64,000 bases of DNA from Acidilobus sp. 7A (GTDB lineage Archaea > Thermoproteota > Thermoprotei_A > Sulfolobales > Acidilobaceae). Location of the stretch: the NCBI RefSeq assembly GCF_003431325.1, contig NZ_CP010515.1:620001-684000 (forward strand), read 5' to 3'. The notes below the pieces were generated by a model. That model was given only the letters and a program-made list of their open reading frames with translations. It had not been told where the DNA came from and ran no database searches. The translations under genes were made by a program, and so were the position numbers. Positions 1 through 64,000 of the stretch are shown here, piece after piece. Within the stretch, counting starts at the first letter, position 1; each line of letters begins with the position of its first letter.

Positions 1-70
1 TAGTAACCACCTTAGAGGCCTTTATGTCAAGCATTATAATCTCTTGTTCTTTGGCCTCGGCGCTCTCCAA
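1..70 (-). CDS. 5' end of an unidentified gene, cut by the window edge
   Basis: The minus strand is open from a TTG at 70 to the window edge and encodes a start like MESAEAKEQEIIMLDIKA. An AT-rich TATA-like stretch at about 98-113 lies 28-40 nt upstream, as expected for a leaderless crenarchaeal transcript. Only 23 codons are visible, so no function can be given. The call rests on the open frame and promoter spacing alone. Confidence 0.45.
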   Translation of the reverse strand, partial: MESAEAKEQEIIMLDIKASKVVT

Positions 71-147
71 AGCATGGATCCTTGTAGTCAGTGTGCACTA
101 TAGAAATATTTTATTTTATTCCAGTCTAAGGTGAGCAGGTAACCTTA

Positions 148-768
148 TTACCTAACGTCTGTGCGAAACCACAGCTCCACGGTAAGCCTCTCCATGAAGA
201 GTCTTCTCTCAGCTACCACATCCCTCTTGAGGAGGCCCATGGACCTAAGGCAGCTGTCTACGTCTAGGGAGGAGAGGGAGGATCTGACTACAAGCACCTC
301 CCTGCCGAGCCTGCCCGCCGCCCTGCACAGTTTCAGGTGATTCTCGCCTTCATTGAAGGCCATCAGTTGCCAGTAGGAGCACTCGTCCCAGGGTCTGTCC
401 CCAGCGGGCAGGTAAGGGGGATTAAGAACAACCAGGTCCCACTCGCCTGAGAGGCAGCTCGCCGCGTCACATTGAACTACGAGCGCGTTGGGGCCGAGAG
501 TCGCCCTGGCGGACTCTACCGAGTGTGGTGAGATGTCAACGGCTGCAAGTCTCCTCGGCGAGAAGAGCGTGCCTGCGGCCAGGGCCAACAGTCCCGTGCC
601 GGTGCCGAGGTCGAGGAGGCTCTCATACCTTCTCCCCATGTTCTTCAGCTTCACGAGAGCCTCAACTGCTAACTTCGAGTCGTCGCTGGGCTCATAGACG
701 CAGTCGTTGGTTGCAACCCTTAGGGGGCCCGCTGGGGTGACTACCGTGAGCCACCTGAGGTCAGCCAC
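148..768 (-). CDS. HemK2/Mtq2-like glutamine N5-methyltransferase (release-factor type)
   Basis: Class I SAM-dependent methyltransferase of 206 aa. The N-terminus carries VYEPSDDS (residues 24-31), the hallmark of the HemK2/Mtq2 branch. The SAM-binding loop LDLGTGTG is at about 52-59, and the catalytic NPPY motif of amino-group methyltransferases is at 116-119. Family members methylate the GGQ glutamine of class I release factors, usually with a Trm112 partner, which is not visible here. The gene overlaps the end of the upstream ksgA by 28 nt and is the last gene of a DUF655-ksgA-mtq2 run, so it is probably co-transcribed with them. The family is clear; the substrate is inferred. Confidence 0.85.
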   Translation of the reverse strand: MADLRWLTVVTPAGPLRVATNDCVYEPSDDSKLAVEALVKLKNMGRRYESLLDLGTGTGLLALAAGTLFSPRRLAAVDISPHSVESARATLGPNALVVQCDAASCLSGEWDLVVLNPPYLPAGDRPWDECSYWQLMAFNEGENHLKLCRAAGRLGREVLVVRSSLSSLDVDSCLRSMGLLKRDVVAERRLFMERLTVELWFRTDVR

Positions 769-1496
769 CTGGCAACACCCAACAGCTGCCCCGGCGTGAG
801 GTCCCTCACCCTCGTGCCGGGGCCCACGCCATCAACGGCCTTGATTGAGCTCTCGCCGAAGCACCTCTCCAGCGCCCTCCGGGCTAGCTTATTCCTGTAG
901 GAGAAGAGACACCTGGTCACAGCCTCAAGGGCCTCCCCCACGCTGTCCCAAGCCATAATCCTCTCCATCCTCAGCACGGCGGCGTCAACCTTGGGAGTCG
1001 GCCTGAACCAGGAGGACGGCATGACACCAAGGAGGCTTGACCTGAAGTAGACCTGGGAGATCACCGACAGCCTTCCGTAGAGCTCACTCCCAGGTCTTGC
1101 AATAGCTCTTTTAGCGACCTCAAGCTGAAGGCCGAGAACCATGAGCTTTACGTTGTTGTTCCTGGCTGCCCTGGCTACAATGGTACTACTGAGGTAGAAG
1201 GGCGTGTTTGAGACCACTACGGGGGTCCTTGTAACCTCGGCGTAGGCCTTCCCGTCGCCAACTATAACAGTCACGTTAGCGGGTACCTTGGCTGAGAGCT
1301 TTTCCGCCAGCGCACTGTCGAGCTCGACGCCTATCAGCCTCCTGGCGATCCTGGAGACCGGCATCGTCAGTTGCCCCTCGCCGGGCCCTATCTCGAGCAC
1401 GTCAGCGCCCTCGGCCCCCCTCAGACCTCTGAGGAAGAGCTCTACCCCCTCCTCGTTAACCAGGAACCTCTGCCCCAGGTCACTAGGGTACCTCAT
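741..1496 (-). CDS. ksgA: 16S rRNA dimethyladenosine transferase KsgA/Dim1
   Basis: The protein has 251 aa, the usual length. The N-terminus LGQRFLVNEEGV fits the family's 'GQ-FL' start. The SAM loop EIGPGEGQLT lies at about 35-44. Motif IV reads SNTPFYLSS (96-104), where most members have N(L/I)PY, so the second residue is unusual. Family members dimethylate two adjacent adenines near the 3' end of 16S rRNA. The gene starts directly after the DUF655 gene and overlaps the methyltransferase gene behind it. This block is a conserved archaeal gene order. Confidence 0.9.
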   Translation of the reverse strand: MRYPSDLGQRFLVNEEGVELFLRGLRGAEGADVLEIGPGEGQLTMPVSRIARRLIGVELDSALAEKLSAKVPANVTVIVGDGKAYAEVTRTPVVVSNTPFYLSSTIVARAARNNNVKLMVLGLQLEVAKRAIARPGSELYGRLSVISQVYFRSSLLGVMPSSWFRPTPKVDAAVLRMERIMAWDSVGEALEAVTRCLFSYRNKLARRALERCFGESSIKAVDGVGPGTRVRDLTPGQLLGVARWLTSGGSR

Positions 1497-2372
1497 TTAT
1501 GGCCCTCTTTTCTGGGAGCCACGAAGTACGGAGAGGTAGTCCAGGAACGGCACGTCACTCGAGCTTGGGGCAGCGAAGAGGTTATACTTTGACCTTCCCT
1601 CGAGCTCCTCCATGACCTTATCAGTCAGGACCTCCACGGGGTCATCCTTTAGGAACTTGCGTATCTCCTCGAAGGACTCAAAGGGCTTCCTGGCCCTGGC
1701 GTCGAGTATGGCCATCAGGGTCTTCTTTCCAACGCCCCTGAGGAGCTCTATTGAGTGCAGCCTTATGTTAATGGGCTCCGCCCTGTTGAAGAACTCCACG
1801 AACACCTTCTCATTTGACTTTATTATGTACCTTACCGCCTCCCTGAGGTTCCTCTTAGCTATCTCCGTGAGGTCGCTGTACCTTATGGGCGTCCTGGGGG
1901 CGGCTATGACGTTCTCCGGTAGACCTTGAGATCTCAATGCCTTGGAGAAGTCTAAGGGCGAGCTCACGAGCTCAAGGCTCTCATCGCTCACAGCCTTAAG
2001 GAGGTCAAGGAGCCTCTGCTCAGTCTTCTCTATTGGAGTGCACAGCCTCTTGCCCTCAAGGCTTATGCAGGCCATCGGTATGCTGACCCTCCTCGTCCGC
2101 CTGCCGGTGGGGTCGAGGGGCTCCTCCACGTTCTCAATGACCTCCCTTGCGATGGTGACCTCCTCCAGGGCCTCCACGCGTTGCAGGGGGGTGCCATCAA
2201 GCAGGGTGAGCCTGCTAACCCCTATGGCCTGGGCCACGGGCCTCTCTCTGTGCCACCTGTGAGGGTCAAGGTAGTAGCCAGCCTCCATAAAGTCGAGCAC
2301 CACGGCTCTCTGCTCAACCTGGGCCACGTCGAACTGCTCAGCCCTCCGCAGAGGCCCCCTATTCGAAGCCAT
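1497..2372 (-). CDS. DUF655 family protein with a helix-hairpin-helix and a long central insertion
   Basis: The N-terminal core (about 20-58, VVLDF...PVAQAIG...LTLL) and C-terminal half (about 165-245) match the archaeal DUF655 family. The family combines an OB-like fold with a helix-hairpin-helix, seen here as LLRGVGKKTLMAILDARARK near 210-229. DUF655 proteins are usually about 180-200 aa. This one has 291, and most of the extra length is a block of about 90 residues at roughly 62-155 between the two conserved parts. Nucleic-acid binding is likely; the exact role is unknown. The gene lies immediately upstream of ksgA and in the same direction, which suggests a role near ribosome or RNA metabolism. 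Confidence 0.8.
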   Translation of the reverse strand: MASNRGPLRRAEQFDVAQVEQRAVVLDFMEAGYYLDPHRWHRERPVAQAIGVSRLTLLDGTPLQRVEALEEVTIAREVIENVEEPLDPTGRRTRRVSIPMACISLEGKRLCTPIEKTEQRLLDLLKAVSDESLELVSSPLDFSKALRSQGLPENVIAAPRTPIRYSDLTEIAKRNLREAVRYIIKSNEKVFVEFFNRAEPINIRLHSIELLRGVGKKTLMAILDARARKPFESFEEIRKFLKDDPVEVLTDKVMEELEGRSKYNLFAAPSSSDVPFLDYLSVLRGSQKRGP

Positions 2373-2518
2373 TATATTACCTACCTTCCCTACCTACTTT
2401 CTGAAGCTGAAGCCTTTAAATTCGCTGGAGCTTAAGCCCACGTTAACTCTATATGGCTCCTTCTAGTTGGTAGCAACGCACTTAAGTCCCACAGACCCAA
2501 TACATGCCGGGAAGCTGA

Positions 2519-2881
2519 TTGAGCGAGAGCACAGGTCAAGGAAGGAGGAGGATGGAGCTACCAAAGAAGCGTGAGGATCTAGAGAAGATATCTGAAGAGG
2601 TTGAGTCAAAGGAGCATCTCGAGGAAGAGGAGCATCATGAGCATCACCATCATGAGGAGGACCTGGAGGACGTGGTCTCAGTCCTTGAGCTCCTGGTGGA
2701 CTCCTTGAACGCTAACTACAAGGAGCTTGAGTCCATGGTCAGCGTGCACTCAGACGAGATAATAAGGATATACAGGGTCCTTGCAAAGATAGTCAAGGCC
2801 TGTGGCGAGGCTGACCCCTCAGCTCGCGACAGGACACTGAGGGAGGCAGTTGAACTTCTGCAGCCCTCGATTAACGCTTAG
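2519..2881 (+). CDS. Small acidic protein with a histidine-rich stretch (hypothetical)
   Basis: A 120-aa protein from a TTG start. Residues about 24-50 are almost entirely E, H, K and D, including an EEEEHHEHHHHEED run that could bind metal. The rest (about 50-118) is predicted helical without cysteines. No signal peptide or membrane segment is seen. It stands alone: the DUF655 operon runs away from it upstream, and the GT2 gene is convergent and overlaps its stop by 4 nt. I do not recognise the family. Metal buffering or chaperoning is a guess from composition only. Confidence 0.55.
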   Translation: MSESTGQGRRRMELPKKREDLEKISEEVESKEHLEEEEHHEHHHHEEDLEDVVSVLELLVDSLNANYKELESMVSVHSDEIIRIYRVLAKIVKACGEADPSARDRTLREAVELLQPSINA

Positions 2882-3996
2882 GCGCTCTTGTCTATTACTA
2901 TGAACTCCCTGCTCCTGAGCTTCAGCGCCCCATAGATGAAACCCAGGCCCTCTATTATCCAGAAGGCTGGTATGGTGAGTATGTACCTCATCCTACCTGA
3001 CTTCTTGGCCCCGTAGACATATATGAACCAGTAGGCCATGCTCGTGGGCGCCGCTATGAGGAGAAGCAGAAGGGAGTGAGTCAGGGGCACCAGCACCCAT
3101 AGACCTATGAGGCCTATGGTCCTGAGGAACGACTTAATTATGGTGATTGTCCTCATCGACGCCGGAACCTCCCTCCAGCTCTCCAGTATGCCCGCGTGCC
3201 ACCTGGTCCTCTGCCTTATGAGGTCTATCACCGAGTTCGGGCTCAGTATGCTGACCTTGGTCCTGCTCTGCCACGTGCGTCCCTCGAACTTTAGCACCTT
3301 GGCTGCGAACATGTAGTCCTCAACCTTGCTCGGCTCATTGAATGCGTTGCTCTGAATTAGAAAAGACCCCTTAACCCCTAGCAGCTCGCCGTGCAACCCT
3401 ACGTACGGCCTTCTAAGGAGCCCCGTGAAGAACCTGAAGAACGAGAGGTCATCGATGAGCCTGGCGAAGTCCATTATAAACGTCATATATGACTTGCCCT
3501 TCCTCGGCACTAGTATGGGGTTAAAGGCCACATAGCCGTACCTTTCATAGTAGGGTATCTCGTAAAGGAAGCTGTCATCAAGGACAAGGTTATCATCATC
3601 AAGGAACACATACCACATGTCAGGCCTCACAAAGTTCTCAACAAAGTACCTGAGGGCCCTGCCCTTCCCGAAAAGGTCCCTCCTGTAATCCTTTGGAACG
3701 ACAACTAAGTTTATCCAGCTCAATTTTCTTAAGTAACTTTCCAGCGGCGCACCTTCGTCAATAACTACGTAAATCGGAAGGCCGAGGAACCTGTTGTGGC
3801 TGAGGGAGGCCAGCAGGGAGTCCTTGACCTTCTCGCTAGCTATAGATGGGATGACGAGGACCGCGTTGCTAGCCTTGTTGGGACTTCTCTTGGCTGAGTA
3901 GGCCGCCAGGGCGACAGCCAGAACTATCAGGTAGGCGCTAAGCAGGCTCCAGTCCACAGTAATGGCATACTTGACGTAGGGGTCCGCCTGGGGCAT
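2878..3996 (-). CDS. Membrane-bound family 2 glycosyltransferase
   Basis: 372 aa. One N-terminal membrane segment (about 15-34) is followed by a GT-A catalytic domain with a DDDN acidic motif near 133-136. A later acidic site in KVEDYMF and the processive-type RQRTRW motif near 260-265 follow. The C-terminus has at least two further hydrophobic segments (about 285-355). This is the layout of cellulose-synthase/hyaluronan-synthase-like GT2 enzymes, which transfer sugars from nucleotide donors at the cytoplasmic face of the membrane. The product is unknown; archaeal members often serve exopolysaccharide or surface-glycan synthesis. The gene is monocistronic by spacing. Confidence 0.8.
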   Translation of the reverse strand: MPQADPYVKYAITVDWSLLSAYLIVLAVALAAYSAKRSPNKASNAVLVIPSIASEKVKDSLLASLSHNRFLGLPIYVVIDEGAPLESYLRKLSWINLVVVPKDYRRDLFGKGRALRYFVENFVRPDMWYVFLDDDNLVLDDSFLYEIPYYERYGYVAFNPILVPRKGKSYMTFIMDFARLIDDLSFFRFFTGLLRRPYVGLHGELLGVKGSFLIQSNAFNEPSKVEDYMFAAKVLKFEGRTWQSRTKVSILSPNSVIDLIRQRTRWHAGILESWREVPASMRTITIIKSFLRTIGLIGLWVLVPLTHSLLLLLIAAPTSMAYWFIYVYGAKKSGRMRYILTIPAFWIIEGLGFIYGALKLRSREFIVIDKSA

Positions 3997-4093
3997 CTGG
4001 TAGAGGGAAGAGGTTAGCTCCTCTAGGGCGTTCGTTCTGCGGCACCTTTAGTGCCCTGGCAGAGCTAGATAATTAACCTGAGCAGGGCCCTGT

Positions 4094-4453
4094 TTATGCG
4101 TACTCACGCCACGTGTAGCCGCACTTTGTGCACTTGTAAAACCTTGTCGGTGGCTCATCAGCCGCCCTGGTCTGCATCATCCAGGCTAGGACCTCGTCGT
4201 TACCGCAGCGGGGACACCTGACGCTGCCCTTAAGGACCTGGGCCGTGGGCGGGGGCGCCGTGGCGTCGACAACTACTATCTTTTCCTTTGGCGTGTGCAT
4301 GACCTTCTGGCTGAAGCTGAGCGCCTGGGCGGTCTTGCCCTGAGCCTCCTCCTTGTAGCCGCACTTGGGGCAAACAAAGTAAAGCTTCCCGTTTATTGAC
4401 ATAGGTCTCATCAATGTGCCGCACTTTGGACAGAACTTAATCTGTTGAGCCAT
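4094..4453 (-). CDS. tfs: Transcript cleavage factor TFS
   Basis: 119 aa with two zinc ribbons. The N-terminal ribbon uses C8/C11 and C28/C31, and the C-terminal ribbon C80/C83 and C108/C111. The TFIIS-type loop QTRAADEPPTRFY (about 94-106) keeps the acidic D99-E100 pair that is inserted into the RNA polymerase active site to stimulate cleavage of backtracked RNA. Retention of both acidic residues argues for an active TFS rather than one of the inhibitory TFS paralogues. The gene has its own upstream spacer and is not tightly linked to its neighbours. Confidence 0.93.
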   Translation of the reverse strand: MAQQIKFCPKCGTLMRPMSINGKLYFVCPKCGYKEEAQGKTAQALSFSQKVMHTPKEKIVVVDATAPPPTAQVLKGSVRCPRCGNDEVLAWMMQTRAADEPPTRFYKCTKCGYTWREYA

Positions 4454-4582
4454 GTCTCACACCTGTTAGCCTCTATGTTGTTCAAGCTGAGAGTTAAATA
4501 GATTAAGCTAATACCAGCCCTTTCTCAAACGCGCTTAACAACCTATCAAGGCATTTAAGCCAAGCAGACCAGGGCTTTAGGT

Positions 4583-5668
4583 CTATAACTCTGAGACGTT
4601 ACCAGGACGCCTGCCCCCTGACGCGCTTAAGGAAGCTCTCCTGAGCGCATCCTCGAGCTCCTTCTCCCTGAGCCCCTTCCTGACCCTGCCCGAGGCTATG
4701 TTGTCATGGCCGCCGACATCCTCTAACACGCCAAGCCTGTGAAGCTCCTCGGCTATCCTCATGGCCTCGCCGTGGCCGCTCCTTATGATTAGAAGCTCCA
4801 CGCCATCTTCCCTTGACGTCCACAGGGCGACGGCGCTCTTAGTCATTTTGTATATAGCCGATGCCAGGGCTGAGGCCCCGCTCCTCCTCCACTTGTCCCT
4901 GGCGTCGACGAACTTGACGAAGCCCACTGTTTTAGCAGTCATAGCTAGGCTCATAGCTGCCTCCTTGACCTCCTTGTCGCTCCTCTCGGAGACCTCAAGA
5001 CCCTTGGACACTAGGCTCTCGTATTCATTTTCATTAGCGGGCGCTATCAGCGACAGGTCAAAGGGCACGACGCTTGCGGCCCACCTAACGTACTTCCTCC
5101 ACATCTCAGGGTCCTTGGACTGGTTTATGGCCTTTGACATTGACGCTGCGAGCTTCACCATGCCCTCCGTGGCGTCCCTGCTGCTCCTGCTGAGCCACCC
5201 TCCGCCCTCCAATATGGCCGCGCTGGAGACGAGGTCCTTGAGCCTTGGCGTCAGTTTAACCCCCTGCGACTCAAGGAAGACCTTGACGAGCACAGAGGTG
5301 GGGGACAGGCCGACAAACGCTATGGCGGAGAACTTCTCCTCTATATACGCGCTCTTCTCTATTGTGATCTTGTGGTGGTCGAAGTAGTAGAGCTTGGGCC
5401 GGCACCCCTCCCCTACCAGCTGATCCAGCGCAGCCTCGACCTCCTGCGTGAATGGTATATCAAGCAGGATGAGGTAGTCCCAGCAGCCTCCCTTCAGGGC
5501 CTCGCCCAGCATCCTGGGGCTCGCTGGGCGGAGCTCAGGAGAGCACCTGATTCCTTTGACTGGGAAGGCGCGGGCGACCTCGCTGGCGTAGACTATCTCG
5601 GCCGACGCTATTATACCGTCGGCGTCCCAGTCACCGACCACCAGCACCTTAGGGCACTGCTGCGACAT
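4583..5668 (-). CDS. DHH/DHHA1 family phosphoesterase (RecJ-like)
   Basis: 361 aa. Motif I GDWDADGI (about 12-19) and the DHH triad in YYFDHHKI are present, and the DHHA1 C-terminus has GGHDNIASGRV. All metal-binding signatures are kept, so catalysis is plausible, unlike inactive Cdc45/RecJ-like proteins. Archaeal relatives include single-strand exonucleases and nano-RNA/oligonucleotide phosphodiesterases, and I cannot separate these. A second DHH protein lies at 22295-23347. The start is an ATG with a spacer to its upstream neighbour. Confidence 0.82.
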   Translation of the reverse strand: MSQQCPKVLVVGDWDADGIIASAEIVYASEVARAFPVKGIRCSPELRPASPRMLGEALKGGCWDYLILLDIPFTQEVEAALDQLVGEGCRPKLYYFDHHKITIEKSAYIEEKFSAIAFVGLSPTSVLVKVFLESQGVKLTPRLKDLVSSAAILEGGGWLSRSSRDATEGMVKLAASMSKAINQSKDPEMWRKYVRWAASVVPFDLSLIAPANENEYESLVSKGLEVSERSDKEVKEAAMSLAMTAKTVGFVKFVDARDKWRRSGASALASAIYKMTKSAVALWTSREDGVELLIIRSGHGEAMRIAEELHRLGVLEDVGGHDNIASGRVRKGLREKELEDALRRASLSASGGRRPGNVSEL

Positions 5669-5766
5669 TGGCCTTCATATCCCCCGCTTGAACTATTGGC
5701 TTTCAGTCCTAACTCTATGAGCGCCTCACTGTGTCATTTGAAATAGTTTCTAGTTGTTAAATTCTA

Positions 5767-6327
5767 TTATGCTCCTTCGACATGCCGTGGAGGGCTGCAG
5801 AGCCCCTTTGGCAGTAGCACCAGTTCGCCCTCGCTACCAACTATGCTGGTGTAAGCGCCTTTAAAGTAGCACAGCGCAATGGCCGCGGCTACTACAGCAT
5901 CGGCCTCATCCCTGTTAACGTTTAGCGGAGGCCTAAGGCCGAGGGCCTGGAGGACCTCGGCGTAGCTTCTGCAGGAGCCCGACCTTAGCGCACTCCTTGG
6001 GTGAGTCTCAATAACCTCTGCCCCAGCGCCGGATATCACGGGTACCAGCCTCTGGGCCCTGAGTGAAAGGTCCCTCATCGACCTCAGAGTCGAGGGCAGG
6101 AGCCTGTAGCCCTCCTTGATGGCCTTTCTTTCAAAGTCCCTGTAGGGACCCTTCCCGAGAGATAGCGGCGCATCTATGGCAACAACCTTCGGCCCGCTGG
6201 AGAGCACGAACCTTATTATCTCCTCGTCGGCCCTTGCGACGCTAACTATTACCTGTTGGCCGTCTATTAGGGCCAGGCCCGTCCTTCGCCTTGGGGAGGC
6301 CGCCAGGTCAATCCCTATAAATGTCAT
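5767..6327 (-). CDS. DUF429 family protein, predicted RNase H-fold nuclease
   Basis: 186 aa. It begins MTFIGIDLAAS with the first acidic residue of an RNase H-like fold, and has a second conserved strand VVAIDAPLSL near 48-57. A late DEADAV segment supplies another acidic pair. These match DUF429, a family of predicted but poorly characterised nucleases. Its ATG overlaps the stop codon of aspS (ATGA arrangement), so it is translationally coupled to the synthetase gene. The biological role is unknown. Confidence 0.72.
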   Translation of the reverse strand: MTFIGIDLAASPRRRTGLALIDGQQVIVSVARADEEIIRFVLSSGPKVVAIDAPLSLGKGPYRDFERKAIKEGYRLLPSTLRSMRDLSLRAQRLVPVISGAGAEVIETHPRSALRSGSCRSYAEVLQALGLRPPLNVNRDEADAVVAAAIALCYFKGAYTSIVGSEGELVLLPKGLCSPPRHVEGA

Positions 6328-7655
6328 CAGGGGACTAGCCTCTCGGGGTCCCTCGGCAGGAGCCTTGCCTCCCTCACGTTGTCAAGGTTGAGGAACTGCT
6401 TCACAATCCTCTCCAAGCCCAGCCCTGCTCCTCCGTGTGGGGGTGCGCCGTACTTGAAGAAGTTGAGGTAGAACTGGAACTTCTCAGGCGAGAGCCCCTT
6501 GTCATTTAAATTTACAAGCAGCTGGTCGTACCTGTGCTCCCTCTGGCTCCCTGTGGCTATCTCAAGGCCTCTGAAGAGCAGGTCAAAGCCGAGGGTCCAG
6601 TCAGGCTCCCCGTGCTTCCTCATCGTATAGAACGGCCTCACGCGCCAGGGGTACTCCGTTACGAAGACAAAGTCGCTGTCATACTCCTTAAGCGCATAGT
6701 CACCAAGGTAGCGCTCGGCCTGCGGGTCGAGGTCTTCCATGTAGGGTATCTCATGCTTGTACCTCTCCTTTAGGATCTCATAGGCCTCCTTTATTGGTAT
6801 GCGCGGCACCTTGCTTGGGACCCTGAGGGTCAGGTCAAAGTGGTTCCTTACAGACCTCAGCGAGTCGTCAACCTCTGCCTCCTTGCCAAGGTATTTGAAG
6901 AAGGACTCGAGAATGTTCATAACGTCCTCGGGCCCCTCTATGAAGCCCATCTCTATGTCAAGGCCGTGGAACTCCGTCAGGTGCTTAACAGTGTGGTGCG
7001 CCTCGGCCCTGAAGACAGGCCCTACCTCAAAGACCCTCTCAAGGCCAGCGATCACCGCCATCTGCTTGTAGAACTGTGGACTCTGGGCCAGGTAGGCCTC
7101 TCTCCCGAAATAGATTACTGGAAATACCTCAGCTCCTCCCTCAGTCCCCGCGGCGACTATCTTTGGGGTGAAGATCTCAATGAAGCCGTTAGACCTGAAG
7201 AAATCCCTGAACTTGTTGGCGACCCAGGACTCGAACTGGAAGACTGCTGAGACCTTGAGGTTCCTGACGTCAAGCCACCTATAGTCAAGCCTGACGTTAA
7301 GCTGCGCCTCGGTGCTCGTGGCGGGTTCAAGAGGTATGGGCTCAACGGGCCTTGAGAGCACCTTAAGGTCCGTTGCCTGTAGCTCGTACTTCAGCTTGCT
7401 CCTGCTCTCGACCAGGGTGCCCTCGAAGCAGGCCACGGACTCCTTCACCAGGTCCTTTGACGCCTCGATGAACTCGTCTGGGGTCACGCCCTTCTTTATC
7501 ACGACCTGAAGCATGCCCGTCCTATCCCTCAGCATCACGAACCTGACGCCGCCCAGGTCCCTGATGTTGTCGACCCACCCGCAGGCGCTGACCTTCTGCC
7601 CTAAGAGACCCTGTGCGTTGTCATAGATTTGTGATATGAACGTAGTCTTCAGCAA
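6327..7655 (-). CDS. aspS: Aspartyl-tRNA synthetase, archaeal type (possibly non-discriminating)
   Basis: Class IIb synthetase of about 442 aa. It has an N-terminal OB anticodon-binding domain (GWVDNIRDLGG...LRDRTG), motif 2 with FRAEAHHT and motif 3 GLGLERIV. A TTG 33 nt upstream (7688) would lengthen the protein. I prefer the TTG at 7655 (MLKTTFISQ) because a TATA-like CTTATAT at about 7687-7694 fits a leaderless start there, and family members begin at this point. With GatCAB encoded at 14215-17445, this enzyme may charge both tRNA(Asp) and tRNA(Asn). That specificity is inferred, not read from the sequence. Confidence 0.93.
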   Translation of the reverse strand: MLKTTFISQIYDNAQGLLGQKVSACGWVDNIRDLGGVRFVMLRDRTGMLQVVIKKGVTPDEFIEASKDLVKESVACFEGTLVESRSKLKYELQATDLKVLSRPVEPIPLEPATSTEAQLNVRLDYRWLDVRNLKVSAVFQFESWVANKFRDFFRSNGFIEIFTPKIVAAGTEGGAEVFPVIYFGREAYLAQSPQFYKQMAVIAGLERVFEVGPVFRAEAHHTVKHLTEFHGLDIEMGFIEGPEDVMNILESFFKYLGKEAEVDDSLRSVRNHFDLTLRVPSKVPRIPIKEAYEILKERYKHEIPYMEDLDPQAERYLGDYALKEYDSDFVFVTEYPWRVRPFYTMRKHGEPDWTLGFDLLFRGLEIATGSQREHRYDQLLVNLNDKGLSPEKFQFYLNFFKYGAPPHGGAGLGLERIVKQFLNLDNVREARLLPRDPERLVP

Positions 7656-7754
7656 GCCTGCCCCCGCCTCCAGGGAAGTAATGGGCAATATAAGCGTTGA
7701 TTACACCAAACAGCCCATGTAATTAAGGATAAAACTGTAGGATAGGCAAGAAAC

Positions 7755-8600
7755 TTGGTGCCTTCGTTGCCTTCTGAGAAGCTCATAACCTTAAGGGAGG
7801 CGGCTGACGTAGTCAGAGACGGTGACGAGATCACTATAAGCGGCATGACCTTCTTCAGGAACCCAACGGCCCTGATAGCCTCCCTGATAAGCGCCGGAAG
7901 AAAGGACCTGTCGTTTGTCGACAGGGAGCCAGGCTTCGGGCTCGACGTCATGGTTGCCATGGGTGCGCTGAGGAGTGTCAGGGCCGCCATGGCAACCTTT
8001 GAGCACTACGGGCTATCACCGAGCGTCAGGAGGGCGGCTGAGGAGGGGAGGATTAGGTACCTTGAGGACACGTGCGGGGCGATTATAGCTGGCCTCAGGG
8101 CCGGGGCCCAGGGGGTCCCCTTCATGCCGGTGCGGGGTATCATAGGCTCAGACCTAGTTAAGGTCCACGAGGCTGCAGGCACCTGGAAGGTCGTGCAGGA
8201 CCCGTTCTCAGGTGAGAGCCTGGTGGCCGTGAAGGCCATAGAGCCTGACGTCGCCCTCGTACACGTTCAGGTGAGTGACGAGTACGGAAACGCTGTAATA
8301 AAGGGGCCGAGGTTTGAGGACGAGCTCAAGATAAGGGCTGCCAAGAGGGTCGTGCTGTCGGCTGAGCAGGTTGTAAGCAGCGACGAGCTTAGAGCGATGA
8401 CGAGGGACCTGGGCCTCACGCTCTCGGCAACTTCTCTCTACACCTCGGCCGTGGTTAAGGTTCCAGGGGGCGCCTGGCCGACGGGGGTCTATGGCTCTTA
8501 CGACCCTGACTACGCCGCTATAGAGGCCTACTACAAGGCGGCCAAGCAGGGCTCGGCCAAGGAGTGGGTGGCCCAGAACCTCCTCAGGAGGTGGTCCTGA
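7755..8600 (+). CDS. Family I CoA-transferase, subunit A (glutaconate/3-oxoacid type)
   Basis: 281 aa from a TTG start. The sequence ITISGMTFFRNPTALIASLI and the following GLDVMVAMGA and VRGIIGSDLVK segments match the alpha subunit of family I CoA-transferases. These move CoA between an acyl-CoA and a carboxylic acid. The gene is the first of a two-gene operon with subunit B and is divergent from aspS across a short AT-rich spacer. The acyl substrate cannot be read from the sequence. An acyl-CoA synthetase at 53.6 kb may be metabolically related, but it is not linked. Confidence 0.82.
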   Translation: MVPSLPSEKLITLREAADVVRDGDEITISGMTFFRNPTALIASLISAGRKDLSFVDREPGFGLDVMVAMGALRSVRAAMATFEHYGLSPSVRRAAEEGRIRYLEDTCGAIIAGLRAGAQGVPFMPVRGIIGSDLVKVHEAAGTWKVVQDPFSGESLVAVKAIEPDVALVHVQVSDEYGNAVIKGPRFEDELKIRAAKRVVLSAEQVVSSDELRAMTRDLGLTLSATSLYTSAVVKVPGGAWPTGVYGSYDPDYAAIEAYYKAAKQGSAKEWVAQNLLRRWS

Positions 8601-9346
8601 TGTCTGCAAGGCCAACGGACCTTATGGTAAAGTGCATGGCGGGCTTTGTGGAGGACGGGGACTACGTCTATCACGGCCTCGACAGCGCCCTGCCGACGCT
8701 TGCTATGGCTTATGCCGCCAGGTACCTTGGGAGGCGGTTCACGTGGCACAGCGTGGCTGAGCCCTTCGAGCCCGACCCGTCTAAGGTTGTGCTCAGGCCC
8801 TCAACGGGGGACCCTTCAATGGAGCCGGAGCCCGTCGGCTTCTTCACCACCATAGACTCCTTTGACCTGGCCGCCAAGGGTCGCATGGACCTCATGTACT
8901 TCGGGGCGGCGCAAATTGATGAGAAGGGAAACGTAAACCTCACGGCCATAGGTAGCTACGAGAGGCCCAGGGTCAAGCTGCCTGGGGGCGCGGCCGCTGC
9001 TTATCTCTTCCCGCTCGTCAGGAAGATAGTTGTGTGGGCTAGGCACGAGCCCAGGGTGCTGGTCCCGAAGGTCGACTTCGTTACCGGCAGCGGCGAGGAG
9101 AGGCTCAGGAGGGGCCTGAAGCTTTACCTATGCACTAACAGGGCCCTCATAGAGTTCACTCAGCAGGGGCCCGTCCTCAGGGCCGTCTTCCACGGCTTCC
9201 CTTTCAAGGAGGTGCTGGAGTCAGCGTCCATGAGGATAACCGTGCCAGGGAGGGTTGACGTCATACCCCCGCTCAGCGAGGGGGAGCTGAAGGTCATCTC
9301 AGAGGCCGACCCCAGCGGGCTCAGGTACGAGGAGGGCTACGGTTAG
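8600..9346 (+). CDS. Family I CoA-transferase, subunit B
   Basis: Beta-subunit fold of family I CoA-transferases, with VYHGLDSALPTLAMAYAAR, YFGAAQIDEKGNVN and KLPGGAAAAYLFPL. The glutamate in SVAEPF sits where family members carry the CoA-linked catalytic glutamate, but that assignment is tentative. I place the start at the ATG at 8600. It overlaps the stop of subunit A by one base and is preceded by AGGAGGTGG. An upstream in-frame start at 8564 would read into subunit A. Tight coupling fits a 1:1 heteromer. Confidence 0.83.
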   Translation: MSARPTDLMVKCMAGFVEDGDYVYHGLDSALPTLAMAYAARYLGRRFTWHSVAEPFEPDPSKVVLRPSTGDPSMEPEPVGFFTTIDSFDLAAKGRMDLMYFGAAQIDEKGNVNLTAIGSYERPRVKLPGGAAAAYLFPLVRKIVVWARHEPRVLVPKVDFVTGSGEERLRRGLKLYLCTNRALIEFTQQGPVLRAVFHGFPFKEVLESASMRITVPGRVDVIPPLSEGELKVISEADPSGLRYEEGYG

Positions 9347-9370
9347 GGCCGCGAGGCGCTGCGTCATCGG

Positions 9371-10165
9371 CTAAGCCCTGAAGGTTGCCTCAAAGGAGAA
9401 CTGCCTGGTCTCCCCCGGCCCCACTACAGCGAGCCCTAGGCCATTATGGAAGGCGTCTGGGGCCCCGCTCATGGGCTCAAGGGCCACGGCCCCCTCAACC
9501 CCTGTGTAGACCTGGAAGAACTTCATATTATCACTTGATATGGAGACCAGTCCAAGGGGGCTCTCGAGCCTTATGCGGCCGCTCTGAACCAAGAAGCAGT
9601 CGTCGTAATCCCCGTCATCACCAAAGGCGTGGGGCAGTAGCCTGCCTGTCGGTATCTTGTTTACGCTCTCGCAGAGCACGACCTGGCCCTCAGGTATAAG
9701 CCTCCAGGGCTCGGCCACCCTGAAGTATGGGTGCCAGCCAACCACGAGCGGGGCCCTCCTTGGGCCCACGTTCACGAAGGTCGCCGTGGCCTTGAGGGAG
9801 CCAGAGACCTCATACTTGACCTTTACTAGGAGCTCAGTGGGGTACCCTGGGTGCCTCAGCCTAGCTGACAGCTCCACGCTCCTCTCATCCATGTCATCAA
9901 CGCTGAAGGCCTCGCTGAGCAGGAGGCCATGAATGGCGTGGCCCTCCTGGTTGCGGGGAAGCTCATAGGTGACATTGTCAAACTCGTAGGAGCCTCCCCT
10001 GACTCTGTTAGCGTAGGGGGCCAGGAAGGCCATGCCTGCCTTGGTCGGGCGTGACACGTCACCCCTGAGGAGCCACTCCCTGCCACCCACGTCATAAATA
10101 GCCGCTACATAGGCTCCGACCTCGTAAACCTCAACTACAAGGTTTCCGTCTGAGAGGGCCAGCAA
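9371..10165 (-). CDS. Aldose 1-epimerase (galactose mutarotase) family protein
   Basis: 264 aa with the mutarotase-fold signatures FLAPYANRVRGGSYEF, a substrate histidine in HAIHGLL (about 87-93), and VVGWHPYFRV near 140. Family members interconvert alpha and beta anomers of hexoses, or of phosphorylated hexoses in YeaD-like branches. The gene is convergent with the CoA-transferase operon, with only about 24 nt between stops, and starts as a single unit with a TATA-like GCTTATAAG region nearby. The sugar specificity is open. Confidence 0.82.
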   Translation of the reverse strand: MLALSDGNLVVEVYEVGAYVAAIYDVGGREWLLRGDVSRPTKAGMAFLAPYANRVRGGSYEFDNVTYELPRNQEGHAIHGLLLSEAFSVDDMDERSVELSARLRHPGYPTELLVKVKYEVSGSLKATATFVNVGPRRAPLVVGWHPYFRVAEPWRLIPEGQVVLCESVNKIPTGRLLPHAFGDDGDYDDCFLVQSGRIRLESPLGLVSISSDNMKFFQVYTGVEGAVALEPMSGAPDAFHNGLGLAVVGPGETRQFSFEATFRA

Positions 10166-10401
10166 GTCAGCTCACATGGTATCCTTATGGCAACGGGGCT
10201 TATAAGTGCAGGACCTTGGCTTTAAGCCACCTAAAGGGCCAGCAAAGGAGATTAAGCCCCTCGACCTTAAGGTCGCCTGGCGGATGAGGAGAACTTACCC
10301 GACCTACGTGATGACGAGGGCTAGGGTTACCGACGCCATAGAGCTCAAAGCCTCCGCCCTGCGCACTGAGCAAGGGCAGGAGCTTGCGACCAAGGAGGAT
10401 A

Positions 10402-11952
10402 ATGATTATTGATGGCTACAATGACGAGCCAGGAGGCCTTGGGGTGCCGCCGTATATAGATGTGTACGCCAGATACATGGCCGGCGCCGCGATCGACGCA
10501 AGTAAGGACGCCACAGTACATTACATAGCTGTCGACGAGCTGAGGGCGAGGCGTAACCCGGTTGACCTCCTAAGGCTCTACGACGCGGTGGTATTCATAG
10601 CTGGCGTCGTGGTTCCAGGTAAGTACATAGGCGGCAGGCCGGCGAGGGCGGAGGAGCTGGCCTCGTGGGCCTCGGCCCTTGAGGGCCCGCTCAAGGTGCT
10701 GGTGGGCCCGGCTGCTAGGTGGGGCATGGGGCCTGAGGGTGGCAGGGCCGCCTACCCGCCGTCCTTCTTTAAGACCCACGGCTTCGACGTTCTAGTAACT
10801 GGCGACCCGGAGGAGTACGTCCACGACCTAGTAATGTATGGCGAGGAGAGGGCCTCGCCGAGGCAGGTGAGGGAGAGCTACGACAAGGTTAACAGGTACG
10901 CTGTCCTCGGGGCCTGGATAGTGAGGTTTCACCCGAACCTTGGCAAGAACCTGGTGGCTGAGATAGAGACATATAGGGGCTGCGCGAGGTGGGTGAGCGG
11001 CGGCTGCTCCTTCTGTGTTGAGCCCCTAAGGGGGAGACCAATAGTCAGGGACCCGAAGTCCATAGCCCTTGAGGTGGAGGCCCTCTACAGGGCCGGCGTG
11101 AGGAACTTCAGGCTAGGCCGACAGGCTGACATACTGGTCTACGGCTCGTCGGGCCTTGGCTCGGAGGAGTGGCCTAAGCCGTCGTCCGAGGAGCTTGAGA
11201 GGCTTTTCAGGGGGGTGCGCTCGGCGGCCCCAGGCCTTGAGGTGCTTCACATAGACAACGTCAACCCTGGCACGATAGCCAGGTACCCCGAGGAGTCAAC
11301 AGAGGCCCTTAAGGTAATAGTTAAATATCATACGCCTGGCGACGTTGCAGCCCTTGGAGTGGAGAGCGTCGACCCGAAGGTCGTCAAGATAAATAACCTG
11401 AAGGTGACACTCGAGGACGCCATGAAGGCCGTCGAGGTCATAAACAAGGTAGGCTCCGAGAGGGGCTACAACGGCCTCCCAGAGCTGCTACCGGGGATAA
11501 ACTTCATACTGGGCCTTCCGGGCGAGAGGAGGGAGAGCTACAGGCTCAACAGGGAGTTCCTGGATGAGATACTCAGGCGAAGGCTTCTCGTGAGGAGGGT
11601 CAACGTCAGGAAGCTGCTGGCGCTCCCAACTACAAGGGTCTTCATGATGGACTGGGGGGTCGACAGGAAGCTCGAGGCTGAGGCTAAGTCATTCACCTAC
11701 TTTGTCAGGCACGTCTTTGACAGGCGCGAGCTCTCCTGGGTGGCCCCGAAGGGCACCGTGCTTAAGGGGCTATGGGTCGAGGAGTGTGAGCACGGCTACT
11801 GCTACGCAAGGCAGGCTGGCAGCTATCCGCTCATGGTAATGATAAGGGGCTCCTTCCCCAAACTTCAGTACATAGAGTCAGTCAGGGTTGAGGGCGTGCA
11901 CTCCTCAAGGGCTGTCGAGGGTTTAGTGGAGTCGATAAGCCCTGGTAGCTAG
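10402..11952 (+). CDS. Radical SAM protein with N-terminal cobalamin-binding-like domain
   Basis: About 516 aa. The first 170 residues resemble a Rossmann domain (MIIDGYNDEPGG...). The radical SAM core follows with a CARWVSGGCSFC cluster, that is C-x7-C-x2-C, the wider first spacing seen in several archaeal radical SAM families. Later motifs include LGVESVDPKV and FILGLPGE. The C-terminal part resembles a TRAM-like beta domain. I place the start at ATG 10402, preceded by AAGGAGG, rather than the TTG at 10384. The reaction is unknown; tRNA modification is possible given the MiaB-like layout. The stop overlaps the pseudogene on the other strand. Confidence 0.78.
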   Translation: MIIDGYNDEPGGLGVPPYIDVYARYMAGAAIDASKDATVHYIAVDELRARRNPVDLLRLYDAVVFIAGVVVPGKYIGGRPARAEELASWASALEGPLKVLVGPAARWGMGPEGGRAAYPPSFFKTHGFDVLVTGDPEEYVHDLVMYGEERASPRQVRESYDKVNRYAVLGAWIVRFHPNLGKNLVAEIETYRGCARWVSGGCSFCVEPLRGRPIVRDPKSIALEVEALYRAGVRNFRLGRQADILVYGSSGLGSEEWPKPSSEELERLFRGVRSAAPGLEVLHIDNVNPGTIARYPEESTEALKVIVKYHTPGDVAALGVESVDPKVVKINNLKVTLEDAMKAVEVINKVGSERGYNGLPELLPGINFILGLPGERRESYRLNREFLDEILRRRLLVRRVNVRKLLALPTTRVFMMDWGVDRKLEAEAKSFTYFVRHVFDRRELSWVAPKGTVLKGLWVEECEHGYCYARQAGSYPLMVMIRGSFPKLQYIESVRVEGVHSSRAVEGLVESISPGS

Positions 11953-12387
11953 CCTTGGGGGAATTCAAGCTCAAGTTCATAGGAGAGAACCCTGAGCAGG
12001 AGGACTGCGGTGAAGCTGGTGACAGGGGCGTATGTCCTGGAGAGCTCCTCTGTGAAGTAGTAGACCATGCTGCCCACCGCCGTGACTGTGCGTAAATCTC
12101 CCTCTTCAGAACCATGAGGACCTTGCCAACAGGCACGTCCCTGAGGGCGCCGCCCGTGCTCACAAGCGTTGCAATTATAGCGACGGCTATTACGTTAAGG
12201 CCCTTGGATGCGGCTAGGTACGCTCCAAAGATAGCAAAGTCCGCTAGGCCTGTTGGCATCAGATATGAAGAGGGCCTTGGCTATAGAGGGCACCTGCGAC
12301 GCTCTTCCTCACGCCCTTGAAGGAGCCTGAAGCCGAGAAGCGCACGATACCCATGTAGTTAAGCGCGTCGAACAGCGTGGGCTCCAT
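11949..12387 (-). pseudogene. Decayed UPF0126/TRIC-type membrane protein gene with internal deletion and frameshifts
   Basis: Three pieces in different frames line up with one UPF0126 gene. The first, from ATG 12387, encodes MEPTLFDALNYMGIV...GSFKGVRKS, the first glycine-rich repeat, and runs into a stop near 12260. The second, in another frame, encodes LADFAIFGAYLAASKGL and VSTGGALRDVPVGK, the second repeat. Near 12090 the frame shifts again into TVTAVGSMVYYF and ends ELEFPQG at a TAG at 11949-11951. Residues normally lying between repeat one and repeat two are missing. The family forms trimeric cation channels. The gene looks inactive, although a sequencing error could explain one of the shifts. 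Confidence 0.75.
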
Positions 12388-12487
12388 GGTTGGTCCCGCG
12401 CTGTTGAGCCGAAGCGTTTTGTACTTCAAGCGATAGGCCAAGCTATATTTAACTTTTGCCGATAATCACTATATAGGGTACAGAGCT

Positions 12488-13558
12488 TTGAAAAGCGACG
12501 ACGGAAGCTCCAACTCAAGCGGCTTCGTCGTTAAGAGAAAGGTGCAGGTGACGGGTGGCTCCACATATATAGTCTCTATTCCTAAGGAGTGGGCTAAGCT
12601 GCTCAATATAGATAGGGGGGCTGAGGTCCTCCTCGAGCTCAACCCCGAGGGCTGGATAAGGCTCAGGGCCTCAGACGCCGCGCCCAACAGGTCTGAGAGG
12701 GTGGCCCAGATTACAATAAGCCCTAACACAAGCGACGCCACCCTCTCAATGGAAGTTATATCAGCTTACCTGACGGGCTACGACACCATAGTGCTTAGGT
12801 TCAGCCCTGACGCCTCCGAGGTTGCCGAGAAGGTTGCCAACTTCGTTAGGACCAAGGCCATAGGGCTTGAGCTGCTTGAGGAATCCTACGACCAACTAAT
12901 ACTTAAGGCCGTCGTCGACCTCACGTCAATATCAGCCCGCATGGTCGTGGAGAACATGATCAAGGTGGTCAAGTCAATGATAGAGGACCTCTCAGACGTA
13001 GTCGAAGGTCTCAAGCAGAGGGGGCTCCTAGAGACCGTGGTCAGGCGCGATGACATAGTTGACAAGCTGTACCTCTACATATACAAGCAGCTCAACCTGG
13101 CCCTCCAGGGCCTCATGAGCCCCAAGGAACTTGGGATGAACACTCTTGCAGAGAGCATTAACATATTCACTCTTGTCAAGAGCCTCGAGCGCATAGCTGA
13201 CCAGGTAGTGTCCATAGCACAGTGGCTCCTTGACTATGACAAGCAACTGCCACCTGACGTCAGGCAGCTGTTCGACAAGGTCAAGGGAAGCGTAATGCGC
13301 TCCATCGACCTTGCCAGCACGCTCTCCCGCGAGCAGGCGGTCACCATGTATGAGTCACTGCATGAGGAGGCCCTCTGGGTGGCCGAGCTCTACTCTAAGG
13401 CCAGGGCCTCGGGGTGCGCTAACGAGTGCTACCCCGTCTTTGACGGGGCTAGGAGGATGTTAGCCCATACAATAGACCTCCTTGAGGCTATTATGGGCCT
13501 GAACTTCCTTAAGGGCCTAGAGGCCCAGGTCCTTCAGGGCGCAGCTAATGGACCTTAG
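12488..13558 (+). CDS. AbrB-PhoU family regulator (phosphate-uptake regulator type)
   Basis: 356 aa from a TTG. Residues about 12-60 form a SpoVT/AbrB DNA-binding swapped hairpin (KVQVTGGSTYIVSIPKEWA...). The remainder is a PhoU-like helical repeat region (about 180-340). Archaeal proteins of this layout are annotated as phosphate-uptake regulators; no Pst transporter is visible in the window. Two TATA-like boxes, TATATTTAA at about 12444 and TATATAGG at about 12470, sit just upstream, so transcription probably starts a few bases before the TTG. Confidence 0.82.
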   Translation: MKSDDGSSNSSGFVVKRKVQVTGGSTYIVSIPKEWAKLLNIDRGAEVLLELNPEGWIRLRASDAAPNRSERVAQITISPNTSDATLSMEVISAYLTGYDTIVLRFSPDASEVAEKVANFVRTKAIGLELLEESYDQLILKAVVDLTSISARMVVENMIKVVKSMIEDLSDVVEGLKQRGLLETVVRRDDIVDKLYLYIYKQLNLALQGLMSPKELGMNTLAESINIFTLVKSLERIADQVVSIAQWLLDYDKQLPPDVRQLFDKVKGSVMRSIDLASTLSREQAVTMYESLHEEALWVAELYSKARASGCANECYPVFDGARRMLAHTIDLLEAIMGLNFLKGLEAQVLQGAANGP

Positions 13559-13594
13559 AGAGCCTCAGATATGCGTCTAGGCCTGTACAAAAGC

Positions 13595-13935
13595 GGTGAA
13601 CTGCCCCGCCCGTGAGGGCGGGGCACCCCCACCTCGCGGTGATGACCTCCTGCCTCCCAGGGCGGCCTCGATCCCCCTCACCCACAGAGGAGGCTCCATC
13701 GGGCGGAGCCGCCTCTGTGGCGCCCCGCGCGGAGGAGGGGTTGCGGAGGCTGCCCTCCGCAGGCGTAAGTTCCCCCAGTCCAGAGGGCGCGGCCTCAGCC
13801 CTTACAGCCAGAGGTCTGCACATGTCTCTTCTATAATTTATGAATAGTTTATGATTGATAACTATTAAAAAGGTTTCTATAAGGGGGCTATCAATCCCCC
13901 ACCTCACGGAGGGGGACTTTCGCCCCCTTAGCCCC
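13595..13935 (-). ncRNA. Gene-free hairpin-rich segment; candidate structured RNA or IS605-family right-end remnant
   Basis: This stretch holds no convincing gene but several strong hairpins. They are an 8-bp GC stem with loop CGTGAG at about 13602-13623, a 16-bp stem with one mismatch at 13682-13720 (CCACAGAGG... with a 7-nt loop), a GCGGAG/CTCCGC stem near 13753-13770, and nested G/C stems at 13883-13935. An AT-rich TATA-like block at about 13832-13875 could drive minus-strand transcription into the first three. A segment near 13642-13665 resembles the TnpB right end (AGGAGGTCA after a GC hairpin). I read it as an element remnant or orphan guide-like RNA; neither is proven. Confidence 0.4.
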
Positions 13936-13967
13936 TCATAAAGTTAAAAGCCAAGCTCTACGCGTTC

Positions 13968-14180
13968 CGTTGTCCCTAGGTGCTCATCCTCATCAATTTA
14001 CGTTCATTCGTTGCGCCTAGGGACCTCCACCTCTTGCCGCGGGGCCCGCTGCCCCCGCGGCGTTCATGGGCGGCCGTCGGGCCCAGCGGCGCGGGGCTCC
14101 CGCCTGAGGGCCGCCTCTCCCGGGCCCTCTCGCTGCAGGGCGGATCATGGGGTCCAAGCCCTACAGACATTCGCAAACCA
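13968..14180. other. Second gene-free structured segment upstream of gatC
   Basis: Two strong inverted repeats dominate. A 12-bp stem with one G-U-type mismatch (GTCCCTAGG...CCTAGGGAC) spans about 13971-14024, with a roughly 30-nt AT-richer loop. A perfect 9-bp GC stem (GCCGCGGGG...CCCCGCGGC) lies at about 14037-14062. The rest is very GC-rich up to the gatC promoter. Short open frames on both strands look like chance. I could not match it to SRP RNA, RNase P RNA or a tRNA. It could be a further mobile-element remnant or an unknown RNA. Confidence 0.35.
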
Positions 14181-14214
14181 TTTAAACTTGCAGTCAGTTC
14201 TGCAATAGTCTGAG

Positions 14215-14520
14215 GTGTTAAGTAACTTTGGGGAATGTGAGGACAGGGACTTTGAAGAGCTCATCCGCCTTCTGAAGCTCTCCAGGCTGTCCTTTGATAA
14301 GGGCGAGCTAGAGGGCCTTTGCAACGATATAAAGAATGTGAGGGCCCTGCTCTTGAGGGTCTCCAAGTACAAGGACCTTAGGGTGGACCCCCTCTACAAC
14401 GTCTGGGACAAGACGCTGAACCCCCCTGACGAGGTCGCAGAGAGGCGCGTCGAGATATCGTGGCTTAGCGACGACCGCTTGAAGAACAACATGGTCAAGG
14501 TGCCGTGGAGGGGTGGCTAG
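14215..14520 (+). CDS. gatC: Amidotransferase GatC subunit
   Basis: 101 aa from a GTG. Sequence similarity in this family is low. The call rests on size, the helical N-terminus (FEELIRLLKLSRLSFDKGELEGL), the proline/aspartate-rich C-terminal part (VDPLYNVWDKTLNPPDEV) that wraps GatA in known structures, and the position directly before gatA. A TATA-like ATTTAAAC at about 14179-14186 fits leaderless initiation. The stop overlaps the gatA start, so the three gat genes form one operon. Confidence 0.82.
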   Translation: MLSNFGECEDRDFEELIRLLKLSRLSFDKGELEGLCNDIKNVRALLLRVSKYKDLRVDPLYNVWDKTLNPPDEVAERRVEISWLSDDRLKNNMVKVPWRGG

Positions 14521-15961
14521 AGTGAGGAGGGCCACAGCGAGTGCCGTGCTTGAGGGCATCTTTAGCGGCTCACTCTCGCCAGAGGAGCACGTCATGGAGA
14601 TCTATGATAACATAAAGAAGTGGGAGCCTAAGGTTAAGGGCTTCATAACCCTGCTTGACGAGGAGGCCGTGCTGAGGAGGGCCAAGGAGGTGGAGTCGCT
14701 TCTCAAGGATGGAAAGAGGCCTCCCCTGGCTGGGCTCGTGGTTGCAGTTAAGGATAACATATCGACCAAGTTCGCGCCGACCACCGCTGGCTCCAGGATG
14801 CTCTCAGGCTACGTGCCGCCCTTCAACGCCACGACCGTTGAGAGGCTGCTCGCGGCAGGGGCCATAATAATAGGGAAGACGAACATGGACGAGTTTGCCA
14901 TGGGCAGCACGACGGAGCTCAGCGCCTTCTGGCCGACCCACAACCCCTGGGACCTTGAGAGGGTGCCGGGTGGGAGCAGCGGCGGCTCAGCCGCGGTGCT
15001 AGCTTATGGAGGGGCTGACCTTGCACTCGGCAGCGACACGGGCGGCTCCGTCAGGCTTCCGGCGGCCTATACAGCCACCGTTGGCCTTAAGCCGACATAT
15101 GGGCTGGTCAGCAGGTACGGCCTGATACCCTACGCCAACAGCCTTGAGCAGATAAGCCCCATGGCAAGGTCCGTCAAGGATGTGGCCATGTTGCTAGACG
15201 TCGTATCTGGCCATGACCCATTCGACGCTACAACGCTTAACGTGGGTCCTACTAGGACCTCCTCAGTGGCCCCTGAGGACCCGTCGAAGCTGAGCATTTG
15301 TGTGCCTCACGAGATGATAGACGGCTCAGACCCGCCGGTCAGGTCTACAATATTGAAGCTGTTGGACAGGCTTGAGGCTGAGGGCGTGAAGGTAAGCTAT
15401 GATGCCTCCCTCCCCTCAGCCCCGGACGCGCTGCCAGTTTACTACACGATAGCCCTTGCAGAGGCCGCCAGCAACTTAGCCAGGTACGACGGCAAGCTAT
15501 ACCCATTCGTGGTCTTAAGGCCTAACTATACCGAGACTGTGACCTCGACGCGCTCGGAGGGCTTTGGAAGGGAGGTAAAGAGGAGGATACTGCTCGGCGT
15601 CATGGCACTCAGCGAGGGCTACCGTGACGAGTTCTATGTGGCGGCCGCCAAGGGGAGGAGGATCATAAGGGACGAGGTGTTGGGCATGACAAAGAAATGC
15701 ATCATAGCTGGGGCCGTGAGTCCCGCGCCGCCCCCAAGGCTTGGGGAGAGGATAAGCGATCCGCTTAAGCTGTACGCCCTTGACGTCTATACAGTCATAG
15801 CTAACCTCGCCGGCGTTCCATCACTTGCTGTGCCGGCCGGCTTCTATGATGGGCTGCCTCTCGGGGTGCAGTTTATGGCGAGCCCCCTTGAGGAGGGGAA
15901 GCTCATGGCCCTGGGTCAGCTCGTCGAGGATGTCACAGGCCTAAGGGGTGTGATGGCATGA
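14513..15961 (+). CDS. gatA: Asp-tRNA(Asn)/Glu-tRNA(Gln) amidotransferase subunit A
   Basis: 482 aa amidase-signature protein. The Lys-cisSer-Ser triad is visible: K in VAVKDNIS, the GGSSGGSAA loop and the nucleophile region GSDTGGSVR. It releases ammonia from glutamine for GatB. The GTG start overlaps the gatC stop by 8 nt, and its own stop overlaps the gatB start (ATGA). In archaea GatCAB generally makes Asn-tRNA(Asn), while GatDE makes Gln-tRNA; no GatDE is in this window. Confidence 0.95.
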   Translation: MARVRRATASAVLEGIFSGSLSPEEHVMEIYDNIKKWEPKVKGFITLLDEEAVLRRAKEVESLLKDGKRPPLAGLVVAVKDNISTKFAPTTAGSRMLSGYVPPFNATTVERLLAAGAIIIGKTNMDEFAMGSTTELSAFWPTHNPWDLERVPGGSSGGSAAVLAYGGADLALGSDTGGSVRLPAAYTATVGLKPTYGLVSRYGLIPYANSLEQISPMARSVKDVAMLLDVVSGHDPFDATTLNVGPTRTSSVAPEDPSKLSICVPHEMIDGSDPPVRSTILKLLDRLEAEGVKVSYDASLPSAPDALPVYYTIALAEAASNLARYDGKLYPFVVLRPNYTETVTSTRSEGFGREVKRRILLGVMALSEGYRDEFYVAAAKGRRIIRDEVLGMTKKCIIAGAVSPAPPPRLGERISDPLKLYALDVYTVIANLAGVPSLAVPAGFYDGLPLGVQFMASPLEEGKLMALGQLVEDVTGLRGVMA

Positions 15962-17445
15962 GTCACCACATGATAGGCCTTGAAGTCCACGTCCAGATGA
16001 CAGAGACCGGCACGAAACTGTTCTGCGACTGCAGGTCAAACTACAGGGGCATGGAGCCCAACACTAACGTGTGCCCCGTTTGCCTTGGCCTTCCTGGAGC
16101 TCTGCCAGTGCCGAGGCGCCGCCCCCTGGTCTTCGCCACGGCCCTCTCAATGCTGATGGTCTGCGAGACGCCGCCGGCGATGATATTCACTAGGAAGCAC
16201 TACTTTTACCCGGACCTGCCAAAGGACTACCAGATAACTCAATACCAGGGCGGCGGAGGGGCCCCCGTCTGCCTAGGGGGCAGGGCGAGGTACTACGACC
16301 CGGACACCGACGAGTGGCGCGAGGTCAGGATAAGGAGGATCAACGTCGAGGAGGACCCAGGTAGGACGGAGTACGAGGGCTCTATAACCTCAAGCGAGGC
16401 GGCCTACGTTGACTATAACAGGAGCGGCGTGCCCCTGGTAGAGGTCGTCACAGAGCCTGAGCTGAGGAGCCCGAGAGACGCCAGGAGGTTCGTGGAGTAT
16501 CTGCTCCTGATGATGGAGTACATAGGGGCCACGAACCCACGCCTTGAGGGCGCCTTCAGGGTTGACGCCAACATAAGCGTCAGGGGTGGCGAGAGGGTCG
16601 AGGTGAAGAACATAGGTAGCACTGTTGACCTCGAGAGGGCTATAAAGTACGAGCTGTTCAGGCAGGAGAAGCTGATATCGCAGGGCGGCGCTGTTGAAAG
16701 GGAGACCAGGGGCTGGGACCCCGCTAGGAGGCTGACGAAGCCCCAGAGGTCGAAGGAGACGGAGGAGGAGTACCTTTACTTCCCTGAGCCAGACATACCG
16801 CCAATATCAATGAAGGAGCTAGTTATTGAGGCGGCACCGCTGACTCTGAGGGACCCAGCCAAGTACATGGACGTCATAACTGCAAGGGGCATTCCTAGGA
16901 GGCAGGCATGGAGCATAGTGCTCTATAGGCCAGCCCTGAGCCTTTACCTCAAGTCCCTCGACAAGGGTGCGGACCCCCTGTTGGCAGCCAGGATGATAGC
17001 GGTGGACCTTAAGGGGCTCCTGAAGAAGCTCAACGCAGATCTTTATGGTGCCAGCTCGTGGCCATCCCCTGACGTCATAGCTGGGCTGACGAGGCTTGTG
17101 AGGTCAGGCGATTACAGCTACGATGAAATTAAGTACAACTCACTACCCAAGCTCGCCCTAAACCCAAGCGCCTCGCTGAGCGACGTCCTGCCCCCCAGGT
17201 CAAACAACATTGAGGACGCTGTGGAGGTCGTGATAGCCAGGGAGAGGAAGGCAGTGAGCGACTTCATCAACGGCAAGCCTGAGGCCCTCGACTACCTGGT
17301 TGGGTCAGTGCTGAAGATGAGGAGAGGCTATGCCGTCGATCCGAAGCTGGTCCGCAAGGTCCTATTGTCACGTCTTACAGGAGCTCAGGACGGCCACAGC
17401 AACGGGGGCGACGGCGCGGACAGCACTGCTAATAGTAGAAGTTAA
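15958..17445 (+). CDS. gatB: Asp-tRNA(Asn)/Glu-tRNA(Gln) amidotransferase subunit B
   Basis: 495 aa. The N-terminal GLEVHVQ motif and a zinc site formed by CDC (about 22-24) and CPVCLG (about 40-45) mark the GatB kinase/transamidation core. A Yqey-like tail domain follows. The protein phosphorylates the misacylated aspartate or glutamate on tRNA and amidates it with ammonia from GatA. The last 20 residues (SNGGDGADSTANSRS) are a low-complexity tail. ATGA coupling to gatA indicates co-translation. Confidence 0.95.
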   Translation: MSHHMIGLEVHVQMTETGTKLFCDCRSNYRGMEPNTNVCPVCLGLPGALPVPRRRPLVFATALSMLMVCETPPAMIFTRKHYFYPDLPKDYQITQYQGGGGAPVCLGGRARYYDPDTDEWREVRIRRINVEEDPGRTEYEGSITSSEAAYVDYNRSGVPLVEVVTEPELRSPRDARRFVEYLLLMMEYIGATNPRLEGAFRVDANISVRGGERVEVKNIGSTVDLERAIKYELFRQEKLISQGGAVERETRGWDPARRLTKPQRSKETEEEYLYFPEPDIPPISMKELVIEAAPLTLRDPAKYMDVITARGIPRRQAWSIVLYRPALSLYLKSLDKGADPLLAARMIAVDLKGLLKKLNADLYGASSWPSPDVIAGLTRLVRSGDYSYDEIKYNSLPKLALNPSASLSDVLPPRSNNIEDAVEVVIARERKAVSDFINGKPEALDYLVGSVLKMRRGYAVDPKLVRKVLLSRLTGAQDGHSNGGDGADSTANSRS

Positions 17446-17478
17446 AGCTTTGCCCTGGACCCCTCTCTGGGATGTCAA

Positions 17479-18630
17479 TTGGAAGGACAGGGCTTCACGT
17501 GGCCTGACTACTCCAGCGAGAGCAACCTGTACTCGCTCTCATGCGGGCTAGCGTCGTTCTTCGATGTCAAGAGGCAGTGCATTGGGAGGCAGCTCGAGCT
17601 GACGGGCAAGAGGCTGGTCCTGATATATCTTGACGCCCTCAGCTGGGATCTGTTCTCAGAGGCCAACGTAAGGCTCAGCGGTAAAGTGATGAAGGCCACC
17701 ACCGTGTTTCCATCAACCACGGCGGCCGCCCTAAGCACACTGATGACAGCCCAGGCCCCCGGCGAGCACGGCCTGGTGGGATACACTGTCTTTAACAAGA
17801 GGCTCGGAGGCGTGATAAACGGAATAAAGTACTCATACATGGGTGAGAGCGGCTCAGGAACTATAGATTATGTTTCACTTGGGAGCGCCTTCCCAGTAAG
17901 GCCATGGCTTAAGGAGACGAGCGCTAAGGTGCTTGCTCTGATGTCGGGCAGCGCCGCGAGCGGCGAGCTGACAAAGACGTACCTTAACTCTAGGCCTGAG
18001 GAGGGGCTGACCAAGATAAAGGCGCACTCGAGCTCCTTTGAGATGCTGGCGGCCCTGAGGGAGGCCCTGGAGGGCGATCCCTATGACATGATCTACGTCT
18101 ACCATGACAACCCTGACCACATAGGCCACGGCTACGGCTTCAGTAGCGAGCACAGGGACCTGATACTTGAGGAGGTCAGGGTTGTGCTGAACCACATAAA
18201 CAAGCTGGCCGAGAAGTACAGGGACAAGTATACTTTCCTTCTGCTCTCAGATCATGGGCAGGTCACGGTCGACAAGGTCTACCTCTTTAACAACGATGAG
18301 GAGCTACTCAACAAGCTTGAGGTGCCCCCGTACGGGGACTCAAGGGCCGTGTGGTTCAGGACGAGGGAGAACGTAAGGGACCTGCTGAGGGACAGGTACT
18401 CGCTGGAGGTTATGAGCAAGCAGGAGGTCATAGAGAGCGGCATACTTGGCAGGGTGAGCGACTTCGTGGCCAACAACGTGCTCGGCGACTACCTTGGGGT
18501 CGCCAAGAGCCCCACTGTTAAGTACCACTACACCTACAGGGGCGAGGACGACCCCGCCCTGAGGCTAAGGGGCAACCACAGCGGCATGACGCCAGAGGAG
18601 ATGTATATACCCATAGTGGTCTGGAGCTGA
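17479..18630 (+). CDS. Alkaline-phosphatase-superfamily phosphodiesterase/nucleotide pyrophosphatase
   Basis: 383 aa. The metal ligands of the superfamily are in place: IYLDALSW (first Asp), the nucleophile region TTVFPSTTAAAL, YHDNPDHIGHG (Asp/His pair), LLLSDHG (Asp-His), and a final histidine in GNHSGMT. This pattern fits the nucleotide pyrophosphatase/phosphodiesterase branch. No signal peptide is seen, so a cytoplasmic location is likely. It follows gatB after 33 nt and may be read through from the gat operon. The substrate is unknown. Confidence 0.8.
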   Translation: MEGQGFTWPDYSSESNLYSLSCGLASFFDVKRQCIGRQLELTGKRLVLIYLDALSWDLFSEANVRLSGKVMKATTVFPSTTAAALSTLMTAQAPGEHGLVGYTVFNKRLGGVINGIKYSYMGESGSGTIDYVSLGSAFPVRPWLKETSAKVLALMSGSAASGELTKTYLNSRPEEGLTKIKAHSSSFEMLAALREALEGDPYDMIYVYHDNPDHIGHGYGFSSEHRDLILEEVRVVLNHINKLAEKYRDKYTFLLLSDHGQVTVDKVYLFNNDEELLNKLEVPPYGDSRAVWFRTRENVRDLLRDRYSLEVMSKQEVIESGILGRVSDFVANNVLGDYLGVAKSPTVKYHYTYRGEDDPALRLRGNHSGMTPEEMYIPIVVWS

Positions 18631-18700
18631 GGCGCGTCAGTAGGCCTGGCGTTTAAAAGCCCCTTGCGCAGTATAGTTTGCAGCAGAAGAGCTTGGGATC

Positions 18701-19942
18701 ATGGTCTACGCCGAGGGACTGCTGCTCTCCATCGCGGTCGGAGCCATAGTAGGGCTTTTCAACGAGTACAGGAAGATAACGGGCTCCAAGATATTCCTAG
18801 GCCTAAGGACCTCGATATTTACATCAATGTTAGGTTATGTCACGGCGTTGCTCTCGCGCGACGCTGGAAGTTACATGATAGCCGCGGCCTTCATATCGAT
18901 AACCTTAATAGCAACGGCCATATACGTTGAGAGGGCTCGGTCCCTGAGGATAACCGGCGCCACTACCTACGTTAGCATGATACTTGTCTTCTCCGCTGGC
19001 GTCCTGGTAGGACTTGGCTATTACCTTGACGGAACCCTAGTATCAGTGCTGGTGGCCTCACTGAGCTTCTACAAGACCCAGCTGCTTAACGCTATATCAA
19101 GGATAAGGCGTGAGGAGCTCCTTGCGCTCCTCAACCTGCTTGTCATCTCCGTTGTAATACTTCCACTGCTGCCCGACAAGTTCGTGGGGCCCTACGGCTT
19201 CTTCAACCCATACGAGTTCTGGCTGACGGTAGTCATAGTGGCCGTGATATTCTTCGCCCAGTACGTGGCGCTGAGGGTGTCACGTAGGGGGCTGTTGGCA
19301 TTCACAATAGTGGGCGGGCTCATATCAAGCACTACTGTGACCCTTAGCCTCATAGACCTGAGCAATAAGAAGAAGGAGGTATCTGGTTCCCTGGCCTTGA
19401 ATACGATTATGTCTAACATACCCCTCTTCATAGTCCAGGTGCTGGCCGCCGCGTACTTCGTCACGTACTCCTCAGCACTCATCAAGCTGTTGGCGGCGCC
19501 CATACTGATCCTAACAGTGGTCCTCCTGATCCTGGGCTTCATCAGGTCTAAGGACCTGAGCCCGGCTAACATTGAGCCGCCCTCAGCGCCGCTTCCCATT
19601 TTTAGAATAATAGAGTTCGCCCTCCTGCTCTTTATAATAACGGCGGCGGCGAAGCTGGTCGGGGTCCTAGTCCCGGGCTTTCTCCCCGTAGCTATATTCG
19701 TTGGGGCCCTCGGCAACGTCCTTGGTACAGTGATAGCGGTCGGGACGCTTTACTCACATGCTACAATTGCGTCTAGGGAGGCAGCCCAGCTGATACTTCT
19801 GGCGCTCATGGCTGGTGTCATAGAGAAGGCTTTCCTCTCCCTGCTGTCCTCAAGTTCGCAGTACAGGAAGATAGTAGTGATGGGCTCCGCAGCTCTTACG
19901 GCCATTGCGGTCCTGCTGATGTACGTCTTCGGGCTGCTCTAG
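18701..19942 (+). CDS. MgtC-like/DUF4010 multi-spanning membrane protein
   Basis: 413 aa, about 12 hydrophobic segments. The N-terminal part (LLSIAVGAIVGLFNEYRK) is the MgtC/SapB domain, with its conserved GLxxE-R pattern. From about 190 onward the DUF4010 domain follows (GLLAFTIVGGLISSTTVTLSLI). Proteins of this combined type occur widely in archaea and bacteria without an agreed function; transport or membrane-potential roles have been proposed. The gene is likely monocistronic. Confidence 0.8.
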   Translation: MVYAEGLLLSIAVGAIVGLFNEYRKITGSKIFLGLRTSIFTSMLGYVTALLSRDAGSYMIAAAFISITLIATAIYVERARSLRITGATTYVSMILVFSAGVLVGLGYYLDGTLVSVLVASLSFYKTQLLNAISRIRREELLALLNLLVISVVILPLLPDKFVGPYGFFNPYEFWLTVVIVAVIFFAQYVALRVSRRGLLAFTIVGGLISSTTVTLSLIDLSNKKKEVSGSLALNTIMSNIPLFIVQVLAAAYFVTYSSALIKLLAAPILILTVVLLILGFIRSKDLSPANIEPPSAPLPIFRIIEFALLLFIITAAAKLVGVLVPGFLPVAIFVGALGNVLGTVIAVGTLYSHATIASREAAQLILLALMAGVIEKAFLSLLSSSSQYRKIVVMGSAALTAIAVLLMYVFGLL

Positions 19943-20153
19943 CACTTCAATGGTGCAACAGGACTGACTTAATTGAATTATTATGTAGATTTTATTATAT
20001 AGTTATCACTTCCGCTGTCATAAGTGCTCATACAGCGAGGGGGGTCGTAGGGCAGAGTATTACAATGGCTTCAGTATAAAGGGCGCAGGGCCTCCCAGGG
20101 GCCTTACTTGGAAATATAGGGCCTGGACTGTCCAGTTACCTAGGAGAGCGAAA

Positions 20154-21131
20154 GTGACAGAGGCTAGTGAGGCTCAGGCTAAGAAGCCCAAGGACATAAC
20201 GGAGCTGCCAGGGGTAGGGCCTACAACTGCGGAGAAGCTCGTAGAGAGCGGGTACGCCACGATTGAGGCCATAGCGGTGGCCACACCCCAGGAGATAGCG
20301 GCGGCCACCGGTATACCGCTTCAGACGGCGCAGAAGATAGTCGAGTCAGCCAGGCAGGCCCTTGACATACACTTCAAGACTGCGCTGGAGCTGAAGAAGG
20401 AGAGGATGGCCGTAAGGAAGATAAGTACTGGAAGCAAGGCCCTTGACGACCTGTTGGGGGGCGGCATAGAGACCAAACAGATAACGGAGTTCTTCGGCGA
20501 GTTCGGCACTGGCAAGACCCAGATATGCCACCAGCTGGCGGTGAACGTGCAGTTACCTGAGGACAAGGGAGGCCTCAGCGGGAAGGCAGCTTACATTGAC
20601 ACGGAAGGCACCTTCAGGTGGGAGAGGATAGATCAGATGGCCAGGGGTCTCGGCCTTGACCCTGACAAGGTTATGGATAACATATACTGGATAAGGGCTA
20701 TCAACAGCCACCACCAGATGGCAATAGTGGACCAGCTCTTCGAGATGATAGATAAGGAGCCCGTGAGGCTTGTAATTGTCGACTCTCTGACCAGCCACTT
20801 CAGGGCTGAGTTCCCAGGCAGGGAGAACCTGGCATCGAGGCAGCAGCTGCTCAACAAGCACCTGCACCAGCTCATGAGGCTTGCCGAGGTCTATGACATA
20901 GCCGTGGTGGTGACGAACCAGGTAATGGCAAGGCCTGACGTGTTCTACGGCGACCCGACCGCTGCTGTTGGAGGTAACGTGGTGGCCCACGCGCCGGGCG
21001 TAAGGGTTCAGCTGAAGAAGAGCAGGAACAACAAGAGGATAGCTAGGATCGTGGACGCCCCGCATCTGCCCGAGGGGGAGACGGTATTTGCAATAACGGA
21101 GTATGGGATAAGGGACGCAGAGGAGGAGTGA
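20154..21131 (+). CDS. radA: DNA repair and recombination protein RadA
   Basis: 325 aa from a GTG. The N-terminal helix-hairpin-helix domain (about 14-65, [13 protein letters not shown]) is followed by a RecA-type ATPase core with Walker [10 protein letters not shown] (115-123) and Walker [10 protein letters not shown] (about 205-213). The L2 region and the C-terminal [13 protein letters not shown] are typical. It forms the strand-exchange filament on single-stranded DNA in homologous recombination. A TATA-like AAATATAGG at about 20112 precedes the start by about 40 nt. The short downstream prepilin-peptidase gene is probably co-transcribed. Confidence 0.97.
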
Positions 21132-21135
21132 CGTT

Positions 21136-21774
21136 TTGGGCCCTCCTCTGTGGCTCCCCTGGGCCCTGACAGCCGCTGTTGCCATCTACCCTGCGGTCCT
21201 TGACGCGCAGTACAGGTCTGTCCCTGAGCACCTTTGGTACCTTGGGGCAAAGGTGGTAGCCGTCATATCCTTTATCGCCTACCTCGGGCTCTACCCGCTC
21301 AGGCTCCTCGCCGCGTTTTACCTTGAGTCTCTGGTGGCCCCGGCGGCGGTGGCTCTAGCGGCGGCGCTTGGATTCATGGGCGCCGGCGACGTCTGGGCGT
21401 CGCTGGCCATCGCCCTTATGATACCGGCCCCTCCTCCTGGCTCCATTATGCCGCCCTCCCTGCTTATTGTGCTCCTGGCATCGCTGCTCGAGGTGGCGGC
21501 AAGGCCAATAGTGGCGTACATTAAGGCTAGGCAGCTGGGGGGCAGGTGGGAGGGCCTCAAAGTTATCCTGAGCTGCGGCAACGCGCACAGGACAAGGTGG
21601 TGGTTTCCAGTCGGCTCCTCTGCCGTCAGCGAGAGCCCCTCGGAGGCCATAGCGAGGGCCTGCTCTAATGACAGCGAGGTCGTCCTGGAGCCCGGCATGC
21701 CGTTCGTTACGTTTATTTTAATTGCCCTGCCCCTGGCCCTCCTACTGGAGCTCACGCTGTTCAGGGTGCCTTAG
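21136..21774 (+). CDS. Archaeal prepilin peptidase (A24 aspartic protease, PibD/FlaK-like)
   Basis: 212-aa membrane protein with about six hydrophobic segments. The two catalytic aspartates of the A24 family are visible: D23 in LDAQYRSVP and D85 in the GAGDVW form of the GxHyD motif. Family members clip class III signal peptides from archaellins and adhesive pilins. No pilin or archaellin gene is nearby. It begins 4 nt after radA with a TTG, so the pair is one transcript, an unusual pairing. Confidence 0.85.
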   Translation: MGPPLWLPWALTAAVAIYPAVLDAQYRSVPEHLWYLGAKVVAVISFIAYLGLYPLRLLAAFYLESLVAPAAVALAAALGFMGAGDVWASLAIALMIPAPPPGSIMPPSLLIVLLASLLEVAARPIVAYIKARQLGGRWEGLKVILSCGNAHRTRWWFPVGSSAVSESPSEAIARACSNDSEVVLEPGMPFVTFILIALPLALLLELTLFRVP

Positions 21775-22317
21775 ATGGACTGGCCAAAGTCTTGGTACGA
21801 GATCCTCTGGGCCCCATGGAGGATGGCATACATAGCTACCGTGGCCGGCAAGCAGAATAGCGGCTGCTTCCTGTGCGAGGCGGCCAAGGGCAGCGATGAC
21901 AGGGCGTCACTTGTCGTCCTGAGGGGCGGGCACTCTTTTGTGATACTGAATAGGTACCCGTACAACACTGGACACCTGATGATAGCGCCCTACAGGCATG
22001 TGGCCTCGCCGGAGGACCTGAGAGATGACGAGATGAGGGAGATAGGCCTCCTCCTCAAGGCCTCCCTTGAGGCCCTCAGGGCCGTCTACAGGCCTGAGGG
22101 CTTTAACATAGGCATTAACGTGGGCGACGTTGCCGGGGCCGGCGTCCCTGGCCACATGCACGTTCATGTTGTCCCAAGGTGGAAGGGCGACTCAAACTTC
22201 ATAACTGTGATAGGCGGGACGAAGGTGATATCACAGACCCTTGAGGAGACCTACGATAAGCTGAGGCCCGAGCTTGAGAAAGCGGCGAGGAAGTATGGAG
22301 TTACGGTCAAGGACTGA
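21775..22317 (+). CDS. HIT (histidine triad) family hydrolase
   Basis: 180 aa with the triad HMHVHVV near 124-130 followed by PRW, and a CFLCEAA motif near 32-38 that may bind zinc. HIT proteins of this size in archaea act on dinucleoside polyphosphates or AMP derivatives. The ATG directly follows the stop of the prepilin peptidase, so it belongs to the same operon. A second HIT protein is at 62654-63142; the two share only the core fold. Confidence 0.85.
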   Translation: MDWPKSWYEILWAPWRMAYIATVAGKQNSGCFLCEAAKGSDDRASLVVLRGGHSFVILNRYPYNTGHLMIAPYRHVASPEDLRDDEMREIGLLLKASLEALRAVYRPEGFNIGINVGDVAGAGVPGHMHVHVVPRWKGDSNFITVIGGTKVISQTLEETYDKLRPELEKAARKYGVTVKD

Positions 22318-23347
22318 CCGAAGGGTTTTCATAATTACACACAACGACCTGGATGGAGTAGGGGCAGCGGCCTCTTACCTGAGGATAGTTGGCGTGCGCC
22401 CAGAGGATGCCTCGGTGCTGTTTGCGGAGCCGTACAACGTTGACCAGGCTGTTGAGAGGCTGGCGCCTTACCTGGAGCCCCGCTCGACACTGGCCTTTAT
22501 GGACATAGGCTACAACTTAGAGTCGACGCCCAGGGCGCTTGAGGCCCTCAGGTCCTTCAGCTCCAAGGACCTTAACATAGAGTGGTACGACCACCACGTG
22601 TGGGCAGAGGAGGACATAAACAAGGTCCTCTCGGCTGGCGCCAGGCTCTTCATAGACAGGAGCACGTGCGGCGCCGGCGTCGTGATAAGGTATGCCTCTA
22701 AGCTATACGGGGTTGAGGCTGACGACTTCCTAAGGAAGCTTGAGAGCGCCGTCTGCGCCGCCGACCTGTGGAAGTGGGATGACCCAATGGCCCCGAAGCT
22801 CTTCAGGGCATCAACCTCGCCTCCAGGCGTTAAGAATGGGGAGTGGAAGGAGACTCTTGTTAAGAAGTTCTTCTCAGGCGTCCTCTGGGACGAGGAGCTA
22901 CAATCAAGGCTTAACGACTACTTGGCTGAGGAGCTCTCGAGGTCATCAAAGGAGCTCAAGGGGCTTTACACCTCAAGAGGCGGAGGGTGTGCAGTAGCGG
23001 CCATCGTCAGGGACTTTGACCTTCCGTCAGACAGCATAATGGGCTCCATGATCATATCAAGGGCGCGCGCCAGCGCGGCGGCCCTAATAAAGAGGAGGGG
23101 CTTCAGGAGGGTGTCCATATCGCTGAGGAGCAGGGGCGCCGCCAACGTTCAAGTCGTAGCCCGCTACCTGGGCGGCGGAGGACATCCAAGGGCCTCAGGG
23201 GCCTCAATGAGGTTGCCGCTAGGCATCGCTATACTGAGCGTCTTCAGCAGAAGGCTGTTGGCAAGGTACGTCTCAGAGAGACTCCTGGACGTGGCGCTTA
23301 AGACCAACGCCTGCAGCTCAGTTCATGCAGAAGGATATATGGCTTAG
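22295..23347 (+). CDS. DHH/DHHA1 family phosphoesterase (NrnA/RecJ-like)
   Basis: About 350 aa. Motif I THNDLDGVG, the single aspartate of FMDIGYN, the triad WYDHHVW, and the DHHA1 GGGGHPRASG loop are all intact, which predicts a metal-dependent phosphodiesterase acting on short nucleic acids or cyclic dinucleotides. The start is best placed at ATG 22295, inside the HIT gene end; a longer frame from 22274 is possible but adds a basic stretch not seen in the family. It is the last gene of the radA transcript. Confidence 0.82.
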   Translation: MELRSRTDRRVFIITHNDLDGVGAAASYLRIVGVRPEDASVLFAEPYNVDQAVERLAPYLEPRSTLAFMDIGYNLESTPRALEALRSFSSKDLNIEWYDHHVWAEEDINKVLSAGARLFIDRSTCGAGVVIRYASKLYGVEADDFLRKLESAVCAADLWKWDDPMAPKLFRASTSPPGVKNGEWKETLVKKFFSGVLWDEELQSRLNDYLAEELSRSSKELKGLYTSRGGGCAVAAIVRDFDLPSDSIMGSMIISRARASAAALIKRRGFRRVSISLRSRGAANVQVVARYLGGGGHPRASGASMRLPLGIAILSVFSRRLLARYVSERLLDVALKTNACSSVHAEGYMA

Positions 23348-23754
23348 CTCGTGGCCTGGCCAGCCGCCTGGCCCTCCTCCTTCTTCTCCTCTTTCTTCTG
23401 CTCCCCTCCCTGCTGGGCGGGCTCCGGTGCCTGCTGGGCAGCCGGCTGCTGTGCCGCCTGCTGCTGGGCAGCCTTGGCCTTCTCCTCCTTGGCCTTCCTC
23501 CTCTCCTCAGCTCTCCTCTTCTTCTCCTCTGCTATCTCCTGATCAACGTCAACTACCTTCTTGCAGTTGAGCTTTGAGAGCACGTCATTAAGTGAGGCGG
23601 GGTCTGCCTTGTAGGTGTAGAGGTACCTCTTTGTCCTGACCTTTATCTTAGCCTTGCCGTCCCTTGTGACCCTCTTGACCCTGCACTCTATTGCCTTCTG
23701 CGCGACCTTGACCAGCTCGTCAACGCTTGAGAGCTCAACCGGCACTGAAGTCAC
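23344..23754 (-). CDS. rpl38e: Ribosomal protein L38e with an Ala/Gln/Lys/Glu-rich tail
   Basis: Residues 1-70 match L38e: PVELSSVDELVKVAQKA, ECRVKRV and TKRYLYTYKADP. L38e is normally about 70-80 aa. Here the open frame continues for about 65 more residues of E/K and A/Q repeats. The start is the GTG at 23754, because a TATA-like CTTTTATAG at about 23778-23786 gives a leaderless start; a further upstream ATG would cover that box. Its stop overlaps the convergent DHH gene by 4 nt. Confidence 0.85.
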   Translation of the reverse strand: MTSVPVELSSVDELVKVAQKAIECRVKRVTRDGKAKIKVRTKRYLYTYKADPASLNDVLSKLNCKKVVDVDQEIAEEKKRRAEERRKAKEEKAKAAQQQAAQQPAAQQAPEPAQQGGEQKKEEKKEEGQAAGQATS

Positions 23755-23875
23755 CTGGGGTCTGTGCTGAAATGCGACTATAAAAGAGTTCCGTCGCACC
23801 TGCCGTGGACGCGGGACAAGGGCTATGAGCTGCCTTGAGCCCTCGCGCAGTAGGTGGTCTAAGGGGCGGAGGGCC

Positions 23876-23905
23876 TCACCCCTCTAGGGCAGGGAGGAGG
23901 TCAGG
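23876..23905 (+). repeat. Solo TnpB right-end-like hairpin
   Basis: A short segment in the gap between the L38e promoter and the ABC ATPase stop resembles the end behind tnpB. It shares TAGGGC, one changed base and then an identical GGGAGGAGGTCAG with the end at 45815-45842 read on the minus strand, allowing one extra base. The stem here is weaker (CCCT/AGGG). No transposase is beside it. It may be a scar of a past insertion or a coincidental GC-rich match. Confidence 0.4.
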
Positions 23906-23912
23906 TAAACCA

Positions 23913-24875
23913 TCACTCGCTAAAGATTTTGTACTTTAATATGTTGAACTTGACCCTCTCGCCCTCCCTAGGCTTACTGCTAGAGTACCCCCTAATTTCA
24001 ATATCATCACCTACAACTATGTGAACTAGGTACTTGCCCATTATGAACTCAGCAGTGTCGACGATCCCCTCATAGGGGCCATCGCCTATAGAGACGTCGT
24101 CAGCCCTCACGCCAATGTAGCCCTTAATTCCAAACGCGGAGCCTTCTACAACAGCCATGGGCGGGTCACCTATAAAGGCTGCCACGTACTTGTTGGCCGG
24201 CTCATAGTAAAGCTCCTCTGGCGTGCCAACCTGAAGTATCTTCCCATTCATCATTATGGCCATCCTGTCAGCCTCGGCCATGGCCTCTATCTGGTCATGT
24301 GTTACGTAAATGGTAGTTATCTTCTCCCTCCTCTGCAGGTCCTTTATGAACCTCCTGGCGGCGATCCTCTGTGGCGCGTCGATGTTGCTCAGCGGCTCGT
24401 CAAGCAGGAGAACCCTCGGCCTCTTCACCAACGCCCTAGCGAGCGCCACCCTCTGCTGCTGTCCGCCTGACAGCTGGGAGGGGTATCTTTCGAGGAAGTC
24501 CCTTATTCCAAGCTCGTCAGCCATCTCTATGGCTCGCTTCCTGGCGTCACGCTCGTTCTCTATAGGCATCATTATGTTCTCGAGGACGGTCTTATGGGGG
24601 TAGAGTACGTAGTTCTGAAACAACATGGACACGGACCTCTTGCCTGGCGGCATGTCAGTGACGTCCTTATCATCTATAATTATCTTTCCTGAGTCAACCT
24701 TCTCAAGGCCTGCTATGCACCTCAGTAGCGTAGTCTTCCCGGAACCCGAGTAGCCGAGTATAACAAAGAGCTCACCGTCATTTACATCTAAATCTATGTT
24801 GTCGAGGACCCTATGTTTGCCGAAGCTCTTGACGAGTCTCCTGACCGAGAGTCCCAAGTGCGGTACCCCTTTCAA
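23913..24875 (-). CDS. ABC transporter ATP-binding protein, sugar-import (MalK/GlcV-like) type
   Basis: 320 aa. Walker A GYSGSGKTT (about 38-46), Q-loop LFQNYVLYPH, signature LSGGQQQR, Walker B LLLDEPLS and the switch histidine VTHDQ are all intact. The C-terminal 80 residues form an OB/TOBE-like regulatory domain, as in MalK. No permease or binding-protein gene is adjacent, so the subunit probably serves permeases encoded elsewhere. The start could be the TTG at 24875 or the TTG at 24857; an AT-rich TATA-like stretch at about 24890-24902 favours the second. Confidence 0.88.
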   Translation of the reverse strand: MKGVPHLGLSVRRLVKSFGKHRVLDNIDLDVNDGELFVILGYSGSGKTTLLRCIAGLEKVDSGKIIIDDKDVTDMPPGKRSVSMLFQNYVLYPHKTVLENIMMPIENERDARKRAIEMADELGIRDFLERYPSQLSGGQQQRVALARALVKRPRVLLLDEPLSNIDAPQRIAARRFIKDLQRREKITTIYVTHDQIEAMAEADRMAIMMNGKILQVGTPEELYYEPANKYVAAFIGDPPMAVVEGSAFGIKGYIGVRADDVSIGDGPYEGIVDTAEFIMGKYLVHIVVGDDIEIRGYSSSKPREGERVKFNILKYKIFSE

Positions 24876-24960
24876 AGAGCCCTCCAGCTTTAATTTTATT
24901 AAGTTAGGGCTTGTTTTAAGGTAGAGACATATTTTGATATGATACCAGACTTGGCAGAAG

Positions 24961-25086
24961 TGCCGGCCCCGGCTTGGAGGGGCTGCGAGGCCTTTCGGAC
25001 CTCACCGCCCGCTCCAACGCGGCCTGCTTAACTTCCGGGTTCGAGGTGAGTCCGGGTGTTGCCAGGCCACTATGGCCGGGCCGGCA
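24961..25086 (-). rRNA. rrf: 5S ribosomal RNA
   Basis: On the minus strand the 126-nt segment opens and closes with complementary ends (TGCCGGCCC and GGGCCGGCA). It also carries the universal 5S features: GGCAACACCCGGACTC, the loop CTCGAACCCGGAAGTTAAGC, and a GGTGAGGTCC segment. It stands alone, away from any 16S or 23S gene, as is common in crenarchaea. The ends are placed from the closing stem and could be off by a few bases. Confidence 0.93.
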
Positions 25087-25106
25087 GTTTATGGCTGGCC
25101 CTGAAG

Positions 25107-25118
25107 GGTAAATAAGCG
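25107..25118 (-). promoter_or_regulatory. TATA box of the 5S rRNA gene
   Basis: Read on the minus strand, GCTTATTTACC lies here. Its centre is about 27 nt upstream of the predicted 5S 5' end at 25086, the normal archaeal TATA-to-start distance. A purine-rich stretch before it could be the BRE. Confidence 0.6.
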
Positions 25119-25174
25119 TTTTGCGTTGCCCTTATGGCTTGCTGCTATAAATACAGGCCTGCTAGGGCCCTGGC

Positions 25175-26164
25175 TCAGTTCGCTACCTCCACGTGCGCGC
25201 GCCTTGCAGCCTCAAGGAACTCGTCGTAGGTGAGCGAAAGCCAGGACCTGAGCTGCTCGTAAAAGTCGCCTCCAACCCTGTCGACCTTCCTTTCGCTTGT
25301 GTACTTCATGATCTCCCTGTAGGCCCTAGCCACCCTGTCCTTCTTGCTCATAGTTGTTATTATCGCCTTCTCAACGTCGCCGTCGTAGAGGTAGCGGCTC
25401 TTCAGGAGGATCTCAACTATCCTGTTTATGCGCTCAGGCACGCCTATCACTGAGCCCCTGAGCTCTATCCTCCTGGGCACGCCCCAGGGGACCAGGCTGT
25501 CGAGCATCCTGCTGAGGCCTGGCCTTGGTATCTTGTCAACTATGCCGCCCAACAGGAAGGCGTCGGCAGTCATCACGTCGTCAGCCTTTAGCGGCGTGGA
25601 GGCGTCAGGCCTCAGAATGATTACCTTGTCAGCGTCGTACCCCCAGAGGACCTCGCTTGGCCTCGCGTTAACTATTGCAACCTTGTTAACGCCCATGACC
25701 TCATTTATCCATTTGGCTGTCTCCTCGTCGGTGCCTGTCACTGACATGTGGGCGTCCCAGAGGTACTCCCTCATGACGGAGAGGGTCACGCTCAGCTGAA
25801 GCCTAAGCTTTGAGAGCTCCTCGGGGGTGTGAAGGAACTTCATGCTGAGGTCTATTACAAAGAGCGGGAGAGGCGGCTGGGGGAGGTAGTCAAGTAGGGC
25901 CCTCCAGGGGATAGTCTTTTCAGTGGGGGACGGCCTCCTAACAATTACCGCGTCTGCGCTCACGTCGCCCCTCCCGTACACTATTGACTTGGGCTTGCCC
26001 TTCCACTCAGTCTCATACGCCTTCTTGCCCTTGAAGGGCTCCTCCCCTATGAAGTACTCCCTAACCAGGGTCTCCACAGCCGCGTACTGAAAGCCGAGCC
26101 TGTACAGCTTGTCACTCTCAAGCCACTCCTTAGATCCTAGGGCATCGTAGCCATAGGCATCCAT
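25175..26164 (-). CDS. tRNA position-9 methyltransferase, archaeal Trm10 family
   Basis: 329 aa. The SPOUT-type core contains LFVIDLSMKFLHT, TGTDEETAKWINEVM and the knot region DAFLLGGIVDKIPRPGLSR, which fits archaeal Trm10. Crenarchaeal members methylate A9, and some archaeal members both A9 and G9, at N1. An N-terminal domain of about 90 residues, typical of archaeal forms, is present. The gene is read in the same direction as the 5S gene behind it, which has its own promoter. The A9 preference is inferred from the lineage. Confidence 0.83.
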   Translation of the reverse strand: MDAYGYDALGSKEWLESDKLYRLGFQYAAVETLVREYFIGEEPFKGKKAYETEWKGKPKSIVYGRGDVSADAVIVRRPSPTEKTIPWRALLDYLPQPPLPLFVIDLSMKFLHTPEELSKLRLQLSVTLSVMREYLWDAHMSVTGTDEETAKWINEVMGVNKVAIVNARPSEVLWGYDADKVIILRPDASTPLKADDVMTADAFLLGGIVDKIPRPGLSRMLDSLVPWGVPRRIELRGSVIGVPERINRIVEILLKSRYLYDGDVEKAIITTMSKKDRVARAYREIMKYTSERKVDRVGGDFYEQLRSWLSLTYDEFLEAARRAHVEVAN

Positions 26165-26461
26165 TAGCTTAAGGAGCGCCTCTGAGGGCCTTGACTCCCA
26201 GCCCCGCTGCTCCCTACCCCCCGTCGCCAGACACCATTTGTCCTGGAGGGCGCACCAGGCGCTTTAAGATTGACTATGGTGTACTTCCAGGAGCTCGGCA
26301 GTCCCTGGCTCGAAAGAATGCTGCTAGAATCACTAAATGCTCAGGGACCGAGTAGCTTTTTAAGATATTTTATAAAAAGCATGTGGAGTTTTATGAACGC
26401 TTCTGACACTCCTTTAAAAATTTCCCTGTAAATATAGCAGCAGGAAAGGAGGAGGTAAGAA

Positions 26462-26938
26462 ATGTCTCAGACTAAGAGCAGGCCGCCCAACCTTAAGGTC
26501 AGCGGTGACCCGGACCTCATAACGATCGTCGAGAACGCACTGAAGGAGGTCTATGACCCGGAGATACCAGTCGACGTCTACAACCTTGGGCTCGTCTATG
26601 AGATAGAGGCCACGAGGGAGGGCGGCAGGCCTAAGGTGAGGATCCTAATGACGTTAACAGCAGTGGGCTGCCCGGTCACGGGATCAATACTGGGGTACGT
26701 GCAGCAGGCAATACTTGATAAGGTGCCTGGCATAAAAGAGGACGACGTTGAAATAGATATCACCTTTGAGCCTCCGTGGAGCCCAGACATGGTTAGCGAG
26801 GAGGGCAGGGAGCTCCTCAAGGAGGTTTACGGCTACGACGTAGTCGAGGACTGGAAGCAGAGGTATCAGCAGCTCAATGAGGAGCAGGCCGCCCAGCAGT
26901 CGACTTCTGAGCAGCCAGCCCAGCAAGGAAAAACGTAA
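26462..26938 (+). CDS. MIP18/DUF59 family iron-sulfur assembly protein (SufT-like)
   Basis: 158 aa. The DUF59 core includes ALKEVYDPEIPVDVYNLGLVY and TLTAVGCPV with the conserved cysteine. The C-terminus ends in a Glu/Gln-rich tail. Family members act in iron-sulfur cluster assembly or delivery. The ATG is preceded by GGAGGAGGT about 7 nt upstream, an unusually strong Shine-Dalgarno for this window, and by TTTAAAAATTT as a likely TATA box about 60 nt upstream. Confidence 0.85.
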   Translation: MSQTKSRPPNLKVSGDPDLITIVENALKEVYDPEIPVDVYNLGLVYEIEATREGGRPKVRILMTLTAVGCPVTGSILGYVQQAILDKVPGIKEDDVEIDITFEPPWSPDMVSEEGRELLKEVYGYDVVEDWKQRYQQLNEEQAAQQSTSEQPAQQGKT

Positions 26939-26971
26939 AGCCCTCATAGGAGCTGCCCTTAAAGGATTGGC

Positions 26972-27643
26972 TTGAGCTGGATAATAGGTGTTGACGAGGC
27001 CGGGCGAGGGAGCCTGGTAGGGGACCTAATTCTGGCGGCCTTCGCTATAGAGGAGGGCAGCCTGAGCCTCCTGCGCGACATGGGCGTCAGGGACAGCAAG
27101 CAGCTCACCCCGGCCCAGAGGGAGAGGCTCTATACACCGCTCACTAGGCTTGGGGTCTTTGCGGTGGTCCCGATCAGGCCGGCCGATATAGACAGGGAGA
27201 ACATCAACGTGCTTGAGGAGAGGGCGGCGGCGACCGCCATCTCCCTGATATTCAGGAGGGTGAGGCCTCAGGAGGTGAGAGCAATTTACATAGACAAGTT
27301 CGGCGAGCTTAGGGCTCTCCCAGAGGAGCTGAGGCGCATGGGGTTCAGGGGAAAGCTCGTCGTGGAGCCTAAGGCTGACGTTAATTATGTTGCGGTTTCG
27401 GCCGCCAGCATAATAGCTAAGGTCATAAGGGACCGCAGGATAGGGGTTCTGAGGTCCATGTATGGGGTTGAGGGCAGCGGCTACCCGTCAGACCCCCTCA
27501 CAGTGAAGTGGGTAAGGAAGGTGCTCTCCTCAGGCGAGAGGCCCCCGATAATAAGGTACTCATGGGGGACCCTGAGGGGCACGGAGGCGTTTGTAAACAA
27601 AACTAAGGCCCACAAGAGGACCCTTGAGGACTTCATGACTTAA
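26972..27643 (+). CDS. rnhB: Ribonuclease HII
   Basis: 223 aa from a TTG. The N-terminal GVDEAGRGSLVGD carries the first catalytic acidic pair, RDSKQL follows, and the later IYIDKFGE and KADVNYVAVSAASIIAKV give the remaining conserved acids and the substrate loop. It removes ribonucleotides embedded in DNA and RNA primers. It starts 33 nt behind the MIP18 gene and may be co-transcribed. Confidence 0.95.
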   Translation: MSWIIGVDEAGRGSLVGDLILAAFAIEEGSLSLLRDMGVRDSKQLTPAQRERLYTPLTRLGVFAVVPIRPADIDRENINVLEERAAATAISLIFRRVRPQEVRAIYIDKFGELRALPEELRRMGFRGKLVVEPKADVNYVAVSAASIIAKVIRDRRIGVLRSMYGVEGSGYPSDPLTVKWVRKVLSSGERPPIIRYSWGTLRGTEAFVNKTKAHKRTLEDFMT

Positions 27644-27741
27644 TCTGCACAGCAAAAGCCGACTTTATTGAAGTTATGGCAACTCCGCATATAACTGTGC
27701 GCTCATAAAGCCAAGCCCTTAGCTCAGAGTAGCAAGGTTTG

Positions 27742-27963
27742 CTAGGCGTTCATCACCTTCTCCTTGTAAGTCCATAATATCAATAAGTATGATATCCAAG
27801 GCGCCGCCAGCATTATTGCAACACCCACAAAGAGAAGCGACTTCCCAGTGCGAGGGCTGAGGGCCACTAAAGCGCCGCCAGCGATGGCTATTAAGAAGGT
27901 TATTATTATCATGTCACGGACAGCCTTCCTCGCTAATCTCTCCACCGAGCTCCTTTGCCCCAC
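27742..27963 (-). CDS. Small two-helix membrane protein (hypothetical)
   Basis: 73 aa with two hydrophobic helices (about 18-36 and 43-66) and charged ends. It starts within the end of the CinA-like gene (GTG at 27963, or GTG 27945 behind GGAGCTC), so translational coupling is likely. I do not recognise the family. Confidence 0.55.
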   Translation of the reverse strand: MGQRSSVERLARKAVRDMIIITFLIAIAGGALVALSPRTGKSLLFVGVAIMLAAPWISYLLILWTYKEKVMNA

Positions 27964-28765
27964 GCTTCACCATCTCCAGGGCTGAGAGAGCCCTTGACGT
28001 CGCCTCCTCCCTGCTCGACCCCGATGCCAGGACCTTTATTTCAAGAACGGGAGCCCCGACCTCTATGCCCTTCGGGTGGCTCTTGACGTAACAGCCAGGG
28101 TTCTTCCTCTCCGCCTCTTCAACGTAGGGGGCCAGCGAGGACTCTGGAACGCCTACAACTCTGAAGCCGCACTCTACAACTGAAAGCCTCGGAGCAAAAG
28201 GCTGCAGCCTTGGCATGACCTCCTCATCGAATATCGCCTCCATCTCCTTTGGAACGCCCGGGAGCGATACTATTATGGTGTCCCCCACGACAAGCCATGA
28301 GCCTGGGGCTGTGCCCACGGAGTTCCTAAGCGGCACGGCACCCTCAGGCATGTAGGCCATCTTCTCCCTCTCCTTGGACATCTGGAGCCCGCCTTCGCTG
28401 TACTTCCTGGCGACCATATCGTACGCCTCCTTGTTGAGCACCAGCTTAAGCCCGGAGGCCAGGGCGACGGCCTCAAGGGTCCTGTCGTCATATGTGGGCC
28501 CCAGGCCACCGGTCGTTACGGCTAGCCTCACCCTCCTCGCTATGGCCCTCCTGAGCTCCTCGCTAATCTCCTCCAGGTCGTCAGGCGTCACTATAATTCT
28601 CTCAACGCTGAAGCCGAGGAACGTCAGCCTCCTAGCAAGCCATGATGCGTTAGTGTTGACTACCCTGCCTATCAGTATCTCGTTGCCTATGGTGAGGAGC
28701 CACGCCTTAGGTCCCTGCGCCAGCGCCAAGCCTACTCCCCTTTGAAGGCTCGCTCTGCCAGGCAA
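27914..28765 (-). CDS. CinA-family competence/damage-inducible protein (molybdopterin-binding fold)
   Basis: 283 aa. The MoCF-type core shows TIGNEILIGRVVNTNASWLA and TTGGLGPTYDDRT, the signatures of CinA and of stand-alone archaeal CinA N-domains. Bacterial CinA binds ADP-ribose-type compounds, whereas the archaeal single-domain role is unsettled. The first 13 residues are weakly supported, since a GTG at 28735 would be an equally good start. Confidence 0.78.
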   Translation of the reverse strand: MPGRASLQRGVGLALAQGPKAWLLTIGNEILIGRVVNTNASWLARRLTFLGFSVERIIVTPDDLEEISEELRRAIARRVRLAVTTGGLGPTYDDRTLEAVALASGLKLVLNKEAYDMVARKYSEGGLQMSKEREKMAYMPEGAVPLRNSVGTAPGSWLVVGDTIIVSLPGVPKEMEAIFDEEVMPRLQPFAPRLSVVECGFRVVGVPESSLAPYVEEAERKNPGCYVKSHPKGIEVGAPVLEIKVLASGSSREEATSRALSALEMVKRGAKELGGEISEEGCP

Positions 28766-28838
28766 AACTGCGTTGCGCTGGCCCAGTATTACTGTGCGGG
28801 ATCCTCCTAGTCCTCGCCCAGAGTAAGGGGGTTCCTGG

Positions 28839-29099
28839 GTGAGCTGGGTGACCTTACAGTCCCTGCAGTACGCGGTTAACGCGATATTCGGTCACTTCAA
28901 CGTCTCAGGGCTCAGCTCTGCAACCAATGTCGTAGTGCTCGTGGGAGTTGCAATGCTCTTAGCGATAATAGTTGTGGGAGGCGTCGTGCTGCTAGTAAAG
29001 GGAGTTAAGGCCATGGGTAACATGACGCCGGGCAGGTTCCTGGCAGCGTTGATAGGCATGGCTGTAGCATTAATAATTATTGGGGCACTGCTGCCTTAG
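28839..29099 (+). CDS. Small membrane protein (hypothetical)
   Basis: 86 aa with two long hydrophobic helices (about 28-53 and 64-85) joined by KGVKAMGNMTPG. Initiation is at a GTG. It is convergent with atpD and overlaps its stop by 23 nt. No conserved motif allows a functional call. Confidence 0.6.
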   Translation: MSWVTLQSLQYAVNAIFGHFNVSGLSSATNVVVLVGVAMLLAIIVVGGVVLLVKGVKAMGNMTPGRFLAALIGMAVALIIIGALLP

Positions 29100-29739
29100 C
29101 GACAGCCTCCCTAGTGGCGGCAAGCATTCTTTTGAGGTGCTTCAGCCTGACGAAGTCCTCCCTCTCCCTCTCGTCAAGTACCATCGAGATGAACTTTATA
29201 GCCTTCTCGTAGCTTGGGATCACGACATAGTCAAGGGAGTTTATGAGCCTCTGCGTCCTCCTAAGCTCCTCTATGAGCCTCCTTATGGTCTCCTCGTACT
29301 GGACAAGCCTCAGTATGGCTGGGAGCTCCTCCCTGAGCATGATAAAGCTCTCAACAAGGTCAGGCGAGGCCCCTGGGGGTATTGCTGGGGTCGCTATTGT
29401 GCTCGGTAGCAGCTGGAAGACCGGGGCCCTCACAGTGAAGATCACTGTGACCCCCGCCTTAACCCTCAGTGACTCCTTGACAGAGGAGGCGAACGCCCAG
29501 GTCCTCTGGGGGCCCTCAGCAGCCTCGCCGCGATAGAAACTGGTGTACATATCCTCAAGCGTGCCGTAGACCTCCTTCTGGTACTTGTTGTAGTCATCAG
29601 CAACGCTCCTTATGTAGTGGAGCAACACGTCCCTCTTCTCCTCAAGGACCCTCCTAATTCTCTTTATAGTGGCATACTCCCTTCGTAGCCTTATTAGGTT
29701 AATCTTGGTTGGCAGGGTGCTTCTGACGTCTATTGCCAA
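29077..29739 (-). CDS. atpD: A-type ATP synthase subunit D
   Basis: 220 aa. The N-terminus LPTKINLIRLRREYATIKR, a long coiled coil, and the C-terminal LVYDREREDFVRLK-like segment match the central-stalk D subunit, the rotor shaft of the A1 head. No other ATP synthase subunit is linked here, so atpD is detached from its operon in this genome. Confidence 0.9.
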   Translation of the reverse strand: MAIDVRSTLPTKINLIRLRREYATIKRIRRVLEEKRDVLLHYIRSVADDYNKYQKEVYGTLEDMYTSFYRGEAAEGPQRTWAFASSVKESLRVKAGVTVIFTVRAPVFQLLPSTIATPAIPPGASPDLVESFIMLREELPAILRLVQYEETIRRLIEELRRTQRLINSLDYVVIPSYEKAIKFISMVLDEREREDFVRLKHLKRMLAATREAVAKAAVPQ

Positions 29740-29813
29740 GCTTCGCCCCCACCTACGAGATCTGACTAGACTTTAAACAGTTCTGTCCACACCTATATCT
29801 TGCAGGATGCGAA

Positions 29814-30926
29814 GTGGAGCTGAGACCGCTGGACTCAAAAGGAAAGGCCATAGAGGTGCTGCCGAGGAGCGAGGAGGACCTCTGGGCGCTGGCCCTCACG
29901 CTAAGGAGGGGGGACCTGGTCAGAACGGTAGTTACAAGGGACGTCAGCGGCAGGGACGCTAAGAGCAAGGAGAGGAAGCCCATAGAGGTCCTGCTTAGGG
30001 TTGAGAGCGTCGAGTTCCAGCCCTTCACAGGCTCCCTGAGGGTATTTGGCCTAATAGAGGAGGGACCCGACAGGTTCGGAGTCAAGGGAAAGCACCAGTC
30101 GGCCTACATAGGCCTCAACCAGAGGCTGACCATAATTAGGGAGGAGGGCTGGGGGCAGAGGCCCCTCGAGAGGCTTAGGTCGAGCGGCCCCAAGGGAAAG
30201 GCACTTATCGTTGCCATTGACTACGACAGCTACGCCTTAGCCATACTTACTCCCATAGGTCTGAGGCTCCTCTACGAGAACGCCGTCTCCCTGGGCTCCA
30301 AGGACGACCCGAGGAGGCAGGCTAACGTTGAAGAATTAATCAACAGGGTTGCAAACGAGGTCATCAGCGAGTCCTCGAGGGAGGGGGCAAGCGTCATCGT
30401 TGTTGCCGGCCCCACTACACTTAAGGATGAGGTGTCCTCAAAGGTCAGGTCGCTGGCCCCTGGCCTGAGGATCATCGAGGACACTGTTTCCTCAGGCGGC
30501 GCTGAGGGCGTCTACGAGGTCATAAGGAGACAGAGCGTAGTTGAGGCGCTTGGTGAGCTGAGCAGCGTGAGGGCCCAGGGGCTCCTTGAGGAGTTCATGA
30601 GGCTTCTCTCAACAGACAGCGAAACGGTGGCCTACACCCTTGATGATGTCAAGCGCGCTGCGGACCTCGGGGCTGTTAAGTCACTCGTCATACTTGACAG
30701 CCTCCTCTACTCGATAGATGACAGGGAGAGGGAGCTCTCGCAGGAGATAGTGGAGGAAGTTGAGGCCAAGAGGGGTGAGGTCGTGGTTATAGGCAGCGAG
30801 TCGCCGGCCTCGCAGACGGTCGCCTCAATGGGAGGAGCGATAGCTATACTTCGTTACAGGCTCCCCAGGGAGGTCAAGGAGGGCCAGACAGAACCTTCAG
30901 GAGGCCAGCAGCTGCCTCCCTCCTGA
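29814..30926 (+). CDS. pelA: mRNA surveillance protein pelota (Dom34)
   Basis: 370 aa. The N-terminal Sm-like domain carries KGKAIEVLPRSEEDLWAL and GDLVRTVVTRDV. The central and C-terminal eRF1-like domains follow, and there is no GGQ. With aEF1A or ABCE1 it releases ribosomes stalled on damaged or truncated mRNA. The start is a GTG at 29814. Confidence 0.94.
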   Translation: MELRPLDSKGKAIEVLPRSEEDLWALALTLRRGDLVRTVVTRDVSGRDAKSKERKPIEVLLRVESVEFQPFTGSLRVFGLIEEGPDRFGVKGKHQSAYIGLNQRLTIIREEGWGQRPLERLRSSGPKGKALIVAIDYDSYALAILTPIGLRLLYENAVSLGSKDDPRRQANVEELINRVANEVISESSREGASVIVVAGPTTLKDEVSSKVRSLAPGLRIIEDTVSSGGAEGVYEVIRRQSVVEALGELSSVRAQGLLEEFMRLLSTDSETVAYTLDDVKRAADLGAVKSLVILDSLLYSIDDRERELSQEIVEEVEAKRGEVVVIGSESPASQTVASMGGAIAILRYRLPREVKEGQTEPSGGQQLPPS

Positions 30927-31671
30927 CAACTATTACGTCGCCAACAACGGCCACTCTGTCTATGGCTCCGCCGACGTCCTGACCGCTCAGGTTTACAGCC
31001 ACAGAGCCGCACTCCCTCGCTATGCCTATAGCGGCGGCCACGTCAACGTTCCTGAGCTTGCCCCTTAGGTCTATGAAGGCGAGGCCCCTGCCAAGCCCCA
31101 CGGTCGAGATTTCAAGGGCGGAGCTGCCGAGGCTTCTAACCTTGATGTTGGGGCTGTATGTGAAGACCCTGGCCACCCTCGTGGTCTCCTCAGGCCTCTC
31201 CACATAGACGAAGACCAGGTTACTCCCCTCGGCCTTCGGCCTCACGCTCTCGCTGCCCTCAAAACACCCCTTGCCTCTGCCGAACGATACGGTGTTGCCG
31301 AACCCTATTGGCGCAACTGCCCCGGCCACGGCGTCGCTAATAGATTTGCCCCCTGGCGGTATCACAGCTACAGATACGGAGCACCAAGGTATGCAGTTCT
31401 CATAGTTAAGGCTACCGTCGAGGGGGTCAACTATGAAGGTGTACTCCCCGTCGCCCATGGTTCCGCTCTCCTCGCTTACCATCCTGAAGCTGAGGCCCTC
31501 GGACCTCAGGTCCTCGTATATGGCCCTCTCAGCTTCAAGGTCAGCCCTTATGGTCTCCCCCCTTACTCTCATAGTTGAGTCGCTGCACCACTCCTCCCTC
31601 AGCATCCTGGCCGCGTCCTCGGCTACCTTCACTACGAGCGACCTGAGGTCCTCAATCTCCCTCCTCTCCAT
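30874..31671 (-). CDS. Inositol-monophosphatase/fructose-bisphosphatase family phosphatase
   Basis: About 265 aa. Metal-binding motifs are SEESG (E/E), IVDPLDGSLNY (DPxDGT/S-type) and, at the end, NVDVAAAIGIARECG, which is near the usual WDxxAG site but altered. Archaeal homologues hydrolyse both inositol-1-phosphate and fructose-1,6-bisphosphate. ATG 31671 is favoured over ATG 31734 because AGTTAAAACC at about 31698-31707 is a well-spaced TATA box. Its end overlaps pelA on the other strand. Confidence 0.82.
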   Translation of the reverse strand: MERREIEDLRSLVVKVAEDAARMLREEWCSDSTMRVRGETIRADLEAERAIYEDLRSEGLSFRMVSEESGTMGDGEYTFIVDPLDGSLNYENCIPWCSVSVAVIPPGGKSISDAVAGAVAPIGFGNTVSFGRGKGCFEGSESVRPKAEGSNLVFVYVERPEETTRVARVFTYSPNIKVRSLGSSALEISTVGLGRGLAFIDLRGKLRNVDVAAAIGIARECGSVAVNLSGQDVGGAIDRVAVVGDVIVVRREAAAGLLKVLSGPP

Positions 31672-31720
31672 GGACTCTCTCCCTGCGACCTGTGGAGGCA
31701 AGGGTTTTAACTGGGGTTGC

Positions 31721-32827
31721 TCAACGGATGGCAAGCCCTATAATGGTAGCCCCGAGGGCTAGGGGCAGCGCAGCCAAGTAAAGGGTGCCGTGAAGGCCCC
31801 CTAGGGCTATTGCGACCGACGCTATGAACGGCGAGATTACTTCGCCGACCCCTGAGGATATCGATATAACGTAATTTGCTTTGACCTCTTCGTCAGGTGC
31901 CGATGCGAAGCTCTCGTAAAGGGAGACGGGGTAGACGACCGCGTGCGGGACAGCGAAGAGCAGGAGGCCGGCTAGCGCAAGAGGCCAGAGCCCCGTGGAG
32001 AGGAGTACCGTGGATACCACAAGAAGGCCCAGGGCTACCAGCTTAACCCTTCTGACTCTTGAGACTTTAGCTGATGCAAACCTTAGCATGGCAGACAGCG
32101 AGAACATGGCTGCCATGGAACCGAATGCCTCCATCGTGCTGAGGCCGAGGGCCTTAACGGCGTAGAGCGGCCAGTAGGAGAGCACAAGCGGGAAGATGGT
32201 CGAGTAGAGTAGGTTAACGTAGAAGGCGTTGGCAAACCTCCTGGTCTTAAAGAGGCCTACGAAGTCCTTGGGCCCTGGGAGCCTGACACTAAGGTTAGCC
32301 CTGGGGTGGATTGGCGCCAGGAGGGAGTGGGCGAGGGAGGTAAGTACTATAATGGACGCTATAAGAAAGGCGAGCCAGAGGTACCCCTTAGGCATGAGGG
32401 ACGACGTCAGGGTCGCGGCTATGAGCCCGAGCGATAGCCCTAGGGAGTAAGTCGCAACGCCCTCAAGGGGCCTCTCGCCGGAGGAGAGCCTGTGGAGTGA
32501 TGGAGCAAGGACAGAGCCAGCCATGCCAGAGCCGACTCCGGCGGCGGCGACGGCAACGATAGAGAGCCCTGGGCGTAGGGCGAGCATCGCGAGCCCTATT
32601 GCCATTAGGGAGAGGCCTGCCACCACGGCGCTCCTGGTGCCCCCTGCTAAGGAGGCGAGGAGAGACCCCAGGGCCGTTGAGACCCAAAGGTCAATAACTA
32701 CATAAGGTATCATCGACACGCTGAAGCCGGAGAGAGCCAGGAAGATAGCCACTGTTGCCTGCAGAAGAGCCGTGGCGAACCTCAGGGAGGCTGTGGAGAC
32801 TACTAGGCTTGAGGCGCCGCGAAGCAA
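31721..32827 (-). CDS. Major facilitator superfamily transporter
   Basis: 368 aa with about 11-12 hydrophobic segments and glycine-rich loops typical of MFS carriers. A motif resembling the A-loop is at about 48-60. It follows a glycosyltransferase gene by 5 nt and is probably in the same transcript. The substrate cannot be deduced. Confidence 0.72.
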   Translation of the reverse strand: MLRGASSLVVSTASLRFATALLQATVAIFLALSGFSVSMIPYVVIDLWVSTALGSLLASLAGGTRSAVVAGLSLMAIGLAMLALRPGLSIVAVAAAGVGSGMAGSVLAPSLHRLSSGERPLEGVATYSLGLSLGLIAATLTSSLMPKGYLWLAFLIASIIVLTSLAHSLLAPIHPRANLSVRLPGPKDFVGLFKTRRFANAFYVNLLYSTIFPLVLSYWPLYAVKALGLSTMEAFGSMAAMFSLSAMLRFASAKVSRVRRVKLVALGLLVVSTVLLSTGLWPLALAGLLLFAVPHAVVYPVSLYESFASAPDEEVKANYVISISSGVGEVISPFIASVAIALGGLHGTLYLAALPLALGATIIGLAIR

Positions 32828-32832
32828 AGGCG

Positions 32833-33891
32833 TCAGCCCTCGAGAGCGGACATGTAAACCTTGAGGAGTCTCTCCCCCACCACCTCTGGGTCATGGTCCC
32901 TCCTAACGACCTCGCGTGCGGCGGCAGAGAGCTTACTCCTGAGCCCCTCGTCGCTTGCCAGCCTCTCAAGGGAGTTCGAGAGGGAGAGCACGTCATCTCT
33001 TTCAACTACTATCCCGGCGTCCCCCACCAGCTCAGGCAGGGCGCCCACGTCAGTAACTATAGGGACTGCGCCGTGCGCCATGGCCTCGAGGACTGTTAAG
33101 TTGTAGGCCTCGGCCCTGCTGGGCGCCAGAACGATGTCCGTCTCAGGCATTATAACGTTATGAAGGGTAAAGTCGTCAACCCTGTTAAAGGCCACCAGGC
33201 CCCTCAGGCCGCTGGCCTTGGCTATCCTTGTGGCGTCAGGGCCTATGACTATCAAAACTACGTCCTTGAGGTACTTAAGGGTCCTCGCGAAAGCCTTAAG
33301 CGCAACGTCAAGGCCCTTCCTCAGCGGGTCCCTGGCGACCAGGAGTACGTTGACCGTGCTGTGGGGCCTCCTCTCGCCGAGCATCATCGGAGGGGGGACC
33401 ACATACACTTTAGAGGCGGGCACGCCGTCCCTCACGAAGCCCTCGTAGGCCCACTTAGACCATGTTATAACGGCCCTGCAGTTATCGTCATTAAGCCTAT
33501 CAATGATAGTGCCCACTATTGCAGACCTGACAGCAGCAGGCATGTTGAAGTACTCGCTGAGGTACTGGCCAGGGCTCTCGTCGTTCTCGTGGACCCAAGG
33601 AGATGAGATGCGCGTGAGGTCCATGAAGAAGTCGTGGACTAAATCAAAACCCTCCCCTACCGGGGGCCTCAGAGCCCTGGTCAGCTGCACCACGGCGCTC
33701 CTAATAATGTTACTAGGAGTCACCTCGCTGTAGTTTAGGGGGGCCTCATATATTGACGTCCTAGGAAGCGTGAAATACCTTACGCCAGGCGGCGGGTTCG
33801 CAAGCCTTAGGGAGGGCCCTCTCCTGAGGCCCCCGACCCTTCTATCATACTCAGCCAGGAGGAGCACCCTGAGCTCCTCCAAGGAGGTCAC
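32833..33891 (-). CDS. Glycosyltransferase family 4
   Basis: About 352 aa, GT-B fold. The C-terminal Rossmann domain has NVLLVARDPLRKGLDVALKA, a donor-binding ESRAEAYN-like loop (APSRAEAYNLTVLEA) and GALPELVGDAG, close to the EX7E motif. It transfers a sugar from a nucleotide donor, probably for surface glycans. The start is the GTG at 33891, giving a GTGA overlap with the preceding remnant gene; a longer frame to 33993 would run across it. Confidence 0.8.
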   Translation of the reverse strand: MTSLEELRVLLLAEYDRRVGGLRRGPSLRLANPPPGVRYFTLPRTSIYEAPLNYSEVTPSNIIRSAVVQLTRALRPPVGEGFDLVHDFFMDLTRISSPWVHENDESPGQYLSEYFNMPAAVRSAIVGTIIDRLNDDNCRAVITWSKWAYEGFVRDGVPASKVYVVPPPMMLGERRPHSTVNVLLVARDPLRKGLDVALKAFARTLKYLKDVVLIVIGPDATRIAKASGLRGLVAFNRVDDFTLHNVIMPETDIVLAPSRAEAYNLTVLEAMAHGAVPIVTDVGALPELVGDAGIVVERDDVLSLSNSLERLASDEGLRSKLSAAAREVVRRDHDPEVVGERLLKVYMSALEG

Positions 33892-34325
33892 CCGAAGCCT
33901 TTCAAACTCATAATATCGTTTACCGTCAGCGGCCCCTCGACATCCCTTGGCAGGCTGAAGCAGCGTCCGTTGTAGATATAGGGGTCCCTCCACCTGGCAT
34001 AGGGGTAGATAGACTCCTTCATCGACTCGGCTCCCTGCCCGCGCTTGGCTAAGACATCGTCAGCTCTCTCAGTGCCCCTCACGTAGCTAAGCTCGGAGGC
34101 CATGATTTCCCTGACTGCATGCCCCCTGAACGCATTGAGCCCCTCAGCCACGGCTGTTGATGGCATGTGGCCGTCGGAGCTCACCGCGTGCGCGGGGGCC
34201 CCTGTAGGCATATTATCAAATATTGCAACGTCGTCATTGGTCGTCATAATTAAGTGCACTGTGATCGGCCAACCTATGTAGCTGCCCCCTCCGAAGACTA
34301 TTATCGTGTCCTTCAGTGAGTTCAT
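33888..34325 (-). CDS. NAD-binding sugar-epimerase-like fragment (truncated, possibly Agl3/SQD1-related)
   Basis: The start at ATG 34325 encodes DTIIVFGGGSYIGWPITVHL, an NAD(P)-binding Rossmann loop with the GWP that sulfoquinovose-synthase-type proteins carry. Full-length family members have about 390 aa. Only about 145 remain, and the later part (YPYARWRDPYIYNGRCFS) does not continue the family. The gene may be a truncated, possibly non-functional copy, or a small protein with a single Rossmann domain. A TATA-like GCTTATTTATAC upstream supports transcription. Confidence 0.5.
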   Translation of the reverse strand: MNSLKDTIIVFGGGSYIGWPITVHLIMTTNDDVAIFDNMPTGAPAHAVSSDGHMPSTAVAEGLNAFRGHAVREIMASELSYVRGTERADDVLAKRGQGAESMKESIYPYARWRDPYIYNGRCFSLPRDVEGPLTVNDIMSLKGFG

Positions 34326-34387
34326 GTTTTCGTCATGTAAGATAAACCTTTGAGTATAAATAAGCGGTTTGTACTCCGAGTACACGC

Positions 34388-34684
34388 TCAAAGGGACAGG
34401 CCAAAGCCCCTGAGGAAGTAGTTCATCCTCCTCAGCTCGCGGTAGAAGGCCGCCCCCCTCTCGGTTAGCACTAAGTAGTTGCCGTCCTCGCCCCTCTCCT
34501 CTATTATAAAGCCTTTCTCCTCCAGCTCAGAGAGGTACATAAGGAACCTGTCATAGGGCAGGTTGGCGCTTGAGAGCACGTGGGAGAACCTGGCCTTGCC
34601 CCCCTCGTTAGCCACGCTGTTCAGCACGTCATAGTATATCCTCAGCCTGCTCCTGGGGCTTGACCTGCTCAATACCTGCTCCAC
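34388..34684 (-). CDS. Winged-helix transcriptional regulator (HTH_45 type)
   Basis: 98 aa. The winged helix is SRSRLRIYYDVLNSVANEGG followed by LSSANLPYDRFLMYLSELEEKGFI and a wing (YLVLTERGAAFYREL). This is the archaeal HTH_45 pattern. It begins inside the end of the 7-TM membrane gene (16 nt overlap), so the two are coupled and may form a sensor-regulator pair. Confidence 0.75.
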   Translation of the reverse strand: MEQVLSRSSPRSRLRIYYDVLNSVANEGGKARFSHVLSSANLPYDRFLMYLSELEEKGFIIEERGEDGNYLVLTERGAAFYRELRRMNYFLRGFGLSL

Positions 34685-35313
34685 CTCAGCAGGAAGGCCG
34701 CTATGAGGGCAAAGGAGACGAACTGCAGTAGCTCCCCGTATATGTAGTAGTACGGGTTCCTGACGGCAGAGGCGTAAAGCATGGTGATGTGTGATATCAG
34801 CAGGACCCCAAAGGACAGCATTATAAGCCTCGAGAGCCTCGTGCCTCCTCTGCTCTCTAGTAGCCCGCCCTCAAAGATGACAATTGAGAGCATAGTTATG
34901 GACAGCACCTGGGAGGCGTCAAAGACCAGGTGACCTAACAGGAAGTACTCCCTCAGCTGCCTTGGCATTATAGGCAGCACTGCCGCGGCGGCGCCCCAGT
35001 AGGCGGCCTTTGTATAGCCGACCGCAAAGACCAGGTACGCCACGTTCTGAAGTACAAGGTAGCTGACGCCAGCTATGTACGCCAGCCTGGCGTCCTCGTA
35101 GATGTTTCCAACGCCCACGCCAAGGGAGAGGCTTAGCCAGCCCTGGACTATTAGGCCGACCCCAAGCAGCAGGAAGCCCAGGCTTATGTACTGAAGAGGC
35201 GATGTCCTCACCATGCGCTGGTAGGCGAAGGCTATGTAGCTCGTGGCCAGGGCCACTGCCCCGCTCAGCAGGCTTAGCAGGCCGCCCAGAGTTATGAAGT
35301 CATTAAGTAACAT
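34669..35313 (-). CDS. Seven-helix membrane protein (hypothetical)
   Basis: 214 aa with about seven hydrophobic segments and no recognised motif. Genes of this kind sit upstream of HTH_45 regulators in other crenarchaea, which I recall only in general terms. Here the stop overlaps the regulator start, so joint function is plausible but unproven. Confidence 0.6.
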   Translation of the reverse strand: MLLNDFITLGGLLSLLSGAVALATSYIAFAYQRMVRTSPLQYISLGFLLLGVGLIVQGWLSLSLGVGVGNIYEDARLAYIAGVSYLVLQNVAYLVFAVGYTKAAYWGAAAAVLPIMPRQLREYFLLGHLVFDASQVLSITMLSIVIFEGGLLESRGGTRLSRLIMLSFGVLLISHITMLYASAVRNPYYYIYGELLQFVSFALIAAFLLRWSRY

Positions 35314-35389
35314 CGGCTGGCTCCCGCTATGATTTGGCTGAGTGGGGCAAGTTTAAAAGTATAAAAATAACCTAAGGGGCTGTCCAAGG

Positions 35390-36208
35390 TCAGGACTGGC
35401 CAAGCACCTTAACCTTTGAAACTTTTCTCATTATTTTAAGGAAGTCCTCCTGAGACCTGAGGTAGGCCTCGTCAAGAGGTAGACCTTGCACGAGGAACCT
35501 GTGCGAGACCAGCGCAAGCATCACATCGCCCGCTCCGGTCCTGTCCTCAAGCAGCTCGTTGCCCTGAGGCGAGGGCACGGCAGTAACTTTGCCGTCAACG
35601 TATATCAGTGCGCCGCCAGGCCCTACCGTGTAGAGGACGTTGGGGAACATCCTCGCGAGGATCTCAGCGACAGACTCCACCGCGTCATCATTAGAGATGT
35701 GAACCAGGGAGACATGCTCAGGGCTCAGCTTCTCCCACCACCCGTCGCCTAGGCTCCTTGAGAAGCCCTGCACGTCAACGCTTATCTTCCTGCCCCTGAG
35801 CCCGCTGGAGTTTAGGAGCTCTGGAGGCGCTTCAGAGTATACGGGGGATATTATTACAAGGTCAGGGTCGCACTCCTTAAGGGCAGAGTAAATGTCATCG
35901 GCAGTGAGCGGGCCGGAAAAGCTCTCTATGGCTGATCTCCTCACTGGTGACTTGGAGTCATAGTAATGAGCAAAGACATAACCTTCGCCGCGGCCCTCGC
36001 AGCAGAGCCTCCTTATGCCAAGGGATGACTCCAGCTTTACAGTATGGCTGACCAGGCGGCCGTAAGTTCCCAGCGCGCACACCTCATATCCAAGAGCTGT
36101 AAGGGCAAAGCCAGCGTAAAGGGCGGGCCCTCCGGCCTGAAGTCTGACAAAGCCGTTAGGAAGCCTCACCTTATCTAGTGTTGGAGAGGATACTATAAGC
36201 GCCCTCAA
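35390..36208 (-). CDS. PfkB-family sugar or nucleoside kinase
   Basis: About 272 aa. The N-terminal GGPALYAGFALTALG (sugar-binding GG motif) and the C-terminal DRTGAGDVMLALV (anion hole and catalytic Asp) are clear. The TTG at 36208 gives a TTGA overlap with the RCK gene, so it is co-transcribed. The ATG at 36232 would enter that gene's coding region. The acceptor is unknown. Confidence 0.83.
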   Translation of the reverse strand: MRALIVSSPTLDKVRLPNGFVRLQAGGPALYAGFALTALGYEVCALGTYGRLVSHTVKLESSLGIRRLCCEGRGEGYVFAHYYDSKSPVRRSAIESFSGPLTADDIYSALKECDPDLVIISPVYSEAPPELLNSSGLRGRKISVDVQGFSRSLGDGWWEKLSPEHVSLVHISNDDAVESVAEILARMFPNVLYTVGPGGALIYVDGKVTAVPSPQGNELLEDRTGAGDVMLALVSHRFLVQGLPLDEAYLRSQEDFLKIMRKVSKVKVLGQS

Positions 36209-37257
36209 GCTGGCCCACCGCCCGCAGAGCATAGTTCCCTTATTCCGGTGAACTTCGTTGGGTCGCCCAGCACTACGAGGCCGTCACCCTCCTTGAGCTT
36301 GAAGTCCGTGGAGAAGTATGGCGTAAAGATGCCATTACGCTCAACCAGGACGGGTATGACCCCCTTCGGCAGCTCCCTTAAGGCCATGCCGTCACATTTA
36401 GAGCTCTTCTCAACCTTGAAGAAGCCAATGCCGTAGCCCGCCTGGCGAAGCGCTTTGCTGCTGCCCTCGGTGGACTCTAGAAGTACGCCGCCAAGGTTGC
36501 CTGAAAGCGCCATGCCTGCCAGGGCCCTCCCTATGAACCTCTTGAGCCTAACCACCTGTGTTGCCCCAGAGTCGAGGAACACGTCAGTGAGGTCCTCGTT
36601 ATGTATCATCACTACTGTCCTGACCTTCGGGTTAAGTCTCCTCACCCTGATGAGGGCGGTGAGCGAGTCAGAGTCGCTGTCTAGGGCTATTATGACAACT
36701 GCCGCGGACTCTACCCCGGCTGCCCTTAGCTCCCTCTCGCTTGTGGGGCTCCCTATTATTACTTTGTGGTTCTGAAGGCTAGCGGCCAGGGACTCGTTAT
36801 TTGTAACCATAACGTACTCAATGCCCATCCTGTCCAGCTCAGTCGCCACCTCAGGCATGTCGCCAAGCACTATTACATGGTCCTTCATGTGTGAGGCCCT
36901 CCACCTGGCCCTGGCGTCAATCCACACGGTCCTCTTAGTTACAGTTGAGACTATATTCATTACTATGGTAGTATAGGTTGCTACTGAGGCCAAGACCAGC
37001 ACGGTCAGGAACAGCTTCTCAGAGCTGGGCATAGCATTTAATGGCGGGGTGTAGAGGCCTATGGTAGTCACTAGACCCACAGATGCATATATTGCAGACA
37101 CTAGATCGATGTGCTGGAAGTACATGAATACGTAGGCAGTTATAGCTATTATAATGGCAATGGCAGCCATCTGGGGCATGAGTCTTGAGAGCACAGAGTA
37201 AGGGGCGAAGAGTACCTCAAGCACTTCCAGCAGCAACTTGTTGTGAGTCCTTACCAT
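36205..37257 (-). CDS. Potassium-channel-like protein with TrkA-N/RCK domain and unusual pore
   Basis: 350 aa. Two membrane helices (about 29-47 and 84-106) flank a pore-loop segment. A TrkA-N/RCK NAD-binding domain (HVIVLGDMPEVATELDRM) and an RCK-C-like tail follow. The filter position reads TTIGLYTP (64-71) in place of the usual TVGYGD, so potassium selectivity is doubtful. The protein may still gate an ion path. Confidence 0.75.
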   Translation of the reverse strand: MVRTHNKLLLEVLEVLFAPYSVLSRLMPQMAAIAIIIAITAYVFMYFQHIDLVSAIYASVGLVTTIGLYTPPLNAMPSSEKLFLTVLVLASVATYTTIVMNIVSTVTKRTVWIDARARWRASHMKDHVIVLGDMPEVATELDRMGIEYVMVTNNESLAASLQNHKVIIGSPTSERELRAAGVESAAVVIIALDSDSDSLTALIRVRRLNPKVRTVVMIHNEDLTDVFLDSGATQVVRLKRFIGRALAGMALSGNLGGVLLESTEGSSKALRQAGYGIGFFKVEKSSKCDGMALRELPKGVIPVLVERNGIFTPYFSTDFKLKEGDGLVVLGDPTKFTGIRELCSAGGGPA

Positions 37258-37308
37258 AAGACCCTTATGTAAAGCTGGGGCAGCAACTTTATTAGTCTTG
37301 CGCGGGGC

Positions 37309-37944
37309 TCAATAGATAGTAGGCTCTTTCCTTAGGGCTGACTCCCAGAAGGATATCTCGAACCTGACACTGTTGACAAAGGCCCTCTGCATCTCCGGCG
37401 TCACGTTATAATTGTCAAGCACTTCAAGCAACGCCCTCACGCGAGAGTTGTAGTCATCAGATGCGTAGAAGTCTCCCCAGGCCCTGTAAAGGGGGTCTCT
37501 TGAGCTAGCCACGTAACTGCCGACCTCGCTGTAACCCCACATGCAGGGGGCCCATGCTGCCAGGAACTGGGGCCAGCCAAGGGACGCATAGTAATTAAGG
37601 TGTCTCGTGTAGGCGTAGTTCGTCAGGTTCATGCCTGTCGAGCCTACCTCGGCCTCGCTTATGTTGAGTTCACTGAAAAGCTTTGAGTGTATCTCAGCCC
37701 CGCGCTCAGGATTAGCAAAGACCGCCAGGAGAACCTTAACTGCCTCCTGCAGGGGCGCCTGGGAGGCCGCCCTTATGACCGCCCTCTGCATCTCAGCCAC
37801 GTACTTAGAGTCCTGTATCAGGTAGTACCTGAACACGTCCCTTGGCAAAGTTCCATCGTAAAGCATCCTAACAAACTCGCTCCTCACGTACTGGTTCCAC
37901 AAGTCCCCGGCCGACTGCCTGAGAACCTCGGAGGCCCTAGCCAA
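37309..37944 (-). CDS. tenA: TenA-family thiaminase/HMP salvage enzyme
   Basis: 211 aa. The helical TenA fold is supported by YYLIQDSKYV (Asp45), the catalytic Cys134 in APCMWGYSEVG, and the final acidic ISFWE. TenA recovers the pyrimidine half of thiamine from degraded thiamine. The MFS carrier directly behind it, in the same direction, might transport a thiamine precursor, which is speculation from position. Confidence 0.85.
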   Translation of the reverse strand: MARASEVLRQSAGDLWNQYVRSEFVRMLYDGTLPRDVFRYYLIQDSKYVAEMQRAVIRAASQAPLQEAVKVLLAVFANPERGAEIHSKLFSELNISEAEVGSTGMNLTNYAYTRHLNYYASLGWPQFLAAWAPCMWGYSEVGSYVASSRDPLYRAWGDFYASDDYNSRVRALLEVLDNYNVTPEMQRAFVNSVRFEISFWESALRKEPTIY

Positions 37945-37991
37945 GTTAAGCCCTGCTTACTATTGTAATAAGTAGTAATATAAAAGCTAGA

Positions 37992-39209
37992 CTACGGGCC
38001 TTCAGCGGCCATGGGGGGCCTGATAAGCACTGCTGAGGCCCTCCTGGCGAAGAACATGGTAGCGCCGAAGATAACAGCCACTATGGGCACAATGCTTAGT
38101 ATTGTGGCCTGGTAGCCGGCGGCGGTGACCATAGCTCCAAGGGCGGCTGGCAGCCCAGAGCCGATAATCATCATTATTGAGAAGAAGTAGCTGTTAGCGG
38201 CGTTGAGGCTCCTTGGCTCAAAGGTCCTAGATATTGATATGACGCTCAAAGTGTACGTAAGCCCGTGCGGGATTCCAAGGATGAGCAGGGCAACCATGTA
38301 AACCAATATGGTAGGAGAGGCCCAGGCGGCTACGAGACCTATCAGCGTGAGGGTTGAGGAGAGCGTCATGAGCCTCACTATGTTGTAGGGCGGCCTTACG
38401 GCTAGTATGAGCCTGCCTAGGAATGACGTCGTGTAGAAAAGAGAGTATAGTAGAAGCGCCAAGGAGCTGCTTACGTGGAACCTGTACTCAGCGTAGAGGC
38501 CAGCGAAGCTCGTTATGAAGGCGAAGGGAACAGAGTACGTCAGGTTGTTAAGCGAGGCGGCTATGAACCCGTTGTTGGTAAGTACTGAGGTTACCTTGGG
38601 CCTGGCCGAGCCATCGGTAGGGCGCCCCTCCTCGGGGAACCTGACCAGGGGCGCAGTGGCGGCAACGAGGGCTGCTATGGGCTCAAAGAAGATAAAGGAG
38701 GCCTTGAGTCCAACGTATTTAACTATTACAGAGTCTATGGCAGGGCCGATGAGGAGGGAGGTGCTAAGGGCAAGGGTGTATATCGTGAGCAGCCTCTCCC
38801 TCTGCCTTGAGTCGCTGATCGCGCCTGCCGATGTCATTATATTAGGCATTATCGGCCCAAGCACGGCCCCTGCGGCCACGGCCAGCGCCCATATCGTAAT
38901 TGGGTTGGACTTTGAGTAGAACGGAAAGAGGACGGCGTAGGCCACAGCTGATACTATGAAGAACCTCCTCCTGCTTCTCGCGGGCAGCCTTGCGTTTATG
39001 AAGCTGGTTGATATGAAGGTGCTGCCCATGAACGCCATGGCGAGTAGCCCTACCTCGAGGCCGTTGAAGTTGAAGAGGTGATGCGCCAGAAGGGGAATGG
39101 TTGTCGCTATCATGTTGTTCGAGGCCCTGGCCCCAAAGGTGGCTAGGGTCACCACTGCAGCCATCACTGCAAACGACGTTGATCTCTTGGCCGCGCTCAT
39201 AGATATCAC
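37992..39209 (-). CDS. Major facilitator superfamily transporter
   Basis: 405 aa with about 12 hydrophobic segments, arginine-rich cytoplasmic loop (ARSRRRFF) and the two-domain MFS organisation. The first Met at 39209 and the one at 39200 are both possible starts. The downstream neighbour is tenA in the same direction, 47 nt away. The substrate is unknown. Confidence 0.72.
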   Translation of the reverse strand: MISMSAAKRSTSFAVMAAVVTLATFGARASNNMIATTIPLLAHHLFNFNGLEVGLLAMAFMGSTFISTSFINARLPARSRRRFFIVSAVAYAVLFPFYSKSNPITIWALAVAAGAVLGPIMPNIMTSAGAISDSRQRERLLTIYTLALSTSLLIGPAIDSVIVKYVGLKASFIFFEPIAALVAATAPLVRFPEEGRPTDGSARPKVTSVLTNNGFIAASLNNLTYSVPFAFITSFAGLYAEYRFHVSSSLALLLYSLFYTTSFLGRLILAVRPPYNIVRLMTLSSTLTLIGLVAAWASPTILVYMVALLILGIPHGLTYTLSVISISRTFEPRSLNAANSYFFSIMMIIGSGLPAALGAMVTAAGYQATILSIVPIVAVIFGATMFFARRASAVLIRPPMAAEGP

Positions 39210-39249
39210 CTACTTGTTAGTCGACGACCTTACTATTATTGGGCGCAGA

Positions 39250-39573
39250 CTATAAATTTTTATCTATGCTCAGGTCCCTAATTATGTGCTCCTTCAGCAC
39301 CCTGCCCGACTTGTCAAATCTCACGCCCTCAGACTCCAGGAGCCTCCTCTTCGCCTCAGGTCCGCCGAAGGAGTAGCCGCCCAGCCTGCCGTTTGACATC
39401 ACTACCCTGTGACATGGGACCTCTATCGGCCTTGGGTTCTTGCTGAGCGCCCTGGCCACAGCCCTGGGCGATATGCCGAGGGCCTTAGCTATGGCCCCGT
39501 AGGTTGTGACCTTGCCTCTGGGTATGCGCTTGACGGCCTCGTACACCATTTCTTCGACAGCGCGTTGCGTCAT
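39250..39573 (-). CDS. ogt: Methylated-DNA-[protein]-cysteine S-methyltransferase (MGMT/Ogt)
   Basis: 107 aa, essentially only the C-terminal active domain. It has the helix-turn-helix ISPRAVARALSKNP and the active-site PCHRVV with Cys54. The cysteine argues for a suicide alkyl acceptor rather than an alkyltransferase-like protein. Members without the N-terminal domain are known. It repairs O6-alkylguanine. Confidence 0.9.
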   Translation of the reverse strand: MTQRAVEEMVYEAVKRIPRGKVTTYGAIAKALGISPRAVARALSKNPRPIEVPCHRVVMSNGRLGGYSFGGPEAKRRLLESEGVRFDKSGRVLKEHIIRDLSIDKNL

Positions 39574-39760
39574 CAGCTGTCACCGGTCTCCCTGACGTGT
39601 TGGCTTTAAGAAGGTTAACTTTAGGCTTTTGAGCAATTGAGCCTTTTTATGAAGTTAACGGCTACGATCCGCCACCTTGATTGAAGTCAGCTTTAGGAGG
39701 TTAATTGCGTGCAACCGCTTTTAAAAGCTAGGCTGGCTAAAGTATCGGGGAGACCCAACT

Positions 39761-40300
39761 TTGAGCGAGAACGACGCGCTTAAGGCCGCCCAGGTGCTCG
39801 GGGCCGCTTTGGGCTCCTTCGTATCGTCCCTGCTTGTAGGCCTCCCAGCGTCGCTGGAGGAGCTTGCCAAGCAGAGCGACCAGAGCGGCCCATCGAAGGA
39901 GCTGGCGGAGTGGGCCCTCTCAGCCTCACAGGAGATAGCGAAGGTCCTTAAGAGTAAGCTGCCGCCTGAAGAGTTGGACAAGATAGTCGAGGGCCTCGTG
40001 GTCTCTGTGAGGGGAATATCCGAGGTTACCTTAGAGCTCTCCAAGACTTTGGGCGACCCGCGGGTGGCGGAGGTCATAAGGAGAACCTCGGATGGTTTTA
40101 GGAAGAGCCTTGACCTATTATCATCATACTCAGATCCTATGGCGCTGCTTAGGGCCATGTCGGACCCCGACATAGCGTTTGCCGTGGGCGTCATACTGTC
40201 ACTTCTTAAGGCCCTCGGCGTTGCGGTCAGGGTCTCGTCAGAGAGGGCCCTAAGCGGGGGAGCTCAGGGCGGAGAGGGCAAGCCTTCAGGTACTATATAA
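39761..40300 (+). CDS. DUF1641 family protein
   Basis: 179 aa with the DUF1641 helical core (SLDLLSSYSDPMALLRAMSDPDI). The family is often next to formate dehydrogenase or heterodisulfide-reductase-like genes; none is in this window. The TTG start has a palindromic TATA-like GCTTTTAAAAGC at about 39717-39728 upstream. Confidence 0.75.
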   Translation: MSENDALKAAQVLGAALGSFVSSLLVGLPASLEELAKQSDQSGPSKELAEWALSASQEIAKVLKSKLPPEELDKIVEGLVVSVRGISEVTLELSKTLGDPRVAEVIRRTSDGFRKSLDLLSSYSDPMALLRAMSDPDIAFAVGVILSLLKALGVAVRVSSERALSGGAQGGEGKPSGTI

Positions 40301-40370
40301 AAACCAGTCATTCATGATAAGCGGGTCACTTGTGGTGACCTACGGGTTTAGCCTTAGGAGGAGAGCCGCC

Positions 40371-40637
40371 TTAGTGCGACCCTTTAGGGCCCTCGTAATG
40401 AATTATCTGGGTTGGGCAGCTATTAGCAGCCGCATCGATGCAGTCCTGGAAATCGTCAGGAGTGGTGCCCTCGCTTCTGCTCCCCTGCTGCTTGTTATCT
40501 GGATCGGGCCTCCACTTTGGGATTATCTCAGCCTTGCCATCAATCTCGTTCATCTCGAATACGTCAGGGCATAGGCTCACGCATACCATGTCGGCTATGC
40601 AGTTCTCACGTGGTTCAATCCAGACTTTTACTGTCAT
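40371..40637 (-). CDS. Single-cluster ferredoxin
   Basis: 88 aa. The cluster motif CIADMVCVSLCPDVF has the C-x2-D-x2-C-x3-CP form, in which an aspartate replaces one cysteine, and a later C...NSCP supplies a further ligand or disulfide. This arrangement is known from Pyrococcus-type ferredoxins. A Gln/Ser-rich insertion of about 20 residues lies between the halves. It probably carries electrons for oxidoreductases. Confidence 0.85.
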   Translation of the reverse strand: MTVKVWIEPRENCIADMVCVSLCPDVFEMNEIDGKAEIIPKWRPDPDNKQQGSRSEGTTPDDFQDCIDAAANSCPTQIIHYEGPKGSH

Positions 40638-40725
40638 TTTCTCGCCTCATGTTCTAGTTTTTCTGAAGAAAGTTATAAAGCCGTGTCATAAGGTCTAATA
40701 CTTTAAAAAAGAAAGCGTTTAAAAC

Positions 40726-41358
40726 TTAAATTATGAGCTTAGGCGAGTTCAGGGCCTTCTGGTACCTGGCCTCCACGTCGTCCCAGTTTACCAGGTCCCA
40801 CCAGCTGTCAACGTACTTGGCCCTGTCGTTCCTGTAGTCTATGTAGTAGGCGTGCTCGAACACGTCAACGGCCAGCAGCGGCAGCAGGTTAGCGGTGACG
40901 ACGTTGTTGTGCTTCTCAACCTGAAGTATCCTGAGGTCGCCTGTCACAGGGTCGTAGGCGAGCAGCGCCCATCCGACGCCCTCGACGTTCTTGGCGGCGT
41001 TGCCGAACAGCGTCTTGAACTTGTCGAAGGAGCCGAAGAGCTTGTTTATGGCGTCAGCTATGGCGCCTCCCGGCGTGCCGCCGCCCTTGCCCTTGGGAGC
41101 CATGTTGAGCCAGTAGAGCGTGTGCAGCAGGTGGCCGCCGTAGTTGAACTCGAAGTCCCTGCTCACCGCCCTTATGTCTATGTCCGTCAGCTGGCCGTTG
41201 AGGTACTTCTCAAGCTTGTCAAGTGCAGCGTTGGCGCCGTTGACGTAGCCGAGGTGGTGCTTGTCGTGGTGGTACTTCAGCGTCTCAGAGCTTATTATGG
41301 GCTCAAGTGCGTCATAGTTGTACGGAAGGGGCGGAAGCTCATACCTCTTGAGAGATAC
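40726..41358 (-). CDS. sod: Iron/manganese superoxide dismutase
   Basis: About 210 aa from ATG 41358 (MVSLKRYELPPL). Metal ligands are the His in KYHHDKHH, HLLHTLYW and the Asp/His pair in DVFEHAYYIDY. The Phe at the usual Trp position of DxWEHAYY is conservative. A TATA-like GTTTATATTTC at about 41391-41401 gives a leaderless start; the longer frame to 41421 would cover it. Confidence 0.93.
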   Translation of the reverse strand, partial: VSLKRYELPPLPYNYDALEPIISSETLKYHHDKHHLGYVNGANAALDKLEKYLNGQLTDIDIRAVSRDFEFNYGGHLLHTLYWLNMAPKGKGGGTPGGAIADAINKLFGSFDKFKTLFGNAAKNVEGVGWALLAYDPVTGDLRILQVEKHNNVVTANLLPLLAVDVFEHAYYIDYRNDRAKYVDSWWDLVNWDDVEARYQKALNSPKLII

Positions 41359-41434
41359 CATCTCTCTCGCCTGCCTAAGCCTGGGGCCAGGTGAAATATA
41401 AACTAATACACATGCTTTCATTTAGAAAATCTTT

Positions 41435-42124
41435 TTAAAAGAGCCCTGGCAGGAACAAAGGAGGATCATCGTTGACCTTCTTTATGCTTACGCTATAGAC
41501 CTTGCTTAGCAGGCCCTCGTTTAGGACCTCGCGCGGGCTGCCGAAGGCTACTAGCCTGCCCTTGCTGAGGACGGCCACGTTGTCGGCCAGGGAGGCGTAG
41601 TGCAGGTCGTGCGTTGCCATGACAATCGTGACGCCGGAGCGCGAGAGCTCGGCAAGAACCTTCATGACCTTGGCCTGGTTCGTCATGTCAAGGAATGCAG
41701 TGGGCTCGTCCAGGAGCAGCAGCCTTGGCGTGCGCGAGAGCGCGGCCGCTATTAAGAGCAGCCTCTGCTCCCCGCTGCTCATAGTAAAGATAGCCCTGTT
41801 TGTCAGGCCCTCAACGCCAAACGTGGCAAGCCACTCGCGGAAGTGCTGCCTCCATAAGTTCCCAGGCGACCTGTAGTTCATGGCGAGCCCTATGTCAAGG
41901 CCCCTAGCCATGGGGTCCAGGCTCGGCTGGGCTGGGACGTACGACATGTAGTTCCTATACCTTGCTGGGCTCAGGCCCTCTATCTCAACCACGCCGCTGT
42001 ACCTGGTCAGCCCAGCTATAGATCTGAGCAGCGTAGTCTTGCCTGACCCGTTGGGGCCTATCACTACCAGGGTTCCGCCCTCATGCTCAAAGCTCACATC
42101 ATTCAATATCTTCATGCTGCCCAC
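41435..42124 (-). CDS. ABC transporter ATP-binding protein, iron-siderophore/B12 type
   Basis: 229 aa. Walker A GPNGSGKTT (about 24-32), signature MSSGEQRL, Walker B LLLDEPTA and switch MATHD are intact. The GTG at 42124 omits the first strand of the domain, whereas the in-frame codon CTG at 42160 would add LVRVSVKGLSYSV. No ATG, GTG or TTG lies between a TGA and 42124, so the true start is uncertain. It is the last gene of the importer operon. Confidence 0.85.
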   Translation of the reverse strand: MGSMKILNDVSFEHEGGTLVVIGPNGSGKTTLLRSIAGLTRYSGVVEIEGLSPARYRNYMSYVPAQPSLDPMARGLDIGLAMNYRSPGNLWRQHFREWLATFGVEGLTNRAIFTMSSGEQRLLLIAAALSRTPRLLLLDEPTAFLDMTNQAKVMKVLAELSRSGVTIVMATHDLHYASLADNVAVLSKGRLVAFGSPREVLNEGLLSKVYSVSIKKVNDDPPLFLPGLF

Positions 42125-42153
42125 TGAATAGCTTAGACCCTTGACGGAGACCC

Positions 42154-43143
42154 TTACCAGGGCGACTCACCCCTTGACTTAAGGAGAATGTAGACCAGCA
42201 GCGGCGCCCCAAAGACGCTTGTGACTGCAGTAAGAGGGGCCTCTGATGGGTAGAGTATAAGCCTGGCAGCTATGTCGCTGGCCACGGCCAGGGTCGCGCC
42301 TATCATGGCGGCCGCCGGCAGGGCCAGGGAGAAGCTGCTCCCATAAACTCTCCTCGCGAGCCACGGGGAGACGAGGCCTATGAAGCCCACAGGGCCCGAC
42401 ATAGCCACAACTGCTGAGGTGGCTGACGATGCAAGGGCAAAGACTGTTGTCCTAAGGAGGCCTGTCCTAACTCCAAGGCTTTTAGCGACGTCGTCGCCCA
42501 GCATGAACGTGTTTATGTACCTCGTGAGCGTAGCGATGCCAGCTATCGACAGTGCTGCTACGGCCGCGGACCTCAGCAGGAGGGGCCTTGTGACAAAGGC
42601 GACGCTGCCAAACATCCAGTAAAGGGCCCCAGGCAGCTTAGGGCCCAACCCTATCATGAGGAACATTGTGACTCCTGTCAGAACGTAGGAGGCTGCCACT
42701 CCAGTTATGAGAAACGTGGAGGCCCCGCCTCCAGCCAGCAACGATATTAGCGTGACGGCCGCGAGGGTCGCGAGGCCCCCGGCGAGGGCAGCGACGTAGA
42801 GCTCGAGGAAGCCCGTATGCCCAAGGTATATCATCAGGGTGACCCCCAGGAGGGCCCCTGAAGACACCCCAGCAAGGTATGGGTCGACCAGGGGGTTGCG
42901 CAGCGTGTACTGGAGCGAGGCGCCGGCTGATGCTAGGGAAACTCCAATGACGATCGCGGCCGCAGTCCTCATGAGCCTGTAAGACAGAATGTAAAGGTAC
43001 GTGCTAGGAGCGCCACGGCCCGACAGGGCCTCAAAAACTTGCACTATGCCGACCTTTGAGTAGGGCCCCACAGATACCGAGGCCAGGCACGCCGCTAGCA
43101 GCAGGGCCGGCAACAGCGCCCACGTCAGACCCCTTGCCTTCAA
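42154..43143 (-). CDS. ABC transporter permease, FecCD/BtuC type
   Basis: 329 aa with about ten hydrophobic segments and the FecCD hallmark GPVGFIGLVSPWLARRVYG. Two such subunits form the channel for siderophores, haem or cobalamin. Its start overlaps the stop of the binding-protein gene. Confidence 0.9.
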   Translation of the reverse strand: MKARGLTWALLPALLLAACLASVSVGPYSKVGIVQVFEALSGRGAPSTYLYILSYRLMRTAAAIVIGVSLASAGASLQYTLRNPLVDPYLAGVSSGALLGVTLMIYLGHTGFLELYVAALAGGLATLAAVTLISLLAGGGASTFLITGVAASYVLTGVTMFLMIGLGPKLPGALYWMFGSVAFVTRPLLLRSAAVAALSIAGIATLTRYINTFMLGDDVAKSLGVRTGLLRTTVFALASSATSAVVAMSGPVGFIGLVSPWLARRVYGSSFSLALPAAAMIGATLAVASDIAARLILYPSEAPLTAVTSVFGAPLLVYILLKSRGESPW

Positions 43144-44429
43144 GACGTCGCACCTGGCAGGCTGAGCGTTGACGGTGATATGACGCCCGGCGGCTGCGTT
43201 ATGTTGAACGCCTGGGGGTGGAGCACCTCAGCCAGCAGCTCCACGCCGTACGGTAGTAGGACCGCCGGCTCACTTAGCAGGCTCTCGTACCAGCCCTCCA
43301 CCACGTAGACCCTGCCGTACTTTATCGCGCTGATGTTCTCATACGCCGGCCCTATGGATGAGCTTAGCCACTGTATGAGGCTGGTCTCGTTGAAGAGGCC
43401 GCCGTTGCTCATAACTATTATGACCTGTGGGTTTGAATTCAGCATCTCCTCGGCACTTATCACGGGCCACCCTGTGGAGTTCTCAAAGACGTTAACTCCG
43501 CCCGCAAGCGATATCATGCTGTCCTGGAACGTGCCGCCGCCGGTCACATAGGTCGGGTTTATCCAGCTGACAAGGGCCACGCTCACAGGGCTGTAGTTAG
43601 AAAGCCTCGACTCCAAAGAGGCCATGAGCTCTGAGTCCCTCTCCACTGTGCTCACGGCCTGTTGGACGTGCCCTGTGGCCTCGCCGACCATTATTATTGA
43701 CTCGTAGACGTCGCTGAGGGAGTTGTAGGAGGGCAGGAGGAGCACGGGTATGCCGTACTGGCCTAGGACCGACGCTATATAGTTGTTATAGCCCCACCCG
43801 GCCGTGCCTATTACAAGGTCAGGCCTCAGAGACAGTATGGCCTCTATGCTAGGCGAGGTGTAGGTGCTCCCTATGTTCTTTATGGAGCCGTTCTCGTACA
43901 GCTTGTTAACGGTGTAGTTGAAGGGCGGCGGGAGGTAGATGAGGCTATTGTTGTCAATGCCCACGAGCTGGCCAGCGGCGCCAACAGCTATGACGTCCTC
44001 CGTGGCCGCTGGGTCGAGGGTCACTACCCTTGTGGGCGCGCTGGGTATGAAGACCGTCTCGTTAAGGGCGTCCACAATCTCCACTGGGAACCTGAGGGAC
44101 ACGCTCAGCTCTTTTATCGTGCTGTTAAGCCTCGACACCTCATAGCTCACGCTGGAGTTCAGCCCAGACAGAAGCGAGCCGAGCTCCTCGCTCTCATAGG
44201 CGAGCTTCGCTGAGACTTCAGGCATTATAGTGTTGTTTATGTTTGACACCGAGGAGCTCAGAGAGCTCAGCCTCCTGTTTATGGACTGCACCTCGCTCAG
44301 GGAGTAGGCGCTAAGGGCTACTAGCACCACCATTATAGCCAGCGTTATGGCTAGAACGGACGCGGGCACGTCAACAGACCTTCTGGCGTCCCTCAACCCA
44401 GGCAACACCTGGATACCGTATCCAGGCAC
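43140..44429 (-). CDS. Membrane-anchored substrate-binding protein, BtuF/FhuD type
   Basis: 429 aa. A single N-terminal membrane anchor (about 22-44) is followed by a roughly 70-residue coiled-coil/serine-rich stalk. A type III periplasmic-binding domain then has RVVTLDPAATEDVIAVG and LRPDLVIGTAG. It binds the ligand outside the membrane and hands it to the FecCD permease. The ligand, cobalamin or a metal chelate, is unknown. Confidence 0.88.
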   Translation of the reverse strand: MPGYGIQVLPGLRDARRSVDVPASVLAITLAIMVVLVALSAYSLSEVQSINRRLSSLSSSVSNINNTIMPEVSAKLAYESEELGSLLSGLNSSVSYEVSRLNSTIKELSVSLRFPVEIVDALNETVFIPSAPTRVVTLDPAATEDVIAVGAAGQLVGIDNNSLIYLPPPFNYTVNKLYENGSIKNIGSTYTSPSIEAILSLRPDLVIGTAGWGYNNYIASVLGQYGIPVLLLPSYNSLSDVYESIIMVGEATGHVQQAVSTVERDSELMASLESRLSNYSPVSVALVSWINPTYVTGGGTFQDSMISLAGGVNVFENSTGWPVISAEEMLNSNPQVIIVMSNGGLFNETSLIQWLSSSIGPAYENISAIKYGRVYVVEGWYESLLSEPAVLLPYGVELLAEVLHPQAFNITQPPGVISPSTLSLPGATS

Positions 44430-44540
44430 GGGTTTAAATCCGCATCTATTGACATCGCCTCAAGTCCACAGGCCCACGGCGGCTGCCGCGGCATAAGATA
44501 AGGCAAAAATCCCCGCCGTTTTTATAGAAGCGGGGGCAGG

Positions 44541-45422
44541 ATGTTAGAGGGTATCAGGAGGACAGTCCTAGCAGTCTCGTCAGAGCAGGTAAGGGGGGCG
44601 GCATGGTCCGCTGAGGCCCTTGCAAAGGCCGTCATAGAGGACTCGGAGTCGGGGCGGGCCTCGTGCGATAACGTTGACGATATCTCAAGCCTCATGATCT
44701 CTGCTAACCCAACCATGGGCAGCATAGACAGCCTTGTCTGGGCCCTGAGGGAGGCATGCTACAGCGGCAGGACATTAAAGGAGGGTGCCGAGGCCTTCCT
44801 TGAGTATATGAAGCGGTCCCACGACGAGGTGGTGGCCCACGCCGGGGACCTGATCAAGGGCAAGCGCGCCACAGTGATAACAATAAGCTATAGCAGCAAC
44901 GTGGTTGACGTGCTCTCTGCTATAAAGGACATGGTGACTAAGGTCTATGTACTTGAGAGCCTGCCAGGCGGCGAGGGCAGGAACGCTGCCGCTGAGCTCA
45001 GGTCGAGGAAGGTTAACGTGGAGCTCATAGCTGACGCCGCCGCCAGCTCCTACGTGGGAGAGGCGGACCTGGTACTTATAGGGGCTGACAACGTGACCTC
45101 TGACGGCTGCGTCTATAACAAGTTAGGCTCTAAGAACCTGGCAATACTCGCGGGCTACTTCGGCAAGCCGGTCATAGCGACCTTTGAGCCATACAAGATA
45201 ACGCAGGACTCCCATTGCGGGGGCGTGAGGCTGCTTGAGAGGACCTACCAGGCGGAGCCCTGGGGCGAGGTGACTTACAAGGTCTTCGACGAGCTCTCGA
45301 GGGACCTTGTGGACGCCTTGCTGAGCGCCAGGGGGCTGAGCGACAACACGCCCGCCCAGCTCTCCTCGCTGAGGAAGTCGTTCGAGGAGTGGGTGATGTC
45401 AAGAATTGAAGGAAGGAAATGA
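44541..45422 (+). CDS. eIF2B-alpha/ribose-1,5-bisphosphate-isomerase-like protein
   Basis: 293 aa of the eIF2B regulatory-subunit superfamily. The C-terminal core shows DLVLIGADNVTSDGCVYNKLGS. The archaeal family includes aIF2B-like proteins and ribose-1,5-bisphosphate isomerases. The residues that would separate these are not clear to me. A TATA-like GTTTTTATAG lies just upstream at about 44517-44527. Confidence 0.78.
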   Translation: MLEGIRRTVLAVSSEQVRGAAWSAEALAKAVIEDSESGRASCDNVDDISSLMISANPTMGSIDSLVWALREACYSGRTLKEGAEAFLEYMKRSHDEVVAHAGDLIKGKRATVITISYSSNVVDVLSAIKDMVTKVYVLESLPGGEGRNAAAELRSRKVNVELIADAAASSYVGEADLVLIGADNVTSDGCVYNKLGSKNLAILAGYFGKPVIATFEPYKITQDSHCGGVRLLERTYQAEPWGEVTYKVFDELSRDLVDALLSARGLSDNTPAQLSSLRKSFEEWVMSRIEGRK

Positions 45423-45780
45423 TGGTGAGGAGCCCTCTCTAACTGAGTTGGAGAAGCTCATCCTGACGCACATATATAAGTATGGACCTGACAGCCCATG
45501 GTACATGGCCAGGAGGCTCATGGGGGCCAGCGGGTGGGCCCCTAAGTACAGCGAGGATGAAATAGAGAGGGCCTGCAGCGACCTGGAGGCTAGGGGGTAT
45601 CTTACCAGGTTCAGGGGACAACTTAAAAGGGAGGTGACCTCCTCGGTCAAGCCGTGGCTTAAGTTTAAGTCTAGGGAGATGGGTCATAAGCCGAGCGGCA
45701 TTTACTATGACTTAACTAAAGCTGGAAGGAGGCTTGCATCAGGTATTTATAAGGCCATGAGGCAGGAAGGTCAAGGCTAG
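45406..45780 (+). CDS. Winged-helix protein (DUF2250-like)
   Basis: 124 aa from a TTG. The pattern ILTHIYKYGPDSPWYMARRL, YSEDEIERACSDLEARGYL and IYYDLTKAGRRLA resembles the archaeal DUF2250 winged-helix family. It overlaps the end of the eIF2B-like gene by 17 nt and so is coupled to it. The next feature downstream is the tnpB right end. Confidence 0.6.
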   Translation: MKEGNDGEEPSLTELEKLILTHIYKYGPDSPWYMARRLMGASGWAPKYSEDEIERACSDLEARGYLTRFRGQLKREVTSSVKPWLKFKSREMGHKPSGIYYDLTKAGRRLASGIYKAMRQEGQG

Positions 45781-45814
45781 TTATAGATTCAACTGGTGAT
45801 GTTTATGGGTGTGA

Positions 45815-45842
45815 CTGACCTCCTCCCCGCCCTAAAGGGCGA
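45815..45842 (-). repeat. Right-end hairpin of the TnpB element
   Basis: Hairpin GCCCTAAAGGGC-type, followed on the minus strand by GGGGAGGAGGTCAG, sits at the 3' end of tnpB. The TAG stop of tnpB lies inside the hairpin, and the C-terminal codons read through it. The position and form suit the guide-RNA-encoding right end of IS200/IS605-type elements. A 25/28 match in inverted orientation is at 47581-47608. Confidence 0.65.
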
Positions 45843-47034
45843 GGGTTCCCTTAGGGCGGTTCACAGGTTCCCCCCATCTGTTCGGGCTTACATCTGTCAC
45901 CTGGGGGGCAGTCGGGGTGGCCAGAGATCCCCCCATCTTGCTAAGCGCCCTCCCCTCAATGTTCAGTATAGCTATTGTGTCCCTGTCAGCCTCAAAACCA
46001 CATTTAGGGCACCTGAGCCTGCGATAGCCAACCTCTACGAGCTTAGTACCGCACCTTGGACACGTAGAGGACGTGTCAGCTGGGTCAACTACGAACAGCG
46101 GCACCCCGTTCTTTTCGGCCTGCCAGTCAAGCCAGAGCCCCAGCCTCCTGTAGCCGAGCGCTATCAGGGCTGTCCTGTGCCCCTTCGGGAGCTCCCTTAG
46201 GCTCTCTATCAGCCCCGTGAGGTCCTCCCTGGCTACCGCCAGCTGGCTTTGCTTAGCCAGTGATATTATTGTATGTGATACCTTCCTGGCCCAGTCCTCT
46301 AAAATGTTCTTTGTCTTCCTGCGGAAGTGCCTTATCCTCCTCCTTACACCGCTCCTCCTACGCCAGGCCCTGTACCTTGAGGAGGAGTACTTCCCCTGAA
46401 GCCTTTCAGCGAGCCTCCTGTAGCGCAGGGCCCTCTCAACGGGCGTCTCAACCCTTACCTCAACGCGTGAGTTGCCAACGACTATCTGCCTCTCGTTCAC
46501 GTCAACTGCCAGCACGCCCTTGGGGGCGTACTTGGCTGGCCTTGGCACACGCTTGGTCACATAAAGGTCAAACCTGCCGTCCCTAAATACAAGCCTGGCC
46601 TCTCTGTTAGGGAAGTCGTCATACCTCCTATCCCAACCAATTACCCTGAGCTTATAACCTCCTGCTAGCTCCATATGGTTATCCTTTATCCTGTAGCCCT
46701 CTTCATATGTCAGCCACATGCTTAGGTTCCTAGCTGTTGGCACAGCGCCCCTTCTCGGGTTCTTAAGCCACGACCTGGCTATAGCTATGGCCTCCCTGTA
46801 GCAGTCCTGGGCGACCCTGGATGGCAGGCCGTACCTCTCCCTCAGGTCATTATACAGGAGCCTGTGGGCCTTGGTGAGGCTCAGGGCCCTGCTCGCTATT
46901 ATTGCCCTTACCGAGTAGTTTAGGGCGTCCCTGTACCTCTTCATGAGGTTCACTAAGGCCTGCTGTTGCTCGGGCTCGGGGCTAACCCTCATTTTAACAC
47001 TCAGGGTTAGCTCTCCCTCACCGCCCGCGGGCAT
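45832..47034 (-). CDS. tnpB: TnpB, RNA-guided endonuclease of IS200/IS605-type element
   Basis: 400 aa, apparently full length. The RuvC-like active site residues are D178 in LAVDVNERQ, E270 in AREDLTGL, and D350/D352 in EADRDTIAILNI. A zinc ribbon (C325, C328, C342, C345) sits before the last. TnpB proteins cut DNA guided by an RNA from the element's right end. No TnpA transposase is nearby, so movement would need one from elsewhere. The start overlaps a small upstream ORF by 17 nt. Confidence 0.92.
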   Translation of the reverse strand: MPAGGEGELTLSVKMRVSPEPEQQQALVNLMKRYRDALNYSVRAIIASRALSLTKAHRLLYNDLRERYGLPSRVAQDCYREAIAIARSWLKNPRRGAVPTARNLSMWLTYEEGYRIKDNHMELAGGYKLRVIGWDRRYDDFPNREARLVFRDGRFDLYVTKRVPRPAKYAPKGVLAVDVNERQIVVGNSRVEVRVETPVERALRYRRLAERLQGKYSSSRYRAWRRRSGVRRRIRHFRRKTKNILEDWARKVSHTIISLAKQSQLAVAREDLTGLIESLRELPKGHRTALIALGYRRLGLWLDWQAEKNGVPLFVVDPADTSSTCPRCGTKLVEVGYRRLRCPKCGFEADRDTIAILNIEGRALSKMGGSLATPTAPQVTDVSPNRWGEPVNRPKGTLAL

Positions 47035-47206
47035 TCACTCCACCCTGTTCTTCTGAATGTCCACCTTCCTCATACAGTTGGGGCATGTAAAGCCTCAGGA
47101 ACTCAAGGAGGTCATCACCGCCGCCCTCGGGAAGGGCCCTCGTTCTCAGGGCCTCGACGAGTGCGGGCCCTTCACCCCTCACTGGGCAGCTCACCCACGT
47201 AACCAT
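47018..47206 (-). CDS. Small ORF coupled to tnpB (hypothetical)
   Basis: About 62 aa from ATG 47206 (MVTWVSCPVRGEG), with a Glu/Gly-rich end. It starts just after the 30-bp palindrome that would serve as its promoter and ends 17 nt inside tnpB. A longer frame upstream would cross the palindrome. No family is recognised; it may be a translated leader or an accessory protein of the element. Confidence 0.4.
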   Translation of the reverse strand: MVTWVSCPVRGEGPALVEALRTRALPEGGGDDLLEFLRLYMPQLYEEGGHSEEQGGVNARGR

Positions 47207-47207
47207 A

Positions 47208-47237
47208 TGATAGAAAAGCTTATAAGCTTTTCTATCA
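47208..47237. promoter_or_regulatory. Perfect 30-bp palindrome, predicted bidirectional promoter/operator
   Basis: TGATAGAAAAGCTTA and its exact reverse complement meet here, giving 30 bases identical on both strands. The centre reads CTTATAAG, TATA-like in both directions. The small ORF/tnpB run left and the 52-codon ORF runs right. A dimeric regulator could bind the symmetric arms. Confidence 0.65.
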
Positions 47238-47258
47238 ACTCTAGCTTTTGATGATAGC

Positions 47259-47417
47259 ATGGCTAAGTTCATATACGTCGAGAGCACGGTGATAAAGTAC
47301 AGGGGCGGGACCGTGGTCCTTTACCCGCTGGCTAAGTACCAGCCAGAGGTGAAGCCTCTGCACGGTAGGAAGGTGCACGTGATAATAATAGCGGAGGAGT
47401 GGCGTTATTCTCTATAA
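47259..47417 (+). CDS. 52-aa basic protein, AbrB-like, divergent from tnpB
   Basis: The frame ATG 47259 to TAA 47417 encodes a 52-aa protein beginning MAKFIYVESTVIKYRGG. The order of strands (TVVLYPLAKYQ, GRKVHVIIIAEE) is reminiscent of the beta-rich AbrB/SpoVT fold, which is an inference from pattern only. It begins about 35 nt from the palindrome's TATA-like core. If it is a DNA-binding protein, the palindrome would be a natural operator for autoregulation and for control of tnpB. Confidence 0.6.
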   Translation: MAKFIYVESTVIKYRGGTVVLYPLAKYQPEVKPLHGRKVHVIIIAEEWRYSL

Positions 47418-47580
47418 ACCTATATGAATGTTAAAACAGCTACGTAAGGCGCGTTAAACACACTAAAGAAACAGTGAACCTAATGGTTTCAACCGTAAAG
47501 AAGGCCCCTATTTTCATCATAGATCATAACTGAGTAGCACACCCGTAAAAGGGGTGTAAACCCTGAGACCTCGGGGTCCA

Positions 47581-47608
47581 TCGCCCTTCAGGGCGTGGAG
47601 AAGGTCAG
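47581..47608 (+). repeat. Inverted copy of the TnpB right end
   Basis: Hairpin GCCCTTCAGGGC followed by GTGGAGAAGGTCAG. Read on the other strand it matches the end at 45815-45842 at 25 of 28 positions. Just upstream, at about 47533-47580, two more stem-loops (ACACCC...GGGTGT and ACCCTGAG...CTCGGGGT) make an RNA-like array. No transposase gene is read towards it; only the 52-aa ORF precedes it. Confidence 0.6.
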
Positions 47609-47681
47609 CAAAGTCCATTAGTAGGCCTGGCTAACAGGATTTAAGAGACCTCCGCATCTGCTAAGACTTCCTGGGCGCGGC

Positions 47682-48637
47682 ATGGCCCTCAGCGACACTT
47701 ATGATGCAATGTCACGGCGCCCTGGCCACGGTGTGCTGTACTTCCTTTTACTGTCGCCTTGGTAGTGGCTGCAGCGATAATTGTAGGCTATGTGCTTATA
47801 GAGCTAAAGCTTATACCCACAGGGTTTGAGAACTACGTTTACGGCATACTTTGGCTTATAGTCTCAATCTCAGTGACGCAGCTAATTGCGATGGCCATTA
47901 AGAGCAGGCTGTCCTCGACGGTGGGTTCTGCTAACGCCTCCTCAGTGGCCTTCATAGTGAGGCTTAGCGGCTACGTGATTGCGTTTGTGGTGTTTCTTGC
48001 AATAATAAGGGTAGGGGTAACAGAGGCCCTGGCAGCCGGCGGCTTCACAGGGCTGGTGGTAGGACTTGCCTCTCAGTTCGTCCTCTCTAACATATTTGGC
48101 GGCATAGTAATAATACTTACGAGACCCTTCAGGGTGGGCGACAGGATAACGTTCAGCACCTGGCAGTACGGCCTTATAGTGCCCTCCTACCCGCCCAAGT
48201 TCTTCTCAACTGACTACTTGGTGCCCGGCTATACTGGCGTTGTAGAGGAGATAAACCTGATGTACACAGTTATACTCTCGGATGACAACGTTCCAATAAA
48301 GGTGCCAAACAGCGTCATGGCCCAGGCGGCGATATTTGTCCACTCAGGCAACGAGGTCAGAAGGGTCAGGACGCGTTACGAGGTTCCCAAGGACCTTGAC
48401 CCTGAGGTGGTCATAAAGAGGCTCGAGAAGGAACTTTCAGCGCTTCCTATCGTGGCCGATGTGCCCACGATAAGGGTCATAGAGAGTAGTCAGAGCACCT
48501 ATGTCCTAGCAATAGACGCTAGGTGTAAGACGATGTTTGAGGACGAGGCACGGCACAGCATCTTAATAACTGTAATGAAGACCATTAAAGCTATTCAGGA
48601 GGAACAGAAGGGGGCTAAGCTCAGTGGCCAGCCCTAG
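47682..48637 (+). CDS. MscS-family mechanosensitive channel, N-terminus possibly frameshifted
   Basis: The MscS core is clear from 47759: several N-terminal helices, then GLVVGLASQFVLSNIFGGIVI (pore-lining) and PFRVGDRITF (beta domain). The in-frame start would be the TTG at 47759. An ATG at 47682 with a TATA-like TTTAAG at about 47640 opens a hydrophobic frame (GHGVLYFLLLS) that stops near 47763 and would join the core only with a one-base shift. The gene may therefore carry a frameshift or simply start at 47759. Confidence 0.72.
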
Positions 48638-49752
48638 CGGCCCCTCCTCCTGGTCCTCAGGGCGACTAACATTAGCAGCGAGGCCAGGAGGGGCGAACCT
48701 ATGACAAGGGCTCCACCATAACCGTCCTCTATAAGTGCCGCAATTACAACGCCACCCAAGATGCCGCTGAACGCCTTGCCAGTGTACATAGCAGCATTAT
48801 TTGACGTTGAGAACGCCTCGCCGTAGAGGTCGCCAACAATGCTGAAGAACAGCGGTATCTGGGCCCCTCCAAAGAGGCCCACCATGGCAACTGAGGCCAC
48901 CCTGAGCTGCGGCGGCCCCATAAGGGATGAGGCAGAGAAGGCCGCTATGACGACGAGGGAGAGCTCTATGGTCTTTGGCCTTCCCAGCCTGTCTGAGAGC
49001 GCCCCGAGCAGCGGCCTGCCGAGGCCGCTGAAGAGTGGGAAGAGGGAGACCGCCACGCTCAGCAGGTACCCCCTGAGGCCCGTCAGCGGCCTGAGGGAGC
49101 TTGAGAAGGAGACCAGGGGCACGATGGCGAAGACAAAGGTAGCGTAGAGGAGCCACCAGCTGACCCCTCTCACAGCCTTGGAGACGCTGACTCCCCTCAG
49201 CCCGCCCGGGTACTTAAGGGTTGCCGCTATGACTGTGAGGGCCACGAGCTCCACTAGTCCTATTGCAAGGGCCGCCTCCCTGAAGTCCCTTGAGGACTCT
49301 ATGAGCGGGTTGGCAACTGCCGCCCCGAGGCCGAAGCCGAGGCTCACGAGGCCTGTGGCGAGGCCCCTCCTGTCTGGGAACCACTTGACTGCCACGTTTG
49401 AGGCTATGCCGTACAGGACCCCCTCGCCCACGCTGCCAAGCCCCCAGGCAACGTAGAACTCTATCACATCTCTCGAGAACGCCGTTCCAAGGAAGCCGAC
49501 AGCTGAGAGGAGCGCCGCGGCGGGCGCTATGACCCTTGGTCCCCTCGCGTCTGCCAGGGGGCCGAGCGCCAGCTGGGAGACCGTGGAGAGCACAGCAAAT
49601 ATTGAGAATGCTGTGGCGACCTTAATGAGGCTGACTTCAAGGCCTGAGGCTATCATCGGCCCCAGGACGTTCCAGGAGTACTGGTAGAGGGAGTTAAACG
49701 CCATAACCGCGAAGCTGGCGGCCAGGAGGGTCTCCCTGCGCGTCCTGAGCAC
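48634..49752 (-). CDS. Major facilitator transporter (oxalate/formate-antiporter-like)
   Basis: 372 aa, about 12 hydrophobic helices. ADARGPRVIAP and ALSDRLGRPKTIE correspond to the two MFS A-loops, and the sequence style resembles OFA-type carriers. Its stop overlaps the end of the MscS gene by 4 nt in convergent orientation. Possible ligands are small organic acids. Confidence 0.72.
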   Translation of the reverse strand: MLRTRRETLLAASFAVMAFNSLYQYSWNVLGPMIASGLEVSLIKVATAFSIFAVLSTVSQLALGPLADARGPRVIAPAAALLSAVGFLGTAFSRDVIEFYVAWGLGSVGEGVLYGIASNVAVKWFPDRRGLATGLVSLGFGLGAAVANPLIESSRDFREAALAIGLVELVALTVIAATLKYPGGLRGVSVSKAVRGVSWWLLYATFVFAIVPLVSFSSSLRPLTGLRGYLLSVAVSLFPLFSGLGRPLLGALSDRLGRPKTIELSLVVIAAFSASSLMGPPQLRVASVAMVGLFGGAQIPLFFSIVGDLYGEAFSTSNNAAMYTGKAFSGILGGVVIAALIEDGYGGALVIGSPLLASLLMLVALRTRRRGR

Positions 49753-49839
49753 CTGGGTCGACGTAGGGCGGCAACTAATATAATAGCTCCTCCTAATATC
49801 TTATTAAAAAGGCTAGTCCCAGGCTTAGGGTCGCTTTAG

Positions 49840-50592
49840 GTGACAGCCTTGAGTGAAGGCGAGCTAGAGTCCAAGTTGAGGAGCCTGCTAGGCCTAAACA
49901 AGTATGAGGCTGAGACCTACTCGGCGCTGCTAAGGCTTGGCAGCGGCAGGCCTGCAGACATAGCCAGGGAGTCATCAGTTCCGGCTCAGAGGGTCTACGA
50001 CATCCTCAAGAGCCTTGAGTCTATGGGCCTCGTGACTGAGGCTGACGGCGTCTACAGGCTCGTGGACCCAAGGCAGGCTATGTCAGCAATCGCCCAGGCT
50101 GAGGTCCTCCAGAGCCTTGAGAGGGCCAGGGCCCTCAGCGAGCTCGGCGACGAGATAGCCAAGGCCTTCGGCTCTGCCCAGGGGCCCGCCGTGACGCTTA
50201 TCAAGGGGCTTAGCAACGTGCTCGGCGCTGCGGTATCGTATGGGAGCTCGTGCTCCTCGAGGCCGATATTTATGGCCTTTAAGGTCTTCGATAGGCTCCC
50301 CCAGCTGCTGCCGGAGCTCAGGAGGCTCGTCAGGTCGCTGCCCTCGGGGGCCCTTATAATTGTCCCTAGGGGGCTTCTAGCCAAGTATAAGGAGAGCGCC
50401 GAGGAGTTCAGGGGCTACGGAGTTGAGTTTGTGGAGTCAGACCTGGCCCTCCTTGATCTAATGGTCTCTTGTAATACGGTGATAGTCGGGCTCCCGCGCG
50501 GGGACGACGCTGTAGCGGTTGTAGTTAACGACAAGGACTTCGCCGAGGCTATGTACAACAGGCTTGAGGCCCTGCTGGCAGGCCGCGCCTAG
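49840..50592 (+). CDS. TrmB-family transcriptional regulator
   Basis: 250 aa from a GTG. The N-terminal winged helix (LGLNKYEAETYSALLRLGSG, ARESSVPAQRVYDILKSLE) is the TrmB helix-turn-helix domain. The C-terminal domain would bind an effector sugar or metabolite. It is divergent from the MFS gene, so it may control that gene or itself. Confidence 0.82.
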   Translation: MTALSEGELESKLRSLLGLNKYEAETYSALLRLGSGRPADIARESSVPAQRVYDILKSLESMGLVTEADGVYRLVDPRQAMSAIAQAEVLQSLERARALSELGDEIAKAFGSAQGPAVTLIKGLSNVLGAAVSYGSSCSSRPIFMAFKVFDRLPQLLPELRRLVRSLPSGALIIVPRGLLAKYKESAEEFRGYGVEFVESDLALLDLMVSCNTVIVGLPRGDDAVAVVVNDKDFAEAMYNRLEALLAGRA

Positions 50593-51497
50593 GGCGGCAG
50601 GGGCTCCCCCCTCCTCAGGGCGTCAATCAGGCCGTCTATTGTGTTCTCAAGGAAGCCCCTGACCATGAACTCCTCGCCGGCTGAGACGAGGAGGCCCACG
50701 TCAGCGTCGCTCTTGGCCAGGGCCTCAATAGCTGCCTCCCTGTAGTCATCGCCCGTGACGTTCCTGAGCACCTTAAGCCAGCTGACGACCTGCTCCTCGG
50801 CCCTCCTGAGCCACGCCAGCGCGTTATCGTGAACCCCAAAGTGGGTGGGCGCAACCTTGGCCGGCTTGAGGGCTATCATTCTCTCAACGCTGTCATAGTA
50901 CATCTTTGGCTTGAAGGGCGGAGGGGTCGTGGGAAGCATCACCTCGCGGCCCTTCACTGTAAATATTACGCCGGCCGAGTCGCCCGTGAATAGGACCCCC
51001 TCGGGCTCCAGGAGGACGCTCATGTGGTGGCTCGCGTGGCCGGGCGTGTGAACTATCCTCAGCCTCGAGCCCCCTAGAACTATCACTGCCCCATCAGGGG
51101 CCGCCAGCACCCTCTCTGGGCTAGCGGTGAGCGGCCTGCCGTAGGTCTGGGGCAGTATGGGGGCCACCTTGAAGGAGGCCTCGTAGAGCTTCGATGGATC
51201 AACTACGTGCTGAACCCCCCTGGGGTGAGCGTACACAACGGCAGACGGAAAGTCCTTCATCAGGTGGGCGGCGGAGCCAGCATGATCAAGGTGGACGTGC
51301 GTGGCCACTACTATATCTGGCTTAACCGAGAGCTCCTCAAGGCCTGCCTTGAGCTTAGGGTAGCCAGTCTCAGGGCCAGGGTCTATCACTGCGACCTTCT
51401 CATCTATTACAACAAACGAAGATATGTAGCCCTTGAGGTCGCCTGGGCTCACGTCAATAACCTTTACCTCAGCCAAGGCAAGTTCCCCCCGGGCCAC
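50589..51497 (-). CDS. Metallo-beta-lactamase-fold hydrolase
   Basis: 302 aa with the motif THVHLDHAG (metal ligands), HTPGHASHH and the later FTGDSAG aspartate, plus a final THFGVHDN histidine. These build a di-zinc site. The branch includes glyoxalase II- and SoxH-like hydrolases. The substrate is unknown. Its stop overlaps the TrmB stop. Confidence 0.82.
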   Translation of the reverse strand: MARGELALAEVKVIDVSPGDLKGYISSFVVIDEKVAVIDPGPETGYPKLKAGLEELSVKPDIVVATHVHLDHAGSAAHLMKDFPSAVVYAHPRGVQHVVDPSKLYEASFKVAPILPQTYGRPLTASPERVLAAPDGAVIVLGGSRLRIVHTPGHASHHMSVLLEPEGVLFTGDSAGVIFTVKGREVMLPTTPPPFKPKMYYDSVERMIALKPAKVAPTHFGVHDNALAWLRRAEEQVVSWLKVLRNVTGDDYREAAIEALAKSDADVGLLVSAGEEFMVRGFLENTIDGLIDALRRGEPLPP

Positions 51498-51515
51498 AGG
51501 CCGGCTAGGGTTAAA

Positions 51516-52421
51516 GCTTTGAATCTACAGGTCCTAGCTGCTGAGCCAGGCTTGACGCGCGGCACGGCAACGTCACGGGCCTTGGACTACACCCTCATGG
51601 CAGTGATGGCTGCAAGCTTCTCCTCAGCCGCCATATTCGTCCTCCTCAGCGGGGCCCCGGGGCCCGTGGCGGCGACCTGGAGGCTCATATTCTCAACAGC
51701 GATCGTGGCAGCCATAGCCTTCGGCAGGGGCACCCTAGGCCTCCTGAGGAGGCTGAGCAGGAGGGACTACCTGGTAGCTGCGGCGGGCGGCCTGTTCCTG
51801 GCCCTACACTTTGACACCTGGATGGCGAGCCTTCATTATGTCAGCGTTGCTGTCAGCGTCACGATAGTGGACTCCTACCCGGCCCTGCTCGTCATAGTTG
51901 GCACGCTCGCGTTTAACGAAAGGTACAGGGCCTCGGAGGTGGCCGGCGCCGTCCTAGCTATGGTTGGCGTCGCCCTGCTCTCCACCTCAGACCCCCTTAG
52001 GAGGTTCTTCGTAGGGGTGCTGCTCAGCCTCAGCGGCATGGTGTTCATGGTGCTCTACCTGTCAGTAGGCAAGCTCATGAGGGAGAGGCTGGACACTTTC
52101 AGCTACGTCACGGCCGTTTACGCCCCAGCGGCCGCCTTCAGCGCTGCCATCTCAGCGGCCCTGGGCTACAGCCTCACGGGGTACGACGCAGTTTCGTGGC
52201 TCTCCTTCCTGGCCCTCGCCCTGGTCCCGATGATAGGGGGCCACACCGTGATGAACTACCTCATAGGCAGGAGGGACCTCATATCGTCAACTGTCGCCAT
52301 GATGGCCGAACCGGTGGGCTCCGCTGCCCTGGCCTACCTAATATTTGGGCAGAGGGTCACGGCCCTTCAGGGCCTCTACATGGCGATCACGCTCATAGGC
52401 ATAGGCGTTGCGGCGAGCTAA
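51516..52421 (+). CDS. EamA/DMT-superfamily membrane transporter
   Basis: About 301 aa. Ten hydrophobic segments in two repeats (SSAAIFVLLSGAPGPVAATW and AVLAMVGVALLSTSDP) mark the drug/metabolite transporter superfamily. The frame is open back to 51207 but that part is the reverse of the MBL gene, so I place the start at TTG 51516 or TTG 51552, just behind the divergent promoter. The substrate is unknown. Confidence 0.75.
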   Translation, partial: ALNLQVLAAEPGLTRGTATSRALDYTLMAVMAASFSSAAIFVLLSGAPGPVAATWRLIFSTAIVAAIAFGRGTLGLLRRLSRRDYLVAAAGGLFLALHFDTWMASLHYVSVAVSVTIVDSYPALLVIVGTLAFNERYRASEVAGAVLAMVGVALLSTSDPLRRFFVGVLLSLSGMVFMVLYLSVGKLMRERLDTFSYVTAVYAPAAAFSAAISAALGYSLTGYDAVSWLSFLALALVPMIGGHTVMNYLIGRRDLISSTVAMMAEPVGSAALAYLIFGQRVTALQGLYMAITLIGIGVAAS

Positions 52422-52502
52422 GCTGACTGGGGGTTCAGCTCCTACAGCCCCTAGAAGGCCCCTTTATAACTTTTAAGATTCTAACGAACAAAAAGGGCAG
52501 AG

Positions 52503-52784
52503 GTGAGCGGCGTGGCGTCAGCTCAGGTCAGTACTGAGGAGAAGATTAAGCTTGCCATGACCATCCTAACTACTATAGTTAACGACGCGGGCGTCCCTAG
52601 GAACATAAGGAGGGCCGCGGCGACGGCCCTAACTTATCTGAGGGACAGCAGGCTCTCGCCTGCCGTGAGGGCGGCCAACGCTGTTGGGGCTCTCGACGAG
52701 ATAAGCCAGGACCCCAACATGCCGCTCCACGCCAGGACCAAGATATGGCAGGTCCTCACGACGCTTGAGACAATAAGGGACTAA
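52503..52784 (+). CDS. UPF0147 family protein
   Basis: 93 aa. The pattern [22 protein letters not shown] and the [14 protein letters not shown] ending are typical of the UPF0147 family, a small all-helical archaeal protein of unknown function. Starts at GTG 52503 or GTG 52512 are both possible. An AT-rich, T-run-containing stretch of 150 nt follows. Confidence 0.85.
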
Positions 52785-52939
52785 GCTGCTGCGGCCTTAG
52801 GACCTTTTTGCGCCTTAGGCCCTGCCTATAATTCCTCAAAATTTATGGTTTATTGCGTTAGCTTAGCCTTTAATATGGACCCTAAGCTTTGACTTTTATT
52901 AACTTTAAATCAAGCTGTACTTAAGGCGTGCGGCTTGCC

Positions 52940-53530
52940 TCAGCAGCCCGCGCCTGTCCCCCTGAGAAGCCGCAGGGCCTCCTCGCGGCCGAGGCCTCCC
53001 TCCAGCGGCACCTCCTCAGCGGCACCTCCAAGGGACCTCAGGTCCACTATGACGCTTGCCCTGCCCCAGGTTTTGGTCAGGTCGTTTGCGCCCCTGAAGC
53101 CAGGCACTATAAGTGGCGCCCCTGCAGCTATGGTAAGCGATGCAACCTCTAAGTCAGCCGGCGAAGTGAAGCCCCTCACAAGGTAGACAAGGCGCGGCCT
53201 CACCTCCAAGATAAGCGACGCGGCCCGGGATGCCAGGGGCTCCAGGTCAAAGACGTCAAGGAGGGCCCAGCCCATGACTGGGGCCTCCAGGGATTCAAGC
53301 CTGCCCCTGTTAAGCGTGGCCTCGCCTATGACCTCAAGGTCCCCGGGCCTCCTTACCTTGGCCATCAGGCTCGCCGACGAAATGCCAAGGAGCTTGAGGG
53401 GGTCAACGAGCGACGGCCTCCCCGAGGCCGTTGAGATCAAGGCCATGGGCCAGTCATCAATCACAGCAACGCACGCAGGCCTCCCATCACTGGCCCAGAG
53501 GACCTCGTAGGGGCCCCGAGACAGCTCCAC
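52940..53530 (-). CDS. Hypothetical crenarchaeal protein
   Basis: 196 aa with a GTG start. The central part (SASLMAKVRRPGDLEV) is beta-rich, and the end (GAPLIVPGFRGANDLTKTWG) looks like a nucleotide-binding-type loop. I do not recognise the family. The gene is divergent from the acyl-CoA synthetase across a strong AT-rich promoter spacer and stands alone. Confidence 0.6.
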   Translation of the reverse strand: MELSRGPYEVLWASDGRPACVAVIDDWPMALISTASGRPSLVDPLKLLGISSASLMAKVRRPGDLEVIGEATLNRGRLESLEAPVMGWALLDVFDLEPLASRAASLILEVRPRLVYLVRGFTSPADLEVASLTIAAGAPLIVPGFRGANDLTKTWGRASVIVDLRSLGGAAEEVPLEGGLGREEALRLLRGTGAGC

Positions 53531-53659
53531 GTACCCCGTTGAGCTAAGTACCTCTCTTGGCCCTGCCGTTGTGGACCCTTTTTAAAGGGCTCAGTTGCGT
53601 CTATTTAAGTTGAATTTTATTAAAGACCTCTTATATTTTCCTTAACTAGTACTTAGTAG

Positions 53660-55348
53660 GTGTACACATCTGTGTCCCTGCCAGAAGAGGTCCCGGACAG
53701 GCCTGGCTCAGAGTTAACCATTACAAGGGTATACGAGAGAGTCAAGTACCTGTTCCCTGACCAGGAGATAGTCTACAGGACCAGGGACGGCGTGCACAGG
53801 TACACCTACCTTGACTTCACGGAGAGAGTCGAGAGGCTGGCCTCGGCGCTCTCGTCGCTCGGAGTGAAGGGCCTTGACAGGGTAGCGACGATGGACTGGA
53901 ACACCCACTGGCACCTGGAGGAGTACTACGCCGTCCCAATGATGGGGGCGGTTCTGCACCCCGTCAACGTAAGGCTCGCGCCTCAGGAAATAGTCTACGC
54001 TATGAATCAGGCCGAGGACTCCGTCCTAATAGTTCACTCGGACTTCCTTCAGCTCGCCCAGGCGGTAGTGCCTAACGTGAAGAGCATAAAGCACGTGATA
54101 GTTGTTGACGCCGACTCAGCGCCGCAGAAGGTCGGGGGCGTCCCAGCTTACCACTACGAGGACCTGCTGAAGGAGCGCGGGGGCAGGTTCGAGTGGCCAA
54201 CGCTGAGCGAGAGGAGGCCGGCCTTCATGTTCTACACGAGCGGCACCACGGGCCTACCAAAGGGCGTCTACCACAGCCACAGGCAGGTGGTCCTTCACGC
54301 CTTCTCCGTGCTCTCCATGGTAGGAGGCTTCGGGGCCGGGCCCAAGGGAATTCACATCACAAGCCGCGACGTGAGCATGATAGTTGTCCCCATGTATCAC
54401 GTCTACGCCTGGGGCTTCCCGTTCTCGTCACTCATGCCAGGGCAGAAGACCGTCCTGCCCAACAGGTTCGACGCAAAGGCCTACCTCGAGCTGATCAAGC
54501 AGGAGGGGGTCACCTACTTTGCCGGCGTGCCGACAATACTCTACATGCTCCTGACGGACCCAGAGAGCGAGAAGTACGACCTAAGGGGCATCACATTCAT
54601 CAACGGCGGTTCCGCAATACCTGAGGGCCTGGCCAGGCTGGCTGAGAGGCGCGGCATAAAGGTCATCGTCGGCTATGGGCTCACCGAGACCGCGCCAGTG
54701 CTGACCCTGGCCATCCCGCACTCGAGGCTGCAGGACAGGATGTCCGACGAGGAGCTCTTCAGCGTAAGGATGAGGACTGGCTACCCAATACCCTTCGTTA
54801 ACATCATGGTCGTGGACGAGAACGGCAACCCCGTGCCCAAGGACGGGAAGACGATAGGCGAGATAGTTGTCAGGGCGCCCTGGGTCATGTACGAGTACTT
54901 CCAGGACCCAGAGAAGACCAAGGCCGCGTGGCGCGGCGGCTGGTTCCACACCGGGGACCTGGCCGTCTGGTACCCCGACGGCAGCGTGCTCATTATGGAC
55001 AGGGAGAAGGACGTGATAAAGAGCGGCGGCGAGTGGATAAGCTCCCTGAGGCTCGAGGACGCCATAAGTCAGCACCCGGGCGTCCTCATGGTCGCCGTCA
55101 TAGGCGCCAAGCACCCGAAGTGGGGCGAAAGGCCCGTTGCAATAGTCGTGCCAAGGAAGGGCTGGGAGGGCAAGCTGACGACAGACGAGATCAACAGGTT
55201 CCTGACGGAGAACTTCGTCAACCGGGGAGTTATGTCAAAGTGGTGGCTACCTGACAGAGTGATAGAGGTGCAGAACATACCCCTGACAAGCACGGGCAAG
55301 GCGGACAAGAAGACGCTAAGGAACCAGTTCATGAGCGCGCTGGGCTAA
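53660..55348 (+). CDS. AMP-forming acyl-CoA synthetase (medium/long-chain type)
   Basis: 562 aa. The adenylate-forming motifs are A3 FMFYTSGTTGLPKG, A5 VGYGLTETAPV, A7/A8 WFHTGDLAVW and DREKDVIKSGGEWIS, and the catalytic lysine in STGKADKK. Sequence style is close to AlkK/medium-chain fatty-acid ligases. The enzyme makes acyl-CoA and could feed the CoA-transferase at 7.7-9.3 kb. It is monocistronic with a TATA-rich upstream region. Confidence 0.9.
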   Translation: MYTSVSLPEEVPDRPGSELTITRVYERVKYLFPDQEIVYRTRDGVHRYTYLDFTERVERLASALSSLGVKGLDRVATMDWNTHWHLEEYYAVPMMGAVLHPVNVRLAPQEIVYAMNQAEDSVLIVHSDFLQLAQAVVPNVKSIKHVIVVDADSAPQKVGGVPAYHYEDLLKERGGRFEWPTLSERRPAFMFYTSGTTGLPKGVYHSHRQVVLHAFSVLSMVGGFGAGPKGIHITSRDVSMIVVPMYHVYAWGFPFSSLMPGQKTVLPNRFDAKAYLELIKQEGVTYFAGVPTILYMLLTDPESEKYDLRGITFINGGSAIPEGLARLAERRGIKVIVGYGLTETAPVLTLAIPHSRLQDRMSDEELFSVRMRTGYPIPFVNIMVVDENGNPVPKDGKTIGEIVVRAPWVMYEYFQDPEKTKAAWRGGWFHTGDLAVWYPDGSVLIMDREKDVIKSGGEWISSLRLEDAISQHPGVLMVAVIGAKHPKWGERPVAIVVPRKGWEGKLTTDEINRFLTENFVNRGVMSKWWLPDRVIEVQNIPLTSTGKADKKTLRNQFMSALG

Positions 55349-55530
55349 CGGCCTAGTCTCCCTTGCGGTACTTTAGCCTATACCACCCAGTCCCATAATA
55401 GGCCGCACTTTTGTTATGGCCGTACCTCTAGCGTCCTTTTGAGGGCCTAAGGAGTCGGCTATGACGTTATTTTCTAGTGAGCGTGATGGGCTTTCCTTTT
55501 TATAGTTGGCAAGACTCTGGATACCTGCAG

Positions 55531-56895
55531 GTGTGCAGGTTGGCTGAAGAGGAGGAGGGCACGGAGGAGTGGTATAAGCTCAGCATGGAATTGCACAGCT
55601 TTTACGGGGGTAAGATAGAGGTCATCCCTAAGGTCCCCGTCAGAAGGCTCAAGGACTTCGCCATATGGTACACCCCTGGCGTGGCCGAGCCCAGCAGGGC
55701 AATAAGCAGGAGCCCCGACCTCTCCTTTGAGCTCACCTCCAGGTGGAACACCATCGCCGTGGTCAGCGACGGCACCAGGGTCCTCGGTCTCGGCAAGGTG
55801 GGCCCCGAGGCCGCCTACCCTGTGATGGAGGGGAAGGCGCTTCTCTTCAAGTACCTGGGAGGCGTTGACGCGGTCCCGCTAGTGCACAGGGCCTCAGACC
55901 CCAACAAGTTCATAGAGCTGCTGCAGCTGGTTGAGCCCTCCTTCGGCGGCATAAACCTCGAGGACATAGAGAAGCCCAAGTGCTTCACCATACTTGACGA
56001 GGCCAGGTCAAAGCTCAGCATACCCGTGTGGCACGACGACCAGCAGGGCACGGCGGTCGCCGTGCTGGCGGGCCTCACGAACGCCCTCAAGGTCATAGGC
56101 AAGAGACTTCATGACGTCAGGATAGTGATCTTCGGCGCCGGCGCGAGCAACATAGCCTTCTACAGGCTCCTCAAGGTCATGGGCGTGAACCTCCACAACG
56201 TGGTGGCCATAACGACGAAGGGGGCCCTCCACCCTGAGATGAAGGACATAGACAAGCTGATGGTCTCAGATCCATATCAGTACCAGATAGCAATCGAAAC
56301 CAATGGCGGTGACCTGCCCCCCAACTCGCCCATAGAGAAGGCCTTCGAGGGGGCCGACGTCGTCGTTGCCGCCTCGGCCCCAGGGCCCGGCACCATAAGG
56401 CCCGAGTGGGTGTCAAGGATGAACAAGGACGCCATAGTGTTCGCCCTCGCCAACCCAGTGCCCGAGATATGGCCTTCGGAGGCGAAGAAGGCGGGGGCGA
56501 GGATAGTAGCTACCGGCAGGAGCGACTTCCCAAACCAGGTCAACAACAGCCTCGTGTTCCCAGCCGTCTTCAGGGGGGTCCTTGACGTGAGGGCGAAGAC
56601 CATAACTGACACGATGGCCGTGGCGGCAGCCTATGAGCTCGCGAGAGTTCGCGAGGAGAACGGGGGCATAAGCGAAAGCAGGATACTTCCGACCATGGAG
56701 GAGTGGGAGGTCTACCCGAGGGTTGCTGCTGCCATAGCAGTTAAAGCTGTTGAGGAGGGGGTCGCCAGGAAGACGACAACTTACAGGGAGGAGCTGGAGA
56801 GGGCCAGGGAGATAATCGGCACCGTCAGGCAGAAGTTCCAGTCCATCTGGTCAAGCGGCCTCATACCTAGGCCCCCCGTTGACTATAAGGGGTGA
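55531..56895 (+). CDS. Malic enzyme (NAD(P)-dependent, decarboxylating)
   Basis: About 454 aa. The catalytic region WYTPGVAEPSRAI, lysine region MEGKALLFKYL, metal-binding site (INLEDIEKP and HDDQQGTA) and Rossmann loop IFGAGASNIAFYR define a malic enzyme of the prokaryotic type. It interconverts malate with pyruvate and CO2. A TATA-like TTTTTATAG at about 55496-55504 lies inside the longest frame, so the start is probably GTG 55531 or TTG 55540. Confidence 0.92.
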   Translation: MCRLAEEEEGTEEWYKLSMELHSFYGGKIEVIPKVPVRRLKDFAIWYTPGVAEPSRAISRSPDLSFELTSRWNTIAVVSDGTRVLGLGKVGPEAAYPVMEGKALLFKYLGGVDAVPLVHRASDPNKFIELLQLVEPSFGGINLEDIEKPKCFTILDEARSKLSIPVWHDDQQGTAVAVLAGLTNALKVIGKRLHDVRIVIFGAGASNIAFYRLLKVMGVNLHNVVAITTKGALHPEMKDIDKLMVSDPYQYQIAIETNGGDLPPNSPIEKAFEGADVVVAASAPGPGTIRPEWVSRMNKDAIVFALANPVPEIWPSEAKKAGARIVATGRSDFPNQVNNSLVFPAVFRGVLDVRAKTITDTMAVAAAYELARVREENGGISESRILPTMEEWEVYPRVAAAIAVKAVEEGVARKTTTYREELERAREIIGTVRQKFQSIWSSGLIPRPPVDYKG

Positions 56896-57380
56896 TGTGC
56901 TTGTTTGCCGAGACTGGCGTGAGCGTCAGGAGGGCCTCTAAGGACGACGTGAAGCAGCTGGCGGAGCTTGTTTATAGGTTCTTCTCGTTTAACGCGGAGT
57001 TCGACCCCAGCTGGGCCCCCGCGAACAACCTGCTGGAGCTGGCGCAGAGGCACGCAGACGGCATAGTCAGCGACCCCAGGCTCGTAACCCTCGTCGCTGT
57101 AGAGGGTCTTCAGGTCGTGGGCTACCTGACTGCCTCCCTTGAGGAGAACGAGATGCTATACATGAGGAGACAGATGGTCATAAGGGAACTTTACGTCAAG
57201 CCCCAGCAGAGGAGGCAGGGCATAGCGACACTACTAGTTAACAAGCTCAGTGACGAGGCCAGGAGGCAGAGTGCCTCCCTGGTTACAGTAGAGTTTCCAG
57301 CTGGAAATAAAATAGCGGAGGATCTCTACGCCAAGATGGGCTTCAGGCCCTACTTGCTCAGGTACGTGAAGGAGGTGTGA
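56895..57380 (+). CDS. GNAT-family acetyltransferase, copy 1
   Basis: About 161 aa. The acetyl-CoA-binding motif A is RELYVKPQQRRQGIATLLVNKL. It starts at the malic enzyme stop (TGATG), suggesting co-transcription. The tandem partner has the same length and pattern, so the pair arose by duplication. Substrates are unknown; protein N-terminal or side-chain acetylation is possible. Confidence 0.78.
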   Translation: MCLFAETGVSVRRASKDDVKQLAELVYRFFSFNAEFDPSWAPANNLLELAQRHADGIVSDPRLVTLVAVEGLQVVGYLTASLEENEMLYMRRQMVIRELYVKPQQRRQGIATLLVNKLSDEARRQSASLVTVEFPAGNKIAEDLYAKMGFRPYLLRYVKEV

Positions 57381-57384
57381 TGAG

Positions 57385-57873
57385 TTGTCAATAGAGAATA
57401 TAGTGATAAGGTCCATGAGTGAGAGCGACATAGACCAGGTGGCCGAGCTCGTTGTGAGACTGAAGTCACTTAACGAGGAGCTCGACCCTCACTTTAAGGT
57501 GGTTCCTAACATATTTGAGGTCGTCAAGGAGTACCTGGCGAAGTCAATTAAGGACGACAAGGTCGTAGTCCTGGTCGCTGAGGACGCCTCAAATAAGGTC
57601 ATAGCTGGGCTCATAAGGTTTGAGCTGGAGGACAGGGTTTTCTACGAGCCAAGGCTCGCGGCTCAGATAACGGACTTCTACGTCAGGCCTGAGTACAGGA
57701 GGAAGGGGCTTGGCAGGATTCTCGTGGATAAGGCCTTTGAAGAGGCCAAGAGGAGGGGGGCTGGCATAGTTACCGCGATATACCCTGCCGATAACTCTAT
57801 TGCTGACAGCTTCTACAACAAGCTCGGCTTCATAGAGCTCAACAAGGAGCTCTACAGGCCCTGCAGCGGCTGA
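57385..57873 (+). CDS. GNAT-family acetyltransferase, copy 2
   Basis: 162 aa. Motif A is TDFYVRPEYRRKGLGRILVDKA. It starts 4 nt after copy 1 (TTG, with an ATG not in frame close by). The first half (IRSMSESDIDQVAELVVRL) aligns with copy 1, and the C-terminal half has diverged more. The two could act as a heterodimer; this is an inference. Confidence 0.78.
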   Translation: MSIENIVIRSMSESDIDQVAELVVRLKSLNEELDPHFKVVPNIFEVVKEYLAKSIKDDKVVVLVAEDASNKVIAGLIRFELEDRVFYEPRLAAQITDFYVRPEYRRKGLGRILVDKAFEEAKRRGAGIVTAIYPADNSIADSFYNKLGFIELNKELYRPCSG

Positions 57874-57953
57874 CAGCGCCAGCTGGGTCATTTAAGCTGA
57901 CCCTTTTAACTCTTTTTAAGTCCTCAACGGACAACTGTACTCGGGCATAGGTA

Positions 57954-58364
57954 GTGCTAACAGGAGAAAGGCCCACGTCGTCCAGGAGGCGCGTGTCGCC
58001 TAGCCTTCAGGAGTACCTGACAGCAATATACAAGCGCGGCGGCCTCACATCGTGGGTCCGCACCACTGACATGGCCTCAGATCTGGGCATGGCTCCTGCC
58101 AGCGTCACAGAGGCCTTCAGGAAGCTGGCCTCAATGGGCTACATAGATTACATACCCTACAGGGGCGTGAGGCTGACCCAGGCCGGCGCCTCCCTCGCAG
58201 AGCCAATAGTGGAAAGAGAGGCGAAGTTAAAGACAGCCCTGGTTAAGATGGGCGTCAGCGAGGCCGAGGCGGACAGGCTCGCATGTATCCTCGAGCATTA
58301 CATGAGCGATGAGGCTGTGGCCGCTGTTAACAACTTTGTGAAGAGGTGCGGCGACGGTGGTTAA
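57954..58364 (+). CDS. DtxR/MntR-family metal-dependent repressor
   Basis: 136 aa. The HTH YLTAIYKRGG...TTDMASDLGMAPASVTEAFRKL and the dimerisation region (about 70-130) match DtxR/MntR proteins lacking the SH3-like domain. It would bind Fe2+ or Mn2+ and repress uptake genes. Its end overlaps the NikR-like gene by 8 nt. Confidence 0.82.
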   Translation: MLTGERPTSSRRRVSPSLQEYLTAIYKRGGLTSWVRTTDMASDLGMAPASVTEAFRKLASMGYIDYIPYRGVRLTQAGASLAEPIVEREAKLKTALVKMGVSEAEADRLACILEHYMSDEAVAAVNNFVKRCGDGG

Positions 58365-58800
58365 CAAGGTAAGGTTCGGGGTTAGCATACCCAGCGACCT
58401 TAGCAGGGAGCTTGACGTCCTGGCCAGTAAGGTGGGCACGAGCAGGAGCGAGATCGTGGAGCAGGCCATACGAAACATGCTGAGCGACTACATACACTAC
58501 CTAACGCCTCACCAGTGCGAGGGCGTCATGGTGGCCCTCTGCCCCGAGAACAGGGGAAATGAGAGCATAATAGAAAGGTACTCTGACGTGGCGGAGACCT
58601 ACATGCACATCCATAGGAGCGGGAAGTGCTTCGAAGTGCTCATGCTCTCAGGGCCGTCGCAGAGGATATCGGAGCTCCACGCCAAGCTGCTCTCCTCGGG
58701 CTGTGGGGTCAGGTTCCTGCCCAGCCTCTCCCTAGAGTCTTACTTCCCACTGCTACCCGGTCAGGGGCAAGAAGGGGCCGCGGCGCAGGCCAAGTCCTGA
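58357..58800 (+). CDS. NikR-like ribbon-helix-helix metal regulator
   Basis: 147 aa. The ribbon-helix-helix is RFGVSIPSDLSRELDVLASKVG, and the ACT-like domain carries H84, H86 and C91, matching three of the four nickel ligands of E. coli NikR. The position equivalent to His76 is E73, so the site is altered. It may sense nickel or another metal. It is coupled to the DtxR gene. Confidence 0.8.
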   Translation: MVNKVRFGVSIPSDLSRELDVLASKVGTSRSEIVEQAIRNMLSDYIHYLTPHQCEGVMVALCPENRGNESIIERYSDVAETYMHIHRSGKCFEVLMLSGPSQRISELHAKLLSSGCGVRFLPSLSLESYFPLLPGQGQEGAAAQAKS

Positions 58801-58824
58801 GGGGCCTCCTCTGAGGCAGCAGGC

Positions 58825-59946
58825 TCAGTACTTGGGCAGCTCAACCAGCGACGCGGCCTTGTCCTTGTAGGTCTCCAGCAGGCGCTGGTGCGACTCAAGG
58901 AACTTCCTCAGCTTCTCGGAGCCCATGAGCTTGCACTCGCCGCAGAGCAGGGAGCCCGACCTGCAACTCCTCTCTATTGAGGCCAGCTCAGAGTCATCAG
59001 GAACCAGGTAGTAGAGGTACTGGTCGAACACAGGGCACTTGTCCGGCTCGCCGCCAAGCCTCCTCTGCTCCTCAGCCGTATTGCGGCCCCCTGTGAGCGA
59101 CGCCCTGAACTTCCTTACGGCCTCCTCAACGGGCTCCGTGAGGAATATCGTTGAGTCAGGCTTGCTCTTGCTCATCTTGCCGCCGTCAAGGCCCCTTATC
59201 AGCTTGTGGTAGGTGGCGGCGGGTGGGTTGAAGTTTATCTCCCCCCTCATCCTCGTCGCCATGTCCCTTGTGAGCCTTATGTGGGGGTCCTGGTCGGCAC
59301 CGACAGGCACTATGACGTACTCATAGCCCCCATACTCCTTAAGCATGGGGTGAAGTATGTCTGCAACCTGGGTGAGCGCGCTCACGACCTTAGCTGGGCT
59401 GAGGTCACCGTAGATGGCCTCCATCTCGTTGGACGTCACCTTTGAGCTGAAGAGCTGTATGAGCTCATGATATGGCCCCTCCCTCCCCGTCTGGAAGTAG
59501 AACTCAGTCTTCTGCGGGTCAAGGCCTAGGGCCAGCAGGTTCGGTATAAACTCCTCGAGCGCGCTCCTTATGGTCTCCTCCCTGCTGGCCCTCCTCACGG
59601 CGTAGGCCTCGGCGTCAGCCATGCAGACAAAGACCCTGAGGCCCAGCCTCTGGTAGTAGACCAGCTGAAGGGCCGTGAGCATGTGGCCGAAGTGGAACCG
59701 GCCGCTTGGCATGAAGCCCGTCACCACGGCCACGGGCCTGCCCGAGGCCCAGGCCTCGAGGGCTATGTCAAGGTCCCTGTGACCGAATATTACGCCTCTC
59801 CTCATGAAGGGGCTAGGCTCAACGCCCAGCGCCTTCAGCTTGTCAAGCACTTCGTCGAACGGTCTGATGCCGAAGACGTTGTAGAGTCTCCCGTAGTCCT
59901 TTATGTCAGGCCTGCCCCAGGGGTCTATCCTCTCCTCAGCGCCCAC
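58825..59946 (-). CDS. trpS: Tryptophanyl-tRNA synthetase
   Basis: 373 aa, class I. The HIGH-like GRFHFGH in TGFMPSGRFHFGHM and KMSKS in GGKMSKSKPDST are present. It is of the archaeal/eukaryotic type. It is convergent with the NikR gene and has a 120-nt spacer to the HTH-fusion gene. Confidence 0.96.
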   Translation of the reverse strand: MGAEERIDPWGRPDIKDYGRLYNVFGIRPFDEVLDKLKALGVEPSPFMRRGVIFGHRDLDIALEAWASGRPVAVVTGFMPSGRFHFGHMLTALQLVYYQRLGLRVFVCMADAEAYAVRRASREETIRSALEEFIPNLLALGLDPQKTEFYFQTGREGPYHELIQLFSSKVTSNEMEAIYGDLSPAKVVSALTQVADILHPMLKEYGGYEYVIVPVGADQDPHIRLTRDMATRMRGEINFNPPAATYHKLIRGLDGGKMSKSKPDSTIFLTEPVEEAVRKFRASLTGGRNTAEEQRRLGGEPDKCPVFDQYLYYLVPDDSELASIERSCRSGSLLCGECKLMGSEKLRKFLESHQRLLETYKDKAASLVELPKY

Positions 59947-60070
59947 GCTCTCAGGCCCAGCGCTATGGACAGTGGCCGGCTTTTAACCTGGCCTCCTCAC
60001 GCAGTGAACGGCGAGGCTTTTAATGTAACCTATTTAGAGCTGGAAAACAGATGTTATTCTAGGTGAGAGG

Positions 60071-61015
60071 GTGCTGGACCAGGTAGACGCTGACGTCATA
60101 AGGGCAGTCTCAGAGCACGGTCCCCTGACGCTCTCAGAGCTCTCAAGGCAGCTGGGCTGGAGCAAGAGCATGGTTCTGAAGAGAGTTAGGAGGCTGAAGT
60201 CCCTCGGCCTCATAAGCGTCAGGGAGGAGGGGGGAGTAGCCATAATAGGCCCAGGCTCCCGCAGGGCTAAGGCGCCCGCCATAGTTGGCATAGTCAGAGC
60301 CAGCGAGTACCCCTACATAGTAAGGCTTGTCAAGAAGCTCTCGGACAGGTACGGCTACGTCACGGTTAAGGTCTACGACGACGCCCTGCAGGAGGTCATG
60401 GACCTGGCGGCGGGGAGGATACAGCTAGCCATGGCGCCAGCTATAACCCTGCTTACCTTCAACAGGCTCACCGCTGGCGCCGTCCACATAGTCGGCGGCG
60501 GGAGCAAGGGAGGGGCAGGCGTAGTGGAGGGCAGAAGCGGCTCGGGCCACGCGACCTCCAGGCTGTCCTCCATGGAGCTCTGCGCGGAGTCGAGCGGGCT
60601 TGAGCCACCTAGGGTCTACCTAAAGAGTGGCGAGGATATACTCAACTCCGTGGCCAGGGGGCAGGTCAGAGAGGCAGTGGTCTGGGAGCCCTACCTATCC
60701 ATGGCCTCCAGGATGGGGCTTAGGACAGAGCCCTGCGACCTGGAGACCTGCTGCCTCCTGGGCGCCAACAGCTCCCTTGAGGAGGAGTACGAGAGGATAA
60801 CGTCAATAATGGAGGAGGCCGTCTCTGAGGTCAAGGATGCCGACCTGCAGGCCTACGCTAACATTGTTGGTATGCCTTACCAGCTCGTCGAGGAGTCCGT
60901 GAGGAGCTACTTGTTCCTTGAGAGGCCTGACAGGGACGCGCTCAAGAGGCTCCTTCCTCACATGAGGTCGGCGGCTCTCCCAGCTTCGGTGGTAAGCGAG
61001 GCGGTCAGGGCTTAA
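60071..61015 (+). CDS. HTH regulator fused to a periplasmic-binding-protein-like domain
   Basis: 314 aa. Residues about 8-55 form a MarR/ArsR-like winged helix (LTLSELSRQLGWSKSMVLKRV). From about 70 the chain follows a type II periplasmic-binding fold: LAMAPAITLLTF, and a later GQVREAVVWEPYLSM resemble NMT1/SsuA proteins. A CDLETCC cluster lies in the second lobe. No signal peptide precedes it. This would be an intracellular one-component sensor, possibly for a small metabolite. The ligand is unknown. Confidence 0.7.
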   Translation: MLDQVDADVIRAVSEHGPLTLSELSRQLGWSKSMVLKRVRRLKSLGLISVREEGGVAIIGPGSRRAKAPAIVGIVRASEYPYIVRLVKKLSDRYGYVTVKVYDDALQEVMDLAAGRIQLAMAPAITLLTFNRLTAGAVHIVGGGSKGGAGVVEGRSGSGHATSRLSSMELCAESSGLEPPRVYLKSGEDILNSVARGQVREAVVWEPYLSMASRMGLRTEPCDLETCCLLGANSSLEEEYERITSIMEEAVSEVKDADLQAYANIVGMPYQLVEESVRSYLFLERPDRDALKRLLPHMRSAALPASVVSEAVRA

Positions 61016-62348
61016 TGGACTCCAGGGAGGACCTCAGCTCGAAGAAGAGGGGCGGCAGGCTTGCTAAGAAGGGGGCCAGCCTTGGGCTGAAGACCTGTCT
61101 CCTCACCCTCCTCCAGGCCTGCTGGTCAAGGGATGACGCGTAACTCCTGAGGGACTCCCTCACCAAGTCAAGGGGTGCCCCAAAGAACCTGGAGTAGTAG
61201 AAGAACACTGCGAGGTCCCAGGCCCCCTTCTGGGGCGTGAAGGGGCTGACCTGCTCAACGTCTATGAGGGCGGGCCCGCCCTCGGTTATGATTATGTTGC
61301 CTGGGTTTGGGTCCCCCATGGCATAGCCCGCCCTGTGGACCGTAGCTAAGGCCTTCCCTGCCTCCTCCCAGTGGGAGGGGTCCCTGCTCCTCAGCACGTC
61401 CTGCCCATCTATATACTCCCTCACCATGGAGGCCTCCATGGGCGTCAGGCACACGCTCAGCACCCTTGGCGTCCTTATGTAGCGCCTGAGCTCAATGAAC
61501 CCCCTGTACTCGTTAGAGGCCCTGCCGTTCGGCGTCTGTGTAAACGGGTAGGCGGTCACGGACATTATTCCAGCGAAGAGCCACTTGAAGGTGCCATAGC
61601 CGTAGTCCTTTATGACGAGTCTGCCCTCCTCATCCTCGCAGACGGTCGACGAGTAGAGCATTGATGACCTCCTGCACCTGCTACTGCCGTCGAGCTCAAC
61701 CACGTGGTCGGCCCACCTGCAGGAGCTCATAAAGATGCCCTCGGGCACCTCTAACGTCCTGTAGGGGTCCTCCACGAAGACGTTAGGGGGGCACTCCGAC
61801 GACTTAAGCAACAGCGACATGTAGGTCCCGGCCACGCTGACGCCAGCCGCCACGCTCTTCACGACGCTGCCCAGCACTGAGGCGAAGGAGCCCCTGACCC
61901 TCTGCTCGCTCAGGCTGACGTAGACGCGTCCGTCAGGCGAGCCGACGAGCTCCATGAAGTCAGCGTAGCCCTCACCCAGGCGCTCAAGGTCCCTGGAGGC
62001 ATCGTTGAATATGCACGAGTAGAGCCATGAGAGCTTTGACATCCTTGACAGGGGGAAGAAGTAGCTAGGAACCTTAATGACCCCAGCGGCGCGGCCAGCC
62101 CTGGCCACGAGGTCGCTTGCCTCCTCTATGACAACCCTTCTCCTGTAGGACTTCACTACATCAGCCACGTCATCGCTGTACTCCACGGGGGGCAGCAGGA
62201 GGGAGGCCAGCGACTCGCCAAGCACGCTGAGGCCTGCGTCGAGCCTAAGCAGCTCCAGGCCTACAGTTATCTCCCTCCCGCTGACCCTCGGCGTCGCGTA
62301 GCCCTCAACAGGCCTTATCACGTACGAGGGTCCCCTTACGTAGCTCAA
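61005..62348 (-). CDS. Hypothetical protein with a C-terminal protein-kinase-like fold
   Basis: 447 aa from a TTG that overlaps the preceding UPF0248 gene stop. The C-terminal third has the kinase-like catalytic loop MGDPNPGNIII (about 344-354), followed by ALIDVEQV, the metal-binding DFG-equivalent. This resembles small-molecule or RIO/Bud32-type kinases. An N-terminal domain of about 250 residues is not recognised. Its end overlaps the HTH-fusion gene by 11 nt. Catalytic ability and substrate are unknown. Confidence 0.6.
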   Translation of the reverse strand: MSYVRGPSYVIRPVEGYATPRVSGREITVGLELLRLDAGLSVLGESLASLLLPPVEYSDDVADVVKSYRRRVVIEEASDLVARAGRAAGVIKVPSYFFPLSRMSKLSWLYSCIFNDASRDLERLGEGYADFMELVGSPDGRVYVSLSEQRVRGSFASVLGSVVKSVAAGVSVAGTYMSLLLKSSECPPNVFVEDPYRTLEVPEGIFMSSCRWADHVVELDGSSRCRRSSMLYSSTVCEDEEGRLVIKDYGYGTFKWLFAGIMSVTAYPFTQTPNGRASNEYRGFIELRRYIRTPRVLSVCLTPMEASMVREYIDGQDVLRSRDPSHWEEAGKALATVHRAGYAMGDPNPGNIIITEGGPALIDVEQVSPFTPQKGAWDLAVFFYYSRFFGAPLDLVRESLRSYASSLDQQAWRRVRRQVFSPRLAPFLASLPPLFFELRSSLESIKP

Positions 62349-62605
62349 GCCTTCGTACCTCTCCTCCAGACGACGGCCCCGCCGAGGCCCCTTATCTCAA
62401 CGACCCTGTGAAGGGGTATTATATTGTCATCGTCAAGGGTCATGGCCCACTCGCTCACGGCCTTAACCCTTGAGGCGCTCAGCTCCGCTAGCCTCTGGCC
62501 CGCCTCGGGGTCCCTGTCGACGTAAACTATGACGTAGTCCTGGGGCCTGCCGCTGAGCAGTACCCTGTTGACCTCCTGCCTTATTACGCTCCTCCTCCTG
62601 CCCAT
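62345..62605 (-). CDS. UPF0248/DUF504 family protein
   Basis: 86 aa. The family pattern DYVIVYVDRDPEAG, TLDDDNIIPLHRVVEIR and GAVVWRR is present. The function is unknown. The overlap with the kinase-like gene points to a two-gene operon. Confidence 0.82.
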   Translation of the reverse strand: MGRRRSVIRQEVNRVLLSGRPQDYVIVYVDRDPEAGQRLAELSASRVKAVSEWAMTLDDDNIIPLHRVVEIRGLGGAVVWRRGTKA

Positions 62606-62653
62606 TTTCCTCGGTCGAAACAGTTTAAGCTGGAGCTAATAAGGCTCTGAAGG

Positions 62654-63142
62654 GTGACGGACGTGCAGGGCGGCGACGCCTTCTGCAGGATATCAAGGGG
62701 CGAGGAGAGGGCCCACGTGGCCTACGGCGACGACAAGGTCATGATAATACTTGACAGGTCGCCCATATGCAGGGCCCACATGCTGGTGATCTCAAGGGAC
62801 CACTACGAGAGCGTCGACAGAGCTCCCCCTGACGTGGTCTCGAGGGCCTTCGTAGTCGCCGCGGCGGCCGCCAGGTACCTCAGGGAGAGGCTGAAGGCCC
62901 CTGGGGTTAACATAGTGACTAACAGCGGCGCCCAGGCCGGCCAGGCCGTCTTTCACTTCCACGTCCACGTCATACCTAGGTGGGAGGACTGCCCGCCCCC
63001 GGTATTCAGCGACGAGGGGACCAACATAAGCAGGGTGGCCAGGAGGCACAGGCTGACCGAGGACGAGGCGAGGGAGGTGCTCTCGGACCTCAGCGGCCTC
63101 CCCGACTTCATAAAGGTCTACGTGGGCGTCTCAAACGGCTAG
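62654..63142 (+). CDS. HIT (histidine triad) family protein
   Basis: 162 aa from a GTG. The core includes MIILDRSPICRAHMLVI and the triad HFHVHVIPRW. This is a HIT hydrolase/transferase for nucleoside phosphate derivatives. It differs clearly from the HIT protein at 21775, being closer to the Hint-like group. Confidence 0.85.
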   Translation: MTDVQGGDAFCRISRGEERAHVAYGDDKVMIILDRSPICRAHMLVISRDHYESVDRAPPDVVSRAFVVAAAAARYLRERLKAPGVNIVTNSGAQAGQAVFHFHVHVIPRWEDCPPPVFSDEGTNISRVARRHRLTEDEAREVLSDLSGLPDFIKVYVGVSNG

Positions 63143-63258
63143 TCAGCACTCAAGACCCTCCTCATCGCCAGCGCTCAGCAGTGCCGAGGTCATCACGTTT
63201 GGACTCCTGTAGGCTAACGATTATTAGTTCAGATGGGCCAGGTCTCCAAGGTGGTCCC

Positions 63259-63954
63259 TTGCTCTGCTCCGCCGAGCTTCACTCCCACAGCAGGGCCAGT
63301 GATGGCAAGCCGACGCCCGAGGAGGTCGTCGTCAGGGCTGTCCAGCTCGGCCTGAGCGCCCTGGCGCTCTCAGACCACAACACCTTCAGGGGGTCGGCAA
63401 TTGCTATAAAGTCCGCCAGGGAGCTGGACCTCGACATAGCTGTTATACCAGCCAACGAGGTCAGGACATCAAGGGGCGACGTGCTGGTCCTGTGCCCTTC
63501 CATCCCCAACGAGGACCCGCCCAGGGGGATAGAGCCGCCCGAGCTGAGGAGGTGGAGCGACGAGAGGGGGTGCATAATGATAGCCGCCCACCCCTTCCAG
63601 CCGGGCAGGAAGGGCGTCGGGAGGTACCTCCTCTCACACTACGCTGAGTTTGACGCGATTGAGGTCTGGAACGCCAGGGGGCTGCCCCTGCTCAACTGGG
63701 CAGCCGAGAGGTTCGCCAGGTCCAAGGGGCTACCCATGACTAGCGGCAGCGACGCCCACGTTATCTCAGAGGTCGGCGAGGCCCCGACCAAGGTAATGGC
63801 AGAGAGGTGCACGCCTGAGCATATAGTGGAGGCCATAAGGAAGGGCATGTGCTACCCGACCAGGAAGGGCATGGGCCTGAGGGCCATAAAGGAGGCCGCG
63901 AGCTGGAGCATAATGAGGAGGCTGAAGCCTTCTACCGCAGCAGGTCTATTATGA
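63259..63954 (+). CDS. PHP-domain metal-dependent phosphoesterase
   Basis: About 231 aa. The PHP metal ligands are AELHSHSRASDG, SDHNTFRG, IAAHPFQPG and SGSDAHV. The frame is open further upstream, but only from TTG 63259 (MLCSAELHSH) does it match the family. It hydrolyses phosphate esters, and related stand-alone PHP proteins are histidinol- or nucleotide-phosphatases. Its end overlaps the next gene on the other strand. Confidence 0.82.
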   Translation: MLCSAELHSHSRASDGKPTPEEVVVRAVQLGLSALALSDHNTFRGSAIAIKSARELDLDIAVIPANEVRTSRGDVLVLCPSIPNEDPPRGIEPPELRRWSDERGCIMIAAHPFQPGRKGVGRYLLSHYAEFDAIEVWNARGLPLLNWAAERFARSKGLPMTSGSDAHVISEVGEAPTKVMAERCTPEHIVEAIRKGMCYPTRKGMGLRAIKEAASWSIMRRLKPSTAAGLL

Positions 63955-64000
63955 TCCTGGCCCTGAGGTCTGCGTCGTCGAGCTTAAATGAGAGTATTGA
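63932..64000 (-). CDS. 3' end of a gene cut by the window edge
   Basis: An open minus-strand frame enters at 64000 and ends at a TAG at 63932-63934, encoding SILSFKLDDADLRARIIIDL and three more residues. It overlaps the PHP gene end by 23 nt. Twenty-two residues do not allow a function. Confidence 0.5.
   Translation of the reverse strand, partial: SILSFKLDDADLRARIIIDLLR

Follow-up and report, generated by a model that had tools for sequence, protein, structure and literature searches.

Palindromic promoter and divergent small gene as an apparent accessory module of archaeal TnpB-only elements, found within a composite of partial tnpB elements

A palindrome and a small ORF in the genome of Acidilobus sp. 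7A constitute a genuine and conserved accessory module of TnpB-only elements, one that is apparently undescribed. The pairing of tnpB with a gene for a tiny divergent protein appears, on the sequences compared, to be widespread in heat-loving archaea, and the locus where it was noticed consists of three partial tnpB elements, fused or lying side by side, and is not a single element. The locus occupies 45815-47608 of the window, i.e. the 64,000-nucleotide stretch of NZ_CP010515.1 from position 620,001 to 684,000 (forward strand) that was analysed. An Rfam search of the window returned no known RNA in this region; a 5S rRNA gene lies elsewhere in the window (24964-25083, minus strand).

The palindrome (TGATAGAAAAGCTTATAAGCTTTTCTATCA, 47208-47237) extends over 30 bp without a mismatch, precisely as an earlier note on this DNA had reported, and 8e-5 such palindromes would be expected by chance in 64 kb of the same composition. 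It is centred on CTTATAAG, a presumed shared TATA box with a probable operator, and separates a rightward ORF of 52 codons (47259-47417, plus strand) from a leftward ORF that is followed by tnpB. Both divergent ORFs of the earlier description are thus present, although their extents proved misleading. In almost every close relative the frame ends after codon 47, and the 52 codons in the window reflect a local loss of that stop (TGA to TGG). The small ORF to the left (47018-47287) is chimeric, running from approximately 32 codons at the N-terminal end of another tnpB (GTG at 47182) into the sequence of the element described below as A.

Element boundaries were drawn from homology within the genome itself and with relatives. 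Element A (45815-47088) is 5'-truncated with an intact tnpB. On the minus strand it comprises a 3' (right) end hairpin (45815-45842), likely the end of a guide-RNA scaffold, which agrees with the ends of other A copies and of many solo copies; a family A tnpB of 400 aa (45832-47034) with RuvC D/E/D residues, two CPxCG pairs and a match to the Pfam family Cas12f1-like_TNB (1.7e-17); and, as an alignment of four A copies indicates, the 3' stub (47035-47088) of the small zinc-ribbon ORF found ahead of tnpB in complete A elements. A whole-genome search located copies of this tnpB at 7.8, 324, 386 and 561 kb, which share only 45815-47088 with the window, the match ending at 47088. Upstream of this point the other A copies contain the zinc-ribbon ORF, then a TATA box and finally a left end that starts TTTACAACTGAAAG, whereas the window copy is devoid of the left end, its own TATA box and most of the zinc-ribbon ORF, and is instead joined to the head of element B at an 'AC' microhomology immediately past TTTAC (47087-47088).

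Element B (47087-47451) derives from another tnpB element, of which it retains the head, and carries the first ~32 codons of a truncated family-B tnpB (47087-47182, minus strand, probable GTG start at 47182, TnpB profile score of 26 bits), the palindrome, the small ORF and the left (LE) terminus (47415-47451). It is 96% identical at the DNA level to a more complete B copy at 1500 kb, where the segment adjoins another tnpB (36% identical protein), and its outer end at about 47451 was set by seven short B-derived elements with the same left terminus. Element C (about 47456-47608) is the remnant of a third element, comprising its end and the 3' tip of its tnpB. It consists of the last ~25 codons of a family C tnpB (47456-47533, plus strand, stop at 47531-47533), recognised by comparing the translation with the 3' end of the C tnpB at locus L092, and of a 3' (right) end with scaffold-like hairpins and a terminal GGTCAG (47525-47608, plus strand). 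The latter is 84% identical to 1279202-1279285 of the genome, which comes after a tnpB 3' fragment.

The mirror-symmetric unit perceived in the earlier note is an accident of stacked elements, and a reading of the locus as one element was rejected because homology breaks at 47087/47088 and at 47451. The hairpins at either extremity (45815-45842 on the minus strand and 47581-47608 on the plus strand) do agree at 25 of 28 bases in inverted orientation, as had been stated. However, this sequence is the 3' end of both A and C and occurs dozens of times in the genome; the outer symmetry is therefore coincidental, and the hairpins cannot be taken as the paired right ends of one element. Additionally, in a genome of the same genus about 43 bp separate the left flank (45770) from the right flank (47625), an empty site that shows nearly the whole stretch to be inserted mobile DNA and on which the proposed domestication was rejected. 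In the window the palindrome is intact, and so is the tnpB ORF with its right end, as would be anticipated if the entire unit worked as one domesticated module with paired right ends; yet the two homology boundaries, the missing left end and zinc-ribbon sequence of A, the empty site and the repetitive nature of the matching ends render this scarcely credible.

Other dispersed elements were encountered in the same analysis. Solo elements of about 44 bp (TTTACAACTGAAAGCCTCGCCCTTTAGGGCGGGGAGGAGGTCAG, e.g. at 122764-122797, 1110079-1110112 and 1340718-1340751 of the genome) apparently represent a left end fused straight to a right end via a shared hairpin, and their core is present at 16 genomic places with 0-1 mismatch. 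A further dispersed family (L012-L022, several within 61-75 kb of the genome) displays a conserved and apparently structured stretch of ~150 bp upstream of the same 3' end. Seven B-derived short elements of ~260 bp (L085-L091) keep the B left end and the tnpB 3' end, and may, to judge by these retained parts, still make guide RNAs without tnpB. Full-length A elements (L004, L005, L006 and L007) carry a zinc-ribbon ORF of ~41 aa just before tnpB, and the inverted repeats flanking the TATA box ahead of it seem to covary (GGAAA/TTTCC, AGAAAA/TTTTCT); A elements possibly embody a second design of self-control.

The small protein encoded beside the palindrome belongs to a family whose members are mostly 46-54 aa in length (47 aa at the closest loci) and which occurs throughout the Thermoproteota: a relative is encoded by 40 of 197 genomes in the order and by 49 of 398 in the phylum. 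Among 83 order-level loci, read in addition to the window and its 1500-kb copy, 70 carry a tnpB or tnpB fragment that is divergent from and adjacent to the small gene; none has tnpB in another orientation, 12 are without tnpB and one lies at a contig edge. This is the opposite of an absence from every related tnpB locus, which the earlier note had named as the outcome that would speak against its proposal. More distant members elsewhere in the phylum mostly have the same divergent layout. Two distant relatives (L192 and L194) lie upstream of, and co-directional with, tnpB-like genes. At one exceptional locus (L065:1474-1794) the small domain is fused to a helical tail and is divergent from an apparent Y1 transposase ORF, with the inverted repeats CTGGCAG/CTGCCAG around the TATA box. 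Close members mostly display pN/pS values of 0.05-0.2, indicating that the small protein is under purifying selection. The combination of tnpB, a divergent partner gene and a symmetric promoter resembling an operator is thus a real and conserved arrangement under selection; that the intact tnpB of the window belongs to this partner was not supported.

The partner TnpBs retain the RuvC D, E and D residues in 34, 34 and 33 of 34 cases, respectively, and a nuclease-dead, TldR-like role was consequently rejected. Furthermore, distances among the small proteins correlate with those among the TnpBs (Mantel r 0.67 over 34 pairs, reached in 0 of 2000 permutations), implying that partner and TnpB travel together.

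Searches of the small protein against Pfam, NCBIfam, PHROGs and PDB profiles produced no match and recognised no DNA-binding family. Its AlphaFold model is a fairly confident beta-alpha-beta structure (pLDDT 82) whose best Foldseek neighbour is a dimeric DZBB barrel, at a non-significant E of 4-6. Membership of the AbrB/MazE (SpoVT-AbrB) family was assessed and was not supported by any significant profile match: 26 members gave no MazE/AbrB match in Pfam, one distant relative matched MazE_antitoxin at E 0.058, below the cut-off, and hhalign to AbrB/MazE gave only 0.5%. Kinship with this family is only suggestive. Viral contigs, plasmids and phages yielded no relatives at the thresholds applied, and a search of largely open-access literature found no small regulator divergent from tnpB.

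The DNA between the two genes has a consistent geometry. A TATA core matching in at least 6/8 positions is present at 50 of 57 loci, and its centre, in 50 non-redundant loci, is found 31-40 bp ahead of the small gene. The corresponding distances in the window are 36.5 bp to the start of the small ORF and 40.5 bp to the probable start of the B tnpB. Archaeal TBP binds symmetrically, and in P. furiosus symmetric BRE-TATA-BRE promoters transcribe both ways from a single TATA box (PMC6640164). The symmetry could accordingly be that of a bidirectional core promoter alone, with the small protein acting otherwise, e.g. by binding TnpB, the guide RNA or the element ends; such promoters exist and the core recurs at most loci, yet we consider this unlikely, since consensus BREs should survive a permutation of the arms. 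Outside the core, arms from the same locus are complementary at 6.04 of 12 positions as against 4.83 when arms are permuted among loci (0 of 2000 permutations). The excess is strongest at arm position 13 (30 observed versus 12.4 expected), and true pairs surpass permuted ones most clearly at positions 12-14, outside the expected BRE. Perfect palindromes with differing arms around the same kind of core are found in the window and at L124 (30 bp each) and at L062 (32 bp). Such locus-specific matching points to a coevolving operator and would not be given by a fixed core-promoter consensus.

The strength of this signal varies with the grouping of the loci and from locus to locus. After clustering of related loci, the symmetry persists in 39 groups (0 of 500) and is weaker in 15 (p 0.014), and single linkage at 60% no longer permits the arm-symmetry test. 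Sliding one arm by +2 scores almost as well as the true register, and better with the 15 clusters. Individually, only 17 of 59 loci reach p<=0.05, and many show little symmetry outside the TATA core, so that the operator, if it is one, must often be imperfect.

Covariation by itself cannot tell a DNA operator from a hairpin, and IS200/IS605-superfamily elements make use of terminal hairpins; the palindrome might thus act as a DNA or RNA hairpin or cruciform, for example in element excision. We regard this as improbable, because the palindrome is internal to the element rather than terminal, lacks a loop and is centred on a TATA box whose distance to the two start codons is fixed, and because the geometry of archaeal promoters would place it ahead of both transcripts.

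A shared bidirectional promoter with an operator bound by the small protein, which would limit the expression of tnpB and of its own gene, is therefore the probable explanation. As an account of a large group of archaeal TnpB transposons, in each of which a built-in regulator of ~48 aa would act on a palindrome spanning one shared TATA box to repress both tnpB and its own gene, we would give it about an even chance. In B-type elements, the ~48-aa protein gene is divergent from tnpB, and a TATA box placed centrally, some 36-40 bp away from either start codon, would serve both genes. Half-sites on either side of this box form the palindrome, and a dimer of the small protein seated on them would block TBP/TFB in both directions. 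The protein would thereby limit its own expression and that of TnpB, so that the dose of a self-targeting nuclease stays tolerable. The A tnpB of the window, which has lost its own TATA box and left end, has the B promoter upstream of it and may for this reason now be driven from there.

TnpB is a relative of the Cas12 ancestor and is able to cut its own host genome. To our knowledge, little has been described of how TnpB-only elements control its dose. If confirmed, a conserved partner gene divergent from tnpB and equipped with an operator would provide a direct answer: the transposon itself would encode a control on the dose of its RNA-guided nuclease, and possibly a ready-made off-switch. 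The proteins concerned are short enough for annotation to miss and are absent from every family library searched. The window itself warns that stacked mobile elements can yield a neat symmetry by chance.

Compared with known systems, the elements resemble the TnpB-only members of IS200/IS605 (IS1341 group) in their tnpB, with RuvC D/E/D residues, a TNB domain and a zinc ribbon, in the end hairpin that follows tnpB directly at its 3' side, and in the lack of a Y1 tnpA in the element or the genome (PF01797 had no match genome-wide, the same profile being found in 5 of 14 controls). They differ from this group in that B-type elements add a divergent ~48-aa gene and a palindromic shared promoter, and A elements a zinc-ribbon ORF in the same direction as tnpB. 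Those IS605-type elements in which tnpA and tnpB diverge likewise possess two divergent genes, one of which is tnpB, but the divergent gene described here mostly encodes 46-54 aa and not a Y1 transposase. Assignment to IS607 was rejected, as no serine recombinase tnpA is present at the window locus or the 1500-kb copy; two such genes score above the cut-off elsewhere in the genome, at 189 and 694 kb. TldR proteins are nuclease-dead, TnpB-derived, RNA-guided repressors; as with these, a TnpB-related protein is found in a gene-regulation setting, but the partner TnpBs keep their RuvC residues and the putative regulation acts on tnpB. The small protein is reminiscent of autoregulated DNA-binding proteins such as AbrB/MazE in its size, predicted beta-alpha-beta topology and palindrome at its own promoter, although it is without a significant sequence, profile or fold match. 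Finally, the arrangement, known here from sequence, shares with the bidirectional BRE-TATA-BRE promoters of P. furiosus (PMC6640164) a single symmetric TATA box between divergent starts, and departs from them in half-sites whose covariation between loci extends past the BRE and in having conserved genes on both sides.
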